37,752 nt of DNA from Kiloniellaceae bacterium (GTDB lineage Bacteria; Pseudomonadota; Alphaproteobacteria; Kiloniellales; J153), in contig JAJFGI010000269.1 in assembly GCA_021776215.1 (NCBI GenBank), positions 1-37,752 of the forward strand, given 5' to 3'. Position 1 is the stretch's first letter. Every line of letters begins with the position of its first letter. The translations under genes were made by a program, and so were the position numbers. Shown here piece by piece: positions 1 to 37,752 of this stretch. Below the pieces are notes generated by a model that searched no databases, was not told the origin of the DNA, and was given only the letters and a program-made list of their open reading frames with translations.

Positions 1-852
<852 letters not shown>

Positions 853-906
853 CAAGTAGCGTCTTGCCCCGACCCGCTCGGCGGCGGCCGAGGTTCTGTC
901 AAGCCC

Positions 907-936
907 TTGTAAGTGGGCCCCTCATTCCCAGATAAT
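907..936 (+). promoter_or_regulatory. Candidate sigma70-like promoter for the methyltransferase gene
   Basis: TTGTAA (907-912) and GATAAT (931-936) are separated by 18 bp, in the 163-bp gap before the methyltransferase gene. The -10 matches consensus at five of six positions and the -35 at four. This is pattern matching only. Confidence 0.35.
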
Positions 937-1015
937 GGAGCGCTGCCGTGACCTTATCGTCGGCAAAAAAAGCGTGATTTAAGCACGTTAACCACCATCA
1001 TAACCAACCGATCTC

Positions 1016-1744
1016 ATGCGTTTTTCGCCAGTCCGCAACCGCTTAAAAAAATCCGAGCTTGGCTTCTTCCTGCTCTGGTTGCGACGGCCCACGCGGGTCG
1101 GTGCCCTGGTGCCCAGCGGCCGCGCCTTGGCTGCCGCCATGGCCTCCCGCATCGACACGAACGTGCCCGGTGCCGTGGTGGAACTGGGCGGCGGCACCGG
1201 CAGCATCACCGAGGCCATTCTGGCAGCCGGCACCACACCGAAAGACCTGGTGGTGGTGGAGCGCGAGGCGAAGCTATGCGCCGTCCTCGCCCAACGTTTT
1301 CCGGACGTCCGCATCCTGCACGGTGATGCCCGCAACTTGGATGAATTGCTGGCCGCCGCCGGGATCACCCAGGTCAAGGTGGTGGTTTCGAGCCTGCCGC
1401 TTCTGTCCTTGGACAGCGGGGATTGCCGGCGCATTTTGACCAGCGCCTTCGCCGTGCTGCCGAAGGATGGCGAGTTTCTGCAATTCACCTACGGTCCGGC
1501 TTCCCCGATTTCCCGGGAGACGCGGCAAAGTTTGGGGATCGCCGGCCGGCGCGCGGATTGGGTCTTGTATAACCTGCCGCCGGCGGCCGTTTGGCGGTAC
1601 CGACGCGATCCGGCCGAACAGACGGTGTGCGCGCCTGATCCGGCCTACGACTCATCCGGATCGGTAGCGCCGCTCAGGGCGCGCCGCGCCACGCGGCCGA
1701 CGGTGGCCCCCTGCACGATCACCGAAAACACGACGACGACATAG
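1016..1744 (+). CDS. Phospholipid N-methyltransferase-like (PmtA-type) SAM-dependent methyltransferase
   Basis: The protein is 242 residues. It has the PmtA/KsgA-like layout: a basic N-terminus (FFLLWLRRPTRVGALVPS, residues 17-34), SAM-binding motif I ELGGGTGSIT (56-65), an acidic residue after strand 2 (VVVERE, about 79-84), GDAR (103-106) and the motif IV-like SSLPLL (125-130), ending in the family-typical NLPPAAVWRY (186-195). PmtA enzymes methylate phosphatidylethanolamine towards phosphatidylcholine at the inner membrane. I infer this role; another small-molecule or lipid substrate is possible. The recognisable domain ends near residue 197. About 45 further residues, low in complexity, come largely from reading through the 3' end of the opposite-strand antiporter gene, with a 100-bp convergent overlap. 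Confidence 0.8.
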   Translation: MRFSPVRNRLKKSELGFFLLWLRRPTRVGALVPSGRALAAAMASRIDTNVPGAVVELGGGTGSITEAILAAGTTPKDLVVVEREAKLCAVLAQRFPDVRILHGDARNLDELLAAAGITQVKVVVSSLPLLSLDSGDCRRILTSAFAVLPKDGEFLQFTYGPASPISRETRQSLGIAGRRADWVLYNLPPAAVWRYRRDPAEQTVCAPDPAYDSSGSVAPLRARRATRPTVAPCTITENTTTT

Positions 1745-2910
1745 GTAGCCGTGAGGATCAGCTCTTTCATGGGCCCGTCCGGCAAGGCCAGGGCCAGGGC
1801 GATGGAAATGCCGCCGCGCAAGCCACCCCAGACCATCACCGGATAGGTCCCGCGGGTGAAGGGCGACCACCGGCTCAACACCACCATGGGCAGGCCGACG
1901 GCAGCGGCGCGCGCGGCCAGGACCAGGGCTATCGCCACCACCCCGGCGACCAGATAGGCCCCCTGCACGGCGATGGCGATCACTTCCAGCCCGATCAGCA
2001 GGAACAGCACGGAATTCAGTATTTCGTCGATCAGAGACCAGAATTGCTGCACATGCTCGCGTGTCCGCTCGCTCATGGCCAGGGAGACGCCATGGTTGCC
2101 AATCAACAAGCCGGCGACCGCCATGGCCACCGGCCCGCTGATATGCAGGGCCTGCGCCAGGGCATAGCCGCCCATGACCAAGGCTATGGTGATGAGGACC
2201 TCCAGGTTGTGCTCGTCGATCCCGCGCATGGCCAGGAAACCGATCCAGCCGAGAGCCAGGCCGAAGGCGGCGCCCCCGACCGCTTCCAGCAGAAACAACT
2301 CGACCGCGTGCAAGACCGAAAAGTCGCCGGCGCCGAGCGCCGCGGCGAGCAGGATCGAGAATACCACCACCCCGACGCCGTCGTTGAACAGGCTTTCGCC
2401 GGCGACCTTTGCCTCCAGTGAAGCCGGGACCTTGACGGATTTCAGAATGCCGAGCACGGCCACCGGGTCGGTCGGGCTGATCAAGGCGCCGAACACCAAG
2501 CACCAGACCAGCGGCACATCGAGATCCAAGAGAAGGGTTAAGCCCTTGAACCCGACTCCAATAATGACCGTAGACAACAGCACGCCGATGGTGGCAAGCG
2601 AGAGGATCGTCCATTTGCGCCGGAGGATGAGGGACAGATCCACATGCAACGCGCCGGCAAAGAGCAGAAACGCGAGCATGCCATCCATCAAGGCGGTGCG
2701 AAAATCGATGCCCGTGAAGAACGCCCGCACGGTCTGGCCAAGACCGAGGCCGGGCAGCAGCGCATCGACGGCCACCACGGCGATCGAGGCCACCGCCCCC
2801 ATGATCGTCAGCCCCATGGTATGCGGCAGGCCGATGAGCCGGTAGTTCACATAGCCGAACACAGCCGCAAGGACGACCAGAATGGCGGCGACGTCAATCG
2901 GGGTCATCAT
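1645..2910 (-). CDS. CPA1-family Na+/H+ (cation/proton) antiporter, NhaP type
   Basis: A polytopic membrane protein of 421 residues with about a dozen hydrophobic segments. The CPA1 signature elements are present: SPTDPVAV (145-152), GESLFNDG with the paired Asn-Asp of electroneutral exchangers (residues 176-177), and GGLRGGISIALAL near the C-terminus. There is no cytosolic regulatory domain, so it is a minimal NhaP-like exchanger that would swap protons for Na+ or K+ across the inner membrane. The start codon follows a GGAGGG ribosome site. It begins only 22 bp after the sucB stop, so it could be co-transcribed with the 2-oxoglutarate dehydrogenase genes. Its last 33 codons overlap the 3' end of the opposite-strand methyltransferase. 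Substrate ion cannot be read from sequence. Confidence 0.92.
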   Translation of the reverse strand: MMTPIDVAAILVVLAAVFGYVNYRLIGLPHTMGLTIMGAVASIAVVAVDALLPGLGLGQTVRAFFTGIDFRTALMDGMLAFLLFAGALHVDLSLILRRKWTILSLATIGVLLSTVIIGVGFKGLTLLLDLDVPLVWCLVFGALISPTDPVAVLGILKSVKVPASLEAKVAGESLFNDGVGVVVFSILLAAALGAGDFSVLHAVELFLLEAVGGAAFGLALGWIGFLAMRGIDEHNLEVLITIALVMGGYALAQALHISGPVAMAVAGLLIGNHGVSLAMSERTREHVQQFWSLIDEILNSVLFLLIGLEVIAIAVQGAYLVAGVVAIALVLAARAAAVGLPMVVLSRWSPFTRGTYPVMVWGGLRGGISIALALALPDGPMKELILTATYVVVVFSVIVQGATVGRVARRALSGATDPDES

Positions 2911-2932
2911 GGGGCCCTCCGGCGAGACGCCG

Positions 2933-4207
2933 TCACACGTCGAGCAGCAGGCGTTCCGGGTCCTCGATGAACTCCTTCACGCGAACCAGGAAGGTGACCG
3001 CCTCGCGTCCATCGATGACCCGATGATCATAGGAGAGCGCCAGGTACATCATCGGCCGAATACGCACCTCGCCATCGACGGCGACCGGCCGCTCCTGGAT
3101 CTTGTGCAGCCCGAGGATGCCCGACTGCGGCGGATTGAGGATCGGCGTCGAGTTGAGCGAACCGTAGACGCCGCCGTTGGTGATGGTGAACGTGCCGCCG
3201 CTCATCTCGTCGATGGAAAGCTTGCCGTCGCGGGCCTTGCGGCCCAGTGCGCCGATGGTCTTCTCGATTTCGGCGAAGCCCAGCCGGTCGGCATCGCGCA
3301 CCACCGGGACCACCAGGCCCTGCGGCGTGCCCACGGCGATACCGATATCGTAGTGGTTCTTGTAGACCAGCTCGTCGCCGTCGACCTCGGCGTTCACGGC
3401 CGGGATTTCCTTCAGCGCCGCGACCGCCGCCTTGGTGAAGAACGCCATGAAACCGAGCCGGACGCCATGCCGACGCTCGAAACTCTCGCGGTACCGCTGG
3501 CGCAGTTCCATGACCGCGCCCAGGTCCGCCTCGTTGAAGGTGGTGAGCATGGCGGCGGTGTTCTGCGCCTCCTTCAGGCGCTCGGCGATGCGCTTGCGCA
3601 GGCGCGTCATGCGCACCCGTTCCTCGCGCGGCCCCGCCGCGGCCGCCGGTTGCGGTGCCGCGGGAGCCGTGGGAGCCGTGGGAGCCGCCGGCGCTTTCGC
3701 CTCTCCGGCGACGGCCGCCAGCACATCTTCCTTGGTGATCCGGCCGTCCTTGCCGGTGCCCGCGATCTGACCCGCGTCCAAGGCGTTGTCCGCGATCAGC
3801 TTACGCACTGCCGGCGACAACGGCATGGCCGCCCCGTCACCGGCAGGTCCCTCTGTTTTTCCCGGGGCCTCTTTTTCCGGGGCCTCCTTTTCTGAGGCCT
3901 CCTTTTTTGGAGCCGCTTTTTCCGCTTTCGCCGGCGCTGCCTTGGCGGGTGCCGGTGCCGCGGCCCCCTTGCCCTCGCCGATGCGGCCGAGGATGGCGCC
4001 GACCTCGACACTCTCTCCTTCGCCCGCCAGGACCTCGCTCAAAACCCCGGCGGTGGAGGCATTGACCTCGAGGGTGACCTTGTCGGTTTCCAGTTCGACC
4101 AGCGCCTCGTCCACCTGCACGGCGTCGCCCGGCTGCTTGAGCCACTGTGCCACCGTCGCCTCGGTGACCGATTCGCCCAAGGTGGGCACAACGATATCCG
4201 CCGTCAT
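2933..4207 (-). CDS. sucB: 2-oxoglutarate dehydrogenase E2 (dihydrolipoyllysine succinyltransferase)
   Basis: The protein is 424 residues. Domain order: one lipoyl domain with the lipoylated lysine in [11 protein letters not shown] (Lys43); a Lys/Glu/Ala/Pro linker (about 81-125); a peripheral subunit-binding domain ([14 protein letters not shown], about 131-168) that docks E1 and E3; an Ala/Pro linker; and the catalytic acyltransferase domain from about residue 195, with the active-site motif DHRVIDG (His395, Asp399). It transfers succinyl from lipoamide to CoA and forms the core of the cytoplasmic complex. The first linker is encoded by short imperfect tandem repeats (about 3861-3910) giving repeated KEA/EKEAP units. 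It lies 59 bp downstream of sucA. Confidence 0.97.
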
Positions 4208-4266
4208 CCTCGCCTATCCCGTCCTGTCTGTGCCCGGCCCGCTTGGCCGCGCTGCCATGGTACTTT

Positions 4267-7239
<2,973 letters not shown>

Positions 7240-7357
7240 ATTTTGCCATGATCCGGCTGGGACCGACCCGGCCGGACCGCCCATAACGTTAAAGGCCCGA
7301 TCCTGGCCCCCAATCCCTAGGTTTGCGTAAACCCATTCGCAATTCCGAGGCTTGCGC

Positions 7358-8233
7358 TCAACCGCCCAGGGCCGCCGTCATTGTCGTTCCCAGGGCCGCC
7401 GGCGACTCGGCGACGCGGATTCCGGCGGATTTCAGCGCCTCGATCTTGTCGCCGGCACCGCCCTTGCCGCCCGCGATGATGGCGCCCGCATGGCCCATTC
7501 GGCGGCCCGGCGGGGCCGTCACGCCGGCAATAAAGCCGGCCATGGGCTTTTTCGTCTTCGCCGCCTTGTAGAAGGCCGCCGCCTCTTCCTCGGCGGAGCC
7601 GCCGATTTCACCGATCATGATGATGCCTTCGGTTTCCGGATCGGCGAGAAATAGCTCCAGGCAATCGACGAAGTTGGTGCCGTTGATGGGATCGCCGCCG
7701 ATGCCGATACAGGTGGTCTGGCCCAAGCCGGCCGCCGTTGTCTGCGCCACAGCCTCGTACGTAAGCGTTCCGGAGCGGGAAACAATACCGATCCGCCCGC
7801 GCTTGTGGATATGACCGGGCATGATGCCGATTTTGCACTCGCCGGGCGTGATGATCCCCGGACAATTGGGCCCGATCAGCCGACTGGCCGATCCCGCCAG
7901 CGCCCGCTTGACCTTCAGCATGTCGAGCACCGGGATGCCTTCGGTGATGCACACGACCAGGGCGATGCCGGCATCGATCGCCTCGAGGATGGCATCCCCG
8001 GCGAAGGGCGGCGGAACATAGATCACCGAGGCATCGGCGCCGGTCGCCCGCGCCGCCGCGTCGACGGTATTGAAGACCGGCAGGTTCAGATGGGTACTAC
8101 CACCCTTGCCGGGGGTCACCCCGCCGACCATGCGCGTGCCATAGGCGATCGCCTGTTCGGAATGGAACGTGCCCTGCGAGCCGGTGAAACCCTGGCAGAT
8201 GACCTTGGTCTCCTTGCCGACGAGAACCGCCAT
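7358..8233 (-). CDS. sucD: Succinyl-CoA ligase (ADP/GDP-forming), alpha subunit
   Basis: The protein is 291 residues. The N-terminal CoA-binding fold includes [15 protein letters not shown] and TPGKGG (40-45). The C-terminal ligase domain has SRSGTLTYE (152-160), [10 protein letters not shown] (177-186) and the phosphohistidine motif RRMGHAGAI, with His248 as the phosphorylated residue. With SucC it interconverts succinyl-CoA and succinate with nucleotide phosphorylation. Its ATG follows the sucC TAG stop immediately, with the ribosome site GGAGGC lying inside the end of sucC, so the subunits are almost certainly translationally coupled. Confidence 0.97.
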
Positions 8234-9430
<1,197 letters not shown>

Positions 9431-9555
9431 GGAGTATCGCTTGCTGTTGCGATGGGAAATCGGCGGCGCTGCGGCGGGTACTCTAACAGCCGGCCGCGGT
9501 GGTGCAACCTACAGTCGATCACGTGCCCGTGCATGGAAACCGGCCGCGATCGAGG

Positions 9556-10626
<1,071 letters not shown>

Positions 10627-11784
10627 CTACTCCGATTTCGAGCCTCGGGCAAGGCCGTGACGCACCGTGCGCCGGGTTTGCGGCTCCTGGATGTAAGCCG
10701 GCGTCTGCATTTCGATCAGGCGCGAGGCGGTGCGCTGGAATTCCTCCGCGCCCGGACCCTGCGGATAAAGCCCATCCGGCGCTGCCCGCGCCGAGACGAC
10801 CAGATTCACCCGGTGCTCGTAGAGGGCGTCGATCAAGGTCATGAAGCGCCGCGCTTCATTGCGCTGTTCCGCCGCCATCACCGGCACATCGCTGAGGATC
10901 AGCGTATGAAACCGGCGCGCGATGGCCAGATAGTCGGCGGCCCCCAAGGCCCGGCCGCAGACATCCGCGAAAGCGGCCCGGGCCACCCCGTCCGCAGCCA
11001 GGGGCAGGCGCAGCTTGCGGCCTTTCACGGTCAAGGTCACCGGTTCGCCCTTGGCGCCGCCGGTCAAGCGGCTAAACGCCGCGTCCAGCGCCGTCGCGGC
11101 GGCGGGACCGAGCGGCATGTGATAGACCGCGAGGGCGCCGTCGCCCTGGCGCCGGTGATCGACGCCGCCCAGCTCGACAATCTCCAGGTGCTCGTGCAGC
11201 AGATCGATGAAGGGGAGAAAATTCTCCCGCTGCAGGCCGCCTTCGTAAAGCCGGGCGGGAGCCGTATTCGACGTGGCGACCACCACCACGCCGCACTCGA
11301 ACAGGGTGGTGAACAGACGGCCGAGTATCATGGCATCGGCGATGTTGACGATCTGGAATTCGTCGAAACACAGGAGCCTGGCTTCCTCCGCCATCGCCGC
11401 GGCCAGAAGGGGCAGCGGATCGGCCCGCGTCCCCCGGGTTTCCTGGCGCCAGGCGTGCAGGCGGTCGTGCACCTCCTGCATGAAGGCGTGGAAGTGCACC
11501 CGCCGCTTGGCCGCGACCGGCGCCGTGTCGAAGAAGATGTCCATCAGCATGGACTTGCCGGTGCCTACCGGCCCATGGATGTAAAGGCCGCGCGGCACCT
11601 CGTGCGGTGCGCCGGCCCGGCCAAGAACGGTTGCCCAGCCGTTGCGCCGCGCCGGCGGACGGGTATCGGCCAATGCCTCATGCAAGGCTTGCAGTTTGTG
11701 CGCGGCCTTGTCCTGTGCCGTGCTGGGATCGAGCTTTCCGGCCTGCAACTTGGCGCGAAAGGCGGTCAACGGTCCGTCGTTCAT
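10627..11784 (-). CDS. zapE: ZapE / AFG1-like P-loop ATPase
   Basis: The protein is 385 residues. It has Walker A GPVGTGKS (71-78), Walker B LLCFDEFQ (137-144) and a sensor-like VATSN segment. This is the AFG1/ZapE ATPase family: ZapE associates with FtsZ at the division site in E. coli, and the mitochondrial homologue Afg1/LACE1 helps turnover of respiratory-chain subunits. The gene commonly neighbours mdh-suc genes in alphaproteobacteria, as here (57 bp upstream of mdh). Which of the two roles dominates here cannot be decided from sequence. It is cytoplasmic with no membrane segment. Confidence 0.93.
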   Translation of the reverse strand: MNDGPLTAFRAKLQAGKLDPSTAQDKAAHKLQALHEALADTRPPARRNGWATVLGRAGAPHEVPRGLYIHGPVGTGKSMLMDIFFDTAPVAAKRRVHFHAFMQEVHDRLHAWRQETRGTRADPLPLLAAAMAEEARLLCFDEFQIVNIADAMILGRLFTTLFECGVVVVATSNTAPARLYEGGLQRENFLPFIDLLHEHLEIVELGGVDHRRQGDGALAVYHMPLGPAAATALDAAFSRLTGGAKGEPVTLTVKGRKLRLPLAADGVARAAFADVCGRALGAADYLAIARRFHTLILSDVPVMAAEQRNEARRFMTLIDALYEHRVNLVVSARAAPDGLYPQGPGAEEFQRTASRLIEMQTPAYIQEPQTRRTVRHGLARGSKSE

Positions 11785-11823
11785 CCGCCTATGTGTACCC
11801 TGGGAAGGTTGCGAATGACTTGA

Positions 11824-12789
11824 TCAGGGCGCGCGCACGGCGGCGACGCCCGCCAGGCACGCCTCGGCCTCGGCCACCAAGCGCGTAACGACCTGTTCTG
11901 CCGGAACGATCTCGTGAATCAGATCGATGCCCTCGCCGGCGAAAACGACGGCGGTCTCCACATCGCCGGCGGCTGCCGCCTTGGCGTAGCGTTCGCGCTC
12001 GGCCGAGGCGACCCGTGCCAACTCCCCCTCGCGGCCGTGCCAGCGGCGGGTGAAATCGTTGCCGATGGCGCGGCCGGTATAGGGCGCCGGCCAATCGTAG
12101 CCGCGGGCAATATCGAAGACCGTGGTGCGCAGCGTATCGTCACCGCCGGCGTGCACCAGACGCCGCTTGGCGGCCGGAGACGCCAGGCATTCCTCGGTGG
12201 CATAGAAGAGGGTCCCCATGAGAGCGCCGGCCGCTCCGAGCATCAGCGCCGCCGCCAGGCCTCGGCCGTCGGCGATACCGCCGGCGGCGGCCACGGGAAT
12301 CGGGGCGACCGCATCGACCACCGCCGGCACCAAGGCCAGGGTGCCACGACTGGCGCCGTGACCGCCGGCCTCGCTGCCCTGGGCGACGATCAGATCGGCA
12401 CCGGCTTGCGCCGCCTCCCGCGCCTGGGCGACGGACTGTACCTGGCAGATCAGCTTGGCCCCGGCGCCCTTGATGGCGGCGGCGAAGGGTGTCGGATCGC
12501 CGAAGGAGAGCATCACCGCCACCGGCGAGCGGGCCAGCGCCAGATCCAAGAGACGCGGCTTGCCCGCCAGGCTCCAGGTAATGAAGCCGACGCCGACGCG
12601 CGCATCGCCGGCCAGGTCGAACTCGCGCGCAAGCCAGTCCGCGTCGCCGTAGCCGGCGCCGATCAGGCCCAGGCCCCCGGCCCGAGCGACCGCGGCCGCC
12701 AGCTTGCCGCCGGTGGCGGCGCCCATGGGCGCCAGGACCACGGGATGCGCGATCCCGAACAGCTCGGTCAGTTTTGTCCGCAATGCCAT
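11824..12789 (-). CDS. Nitronate monooxygenase-like FMN-dependent oxidoreductase
   Basis: The protein is 321 residues with a TIM-barrel flavoprotein fold. Family marks are VVLAPMG at strand 1, AQGSEAGGHGA with the conserved active-site His144, and phosphate-binding AGGIADGRG (169-177) followed by GAAGALMGT. These place it in the 2-nitropropane dioxygenase / nitronate monooxygenase family (PF03060). Members act on nitronates, but many homologues have other substrates, so the reaction is not certain. It is separated by 9 bp from the upstream SDR gene and was probably co-transcribed with it; 39 bp separate it from zapE. Confidence 0.88.
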   Translation of the reverse strand: MALRTKLTELFGIAHPVVLAPMGAATGGKLAAAVARAGGLGLIGAGYGDADWLAREFDLAGDARVGVGFITWSLAGKPRLLDLALARSPVAVMLSFGDPTPFAAAIKGAGAKLICQVQSVAQAREAAQAGADLIVAQGSEAGGHGASRGTLALVPAVVDAVAPIPVAAAGGIADGRGLAAALMLGAAGALMGTLFYATEECLASPAAKRRLVHAGGDDTLRTTVFDIARGYDWPAPYTGRAIGNDFTRRWHGREGELARVASAERERYAKAAAAGDVETAVVFAGEGIDLIHEIVPAEQVVTRLVAEAEACLAGVAAVRAP

Positions 12790-12798
12790 GACCCGCCC

Positions 12799-13551
12799 CT
12801 ATCGTCCGCCGGCGACCCGCAGGACCGCGCCGGTGATATAGCTGGCCGCATCCGAGAGCAGCCAGAGGATCGGCTCGGCCACCTCCTCGGCGCTGGCGGC
12901 GCGGCCCAAGGGGACCGTTTTGCCGATGCGCTCCAGCCGCCCGGCATCGCCGCTGGCGGCGTGAATTTCGGTGGCCGTCATGCCGGGTGCGACCGCGTTG
13001 ACCCGGATGCCCTCCCCCGCCAGCTCGCGGCCGAGGCCGATGGTGAAGCTGTCGACCGCGCCCTTGGCAGCGGCATACCAGACGTATTCGCCCGGGCTGC
13101 CCAGGCTCGCGGCGCCGGAGGAGACGTTGACGATGGCCCCGCCCCGGCCGCCGTGCCGCGTGGACATGTGGCGCACGGCGGCGCGGGAGCAGAGCAGCGT
13201 GCCCATCACGTTGACATCCAAGACCTGCCGCAAGGTCGCGGTTTCCACCTCGTCAAAGCGCGAGATCAAGCCGGTCAGGCCGGCGTTGTTGACCAGGGCG
13301 GTGAGGGCGCCCAACTCGGCCTGGGTCTGCTCGAACATCCGCGCCACGTCGCCCTCGTCGCAGACATCGCCCTGCACGGCGATGGCGCGGCCACCGGCGC
13401 TGGTGATGTCGCTCACCAGAGCCTCGGCGGTGCGGCTATTGCTCAGATAGTTGACGCACACCGCATAGCCGCGTTGCGCCGCCAGGCGCGCGGTGGCGGC
13501 ACCGATGCCCCGGCCACCGCCGGTTACCAGCAAAACTCCACCGTTGCTCAT
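12799..13551 (-). CDS. SDR-family NAD(P)-dependent oxidoreductase
   Basis: The protein is 250 residues, a classical short-chain dehydrogenase. It has cofactor loop TGGGRGIG (10-17), DV after strand 3 (62-63), NNAG (88-91), the catalytic Ser in VNVSSGAASLG (about 144-145), and YAAAK (Tyr159, Lys163), then the family-typical VNAVAPGMTATEI segment and a C-terminal ITGAVLRVAGG. A branch for glucose/ribitol or 3-oxoacyl-ACP-like substrates is plausible; the substrate is unknown. The ATG at 13551 follows GGGGAG. The frame stays open 24 codons further upstream, but that stretch is not SDR-like. It is likely in an operon with the nitronate monooxygenase-like gene 9 bp downstream. Confidence 0.9.
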   Translation of the reverse strand: MSNGGVLLVTGGGRGIGAATARLAAQRGYAVCVNYLSNSRTAEALVSDITSAGGRAIAVQGDVCDEGDVARMFEQTQAELGALTALVNNAGLTGLISRFDEVETATLRQVLDVNVMGTLLCSRAAVRHMSTRHGGRGGAIVNVSSGAASLGSPGEYVWYAAAKGAVDSFTIGLGRELAGEGIRVNAVAPGMTATEIHAASGDAGRLERIGKTVPLGRAASAEEVAEPILWLLSDAASYITGAVLRVAGGR

Positions 13552-13659
13552 CGGCTCCCCGCCAAACGATCCCGGATGTGTCGTCGCGATGTGGAGATTA
13601 CGGGCCGGGCACCGGCCTGGCAATGCAGGCCGCCAAACCGCTGGCCTCGAAGAACCGGT

Positions 13660-14199
13660 CTACCAGGAGCGGACGCGGCCGGAATCCAAGTGAACGAAGC
13701 CGGTCTTCGGGTAGTAGCCGACGCCGCCGGCGCGCAGGGACAGGGCGGCACGCTGCAGGGCCTTCAGCTCCACCTTGGGCAAATACATGTCCACCGCCAT
13801 GCCCCGCATGTGATAGCTGTTCTTGGCGACGGCGCTGTTATTCTTGCGCAGGATCTCGTTGGTTATGGGCGAGCGGTAACCGGAGACAACGTGAAAGGGC
13901 CGCCGCACACCGACCTTGCGGCGCAGGCGGTAGAGGGTATCGATCAAGCGCGGATCGAAGGGAATCACATCCTCCGTCCGATAGTCGCGCAGCAACCGGC
14001 TAATCTCCACCAGGCTGTCGTTCACGTAGTCGCCGTTGGCCCAGTACACGGTCTTGACCGATTCACCCGTATGCGCGTTGTAGAGCGCTATGGACCGCTC
14101 CTTTGTATGCGCCAGCCCGGTCGACGGCCGCGCCAAGACAGCGGTCGCCGCAACTAGTGAAAAAGCCAGGAATTTCCGGCGACTCGCCGCGTCTGTCAT
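13660..14199 (-). CDS. YcbK-like (DUF882) M15-type murein peptidase, Tat signal
   Basis: The protein is 179 residues. The N-terminus has a twin-arginine signal, SRRKFLAFSL (6-15), followed by an Ala/Val-rich hydrophobic stretch, so it should be exported folded to the periplasm. The mature part has the DUF882/peptidase M15 pattern: VVSGYRSP (104-111), NSYHMRGMAVDMYL (zinc ligands His130 and Asp137) and GFVHLD (His170). E. coli YcbK, a Tat substrate, belongs to the same family, implicated in cell-wall peptide cleavage. The ATG at 14199 is preceded by GGAGAT; an upstream extension of 23 codons lacks signal-peptide logic and is rejected. Confidence 0.92.
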   Translation of the reverse strand: MTDAASRRKFLAFSLVAATAVLARPSTGLAHTKERSIALYNAHTGESVKTVYWANGDYVNDSLVEISRLLRDYRTEDVIPFDPRLIDTLYRLRRKVGVRRPFHVVSGYRSPITNEILRKNNSAVAKNSYHMRGMAVDMYLPKVELKALQRAALSLRAGGVGYYPKTGFVHLDSGRVRSW

Positions 14200-14335
14200 C
14201 CCGATCTCCGCCCTGTTTGGTCGTCCCCCGACTTGCCGCCGGGGCTGGTTTTCTCGATCATAGACCAAATCCGGGGCGATCGCCTAGTCCACAATACGAG
14301 TCTGGCCTTTTGCTTGGCAAGAGGCGCCGATCTGC

Positions 14336-14365
14336 TTGGCGTGTCCCGCCGTGAACCGCTATCTT
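14336..14365 (+). promoter_or_regulatory. Candidate promoter for the DUF6494-type gene
   Basis: TTGGCG (14336-14341) and TATCTT (14360-14365) are 18 bp apart, about 50 bp before the start of the small plus-strand gene. Each hexamer matches four of six consensus positions. It is a weak call made on position and spacing. Confidence 0.3.
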
Positions 14366-14416
14366 GCCCGCAGGTCAATCTGCGGCGGGGCGCCGCGTGG
14401 GATACTGGAGGTCCGC

Positions 14417-14623
14417 ATGAACGAAGACATCTTCAACATGGAGGTGCGCAAGTTTCTCAAGAAGGTCGGCGTCACCTCGCAGCGGGAGATCGAGCAAGCG
14501 GTGCGCGAGGCTCTGGACTCCGGCAAGCTGCGCGGGACCGAGACCCTGCGCGCCAAGGTAACGCTCACCGTCGAGGACGTCGGCCTCAAGCAGGACATCG
14601 ACGGCAAAATCGCCCTCGACTAA
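14417..14623 (+). CDS. Small conserved protein, DUF6494 type
   Basis: The protein is 68 residues starting MNEDIFNMEVRKFLKKVG. It is preceded by a strong ribosome site (TGGAGG, six bases before the ATG), which fixes this start over the longer open frame. The sequence predicts a helical N-terminal half with charged residues and a C-terminal beta-like segment (AKVTLTVEDVGLKQDIDGKIALD begins at residue 46). I recognise it as the DUF6494 family of short alphaproteobacterial proteins; no function is known to me. It is cytoplasmic, with no signal or membrane segment. The gene is divergent from the YcbK-like gene and overlaps the stop of the convergent glycerophosphodiesterase gene by 4 bp. Confidence 0.85.
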   Translation: MNEDIFNMEVRKFLKKVGVTSQREIEQAVREALDSGKLRGTETLRAKVTLTVEDVGLKQDIDGKIALD

Positions 14624-15678
14624 CCCTTCTTGGCGGCGGCGAAGGCCGGCGGCAGCGGCAAGTCGCGTTCGGCCATCACGGCGCGCAGGCGGTCCGGGTA
14701 ATCGGTGATGATGCCATCGACGCCCAACTCGATCAGGGCGCGCATATCCGCCGGCTCGTTCACGGTCCACACGACCACGCGCAGGCCCAGGCGCTTGGCC
14801 TCCGCCAGATCCGCGTCACGCAGGTCGCGGAAATAGGGCGACCAGATGGCGCCGCCGGCAGCCTTGATGGCGCGGGGCACCGAGCCCTCGTAGTCGTCCG
14901 GATCGATGCCCGCTGTCCACGGCGAGATTCCCGGCCGGCCGCGCTCCAGGTTGTCCATCCAGGACTGCTCCGCCGTCAGGTAGACCGTGCGGAGGGTCGG
15001 GGCGACCTCTTGCACGTGGCGCAACGAGCGCCAGTCGAAGGATTGGATCGTCGCGCGCGCGGCAATGCCGGTTGCTTGGATCAGGGCGGCCAGGGCCTCG
15101 GCCATGGCGTCGGGCGTCGCCGTCTCGGCCGGCGCGTCCGGCGCCGTCTTGGTCTCGATATTGTAGCGCATGGTGCCATTGGAGGTCGCCTCGGCCAGGG
15201 CAACGACCTCGGCCAGGGTCGGGATGGCCACGCCGTCCAGGCCCACTTGTTCGGGAAAGCGCTGGGCCACCTTGCTGCCCGGGCGCGAGCGCCCGACGTC
15301 ATAGGCGGCCAGCGCCGCGTGCTCCAGCTCGAAGATGGCCGGCGCCGGTTCCTCGAGCCAGGCGCCATCCGCTCCGCGCGTGCGTTGCGGATCGACGCGC
15401 CGATCGTGATGGACCACCAGCACACCGTCCCGGGTAAGGCCCACGTCCATCTCCAAGGTCGTCACGCCGATGGCCAGCGCCGCCGCGAAGCCGGGCAAGG
15501 TGTTCTCGGGATAAAGGCCGCGGGCACCGCGGTGCCCCTGCGCGTCGAAGGCGGGCAAGGACGCCGATGCCGCGCCCGGCGATGCCGGTGGCGTGAACCA
15601 GGCGACGGCGCCGACACCGACCAGAAGGCCGGTGAAAACCAACCAGACGATCGAACCGGTGGATAGTTTGCGCGCCAC
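14620..15678 (-). CDS. Glycerophosphodiester phosphodiesterase, membrane-anchored
   Basis: The protein is 352 residues. An N-terminal transmembrane helix (about 9-28) is followed by a GDPD TIM barrel: GHRGARG with the catalytic His49-Arg50, YPENT (Glu58), LEMDVGLTRDG (metal ligands Glu76 and Asp78), VVHHD (His91), then IETK and a final VVWTVNEP and GITDYPD-like end. Such enzymes hydrolyse glycerophosphodiesters to glycerol-3-phosphate and an alcohol; the N-terminal anchor suggests action on the outer face of the inner membrane. The start is GTG at 15678, only 4 bp after the PaiB-like gene, so the two are probably co-transcribed. Its stop overlaps the DUF6494 stop by 4 bp. Confidence 0.93.
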   Translation of the reverse strand: MARKLSTGSIVWLVFTGLLVGVGAVAWFTPPASPGAASASLPAFDAQGHRGARGLYPENTLPGFAAALAIGVTTLEMDVGLTRDGVLVVHHDRRVDPQRTRGADGAWLEEPAPAIFELEHAALAAYDVGRSRPGSKVAQRFPEQVGLDGVAIPTLAEVVALAEATSNGTMRYNIETKTAPDAPAETATPDAMAEALAALIQATGIAARATIQSFDWRSLRHVQEVAPTLRTVYLTAEQSWMDNLERGRPGISPWTAGIDPDDYEGSVPRAIKAAGGAIWSPYFRDLRDADLAEAKRLGLRVVVWTVNEPADMRALIELGVDGIITDYPDRLRAVMAERDLPLPPAFAAAKKG

Positions 15679-15682
15679 CGGT

Positions 15683-16330
15683 CTAGTCCGCGTTAGTCTC
15701 GCGCCGCCGCATCAGCGCCGCCACCTCGTGGCCGAGCGGGTCTTCCCTGTCGCGCAAGGCGGCGATGACCCCCTGGCGATCCTCCGGACGCTTGTTCTGA
15801 TTTAGCTTGGCCTTGGCTTCCAACCGGGCGACGGGAATCTCGAAGGCCACGATAGCGCGGAGGTTGGCGGCCAAATAGGACTCGTCCAGCCCATCCAGAC
15901 GCCACGGCTCGTCCGCGCCGGCCTCGTATGTCGCCGTCAGGTCGGCGAGCAGGCGGCGCACCCGCGCCGTATCCTCGAGCAGGCGCGGCGTGCCATAGGC
16001 GTGCACCGCCAAGTAGTTCCAGGTCGGCACCGCCGCCCCGGCGCCGTACCAGCGCGGCGAGACATAGGCATGCGGGCCTTGAAAAATCACCAGGGCCTCG
16101 CCCCCGGCCTCGTGCAGACGGACCAGATCCTGCCAATGGGGATTGGCCCTCGCCATGTGGGCGATCAGCGTGCCGTTCGGCCCCGCCGCCGCATCGAACA
16201 GGAACGGCAAGTGGGTCGCCTGCGGCGGCGCGCCGTCGACGGCGGTGACCAGGACGGCAAAGGCGTAGTCGCGCAGAACTGCGCGAATGTCCTCCCGGTC
16301 GGTCAGAACGAACTGTTGGGGGATGTACAT
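15683..16330 (-). CDS. FMN-binding PaiB-type negative transcriptional regulator family protein
   Basis: The protein is 215 residues. It starts MYIPQQF, a hallmark of the PaiB family, and has the split-barrel flavin-binding core with THLPFLF (39-45), HMARANPHW (58-66), FQGPHAYVSPRWY (83-95) and VPTWNYLAVHAYG (101-113). Bacillus PaiB is reported as a regulator of sporulation and protease genes; in proteobacteria the fold may equally be an FMN- or heme-binding redox protein, and DNA binding is not evident. It begins 15 bp after the sdhB stop and is followed after 4 bp by the glycerophosphodiesterase gene, so both may be read from the sdh promoter. Confidence 0.9.
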   Translation of the reverse strand: MYIPQQFVLTDREDIRAVLRDYAFAVLVTAVDGAPPQATHLPFLFDAAAGPNGTLIAHMARANPHWQDLVRLHEAGGEALVIFQGPHAYVSPRWYGAGAAVPTWNYLAVHAYGTPRLLEDTARVRRLLADLTATYEAGADEPWRLDGLDESYLAANLRAIVAFEIPVARLEAKAKLNQNKRPEDRQGVIAALRDREDPLGHEVAALMRRRETNAD

Positions 16331-16345
16331 AGGGTGCCAGCCGGC

Positions 16346-17125
16346 TCAGGCGCGGCGTTTGACCATCAGCTTCTTGATCTCGGCGATGGCCTTGGCCGGG
16401 TTCAGTCCTTTGGGACAGGTCTTGGTGCAGTTCATGATCGTATGGCAGCGATAGAGGCGGAACGGATCTTCCAACTCATCGAGGCGTTCGCCCGCCGCCT
16501 CGTCGCGCGAGTCGGCGATCCAGCGGTAGGCCTGCAGCAACACGGCGGGACCCATGAATCGATCCCCGTTCCACCAATAGCTCGGACAACTGGTCGTGCA
16601 GCAAAAGCACAGGATGCATTCCCACAGGCCGTCCAGTTTCGCGCGCTCCTCCGGACTTTGCGGCCGCTCGCGCTCGGGCGGCGGTGTCTCCGTCTTCAGC
16701 CAGGGCTCGATGGCGGTGTATTGCGCGTAGGCCTGATTGAGATCGGGCACCAGATCCTTGACCACGGGCATATGGGGCAAGGGGTAGACCTTCACGTCGC
16801 CCTTGATCTCGTCGATGAACTTGGTGCAGGCGAGCGTATTGGTGCCGTCGATGTTCATGGCGCAAGAGCCGCACACCCCCTCGCGGCAGGAGCGGCGGAA
16901 GGTCAGTGTCGAATCGACCTCGTTCTTGATTTTGATCAGGGCATCGAGAACCATCGGCCCGCAGGTCGCCAGATCGATATCGTAGGTATCCACGCGCGGA
17001 TTGGCCTCGTCGTCCGGGTTCCAGCGGTACACTTTGAAGGCGCGCGGCCGCGTCGCCCCCTCAGGCGCCGGGTGGTGCTGGCCCTTTCTGATCTTCGAGT
17101 TGGCCGGTAGGGCGAATTCAACCAT
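16346..17125 (-). CDS. sdhB: Succinate dehydrogenase iron-sulfur subunit
   Basis: The protein is 259 residues. The N-terminal ferredoxin domain carries the [2Fe-2S] cysteines in CREGVCGSC (80, 85, 88) and Cys100. The C-terminal domain carries the [4Fe-4S] and [3Fe-4S] cysteines in [12 protein letters not shown] (170, 173, 176, 180), Cys227, and CTKTCPKG (233, 237). The TTSCPSYWW stretch is the usual quinone-site neighbourhood. It passes electrons from the SdhA flavin to ubiquinone at the inner face of the membrane. The frame is open 49 codons upstream of the ATG at 17125, but that part overlaps the sdhA end and is not family-like. 44 bp separate it from sdhA. Confidence 0.97.
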
Positions 17126-17169
17126 GGGAAACCTGCATGCCCTTTTGTCTGCGCCGATCGGCGAGCGCG

Positions 17170-18954
17170 TTAGTAAACCCGCGCCTTGGGCGGGAAGGAT
17201 TGGATTTCGTTGCTCAGCGGCTGCAGCTCCACCGGGCGGTAGTCGAAGCGCACGTCGCCCGCCTCGTCGCACCAGGCGAGGGTGTGCTTGAGCCAGCGCT
17301 TATCGTCGCGGTCGGGAAAATCCTCGCGCGCATGGGCGCCGCGGCTTTCCTGCCGGTTCGCCGCCGAGGCCATGGTGACCACCGCTTGAAACAGCAGGTT
17401 GTCGAGCTCGAGGGTTTCCACTAGATCCGAATTCCAGATCAACGAGCGGTCCTCGACACTCAAATCCTCGCGCTGTTGCCATGTCTGACCGAGCGCCGAC
17501 AGTCCTTGCTCCAAGACCTCGCCGGTGCGGAAGACGGCGGCGTGATCCTGCATCGCCCGCTGCATCTCGGTGCGCAGGCGAGCGGTCGGCGTGCGGCCCT
17601 TGGCATGACGGAAGCGGTCCAGCCGATGCAGCGCCATCTCGTCCGCATCCGCCGGCAGCGGGCTGTGCCCCTCGCCCGGCTTGACCAGCTCGGCGCAGCG
17701 CAGGGCGGCGGCGCGGCCGAAGACCACCAGATCGAGCAACGAATTGGAGCCAAGCCGGTTGGCCCCGTGCACCGACACGCACGCCGCCTCGCCGACCGCC
17801 ATCAGGCCGGGGACCACCGTATTTTCGGCCCCATTGGCCTTGCTCACCACCTCGCCCGTATAGCGCGCCGGGATGCCGCCCATGTTGTAGTGGCAGGTAG
17901 GCAGCACCGGGATCGGCTCCTTGGTCACATCGACGCCGGCGAAAATGCGCGCCGATTCGGCGATGCCGGGCAGACGCTCGTGAATAATCGCCGGGTCGAG
18001 GTGTTCGATATGCAGATGGATATGGTCCTTGTTGGCGCCGACGCCGCGGCCGTCGCGGATTTCGATGGTCATGGAGCGGCTGACCACGTCGCGGCTGGCC
18101 AGGTCCTTGGCGGACGGCGCATACCGTTCCATGAAGCGCTCGCCCTCGGCGTTCGTCAAATAGCCGCCTTCGCCGCGCACCCCTTCGGTAATCAGGCTGC
18201 CGGCGCCGTAGATGCCGGTCGGATGGAACTGCACGAATTCCATGTCCTGCAGCGGCAGCCCGGCACGCAGGACCATGCCGCCGCCGTCACCGGTGCAGGT
18301 ATGCGCCCCGGTGCAAGAGAAATAGGCGCGGCCGTAACCCCCGGTCGCCAGGATCACCATCTTCGCGCGAAAACGATGAATGGTGCCGTCGTCGAGATTC
18401 CAGGCGACCACGCCGCGACAGGCACCGTCTTCCATCATCAGATCGATGGCGAAGTATTCGATGAAGAACTCCGCCTGGTGCTTCAGGCTCTGCTGATAAA
18501 GGGTGTGCAGCATGGCATGGCCGGTGCGGTCGGCGGCGGCGCAGGTGCGCTGGGCGATACCCTCGCCATAGCGGGTGGTCATGCCGCCGAACGGCCGCTG
18601 GTAGATCTTGCCCGCCTCGGTGCGCGAGAATGGTACGCCGTAATGCTCCAATTCGACGACCGCATCGGCGGCTTCGCGGGTCATGTATTCGATGGCGTCC
18701 TGATCGCCGAGCCAGTCGGACCCCTTCACCGTGTCGTAGGCATGCCAGCGCCAGTCGTCCTCGCCCATATTGCCGAGGGCCGCGGAGATACCGCCCTGTG
18801 CCGCGACCGTGTGACTGCGAGTGGGAAACACCTTGGTGACGCAGGCGGTCCTCAGCCCCGCCTCGGCCAGGCCCAGGGTGGCGCGCAAGCCCGCCCCGCC
18901 GGCGCCGACGACGACGTCGTGGGTGTGATCGACGATCTCGTAGGACGTGCTCAT
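17170..18954 (-). CDS. sdhA: Succinate dehydrogenase flavoprotein subunit
   Basis: The protein is 594 residues. It has the FAD dinucleotide fold [11 protein letters not shown] (15-25), the covalent flavin histidine in [11 protein letters not shown] (His48), the substrate-binding [15 protein letters not shown] region, and [15 protein letters not shown] near the second FAD contact. The C-terminus ends in the conserved SFPPKARVY. It oxidises succinate to fumarate in the TCA cycle as the cytoplasmic catalytic subunit of complex II. It lies 4 bp after sdhD and 44 bp before sdhB. Confidence 0.98.
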
Positions 18955-18958
18955 GGAC

Positions 18959-19339
18959 CTAGCCCTTGAACAGGACGACGAGGATCGCCAGCACGCCGGT
19001 CAAACCGAGCAACACCGACGCGGCTTTGGTCGCCAGCAAGGCGAACCATTTCACGGGCTCGTTGTGGATGTAGTCCTCGATCACCACCTGCGCGGCCAGC
19101 GCCCCGTGATAAAAGGTCATGACGACGACCAGAATCAACAACCCGGCGACCACCGGATTGCCGAGCCAGTCGCGCATGGCGTAGTAGTCCGCGCCCGCCA
19201 TGGAGACGACCGAGGCGACGAACCACACGGTCAGGGGAACCAGGGCCAGGGCACTCAAGCGCTCGGCCCACCAGTGATGTAATCCGTCCTTTGCCGATCC
19301 AAGGCCGCGGACGCGGCCGAGCGCCGTACGCCGATTCAT
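18959..19339 (-). CDS. sdhD: Succinate dehydrogenase membrane anchor subunit
   Basis: The protein is 126 residues with three hydrophobic helices. The first is preceded by the family motif [13 protein letters not shown] (21-33). The second ends in [17 protein letters not shown] (77-92), with His78 as the likely heme b ligand and Asp89/Tyr90 near the quinone pocket. It anchors SdhAB to the inner membrane together with SdhC. Its ATG directly follows the sdhC TGA with no intervening base, and the stop lies 4 bp before sdhA, a tight operon. Confidence 0.95.
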
Positions 19340-19747
19340 TCAACCGCCTCCCATCACGCTGTAGCCGGCGATCCAGGTCGCCAAGGTCAGAATGACGGTC
19401 GCCGCCAGAACCGCCATGCCGGAGCGGAAAGCATCGCGCAGCTCGAAGCCGACGCCGATGTCCCAGAACAAATGCCGGATGCCATTGCATAGATGATAGA
19501 ACAGCGCCACCGTCCAGCCGAACAGAAACAACCGCCCGATGAACGACCCGATAAGATCGCGCGCCGTTTCATAAGCCTCGGCGCCGGTCGCGGTGGCGAC
19601 CAGCCAGTAGACGAGGAGCAGGGTTCCCGCCCAGAGGCCGACACCGGTGATCCGATGGAAGATCGAAATCATCGAGGTGTATTGCGGCCGATAGACCTGC
19701 AAGTGCGGCGATAACGGTCGTCCCTGGAGTCGGTCTTGGCTGCTCAT
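19340..19747 (-). CDS. sdhC: Succinate dehydrogenase cytochrome b556 subunit
   Basis: The protein is 135 residues with three membrane helices. It has the family N-terminus RPLSPHLQVYRPQ, SIFHRITGVGLW (28-39) and YHLCNGIRHLFWDIG (84-98), where His85 aligns with the heme ligand of E. coli SdhC. It binds heme b and forms the ubiquinone site with SdhD and SdhB. The ATG at 19747 gives the expected short N-terminus; an in-frame ATG at 19816 would add 23 residues that are not family-like. It is first in sdhCDAB, with a candidate promoter about 80 bp upstream. Confidence 0.95.
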   Translation of the reverse strand: MSSQDRLQGRPLSPHLQVYRPQYTSMISIFHRITGVGLWAGTLLLVYWLVATATGAEAYETARDLIGSFIGRLFLFGWTVALFYHLCNGIRHLFWDIGVGFELRDAFRSGMAVLAATVILTLATWIAGYSVMGGG

Positions 19748-19789
19748 CGGCTGTGTCTTCCCGGAGATAGCGAGAGCGGTCAGCGAAAC

Positions 19790-19806
19790 GGGCCGGATTG
19801 CGGCCC
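19790..19806 (-). promoter_or_regulatory. Hairpin in the sdhC 5' leader
   Basis: GGGCCG (19790-19795) and CGGCCC (19801-19806) form a perfect 6-bp stem with a 5-base loop between the candidate promoter and the sdhC start. No U-tract follows on the minus strand, so it is not an obvious terminator. It may stabilise the mRNA. Confidence 0.3.
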
Positions 19807-19827
19807 GAGCCTTCACCGCTACCGCTT

Positions 19828-19856
19828 GATGTAGACCGCGATGCCGGCTTAGTCAA
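19828..19856 (-). promoter_or_regulatory. Candidate sdhCDAB promoter
   Basis: On the minus strand TTGACT (19851-19856) and TACATC (19828-19833) are separated by exactly 17 bp. The -35 matches consensus at five positions, but the -10 is poor (three). Location upstream of sdhC, with no other good candidate, is the main support. Confidence 0.35.
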
Positions 19857-20767
19857 CGTCACCCACCGGTGAGCGAGGATGGCAGCGGCGCAGCGCCCTT
19901 TGAACTGTCGGTCCCCGTCGGCCCGACTGAATGCCGCAACAGATTTGGCGAGATGTTACAATCGGTTGCCAAGTTATGTGGATAAACCTGTGGAGAATCT
20001 GTGGAGTAAATGTGCAGTTACGGATGATCCGTGCACAGGAAATTCCACCAGATACTTCTTTTTGACTTGTTCATCGACTTTCCGCACGCCAAGGTTGTCG
20101 GGTACGCGAATGTACCGGGACGCTGGCAGCCGTGCAGCGCATTCCGGCCTAGGCCAAGGTCGACGCCAGACGGCAACAGGCGACCGGAAGGTGCGAGGCT
20201 CGTCCAGGGCGTCGTATTTTTGGTGGCGGCGGCGAGCCCTGTCCCCAGAGCTCCGCCGCCGGTTTCGGAAGGCCACGGCAGGTTTGCCCGCCCCCGCCTT
20301 TCGACCGAGGCCGCGTTCTTCGCCCGCGCATGACGCGCGGTCAACGCCGAGCCGAGGGTCCTGCTCCGGGACCCGCGGCGACTTGGCCTCCGGGTTCCAG
20401 GAGGAGCCTTTTGGGAGGCCCCGATCTTCGGGCGCAACGGATTCCTGTTGTCCCGATACCTCGGATCGGCGGTCCTGCGAATCCGCCGGCGTGGCTATGA
20501 CGGTCGAATCGGTAAGGGGCTGAGTAGACTCCGGCGGCAGCCGAAGAGGGGTCGCAATTCCGCCCCGGAATTGTCGTCTCCGATGGGCCGCGCTCGTATC
20601 GCCAGGTTCGGCGCGCGCCCCGCGGGGACGTGAGACAAACCCTCCGCCGCGTTCGCGTCCATGGGGCCGGCAACGGCTCTTGAGGCGTCGGGACGTGCCT
20701 CCTCAGGGCACACCGCAGCGGGCTTCCTCCCCCTGCTCCCGGCGCCTCAATCATATCCAGCTCGGAC
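19857..20767. other. Gene-poor stretch upstream of sdhC with DnaA-like boxes and inverted repeats
   Basis: About 0.9 kb lies between the sdhC promoter area and the stop of the EamA gene. Several frames stay open on both strands, as expected in GC-rich DNA, but none gives a recognisable protein or a good ribosome site, so I call no gene. The sdhC-proximal part (about 19940-20100) is visibly richer in A and T than its surroundings. The distal part holds perfect inverted repeats: 20356-20361 with 20369-20374 (6 bp), 20385-20391 with 20414-20420 (7 bp), and 20555-20562 with 20566-20573 (8 bp, loop of 3). It could be a regulatory region, a structured RNA, or remnants of a decayed gene. Confidence 0.5.
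19977..20008 (-). promoter_or_regulatory. Cluster of three DnaA-box-like 9-mers
   Basis: Read on the minus strand there is a perfect TTATCCACA at 19977-19985, TTCTCCACA (one mismatch) at 19989-19997 and TACTCCACA (two mismatches) at 20000-20008. All have the same orientation, with starts 12 and 11 bp apart, about one helical turn each. This is the pattern of cooperative DnaA binding at origins or DnaA-regulated promoters. Which, if either, applies here is not known. Confidence 0.45.
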
Positions 20768-21673
20768 CTAACCGGGCCCGACGATTTCCCCATTCGTCGC
20801 GCGCAGCGCCAGCCACAGACCAAGGACGACACCGGCCAGACCGACCAAAGTAAACGCCGAGAGTGTCTCACCGAGAAACAGGGCGCCCAACGCCGCCGCC
20901 GAGATCGGGCCGAGGGCAAGAAAGACCGTCACCCGGGTCGGAGAAATATTGGCCAGCGCCCAAAGCCAAAGGAAAAAGGCGACGCCGCTGCTCACGCCGA
21001 GAAATAGGACCGCCGCCCAGCCATTTCCGGTAAAGCGCGGCCACTGCGCGAAGAACCCCTCGTCGGCGGCCAGCACGGCCAGGAACAGCACGGACGCGAA
21101 CATGGCCACGGCACTTAGCGGAAGCGCCGGATATTTCCGCAGGTAGGGCCGGTAGACCACGCTGCAAACCGCACCGCTGATCGCGGCGGCGAAAACCGCG
21201 GCGGCGCCGATCCACTCGTCACCGGACCGCGCAATGTGGCCGAGCTCGCCGCTCAGCGCGATGCCGACGCCGGCGATCGTCAAAAGCACGCCCGCCGCCT
21301 TCCGCACGGTCAGCGACTCGCGCCCGAGGCACGCGGCGATAAACATCGTCAGAAGGGGCAGCGTGGCAAAGATCATCGACGCCTGCGCCGAGGAGATGAA
21401 GCGCACACCGTAATTCAGCAGAACCATCAATATGCCGAACTGCGTAATACCGAGAAGCACCACCGGCAGAAGGTCGCGGGGTTCGATGCGCCAACGCCCC
21501 GTCATCATCGCCAACGGCATCACGCAACAAAACCCGATGGCATAACGCAAAAGAGCCAGAGACGCCGGATCGGTTTGTCCGATGACAAAGCGCGTGGCGA
21601 CGATCGTCGCGCCCACCTGGATCCCGGCCGCGGCCGCGGCCGCCATCGCCAAAGCCGCGCGGACCGACGTCAC
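20768..21673 (-). CDS. EamA/DMT-family transporter
   Basis: The protein is 301 residues with about ten hydrophobic helices arranged as two EamA repeats. Typical marks are ALLRYAIGFCCVMPLA in the first half and the small-residue-rich ISPTRVTVFLALGPISAAALGALFLGETLS near the C-terminus, of which the conserved part begins at about residue 246. Such drug/metabolite transporters export amino acids, metabolites or toxins; the substrate is unknown. It starts with GTG at 21673, overlapping the stop of the MarR-GNAT gene by 4 bp (GTGA), so it is translationally coupled to it. The pairing suggests an exporter controlled by the upstream regulator. Confidence 0.9.
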   Translation of the reverse strand: MTSVRAALAMAAAAAAGIQVGATIVATRFVIGQTDPASLALLRYAIGFCCVMPLAMMTGRWRIEPRDLLPVVLLGITQFGILMVLLNYGVRFISSAQASMIFATLPLLTMFIAACLGRESLTVRKAAGVLLTIAGVGIALSGELGHIARSGDEWIGAAAVFAAAISGAVCSVVYRPYLRKYPALPLSAVAMFASVLFLAVLAADEGFFAQWPRFTGNGWAAVLFLGVSSGVAFFLWLWALANISPTRVTVFLALGPISAAALGALFLGETLSAFTLVGLAGVVLGLWLALRATNGEIVGPG

Positions 21674-22614
21674 AGATCCAATTCCCAGGTCTGCCCGACC
21701 AGATCATGTCCGAAACTGTGGTGAGGTTCTTCCGCGACCAGGCGAAATCCGGCGGTTTCGTAAATGCGCCGGGCCGCGACCAGATTAGCGTTGGTCCAAA
21801 GCCGCAGCGTGCGATAGCGCCGGTCCCGGGCGAAGCGGATGGCCTCTTCGACAAGCCGCCGGCCAACACCCAGCCCCCGAGCGGCGGGTTCGACGTAGAG
21901 CATGCGCAACTGCGCCTCCGTCTCCGAAACTCGAACGACGAAGACCGAGCCGACGATCTCGCCCTCTCGCTCGGCGATCCAACAACAGTCGTACCGCGCA
22001 TCGAAAGTCGCGATGAATTGCGCGGCAACGCCGGCGACAAGCCCCTCGAATCGCTCGTCCCACCCGTATTCACGGGCATAGAGCACCGCCTGGCGATGCA
22101 CGACCCAGCCCATATCGCCGACCCGGTGCGGACGCAACAGGAACGGCACCGCCCTCGCCGGATCCGGCGCCGCCAGGTCTGGCGCCAATAGCCGCTGGAT
22201 CGTCTCCATGGCGGCGGTCAGCCGGCGCCGCTCGACCGTATCCAAGGCGCCCAGAATTGCCCCCGCCTCGGCGCGCGCGGCGAGATCGAGGGCATCGAAA
22301 GCCTGGCGCCCTTTGTTGGTCAGGGAGAGATGATTTTGCCGCCGGTCCGTGCGCGACGGCGACTTCTTGAGCACGCCCAGTTGGACGAAGCGGCGCAGGA
22401 TGCGGCTGAGATAGCCGGCATCAAGATCCAAGTTCCTGGCAAGTTCGGTTGCTGTCGGCCGGTCGCGGTGCGCCAGTTCGTAGAGCACCCGGGCCTCGGT
22501 GAGGGAGAACGGACTTTTCAGCACGCCGCCCTGCAACATGCCCATCTGCCGGGTGTAAAAGCGGTTGAAGGCACGCACATCGGCGACTCGTTGGTCGAGT
22601 TCCGAGGTCGCCAT
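21670..22614 (-). CDS. MarR-type regulator fused to GNAT N-acetyltransferase
   Basis: The protein is 314 residues with two domains. Residues about 10-145 form a MarR winged helix: recognition helix around LDAGYLSRILRRF (64-76) and the basic wing with SRTDRRQNHLSLT (87-99). Residues about 155-314 form a GNAT fold with the acetyl-CoA loop RGLGVG (246-251) after MLYVEPAA, and RRIYETAGFRLV near the end. This fusion is a known architecture; some members are thought to repress genes and acetylate a small molecule. The ATG at 22614 is chosen; an upstream frame extension of 11 codons is not conserved-looking. It shares a 4-bp overlap with the downstream EamA gene, and two operator-like palindromes overlap its promoter. 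Confidence 0.93.
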   Translation of the reverse strand: MATSELDQRVADVRAFNRFYTRQMGMLQGGVLKSPFSLTEARVLYELAHRDRPTATELARNLDLDAGYLSRILRRFVQLGVLKKSPSRTDRRQNHLSLTNKGRQAFDALDLAARAEAGAILGALDTVERRRLTAAMETIQRLLAPDLAAPDPARAVPFLLRPHRVGDMGWVVHRQAVLYAREYGWDERFEGLVAGVAAQFIATFDARYDCCWIAEREGEIVGSVFVVRVSETEAQLRMLYVEPAARGLGVGRRLVEEAIRFARDRRYRTLRLWTNANLVAARRIYETAGFRLVAEEPHHSFGHDLVGQTWELDL

Positions 22615-22646
22615 GGGTCGGTCCGTTTCCGCGATGCACGGTATCA

Positions 22647-22681
22647 TTTGACATCATCAAACACTTAATTGACTAAATCAA
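22647..22681. promoter_or_regulatory. Two operator-like palindromes, TTGA-N5-TCAA
   Basis: Site 1 is TTTGA-N5-TCAAA at 22647-22661; site 2 is TTGA-N5-TCAA at 22669-22681. Their centres (22654 and 22675) are 21 bp apart, two helical turns, so both face the same side of the DNA. They overlap the candidate promoter of the MarR-GNAT gene. An autoregulatory MarR operator pair is the simplest reading. Confidence 0.55.
22653..22681 (-). promoter_or_regulatory. Candidate promoter of the MarR-GNAT/EamA operon
   Basis: On the minus strand TTGATT (22676-22681) and GATGAT (22653-22658) are 17 bp apart, placing a start near 22646, about 32 bases before the ATG. Each hexamer matches four consensus positions. 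The promoter is embedded in the two palindromes, which fits repression by occlusion. Confidence 0.45.
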
Positions 22682-22781
22682 CTATCCCGAAAGAGCCTCG
22701 GGTCCGCGTAGATGCGCGGCGTGCACGGGCTTGGGCGATTGCGGGAACCAACCGCGGCGACGGCGGTGGCCGGTAACGGGA

Positions 22782-23855
22782 TCAGCGGCGCGGCATCAGG
22801 ACCGTGTAGTCCAGATCGAGGATCAGGGCCGGGTCCGCCTGGGCGCCACCATCGCCGGCGGCGGGGAAGCCGCTTGCCGGTCGCTCCTTGGCCGCCAGGG
22901 TGCGCAGGCGCAGGGCGCCGACATCGGTGCGTCCGGGCACCTCGATCCTGTCGCGCACCTCGCTCCAGGCATAGACCGTATCGCCGGCGAAGCACGGGGC
23001 AACGTGACGGCCGCCATTGATGGCGGCGATGCGGAAACCATTGCCCAGGCCGTTGAAACTGAGCGCCCGGGCCAGTGAAATAACATGCCCGCCATAGACG
23101 ATGCGCCGGCCGAAGCGGCCGGCCGCGGCGGCCTGTTGGTTGAAATGCACCTTGGCCGTGTTCTGGTAGAGGCGGGTGGCCATCTGGTGCTCGGCCTCTT
23201 CGATGGTAATGCCGTCCACATGGTCGATGCGCTCTCCGGCCGCATAGTCGTCCCACAGGTGCGGCGAACCGGCCAGCGCCGTGTCGTAGGCGGCGACCGT
23301 CAATCCGGCGGGAATCCGCAGATCCGCCGCGGCGACCGAATCAGGCAAATCCGGTGTTTCCGGCGGCGCCGGTGCCGCCGCCGGATCGCGCTTGTTCACC
23401 ATCACCCAACGGATGTAATCGAGCACCGTTTCGCCGCGCTGATTGAGGCCGGTGGTGCGGACCGTGACCACGCCGGTCTTGCGATTGGAATTCTCCTTCA
23501 GGCCGATCACCTGACTGGTGGCGCTCAAGGTATCGCCCGCATACACCGGCACGCCGAAGACGCACCCCGCATAGCCCAGGTTGGCCACGGCATTGAGCGA
23601 CACATCCGGCACCGTCTTGCCGAAGACCATGTGAAAGACCAGCACATCGTCGACCGGCGCACTCGGCAATCCCAGCGCCTGGGCGAAAGTATCGGCGCAA
23701 TGCAGGGCGAATCGGGTGCCGGTCAGGGCGATATAAAGCGCCTGATCGCCGGCGGTCACCGTGCGCGGTGTCGCGTGGACCAGGGTCTCGCCGAGGCGAA
23801 AATCCTCGAAGAAGCGGCCGTGTTCGGTCTTTGCTCCGGACCCCGATGCGTTCAT
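22782..23855 (-). CDS. mch: Mesaconyl-CoA hydratase-like MaoC-family dehydratase
   Basis: The protein is 357 residues, close to known mesaconyl-CoA hydratases, built from two hot-dog (MaoC-like) halves. The start region FFEDFRLGETLVHATPRTVTAG begins at residue 15 and is characteristic. The first half contains LYIALTGTRFALHCAD and the second contains IVYGGHVISLARALSFNG. The enzyme hydrates mesaconyl-C1-CoA to beta-methylmalyl-CoA in the ethylmalonyl-CoA pathway, cytoplasmic. The frame stays open upstream across the neighbouring lyase gene, but that part is antisense-like noise; the ATG at 23855 gives the family N-terminus. It lies 14 bp downstream of the CoA-ester lyase gene, which fits the pathway. 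Other MaoC substrates remain possible. Confidence 0.88.
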   Translation of the reverse strand: MNASGSGAKTEHGRFFEDFRLGETLVHATPRTVTAGDQALYIALTGTRFALHCADTFAQALGLPSAPVDDVLVFHMVFGKTVPDVSLNAVANLGYAGCVFGVPVYAGDTLSATSQVIGLKENSNRKTGVVTVRTTGLNQRGETVLDYIRWVMVNKRDPAAAPAPPETPDLPDSVAAADLRIPAGLTVAAYDTALAGSPHLWDDYAAGERIDHVDGITIEEAEHQMATRLYQNTAKVHFNQQAAAAGRFGRRIVYGGHVISLARALSFNGLGNGFRIAAINGGRHVAPCFAGDTVYAWSEVRDRIEVPGRTDVGALRLRTLAAKERPASGFPAAGDGGAQADPALILDLDYTVLMPRR

Positions 23856-23869
23856 GGCCGGCCCCCGTG

Positions 23870-24748
23870 TCAGCTTTCCTGCAGGGCGGCGATGGCCTCG
23901 GCCAGGGCGACCAGCCGCTTGGCGTTCTCCACGTGCAGGTTCTCGATCAGCTTGCCGTCGACGACGACCACGCCCTTGCCCTGCGCCGCCGCTTCGGCAT
24001 GGGCGGCGATGATACGCTTGGAGAAGGCGACCTCCTCGTCGGACGGCGCGAACACCTCGTTCGCCTTGGCGATGGTCTTCGGATGAATCAGGGTCTTGCC
24101 GTCGAAGCCGAGCTCCAGGCCCTGGACGCAGGCCTCGGCGAAGCCGTCGTCGTCGGCGAGATCCAGGTGCACCCCGTCGACGATGGCGAGGCCGAAGGCG
24201 CGCGCCGCGAGCAGGCACAGGCCAAGCGAGGTCAGCACCGGCAGGCGCGCGTCGGTGTGGCTGGCTTGCAGTTCCTTGACCAAATCCGAGGTGCCCATGA
24301 CCAGGCAGGAGACGCGTTTGCTGGCCCCGGCCACGCTTTCCGCGTGGAGCATGCCGAGCGGGGTCTCCATCATGCACATGATGCCCATGCTCTCCGGCGC
24401 GCCGGCGCCGACCATCTGCATCTCCAGATCGTGGACCATGGCCGCGCTCTCCACCTTGGGCAGGAGGATGGCGTCGGCGCCACTGGCGGCGACCGCCGCC
24501 AGATCCTCGTGGCCCCAAGGTGACTCCAGGGGATTGATGCGCACGATGATCTCACGCCGGCCATAGCCGCCGGCCTTGACCGCCTCGACGATCTGGGTGC
24601 GGGCCAGGGCCTTGGCGTCGGGCGCGACCGCATCCTCGAGATCGAGGATAAGGGCATCGGCCGCCAGGCCGCGGCCCTTTTCCAGCGCCCGGGCGTTGGA
24701 GCCAGGCATATACAAAACACTGCGCCGCGGGCGGGCGGTGGCTGTCAT
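23870..24748 (-). CDS. HpcH/HpaI-CitE family CoA-ester lyase (malyl-CoA lyase/thioesterase type)
   Basis: The protein is 292 residues, a TIM-barrel CitE-like enzyme. It has RRSVLYMPGSNARALEK (8-24), DLEDAV (36-41), the substrate Arg in VRIN (Arg70), metal ligands Glu128 (METP) and Asp155 (GTSDL), and the C-terminal GFDGKTLIHPKTI. It could be the beta-methylmalyl-CoA/L-malyl-CoA lyase (Mcl1) that follows Mch, or the malyl-CoA thioesterase paralogue (Mcl2). Length and the N-terminal RRSVLYMPG pattern fit the shorter Mcl2/CitE-like branch rather better, so no symbol is given. It is first in a two-gene operon with mch and has a GAGGGAG-type ribosome site. Confidence 0.88.
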   Translation of the reverse strand: MTATARPRRSVLYMPGSNARALEKGRGLAADALILDLEDAVAPDAKALARTQIVEAVKAGGYGRREIIVRINPLESPWGHEDLAAVAASGADAILLPKVESAAMVHDLEMQMVGAGAPESMGIMCMMETPLGMLHAESVAGASKRVSCLVMGTSDLVKELQASHTDARLPVLTSLGLCLLAARAFGLAIVDGVHLDLADDDGFAEACVQGLELGFDGKTLIHPKTIAKANEVFAPSDEEVAFSKRIIAAHAEAAAQGKGVVVVDGKLIENLHVENAKRLVALAEAIAALQES

Positions 24749-24834
24749 GGAATCCCTCTCCCTCTTTGCTCCAATGCCGCCGGAATCCGGCAGCGACTAT
24801 ACCCGCTGCGCGGGGCGTGGCAAGGTGAGCCGCC

Positions 24835-25692
24835 ATGAACATCCTGTCCATTCAATCGCATGTCGCCTATGGCCACGTGGGCAACGCGGCGGCGGTCTTT
24901 CCGTTGCAGCGCCTGGGTTTCGAGGTCTGGCCGGTGCACACAGTGCAGTTCTCCAACCATCCCGGCTATGGCGGCTGGCAGGGCCAGGTCTTTTCCGCCG
25001 AGCATATCGGCGCCGTTATCGACGGCTTGGCCGCCCGTGGCGCCCTGGGCGCCTGCGATGCGGTGCTCTCCGGCTACCTCGGCACGGCCAGCCTGGGCGA
25101 GGCGGTGGCCGCCGCCGTAAGCCGGGTGCGCGCCGCCAATCCGGCGGCCCTCTACCTGTGCGATCCGGTGATGGGCGATGCAGGGACCGGCCTCTACGTG
25201 CGCGACGACATCCCCGCCTTCCTGCGCGCCCGCGCCGTGCCGCTGGCCGATGTGCTGACCCCCAACCTGTTCGAGTTGCAGCAGCTTGCCGGGTGCGCCA
25301 TTGCCGACCGGACCGAGGCGGTGGCGGCGGCGCGACGGCTGCTCGCCCTGGGCCCCAAGGTCATCGTTATAACCAGCCTGCGCCACGACGAAACACCGGC
25401 GGATGCGATCGACATCGTGGCGGTCACCGCGGACGGCGCCTGGAGGGTGCGCACCCCGTTCCTGGCCTTCGATCCGCCGCCCAACGGGGCCGGCGACGCC
25501 CTGGCGGCCTTGTTCCTGGCGCATTATCTGCGCACCCGGCAGGCGGCGGCGGCCTTGGCCGAGGCGGCCGCGGCGGTCTTCGCCGTCATCTCGGCCACGC
25601 ACGCCGCCGGCACCCGCGAGTTGCAACTCATCGCCGCACAGAACGAGATGGTGCGCCCCAGCCGCCGGTTCCCGGCGGAGCGATTCTCCTAA
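24835..25692 (+). CDS. pdxY: Pyridoxal kinase
   Basis: The protein is 285 residues. It begins MNILSIQSHVAYGHVGNAAA, typical of PdxY/PdxK, and has HPGYGGWQG (42-50), the nucleotide-site motifs DPVMGD (110-115) and TPNLFE (142-147), and the ribokinase-superfamily catalytic motif NGAGD (217-221, Asp221 as base). It phosphorylates pyridoxal with ATP in the vitamin B6 salvage pathway. The start follows AAGGTG. The gene is divergent from the CoA-ester lyase gene (86 bp apart) and converges on the glycosylase gene with a 4-bp stop overlap. Confidence 0.95.
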   Translation: MNILSIQSHVAYGHVGNAAAVFPLQRLGFEVWPVHTVQFSNHPGYGGWQGQVFSAEHIGAVIDGLAARGALGACDAVLSGYLGTASLGEAVAAAVSRVRAANPAALYLCDPVMGDAGTGLYVRDDIPAFLRARAVPLADVLTPNLFELQQLAGCAIADRTEAVAAARRLLALGPKVIVITSLRHDETPADAIDIVAVTADGAWRVRTPFLAFDPPPNGAGDALAALFLAHYLRTRQAAAALAEAAAAVFAVISATHAAGTRELQLIAAQNEMVRPSRRFPAERFS

Positions 25693-26903
25693 CCAACCGC
25701 CCGATCGTAACCCTGTTCGAAGACCAGCCGGTCGGCACCGGTGAATTTCCGAATCCGCTCCAGCTCCGCCTCGAGCTTGCGCCGGCGGCCGGCCGTCAGA
25801 CGCACGTTCGGCTCCAGCCACAGGCGCTTGACCCGCAAGGCGCCCTCCTGCCGCGCGTGCTTCATGTCGATGCGGCCGACGAACCGCGCGCCTTCCAGCA
25901 ACGGAAACACGTAGTAACCGTATTGGCGCCTAGCGGCGGGCACGAATACCTCGATGCGGTAGCGAAATCCGAACAGGCGCTCGGTGCGAGCGCGGTCGCG
26001 CAGCGCCGGGTCGAACGGGCTGAGCACGCGCAGCCGGGCCGGCGGCGGCGGCGCCAACCGCTCCCGGTAGTCGGCGCCGGCAAAACACAGGCGTGGCTTG
26101 CCGCCGTTCGCCGGCTCCACCGCCACCTGTCGCAAATCCGTGCCCAGGCGCGCGGCGCACCACTCGGCCGCCTCCTTGGGGGAGACGGCGTCCCAAAACG
26201 CCGCCAGCTCGCCGGATGTGGCGAAGCCTAGGCGGTCGAGGGCGCTGCGGCAGGCCCAGTCCACCGTTTCATCGCGGGAAACGGTGGCGGCGCGGTGTGC
26301 CGCCGGGATCACCCGCTCGCTCAGGTCATACACCTTCTGAAAGCCGTCGCGCCGGGCCACGGCGACCTCGCCCGTGCGCCACAGGTATTCCAGCGCCGTC
26401 TTGGCCGGATGCCAGTCCCACCACGTGCCGCCCGACTGCTTTGGGTCGCCGCGCAACTGGTTGGGCGCCAAATCGCGGGCCCTTGTCGGCCCGTCCCGTT
26501 CGATCGTGGTGCGGACCCCGTCGATCAGCTCTTCGAAGCCGGAGCGCCGCCATTTCCGCCAGCGCGAGCGCAGGTCGTCCTGAATATGTGCAAAACGGTG
26601 CCGCCAGTGGGGGTAGAAGACGGACGGGATAATGGCCGCATCATGGGTCCAGTTCTCGAAGACCGCTCCGTCGTCCTCGTGCAGCGCACGCAGATCGTCG
26701 CGGCGGTAGGTCTGGTTGCGGGAGAACAGGATTTGGTGGTGGGCGCGCTCGACCGTGTTGATGCTATCGATCTGCACGAAGCCGATGTGTGTGATCAGAT
26801 CGCGCAGACCATCTTGCCCGAGAGCCTGGCGCGGCGGACTCGCCAGACCCTGCAGGTGCAGGAGCCAATGCCGCGCATCGCGGTTGCGAATCAGATCGGT
26901 CAT
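25689..26903 (-). CDS. YcaQ/AlkX-type winged-helix DNA glycosylase
   Basis: The protein is 404 residues, normal for the HTH_42 (formerly DUF1006) family. The catalytic QxD motif of the AlkX/YcaQ branch is present as QIDSIN (Gln44, Asp46), followed by RAHHQILFSRNQTY. Tandem winged-helix segments and a C-terminal LSPFDPALRDR region complete the pattern. E. coli YcaQ unhooks interstrand DNA crosslinks, so a repair role against alkylating crosslinkers is inferred. It lies 50 bp downstream of asd on the same strand and could be read from asd, although an inverted repeat (GGCCGG/CCGGCC, 26904-26930) sits in the gap. Its stop overlaps pdxY by 4 bp. Confidence 0.88.
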   Translation of the reverse strand: MTDLIRNRDARHWLLHLQGLASPPRQALGQDGLRDLITHIGFVQIDSINTVERAHHQILFSRNQTYRRDDLRALHEDDGAVFENWTHDAAIIPSVFYPHWRHRFAHIQDDLRSRWRKWRRSGFEELIDGVRTTIERDGPTRARDLAPNQLRGDPKQSGGTWWDWHPAKTALEYLWRTGEVAVARRDGFQKVYDLSERVIPAAHRAATVSRDETVDWACRSALDRLGFATSGELAAFWDAVSPKEAAEWCAARLGTDLRQVAVEPANGGKPRLCFAGADYRERLAPPPPARLRVLSPFDPALRDRARTERLFGFRYRIEVFVPAARRQYGYYVFPLLEGARFVGRIDMKHARQEGALRVKRLWLEPNVRLTAGRRRKLEAELERIRKFTGADRLVFEQGYDRAVG

Positions 26904-26953
26904 GGCCGGCCATTAGACCATGGTCCGGCCGAATCACATACCCGGCGGTCGCT

Positions 26954-27970
26954 CTAGCTCAGGTGATCCCGCACCAGGCGCTCGGCGATTTGCACCGCGT
27001 TCAGAGCCGCGCCCTTGCGCAGGTTGTCGGAAACGATCCACAGGGACAGGCCGTTCTCGACCGTCGGATCGGTGCGGATCCGGCTCACATAGACCGCATC
27101 CTCGCCCACACACTCGGCGGGAGTCACATAGCCTTCGTCGGCGCGGTGATCGACCACGCTCACCCCCGACTGGGCGCGCAGGGCGGTGCGCGCCTGCTTC
27201 TCGCTGATGGGCTTCTCGAATTCGATGTTGACCGCCTCGGCATGGCCGATGAAGACGGGCACGCGCACACAGGTGGCCGTTACCTTGATCGCCGGATCGA
27301 GGATCTTCTTGGTTTCGGCCGCCATCTTCCATTCTTCCTTGGTGGAGCCATCATCCATGAAGGCGTCTATGTGGGGAATCACGTTGAAGGCGATCTGCTT
27401 GGTGAATTTTTCCGGCGCCTGGCGCTCGTTCACATAGATGCTGCGGGTCTGATTGAAGAGCTCGTCCATACCCGCCTTGCCGGCGCCGGAGGTCGATTGG
27501 TAGGTGGCCACCACCACGCGCTTGATGCGCGCCAGATCGTGCAACGGCTTCAGCGCCACGACCATCTGGATGGTCGAGCAGTTGGGATTGGCGATGATGT
27601 GCCGCTTGGTATAGCCGGCGATGGCGCCCGGGTTCACCTCGGGCACCACCAGGGGTACATCCGGGTCCATGCGGAAATACGAGGTGTTGTCGATGACCAC
27701 GGCGCCCGCCTTGGCGGCCCGCGGGCTGTATTCCGCCGAAATTTTGGCGCCCGGCGATGACAGGACGATCTCCCGCCCCTTGAAGTCATAACGGGCGAGA
27801 TCGTGCACTTTTAGCGTGTGATCCTCGCCAAAGGAGACGGTGCTGCCGGCCGAACGCTCCGAGGCGAGTGCGACCACGTCGTCGGCCGGAAAGGCGCGCT
27901 CCGCCAGGGTCGAAAGGATCTCCCGACCCACGGCCCCCGTCGCGCCCACCACTGCTACCTGATAGCCCAT
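26954..27970 (-). CDS. asd: Aspartate-semialdehyde dehydrogenase
   Basis: The protein is 338 residues. The NADP-binding loop is VVGATGAVGRE (7-17). The catalytic cysteine lies in NPNCSTIQMVVAL (Cys131), followed by STSGAGKAG (159-167), and the acid/base His is in IGHAEAVNIEF (His243). It converts aspartyl phosphate to aspartate semialdehyde, feeding lysine/diaminopimelate, threonine and methionine synthesis. The ATG at 27970 gives MGYQVAVVGATG, the family start; an open extension of 28 codons upstream is rejected. It is divergent from the DUF962 gene, with 86 bp between the two starts. Confidence 0.97.
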   Translation of the reverse strand: MGYQVAVVGATGAVGREILSTLAERAFPADDVVALASERSAGSTVSFGEDHTLKVHDLARYDFKGREIVLSSPGAKISAEYSPRAAKAGAVVIDNTSYFRMDPDVPLVVPEVNPGAIAGYTKRHIIANPNCSTIQMVVALKPLHDLARIKRVVVATYQSTSGAGKAGMDELFNQTRSIYVNERQAPEKFTKQIAFNVIPHIDAFMDDGSTKEEWKMAAETKKILDPAIKVTATCVRVPVFIGHAEAVNIEFEKPISEKQARTALRAQSGVSVVDHRADEGYVTPAECVGEDAVYVSRIRTDPTVENGLSLWIVSDNLRKGAALNAVQIAERLVRDHLS

Positions 27971-28056
27971 CGCCGCCGCTTCCGTTCTTGCCTTAGAGTG
28001 TAGCCTACGTCGCCATGAGTTAAGGCTCTTTTGCCCGATTGGCAAGGATCGCAACG

Positions 28057-28395
28057 ATGCGCAACGAGATTGGCAGCTATGCCGAGTTCTGGCCGGTCTA
28101 TCTGCAGGCGCACAGCCGCGCCGCCAATCGGCACCTGCATGTCGTTGGCACGGGCCTGGGGCTCCTGCTTCTTGCCGGCGGGGTCCTGACCGCCGACTGG
28201 CGGCTCATTCCCGCGGCGATCGGGATCGGCTATGGCTTCGCCTGGGCGGGTCATTTTTTCGTGGAAGGCAACCGGCCGGCGACCTTCGGCCATCCGCTTT
28301 GGTCGCTTGTCAGCGATTTCCGTATGCTTGGCATGGCCCTGACCGGGCGCCTCGAGGATGAGCTGCGCCAGCACGGCGTCTCGGCGCGCAAATGA
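28057..28395 (+). CDS. Mpo1-like / DUF962 family membrane protein
   Basis: The protein is 112 residues. It has the DUF962 pattern: YAEFWPVYLQAHSRAANRHLH at the N-terminus (His-rich metal site), two hydrophobic stretches, and GHFFVEGNRPATFGHPLWSL (64-83). The yeast member Mpo1 is an Fe(II)-dependent 2-hydroxy fatty-acid dioxygenase, so an iron-dependent lipid oxidation at the membrane is a reasonable inference. The ATG at 28057 is preceded by AAGGA at suitable spacing; an upstream TTG-started form is less likely. The TGA stop is the first part of the terminator hairpin that follows. Confidence 0.9.
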   Translation: MRNEIGSYAEFWPVYLQAHSRAANRHLHVVGTGLGLLLLAGGVLTADWRLIPAAIGIGYGFAWAGHFFVEGNRPATFGHPLWSLVSDFRMLGMALTGRLEDELRQHGVSARK

Positions 28396-28435
28396 AAAGG
28401 CCGCCCCCGGGATAATCCCTGGGGAGCGGCCTTTT
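28395..28435. terminator. Bidirectional intrinsic terminator
   Basis: A long, nearly perfect hairpin: AAAAGGCCGC (28395-28404) pairs with GCGGCCTTTT (28426-28435), the inner CCCC pairs with GGGG, and GGGA pairs with TCCC around a 3-base loop, with two single-base bulges. The stem ends in A4/T4, so each strand has a short T-tract. It separates the convergent DUF962 and small secreted protein genes and can serve both. Confidence 0.88.
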
Positions 28436-28460
28436 CGCACGGTCGCGGCCTATCCGGATA

Positions 28461-28649
28461 TCAGTTCGAGCTGTTCTCCGGGATTGGCGTATAGGGTGCG
28501 TCCGCATCGCCGGTCGAGGCCGTCTGCGTTTCGAGGCTGACGCTCTGCGATCCCGAATTGGAACCGCAGCCGCTCCCCGCAAAGGCCGATCCGGCCGAGG
28601 CGGCAACGATACCCAACGCCACCGCAATCAGTGCTAAGGTTTTAGACAC
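28461..28649 (-). CDS. Small secreted protein with Sec signal peptide, function unknown
   Basis: The protein is 62 residues, starting at GTG 28649. Residues 1-24 form a classical signal peptide (MSKTLALIAVALGIVAASAG then SAFA), with cleavage predicted after Ala24 (AFA). The mature part is about 38 residues, rich in Ser, Gly, Thr and Asn, with a single Cys (Cys28) and an acidic, Pro-containing end (PYTPIPENSSN). The Cys context GSGC is not a clean lipobox, so a periplasmic or secreted protein is more likely than a lipoprotein. Expression signals are unusually complete: a strong promoter, a 14-base Shine-Dalgarno match and a strong terminator. I recognise no family. Confidence 0.8.
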   Translation of the reverse strand: MSKTLALIAVALGIVAASAGSAFAGSGCGSNSGSQSVSLETQTASTGDADAPYTPIPENSSN

Positions 28650-28650
28650 C

Positions 28651-28664
28651 GGATCACCTCCTTT
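28651..28664 (-). promoter_or_regulatory. Full-length Shine-Dalgarno sequence
   Basis: The minus strand reads AAAGGAGGTGATCC, complementary over all 14 bases to the canonical 3' end of 16S rRNA, seven bases from AGGAGG to the GTG start of the small secreted protein. Most genes here show only four to six matching bases. It implies very efficient initiation, compensating for the GTG start, or a special translational control. Confidence 0.8.
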
Positions 28665-28684
28665 CGCTGTTGAAGATACGGCCC

Positions 28685-28713
28685 AGGATAGGCGTGTCGT
28701 TTTCGCCGGTCAA
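28685..28713 (-). promoter_or_regulatory. Promoter of the small secreted protein gene
   Basis: On the minus strand TTGACC (28708-28713) and TATCCT (28685-28690) are separated by exactly 17 bp. The -35 matches consensus at five positions and the -10 at four. The predicted start near 28678 leaves a leader of about 29 bases that is mostly the Shine-Dalgarno region. Confidence 0.6.
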
Positions 28714-28729
28714 TCGTCGCGCGCGCCCA

Positions 28730-29194
28730 TCACGGCCTGACCGGGATCACGTTTACGCCAAGATCATAGACCAGATAGCCGCCGTAGTAGGCCGTCGTCA
28801 GGAGCAGGCCGACCCCGATCAGGCCAGCAAAAGCCACCATCCAGGCTCGGCCGCCGGTCAACGCCACGCCGCGCCAGCCGGCCAAAAGGCGCACGGCCGC
28901 AAGGCCGCCAAATAGCACCAAGGTGCTGATCCCAAGCGTCTCGTGAAATTCGAGGGGCGGCTCCGGAAAGCCCAGGTCAATGGCCCGGTCCAGGGCAATA
29001 TCCCCGAACAGAGCCGCCGCCGCGGCCAGCACCGTGCCGGCGACTAGGACCGCAAGGGCCATCGGCGGCACGCCCTGGCGCGCCGCCAGGTTGCCGCCCC
29101 GCGCGACGACCACGAGGTCGAGGGCAATCACAAGCATGAACAAAACGATCGGAAAATGCACAAGCATCGGGTGAATACGTTCGATGGCGACCAT
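28730..29194 (-). CDS. DUF2231-family four-helix membrane protein
   Basis: The protein is 154 residues with four predicted transmembrane helices. The N-terminal motif IHPMLVHFPIVL (7-18), with two His residues, and HETLGISTLVLFGGLA mark the DUF2231 family, found near cytochromes and suspected to bind heme or take part in membrane redox processes; no reaction is established. The ATG at 29194 follows AGGAG at a spacing of nine bases. It stands alone: leuB ends 145 bp upstream and the promoter of the small secreted protein lies just after its stop. Confidence 0.88.
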   Translation of the reverse strand: MVAIERIHPMLVHFPIVLFMLVIALDLVVVARGGNLAARQGVPPMALAVLVAGTVLAAAAALFGDIALDRAIDLGFPEPPLEFHETLGISTLVLFGGLAAVRLLAGWRGVALTGGRAWMVAFAGLIGVGLLLTTAYYGGYLVYDLGVNVIPVRP

Positions 29195-29339
29195 AGGTTG
29201 CCGCTCCTACTGGTTGGCGATTCTGTTAAGACGGCGCGCGAAAGGGTGCCCGCCGAAGGTTGCGGAACAAGACCACGCCGTCCTTACGCCGTCCTTACGG
29301 GCGGCGCCGGTCCGTGATGGGCTGGCAGGTGCTGCTGGG

Positions 29340-30452
29340 TTAGGCCGCGAGCTTGTCCAGCTCGGCCACAATCGCCTTACCCATCTCCGCGGTGGAAATC
29401 GCGGTTCCGCCGGGTCCGGCGATATCCGCCGTGCGCTTGCCCGAGGCGAGGACCGCCTCGACCGCCCGCTCGATGAGCGCCGCATCGTCGTCGAGATCGA
29501 AGGAATAACGCAGCATCATGGCGAAACTGAGCACACAGGCCAGCGGATTGGCCACCCCCTTGCCGGTGATATCCGGGGCCGAGCCGTGTACCGGCTCGTA
29601 GAGCGCCTTGCGCCGGCCGCTGGCATCCACGTCACCAATGGAGGCGGACGGCAGCATGCCCAGCGACCCGGTGAGCATGCCCGCCTCGTCGGAGAGCATG
29701 TCGCCGAACAGGTTGTCGGTGACGATCACATCGAACTGCTTGGGATTGCGCACCAACTGCATGGCACAGTTGTCGGCGTACATGTGGGTCAAAGCCACGT
29801 CGGCGTAGTCGGCATCGTGCAGCTTCTGCACTTCCTGCCGCCACAGGACACCGGATTCCATCACGTTGGCCTTCTCCACCGAGCAGAGCTTGTTGCCGCG
29901 CTTGCGGGCCAACTCGAAGGCCACGCGGGCGACCCGGTGAATCTCCGGGGTCGTATAGACCTGGGTGTTGACGCCGCGGCGGGTGCCGTCGGGCAAATCC
30001 TCGATCCCGCGCGGGGTGCCGAAATAGACGCCGCCGGTCAGCTCGCGCACGATCATGATGTCGAGGCCCGAGACCACCTCGGGCTTGAGCGACGAGGCAT
30101 CGACCAGGGCATCGAAGCAGATCGCCGGGCGCAAATTGGCATAGAGCGCCATGTCCTTGCGCAGGCGCAGCAGGCCGCGTTCCGGCTTTTTCTCGAAGGG
30201 CAGATCGTCCCACTTGGGCCCGCCGACGGCGCCGAGCAGCACCGCATCGGCCGTCATCGCCTTGTCCATGGTGGCATCAACCAGGGGCATGCCGTGCTTG
30301 TCGATGGCGGCGCCGCCAACCAGATCCTCATCCACATCGAAGCGCACCGCCTGGCGCCTGTCGAACCAGTCGACGACCCGGCGCACCTCGGTCATGACCT
30401 CGGGCCCGATGCCGTCGCCGGGCAGAATCAATAGTTTCTTGTTCGCAGGCAT
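29340..30452 (-). CDS. leuB: 3-isopropylmalate dehydrogenase
   Basis: The protein is 370 residues, normal for proteobacterial LeuB. It opens [16 protein letters not shown], and has [13 protein letters not shown]-like substrate residues (here [21 protein letters not shown]), the metal/substrate region [12 protein letters not shown], and [18 protein letters not shown] for NAD binding. It oxidises and decarboxylates 3-isopropylmalate in leucine synthesis. It is the last gene of the leuC-GFA-leuD-leuB group, 37 bp after leuD. An 11-bp perfect tandem repeat (29275-29296) lies just downstream of its stop. Confidence 0.97.
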
Positions 30453-30489
30453 GGGCCGCGCCGTCCTTCCGTCAGAGCCGTCGAAAAAA

Positions 30490-31101
30490 TCAGGGATTGA
30501 GCCATGGCTGGCTGGTTCGCTGCCGGGCCTCGTAGGCCGCGATCTTGTCGGCCTTCTGCTGGGTCAGGCCGATATCGTCCAAGCCGTTGAGCAGACAGTG
30601 CTTGCGGAACGCATCGACGTCGAAATGCAGGATGCCGCCGTCCGGGCCGGTAATCTCCTGTTTCTCCAGATCGACGGTGACCACCGCGTTGGCGCCGCGC
30701 TGAGCATCGTCCATCAGCAGATCGACCTGTTCTGCGGGCAGGACGATGGGCAGGATGCCGTTCTTGAAGCAGTTGTTATAGAAGATATCGGCGAAGCTAG
30801 GGGCGATGACGCAGCGTATGCCCGCATCCAGCAGCGCCCACGGCGCATGCTCGCGGGATGAGCCGCAGCCGAAATTCTCCCCGGTCACCAGGATCTTCGC
30901 GTTCTTGTAGGCCGGCTGGTCGAGAACGAAACCCGGCTTCGGTTTGCCGGCTTCATCGAAACGCATCTCGTAGAACAGGCCCTCGGCAAGACCCGTGCGC
31001 TTGATGGTCTTGAGAAACTGCTTGGGGATGATCTTGTCGGTGTCGACGTTGACCAAGGGCAGCGGCGCCGCAACGCCGGTCAGCCTGTCGAATTTCTCCA
31101 T
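30490..31101 (-). CDS. leuD: 3-isopropylmalate dehydratase small subunit
   Basis: The protein is 203 residues. It has the LeuD N-terminus with [20 protein letters not shown] (14-33), the [17 protein letters not shown] signature (about 74-90) and [21 protein letters not shown]. It forms the swivelling domain partner of LeuC in the isomerisation of 2- to 3-isopropylmalate. It is separated by 27 bp from the GFA-family gene upstream and by 37 bp from leuB downstream, all on the minus strand. Confidence 0.97.
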
Positions 31102-31128
31102 GTCGCGAGCCCTCCCTGTCCCCGCGCC

Positions 31129-31575
31129 TCAACCGCAACCGGCGGCGCCCGGCCCGTATTCGGCCATCTCGGGGTCGTCTTCGGTGCGGTGGCGCGGCAG
31201 ATCGTCGTCGATGTGCAGCCAGGGGACCTGGCCCTCGATGCCCCAATGTGCGCTGGGCGGAAAGCGCTCCGGATGATCGAGGCTGCCGATAGAGACGCTG
31301 ATCCGCTCTGGCTTGCGCGTGTACTCGAAGGTCAGCGGCGTACCGCACTCGGCACAGAAGCCGCGCTGCGCAAAGTCCGAGGAGCGGTAGCGTTTCGGCG
31401 CGCCCTTGGTGAACCGCAACTGGTTGTCCGGGAACGTGGCGTAGGCGCCGATGGGGTTGCCGAAGTGCTGCTGGCACATGCGGCAGTGGCAATAACTGAC
31501 CTCGCTCGGCGCCCCCGTCGCCTCGTAGCGCACGGCGCCGCACAGGCAGCCGCCGGTGACCGGCTCTCCGGTCAT
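31129..31575 (-). CDS. GFA (glutathione-dependent formaldehyde-activating-like) family zinc protein
   Basis: The protein is 148 residues. The zinc-binding cysteines of the GFA/CENP-V fold are all present: CLC (Cys10, Cys12), CHCRMC (Cys29, Cys31, Cys34) and FCAECG (Cys74, Cys77). The family includes glutathione-dependent S-hydroxymethyl-glutathione-forming proteins, but most members have no proven reaction, so the role is open. It is inserted between leuC and leuD: its ATG overlaps the leuC TGA by 4 bp (ATGA), so it is translationally coupled to leuC. A link to leucine synthesis is not otherwise evident. Confidence 0.9.
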
Positions 31576-32981
31576 CGCGACAGCTCCCGCACGTCGGCGA
31601 TGCGTCCGGCGACCGCGGCCGCGGCGGCCATGCCGGGGCTCATCAGGTGGGTGCGCCCGCCGCGCCCCTGGCGGCCTTCGAAATTGCGGTTCGAGGTGGA
31701 GGCGCAGCGCTCACCCGGCTCCAGCCGGTCGGCGTTCATGGCCAAACACATGGAACAGCCCGGCTCGCGCCAGTCGAAACCGGCGGCGCGGAAAATCTTG
31801 TCCAGTCCCTCTTCCTCCGCCTGGTTCTTCACCAGGCCGGAACCGGGGACGATCATGGCGTACACGCCATCGGCGACCGCACGCCCCTCGACCACCGCCG
31901 CCACTTCGCGCAGATCCTCGATGCGCCCGTTGGTGCAGGAGCCGATGAAGACCTTGTCGATGCGCACATCGCGCATGGCCGTGCCTGGCGTTAGGTCCAT
32001 GTAGCTAAGCGACTGTGCCATGGCCTGGCGCTTGGCATCGTCGGCCACGGCCGCCGGGTCCGGCACCCGGCCGCTGACCGGCACCACGTCTTGCGGGCTG
32101 GTGCCCCAGGTCACCTGCGGCTCGATATCGCCGGCGGCAATGCGCACGTCCTTGTCGTAGGCGGCGCCCTGGTCGGAGGGCAAGGTGCGCCAATAGGCGA
32201 CCGCCGCTTCCCAGCGCCCGGCCTTGGGGGCCATGGGCCGCCCCCGCAGATAGGCGAAGGTGGTCTCGTCCGGCGCGATCAAGCCGGCGCGGGCGCCCGC
32301 TTCGATGGACATGTTGCAGACCGTCATGCGCCCTTCCAAGCAGAGATCGGTGATGGCGGGGCCGGCGTATTCGATCACATGGCCGGTGCCGCCGGCGGTG
32401 CCAAGGCGGCCGATGATGGCCAGGATCACATCCTTGGCGGTCACCCCCAGCGGCCGCGCGCCCTCGACCGTGATGCGCATGTTCTTGGCCGGCTTCTGAA
32501 TCAGCGTCTGGGTAGCCAGCACATGCTCGACTTCCGAGGTGCCGATGCCGAATGCCAGCGCGCCGAAGGCCCCGTGCGTCGAGGTATGGGAATCGCCGCA
32601 AACGATGGTGGTTCCGGGCAGGGTGAAGCCCTGCTCCGGGCCGATGATGTGGACGATGCCCTGGCGCACGTCATCCATGGCCACGAATGGCACGCCGAAG
32701 TCGGCGCAGTTGCTCGCCAGGGTTTCCACCTGGATGCGGCTTTCCGTGTCGGCGATGCCGTGCGAGCGGTCGGTGGTCGGCACGTTGTGATCGGCAACCG
32801 CCAGGGCCGCCTCCGGCCGGTGCACCTTGCGCCCGGCCAGGCGCAAGCCTTCGAAGGCCTGCGGGCTGGTCACCTCGTGCACCAGATGGCGGTCGATATA
32901 GATCAGGCAGGTGCCGTCGTCCTGGCGGTCCACCAGGTGGCTGTCCCAGATCTTGTCGAACAGGGTGCGCGGTTGCGCCAT
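31572..32981 (-). CDS. leuC: 3-isopropylmalate dehydratase large subunit
   Basis: The protein is 469 residues. It is an aconitase-superfamily protein with the [4Fe-4S] ligands Cys349 (FIGSCTNGR), Cys409 and Cys412 (GCSMCLAMN), the [13 protein letters not shown] segment (128-140), and the C-terminal [13 protein letters not shown]. With LeuD it converts 2-isopropylmalate to 3-isopropylmalate. It starts 51 bp after the rplS stop on the same strand, so the leu genes may be read from the ribosomal operon, though a hairpin lies at the junction. Confidence 0.97.
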
Positions 32982-33011
32982 GGTGCGATCGACCCCTCGT
33001 GAAGCTACCGA

Positions 33012-33034
33012 AGCACTCGCCGGTGGCGGGTGCT
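33012..33034 (-). terminator. Hairpin at the rplS/leuC junction, possible attenuating terminator
   Basis: AGCACTCGCC (33012-33021) pairs with GGCGGGTGCT (33025-33034) in a 10-bp stem with one G-T pair and a 3-base loop. It overlaps the first base pair of the rplS stop region. No T-tract follows on the minus strand, so termination is uncertain; it may be a partial barrier or an mRNA processing site between ribosomal and leucine genes. Confidence 0.4.
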
Positions 33035-33554
33035 ACTTCGCCTTGGCGGCCTTGGCCGCCCCGCCGCCCGAACCGCCGGCCGCCCGCTTGGCCCTGCGCT
33101 TGGCCGATCCCTTGCCGCTACCGCCGGCGGCGCTCGCCGCCGCCTTGACGGCCGCCGCTTCGGCCCGCTCGCTGACCGCCGCCTTGCCGGCGGCGCCGGT
33201 GGTCTTCTCCGAGATGCGCGCCGACTTGCCGCGCCGGCCGCGCAGGTAATAGAGCTTGGCCCGGCGGACATCGCCGCGGCGCACCAGCTCGACCGAATCG
33301 ATGCGCGGCGAATAGAGCGGGAAGATACGCTCCACGCCCTCGTTGTAGGATATCTTGCGCACCGTGAAGGACGAGTTCAGACCGCGGTTCTTGCGCGCGA
33401 TGCACACGCCCTCGAAGGCCTGAATACGCTCGCGCGTGCCCTCGATCACCTTGACGTTGACGCGTATCGTATCGCCCGGGCTGAATTCGGGGTGTTGGCG
33501 GTTCTCCGTCAGCTTGGCGATCTGCTCGTTGTCCAACCGTTCGATCGTATTCAT
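33033..33554 (-). CDS. rplS: 50S ribosomal protein L19, with long basic C-terminal extension
   Basis: The protein is 173 residues from the ATG at 33554, or 176 from the in-frame ATG at 33563. The GAGGA ribosome site is too close to 33563 and well spaced for 33554. The L19 core is clear: [43 protein letters not shown], and the [19 protein letters not shown] region. L19 usually ends near residue 115-125; here about 55 extra residues rich in Ala, Lys, Gly and Ser follow. L19 lies at the interface of the ribosomal subunits. The gene follows trmD by a few bases. Confidence 0.95.
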
Positions 33555-33566
33555 CGCATTCATTCC

Positions 33567-34289
33567 TCAACCGTCGTCCTGTTCCCGTCGGTAGCGCGCC
33601 CATAGATCCGGGCGGCGCTGCCGGGTGATCTCTTCCGCCTGCTCCAGCCGCCATCGGCGGATGTTCTCGTGGTGCCCGGAGAGCAGGGGCTCCGGGACCG
33701 CGCGCCCCTGCCACTCGGCCGGACGCGTATAGTGCGGGTGCTCGAGAAGCCCCCGCTCGAACGATTCCTCGCCGGGGCTGGCCTCGTTGCCCATGACCCC
33801 CGGCAACAGACGTACCGCCGCGTCGATCAGCACCTGCGCCGCCGGTTCGCCGCCGGAGAGGACGTAGTCGCCGATGCTCACCTCGGCCACGCCGCGCGCC
33901 TCCAGCACCCGCTGGTCGACACCCTCGTAGCGGCCGCACAGCAACACCACGCCCGGCCCCGCCGCCAACTCCCGCACCAGCGCCTGGTCCAACAGGCGCC
34001 CGCGCGGCGAGAGGTAGATGGCCGGCGCCGAACTGCCGCTGCGGGCCTCGGCCTCGGCCTGGGCCGCATCGACCACATCCGGGCGCAGCACCATACCGGC
34101 GCCACCGCCAAACGGCGTGTCGTCGACAGAGCGGTGTTTATCGCGCGCAAAATCGCGAATGTCCAGGACATCCAGGGCCCAAAGACCCCTTTCCAGGGCC
34201 TTTCCGGCCAAACTCAGGCCCAGCGGGCCCGGAAACATCTCGGGAAAGACGGTCAGGACCCGCGCCGTCCACGGCGCCGGGGCGGTCAT
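33567..34289 (-). CDS. trmD: tRNA (guanine-N1-)-methyltransferase
   Basis: The protein is 240 residues. It is a SPOUT-fold (trefoil-knot) enzyme with [12 protein letters not shown] (60-71), [12 protein letters not shown] (117-128), and [13 protein letters not shown] (138-150), which form the SAM knot. It methylates G37 of tRNAs, preventing frameshifting. It stands in the conserved rpsP-rimM-trmD-rplS order, 19 bp after rimM; its TGA is part of the TTGAGGA that serves as the rplS ribosome site. Confidence 0.97.
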
Positions 34290-34308
34290 GGCCGCCTGCC
34301 GGCCGCGC

Positions 34309-34833
34309 TCAGCCGGGAGTGGCCTCCGATTCCGGCGGCAGATCGACCACCACCCGGCCGGCCGTCAGCTCCACCGTCGGCACCGCCTGACGGGTGAAGG
34401 GAACCAGGATGGTCTCGCCGACCTCCGGTGAAATCTCGAGCACATCGTTGCCGCCAAAGGTGTGCACGGCACTCACCCGGCCCAGCAACGCCCCGTCCGG
34501 GGCCTCGGCGCGCAGGCCGATCAGGTCCGCATGGTAGAACTCGTCGTCCGCCGGGGGGGGCAGGGCGGCGCGCCCCACATAGAGGCGCGTGCGGCTCAGG
34601 GCCGCGGCTTGGTCGCGGTCGCTGACCCCGACAATGTGGGCCAAGAGCGCGTCCCGCGCCCGCCCGGTTATGCGCACCTCGAAGCATCGTTTCCCACTGG
34701 CATCGGTCAGCGGCCCATACGCGGTGATATCCTCGGGCCGCTCGGTAAAGCTCTTCAGGCGGACCAGGCCGCGCACCCCGTGGGCGCCGGCGATGACCCC
34801 CACGCAGATGCGCTCCTGCGCCGCCTCGGCCAT
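34309..34833 (-). CDS. rimM: Ribosome maturation factor RimM
   Basis: The protein is 174 residues with the two RimM domains: an N-terminal barrel ([21 protein letters not shown], from residue 12; GAHGVRG is the signature) and a C-terminal PRC barrel ([26 protein letters not shown]). It binds S19 and assists maturation of the 30S head. It lies 18 bp after rpsP. A run of eight G on the plus strand (34553-34560, C on the coding strand) lies within the gene; the frame is intact. Confidence 0.95.
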
Positions 34834-34851
34834 CGTTCGGCGCGGCGCCGA

Positions 34852-35292
34852 TCAGGCCTCCGGCGAGTCCGCCGGTGTTTCCTCGGCCGGGGCTTCGGCG
34901 GGGGCCTCCGGGGCCGGCTCGGCAGCCGCGCTGGCCGCCGCCTCTTCCTTGGCCTTCTTCGCCTCTTCCGCCGCCGCCATGCGCTCCACGGTCTTCGGCC
35001 TCGGCTTGCTCTTCTTGCTCTGCTCGCGCACCGCCGGCATGGGGATCACCCCCGCCTGGCCGAGGAAGCGGGCGACCCGTTCGCTCGGCTGGGCGCCGAC
35101 GGAGAGCCAATGCTTCGCCCGCTCCAGATCCAGGTGCAGCCGGTCGGGATGGTCCTTGGCGACCATCGGGTTGTGGGTGCCGATCTTCTCGATGAAGCGG
35201 CCATCGCGCGGGCTGCGCGAATCGGCGACCACGACGCGGTAGAAGGGACGCTTCTTGGCGCCACCACGGGCCATACGGATTTTCAGGGGCAT
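34852..35292 (-). CDS. rpsP: 30S ribosomal protein S16, with acidic C-terminal extension
   Basis: The protein is 146 residues. The S16 core ([69 protein letters not shown]) spans about residues 1-85. It is followed by a tail of about 60 residues, first basic and then strongly acidic and Ala/Pro/Glu-rich. Long S16 tails occur in alphaproteobacteria. S16 is an early 30S assembly protein. It lies 56 bp after ffh. Confidence 0.96.
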
Positions 35293-35348
35293 CGGTTTAA
35301 ACCTCGTTCTTGGTGTTGAGAAAATTCTGTTCGTATTCGGATTGGAGC

Positions 35349-36731
35349 CTAGCGCATGCCGCCAAAGCCGCCGCCGCCGCCGGGCGGCAGCATGCCGGCC
35401 AAGCCGCCGCGGCGCAGGCCCTTCTTGCCCATCTTGGTCATGCGTTTCATCATCCGGCCGGCTTCCTGGTGCTGCTTCAGGAGCTTGTTGAGATCCTGCA
35501 CCGTGGAGCCGGAGCCGCCGGCGATGCGCTGCTTGCGGCTGGCCTTGATCAACTCCGGCCGCCGCCGCTCCAAGGGCGTCATGGACGAGAGCATGGCCAG
35601 CTGCCGCTTGATCATGCGGTCGTCCACCTTGGCGTTCTTCAACTGAGCCTGCTGCGCCTTGGACATGCCGGGGAGCAGGTTGAGCATGTCGGACAGGCCG
35701 CCCATCTTCTGCACCTGGCGCAACTGCTGCGCCAGATCGTCCAGGTCGAACTTGCCCTTGCTCATCTTGCGGGCAAGCTTTTCCGCGTCTTCCTGCTCGA
35801 TGGTCTCGGCGGCCTTTTCGACCAGGGAGACCACGTCGCCCATGCCGAGGATGCGCGAGGCGATGCGGTCGGGATGGAAATCCTCCACCGCCTCCAGCTT
35901 CTCGCCGACGCCGAGCAGCTTGATCGGGCAGCCGGTGACCGCCCGCATGGACAGGGCCGCGCCGCCGCGCGCGTCGCCGTCGACGCGGGTGAGCACGATG
36001 CCGGTCAGGCCGACCTTCTCGTGAAAGCCGCGGGCCACCGCTACCGCGTCCTGGCCGGTCATGGCATCGGCCACCAGCAGGGTTTCGTGCGGCTTGACCG
36101 CATGGCGCACCGCCGCCGCCTCGGCCATCTTCTCGTCGTCGATGGCCAGGCGCCCGGCGGTATCGAGCAGCACCACATCGAAGCCTTCCAGGGCGCCGGT
36201 CTGCATGGCCCGCTTGGCGATCGCCCGCGGCGGCTCGCCGGGGACGATGTCCAGGGTGCGCACCCCCGCCTGCTCGCCGAGGACGCGCAGCTGCTCCTGC
36301 GCCGCCGGCCGGCGCACGTCGAGCGAGGCCATGAGTACTTTTTTCTTCTGCCGGGTCGACAGGCGCAGGCCGATCTTGGCGCAGCTCGTCGTCTTGCCCG
36401 AGCCCTGCAGGCCGACCAGCATGACAGCGACCGGCGGTGGCGCCTCCACATCGATCGGCACAGCCTCGGCACCGAGCATCTCGACCAGGCGGTCATGGAC
36501 GATCTTGATGACCATCTGACCCGGGGTGACCGAGCGCAGGACCTTTTCGCCCACCGCCTCGCCGCGCACGGCCTCGACGAAATCCTTGACCACGGGCAGG
36601 GCGACATCGGCCTCGAGCAGGGCCACGCGCACTTCGCGCAGGGCGGCATCCACATCCGCCTCGCTCAAGGCGCCGCGCCGGGTTAGCTTGCCCAGAACCT
36701 CGCCGAGCCGTTCCTGCAGACTATCGAACAT
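35349..36731 (-). CDS. ffh: Signal recognition particle protein
   Basis: The protein is 460 residues. The N domain (1-90) precedes the G domain with GLQGSGKTT (107-115), [11 protein letters not shown] (138-148), DTAGR (190-194), and [15 protein letters not shown], a Thr-Arg variant of the TKxD guanine motif that is usual in alphaproteobacteria. The Met-rich M domain ([46 protein letters not shown]) binds 4.5S RNA and signal sequences, ending in a Gly/Met tail. It targets nascent inner-membrane proteins. It is first in the ffh-rpsP-rimM-trmD-rplS unit. Confidence 0.98.
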
Positions 36732-36774
36732 GGCCTAAGTCTCTGATTTCGCCTTATTACAAAACATAATGTGC

Positions 36775-36860
36775 GCCGGTGCGCGACACTCGCGGACCGG
36801 CGGAGCTCCCCTCACTTCGGGGTTGGGGAGCCTGGGCAACACCCATGCAGAAGGTTGCCC
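36775..36860 (-). promoter_or_regulatory. Structured ffh leader with three consecutive hairpins
   Basis: In transcript order: hairpin 1 pairs 36854-36860 with 36834-36840 (GGGCAAC/GTTGCCC, 7 bp, 13-base loop). Hairpin 2 pairs 36825-36831 with 36805-36811 (GCTCCCC/GGGGAGC, 7 bp, 13-base loop). Hairpin 3 pairs 36796-36801 with 36775-36780 (GCCGGT/ACCGGC), then after one mismatch CGCGA with TCGCG around a 3-base loop. All arms are perfect. They begin at about the predicted transcript start and end 44 bases before the ffh ATG. No T-tract follows. I cannot match it to a known riboswitch or to 4.5S RNA. Confidence 0.55.
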
Positions 36861-36862
36861 GG

Positions 36863-36891
36863 AAAATAGGGCCGCCGGGCCGGCGGGTCAA
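36863..36891 (-). promoter_or_regulatory. Promoter of the ffh-rpsP-rimM-trmD-rplS unit
   Basis: On the minus strand TTGACC (36886-36891) and TATTTT (36863-36868) are exactly 17 bp apart. The -35 matches five consensus positions and the -10 four. The GC-rich spacer is typical of this genome. A start near 36856-36858 gives a leader of about 125 bases before ffh. Confidence 0.6.
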
Positions 36892-36957
36892 GCACGGGCC
36901 TAAGCTGGCTGTCACTTAGCGCCCCGACGGCCGATGAAGACGCAACAAGGGCGCCGC

Positions 36958-37383
36958 TCAGCCCCGCTTCAACCCCAATGCGCGCAGTTTGGCGTCGTTG
37001 ATCTCGCCGAACATCTGGGCATCGTTGCCCATGGCCTCCATCAGCCACTGCTTGAGCGTCGCCGGCAGACTTTCACCCCCGCGGTATGAGCCGATCTCGT
37101 AGGCATCCATGATTTCCCGCACCTGGTCGAGCAGATGGTAATGGGTGTCCCGCCGCCCCGCGAGGCCCGGGTAGTTCTGGTCCCGCATGATCTTTTCCTC
37201 GAGGGCGAAGTGGGCGCTGGCCAGAGCATGCAGATCGGCGAGGATCGCGGCGATCTTGTGCGGCTCCGCCGCCGTCCGCATCAACTCATGAATTTCGTTG
37301 AGCATCTCCACGAGGCGGCGATGTTCGTAGTCGATTCCGCCGATTCCCGTGTCGAAGGCTGGGTTCCATTCGAGATAGGGCAT
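36958..37383 (-). CDS. Hemerythrin-fold protein with incomplete iron ligands
   Basis: The protein is 141 residues, aligning with bacteriohemerythrins throughout (LEWNPAFDTGIGGIDYEHRRL at the start, WLMEAMGNDAQMF near the end). Against the seven canonical di-iron ligands, four are kept: His21, His58, Glu62 and His81. Three are changed: the expected His is Arg77, the expected C-terminal His is Ala117, and the Asp five residues later is Ala122 (an Asp lies one position earlier). An extra His is at 83. Oxygen binding by the usual di-iron centre is therefore doubtful. The ATG follows GGGGA. Ligand alignment was made by hand from memory of the family. Confidence 0.85.
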   Translation of the reverse strand: MPYLEWNPAFDTGIGGIDYEHRRLVEMLNEIHELMRTAAEPHKIAAILADLHALASAHFALEEKIMRDQNYPGLAGRRDTHYHLLDQVREIMDAYEIGSYRGGESLPATLKQWLMEAMGNDAQMFGEINDAKLRALGLKRG

Positions 37384-37447
37384 AAGTCATCCCCATTCAC
37401 GCCCGGACAGGATTGTCCCCGGTCCCATTGCCAGACTAACCGGATCT

Positions 37448-37472
37448 TCGGAAAAGCGTCACCTTTTTCCGA
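37448..37472 (-). terminator. Candidate terminator after the sulfotransferase gene
   Basis: TCGGAAAA (37448-37455) and TTTTCCGA (37465-37472) form a perfect 8-bp stem with a 9-base loop, starting directly after the sulfotransferase stop codon. The 3' arm carries TTTT on the minus strand, but no further T-tract follows. It would separate the sulfotransferase from the hemerythrin-like gene. Confidence 0.4.
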
Positions 37473-37752
37473 CTAATCGGCCTTCTCTCCGCGTGCCAAC
37501 CACTGAGCACAGGCCGTCCCCAATTGGTCGTGCGCCATGCGCTCGTAGCGCGACACGTCTGCCGCCTGCAGAGTGTCGTGCCAGCGGCCGTTCGTGCCCT
37601 TGTGGATGAACGTCTCGGCGCCGCCGTCCCAGAACGCGCCGCCCAGCGGCACGCTCTGGGCCGCGTGCCGTTTCATGTAGGCGAAGCTGCAATGCTCGAC
37701 GATGGCCGGCCACCGGCTTTCGTCGACAGGTGTCTCCAGGAAGGCGGCGATG
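37473..37752 (-). CDS. Sulfotransferase-family protein, C-terminal fragment cut by window edge
   Basis: About 92 residues are visible; the frame is open to the right edge, so the 5' part lies outside. The translation reads IAAFLETPVDESRWPAIVEH, then CSFAYMK, LGGAFWDGGAETFIHKGTNG and RWHDTLQAADVSRYE. This is the PAPS-binding C-terminal signature of the Sulfotransfer_1 family: a conserved KGxxGRW loop preceded by F and followed by a helix. The enzyme would transfer sulfate from PAPS to an alcohol or amine acceptor; acceptor unknown. It ends 89 bp before the hemerythrin-like gene. Confidence 0.85.
   Translation of the reverse strand, partial: IAAFLETPVDESRWPAIVEHCSFAYMKRHAAQSVPLGGAFWDGGAETFIHKGTNGRWHDTLQAADVSRYERMAHDQLGTACAQWLARGEKAD

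Follow-up and report, generated by a model that had tools for sequence, protein, structure and literature searches.

A probable diverged ffh motif in the leader of the ffh-rpsP-rimM-trmD-rplS operon of a Kiloniellaceae bacterium, with a possible role in transcription elongation

The leader of the ffh-rpsP-rimM-trmD-rplS operon was analyzed in a 37,752-nt stretch of DNA from a Kiloniellaceae bacterium (contig JAJFGI010000269.1, referred to as the window). Judged by comparison with related sequences, the leader RNA is almost certainly a diverged representative of the ffh motif of Alphaproteobacteria (Rfam RF01793). The conserved unit, of which the alignments leave us nearly certain, comprises a hairpin (P1), a joint of 1 nt, a second hairpin (P2) that contains a C·C mismatch, a spacer of 9–10 nt and the sequence UU(U)G, with a conserved promoter upstream. 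Taken as a whole, these features might be explained best by an ffh-motif leader RNA that acts in cis during transcription elongation, an explanation to which we give an even chance.

Position and promoter of the leader

The whole feature lies on the minus strand, upstream of ffh (35349–36731), which heads the operon. ffh loci were gathered from named genomes (80) and from the order to which the window belongs (30), and the comparison covered about 150 relatives overall; many leaders come from related genomes, and the counts given below are thus not counts of independent events. The TTGACC-17-TATTTT promoter proposed in the initial annotation is present at 36891–36863 and is conserved among relatives. 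It consists of a −35 box (TTGACC, 36886–36891), which is kept in the family alignment, and, after a spacer of 17 nt, a −10 box (TATTTT, 36863–36868; family form TAT(G/T)TT), and nothing else in the scanned 600 bases matched a sigma-70-like promoter. From the promoter geometry, transcription is predicted to start at 36856, ∼7 nt past the −10 box. TTGAC was found 5′ of P2 in 97 of 100 leaders (vs 12 on the reverse strand), and the spacer measured 17 nt in 80 of the 90 leaders with a promoter match. P2 starts a median of 55 nt past the −10 box, and in the conserved unit about 50 nt separate the promoter from P2. Between P2 and the start codon the distance is free, ranging from 26 to 201 nt among relatives. 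With the promoter tied to the element and the start-codon distance free, the element is anchored to the 5′ end of the transcript and not to the ribosome-binding site.

Repeat-like insertions of roughly 60–150 nt, including inverted repeats such as CTTCGACAGGCTC...GAGCCTGTCGAAG, lie between P2 and the ffh start in four genomes (L086, L088, L007 and L010), in which the element is intact. A long, near-self-complementary run of tandem CACAGAGG-type repeats occurs at L084:1263–1435; it matched a plant microRNA family below the cut-off of that family, by chance. In four other genomes (L180, L181, L193 and L194) ∼2 kb separates ffh from rpsP, and the element is found only at ffh. The S16 gene is located downstream at every locus with enough DNA. 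In the window, an open reading frame of 141 amino acids (36958–37383, same strand) lies upstream of ffh; judged by its H...E...H motifs, it may be a protein of the bacteriohemerythrin type.

Structure of the element

The 126-nt leader had a minimum free energy of −50.2 kcal mol−1 (z = −2.9), and 2 of 200 dinucleotide shuffles folded equally well. The initial annotation had described three consecutive hairpins with perfect arms and proposed them as a structured cis-regulatory RNA in front of ffh. All three inverted repeats are indeed present, and hairpins 1 and 2 have equal stems and loops (7 bp and 13 nt) in the 7-bp reading, as annotated; the arms of hairpin 3 are imperfect and contain a C·C mismatch. 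The proposal of a structured cis-element is strongly supported for hairpins 2 and 3, which show compensatory changes among relatives and class-wide matches, but not for hairpin 1.

Hairpin 1 (36834–36860), an inverted repeat of GGGCAAC and GTTGCCC around a 13-nt loop, was rejected as a part of the RNA element. Two of its 7 pairs are broken in the sister genome (L141) without compensation, and the family lacks it. The predicted transcription start near 36856 falls inside its 5′ arm, so that the hairpin cannot form fully in the transcript, and it is missing from the minimum free energy fold of a leader that starts at 36857.

P2 (hairpin 3, 36774–36802) consists of 7 bp, the C·C mismatch between 36795 and 36781, a further 5 bp and a loop of GUG. 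Of 102 distinct leaders, 100 carry this hairpin ahead of ffh. Among 73 distinct sequences, double-sided changes were seen at 9 of the 12 pairs and 98.2% of the cells were paired; no shuffle or slid register came near this pairing. The mismatch is the most conserved feature of P2: it was C·C in 70 of these sequences and U·C in the other 3, and C·C in 29 of 29 canonical RF01793 loci. The pair above the mismatch was C-G in 56 sequences, A·C in 10, G-U in 3, G-C in 2 and U-A in 2. Going by these alignments, the 2×2 loop of the Rfam model is better read as a single C·C mismatch below one pair, which is A·C in Rhizobiales-type members. The length of the P2 loop differs among relatives by single nucleotides.

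P1 (hairpin 2) varies in length and was for this reason missed by column alignments. The window carries a lengthened form (36804–36832; 8 pairs, GGCUCCCC/GGGGAGCU, with a flanking G·U and a 13-nt loop), in which the 7-bp core is GCTCCCC/GGGGAGC; the sister genome has a 5-bp form. A single nucleotide (36803) joins P1 to P2, and a 1-nt gap is the favored register among the leaders. In a test at a fixed register, with a 5-bp stem around a 4-nt loop placed 1 nt ahead of P2, full pairing was seen in 36 leaders vs 0–13 at other registers. With the sister genome added, the number was 37 of 99, vs 7.2±2.1 (maximum 16 in 5000) when the 5′ arms were permuted between species; counting distinct arms only, 22 were fully paired vs 3.5±1.7. 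The class searches supplied another 56 leaders, a few of them (L114, for instance) from loci already present in the first set. A stem of at least 5 bp adjoined P2 in 34 of the 56 (9.7 expected), and in 22 this stem measured at least 6 bp (4.2 expected). These leaders were not used for the two-hairpin model (R2), and pair counts on sequences chosen for P1 pairing were excluded as evidence for P1. R2, which was built without the window, scored the window at 59.6 bits. Canonical RF01793 loci carry P1 as CGGUC...GAUCG, of up to 11 bp, and the Rfam model holds just its 3′ arm, marked as unpaired. By this comparative evidence, P1 is a genuine part of the element.

Relation to RF01793 and distribution

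The original description of the ffh motif (Meyer et al. 2009, PMC2704228) gives it one bulged hairpin in which two cytosines are conserved, and reports that Rhodospirillales lack it. A search of the window against Rfam at gathering thresholds gave no match, whereas RF01793 (‘ffh’) was found at the same place in many relatives. When the 91 bases around the window hairpin were compared with RF01793 (cmscan), the score was 19.6 bits over model positions 1–52, against a cut-off of 35. The sister scored 29.6, and two genomes of the same family, L083 (36.8) and L084 (39.3), pass the 35-bit cut-off. As the scores are graded within one family at one locus, homology to RF01793 is not in doubt; with its score under the gathering threshold, the window is filed as a diverged homologue and not as a member by cut-off. 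The element is accordingly not an unknown one but is to be placed with RF01793. The window also has the traits of RF01793, namely a single bulged hairpin with covariation in the stem, cytosines in the bulge and a position in the ffh leader.

The covariance model built here (R1) scored the window at 57.1 bits and matched 54 of 58 relatives, with all strong matches directly before ffh. Within the class, R1 found 240 of 387 genomes; with the E-value kept equal, RF01793 found 91. In a sample of the phylum, all 118 R1 matches fell within the class of the window, the Alphaproteobacteria, and the genome from which the window comes has one strong copy. The element is thereby extended to Rhodospirillales-type lineages, and the current Rfam model finds less than half of the genomes found by the rebuilt one. 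In Mesorhizobium huakuii, an RF01793 match has been listed in a plasmid intergenic region, IGR_Pb-19 (PMC5596092); as a possible copy away from ffh, it would be informative on function in trans.

Spacing of the U-rich tail

Downstream of P2 the window contains a UUUUG element (36760–36764), with the U|G step at nt 13/14 after the hairpin; the tail is 1 nt longer than the norm among relatives. Among 147 distinct tails, U was present at nt 10 and nt 11 past P2 in 93%, and U-G with the U at nt 11–12 was found in 134, over a variable spacer (control registers, 15–53). A fixed distance between P2 and UU(U)G over a varying spacer implies that something measures this distance.

According to a recent review (PMC12288461; also PMC9291695), RNA polymerase pauses are prolonged by a duplex located 11–12 nt from the 3′ end of the RNA, or 10–13 nt in a set covering a whole genome, and the pause consensus is G−10 Y−1 G+1. 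The tail matches the distance of class I pauses (10–13 nt from duplex to RNA 3′ end), a match purely of geometry. It also agrees with Y−1 G+1, and a conserved G is present at −10 or −11, depending on class; this G keeps its register with the stem, so that G−10 of the consensus is unsupported.

Proposed mechanism and alternatives

The literature searched yielded no function for RF01793 since 2009 and no mechanism of an ffh leader. We propose, tentatively and at somewhat less than even confidence, a hairpin-stabilized pause in the leader, possibly with a bound regulator. The leader would act in cis while the polymerase elongates: P2 would stabilize a pause of RNA polymerase near UU(U)G, and the pause would give P1 and P2 time to bind a regulator, probably via the C·C mismatch; the simplest guess for this regulator is a product of the operon. 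Alternatively, the pause could be used to keep the polymerase in step with translation. In either case, the output of the SRP/ribosomal operon would be set before ffh is transcribed. An elongation-level device would account for the promoter-proximal place, the free start-codon distance and the fixed spacing, all of which the comparison shows, as it does the structure, its covariation, the promoter and the distribution; pausing, the regulator and an effect on expression are what we infer from them. A pause by itself leaves the invariant C·C mismatch unexplained. This mismatch suggests a bound partner besides, and products of the operon are the natural choice for that role. Rather unlikely, in our estimate, is the further-reaching reading of a class-wide alphaproteobacterial elongation checkpoint, in which the C·C hairpin would both bind a specific regulator and stabilize the pause at UU(U)G, and would thus tie the supply of SRP protein to the ribosome assembly genes; if true, such a pause element in a leader would be very widespread.

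The main rival to a pause, though compatible with it, is a simple repressor site to which a protein binds. Ffh, S16, RimM, TrmD or L19 could bind the C·C mismatch of P2 together with the single-stranded UUUG and repress translation or trigger decay of its own mRNA, without pausing. Autoregulation by Ffh, S16 or L19 had been raised in the initial annotation, and we consider it possible, at odds distinctly below even. An invariant mismatch with a fixed single-stranded element resembles a protein site, the element occurs as a single copy at ffh, the constant presence of the S16 gene downstream fits such control, and ribosomal-protein leaders are common, with one for rpsP/rimM known elsewhere (PMC7247131). 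The free start-codon distance argues against this reading, and in particular against simple masking of the ribosome-binding site; in addition, rpsP can sit ∼2 kb downstream, and the leader has no likeness to the SRP RNA of its own genome. Mimicry of SRP RNA was accordingly rejected: the two share at most a 7-nt word, located in P1, and the leader is unlike the Ffh-binding part. Pairing between the leader and its own SRP RNA was not found beyond chance. A stabilizer or processing site at the 5′ end, setting the mRNA half-life without a regulator, would agree with strong hairpins near the 5′ end and a free distance to the start codon; it has no need of an invariant C·C mismatch or of a fixed spacing from hairpin to UUG, and we hold it to be very unlikely.

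P2 and its tail could also form an attenuator or terminator. The short RNA freed in this way would be the ‘ffh sRNA’ of Rfam and might work in trans. Reports place the motif among small RNAs in Bartonella (PMC7717549) and in metatranscriptomes (PMC2704228), and the stem is GC-rich, with W-rich nt 3–5 behind it. The element is, however, always in front of ffh, and a run of at least 5 U's within 12 nt was found in just 10 of 100 leaders (at least 4 in 37), on which account an intrinsic terminator was rejected. The conserved U's at nt 10–12 are too distant from the stem for a usual terminator. We regard release of a short RNA as improbable. Chance inverted repeats in GC-rich DNA describe hairpin 1 well, which is unconserved even in the sister genome; for P1 and P2 this origin is refuted by covariation, class-wide conservation at ffh and the fixed spacing of P1, P2 and tail, and as an account of the leader it has practically no probability.

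Two further candidates were rejected. A long-range helix between the tail and the 5′ end, closing a three-way junction, is striking in a few genomes; it gave an own pairing of 14.8 vs 14.05±0.31 when permuted, and none in the window, and relatedness alone could produce such a result. A leader reading frame of 29 codons (36757–36846, minus strand; MGVAQAPQPRSEGSSAGPRVSRTGAHYVL) spans both hairpins in the window, and the sister genome has a matching frame of 25 codons (MSVAQALESSAGPRVSRTGAKCVWR). An ATG followed by a frame that stays open across P2 was present in just 35 of 100 leaders, spread over all three frames, and the single-nucleotide variation of the P2 loop likewise disfavors a conserved leader peptide.

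Comparison with known systems

The proposed pause would resemble class I pause sites such as hisL (PMC12288461, PMC9291695), in which a hairpin stands 11–12 nt before a U|G step in an operon leader. The present leader differs in that its likeness is known from geometry, G−10 is unsupported, and the C·C mismatch and P1 are without counterpart there. The S16 leader of Flavobacteria (PMC7247131) is likewise structured and precedes an operon that includes rpsP and rimM; it belongs to another phylum and is located directly at rpsP and not at ffh, the comparison being one of operon content.

The closest likeness is to RF01793 itself, with which the window shares the place next to ffh, a hairpin made of 7 bp, an internal mismatch, 4–5 bp and a short loop, and the conserved cytosines. 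It differs in that the inner A·C of the published model is C-G in the window, which leaves one C·C mismatch; in that the model ends 8 nt past the stem and contains neither the P1 hairpin nor the fixed UU(U)G; and in that the lineage of the window had been reported to be without the motif. As far as the literature searched shows, what is new is a form of the Rhodospirillales/Kiloniellales type that has a single C·C mismatch, the covariation of P1, the constant distance of UU(U)G, and how many genomes the current Rfam model overlooks. What is to be explained now is a single C·C mismatch, an adjoining covarying hairpin and UU(U)G at a fixed distance, each of which may bear on how these bacteria balance SRP protein with the ribosome assembly genes.
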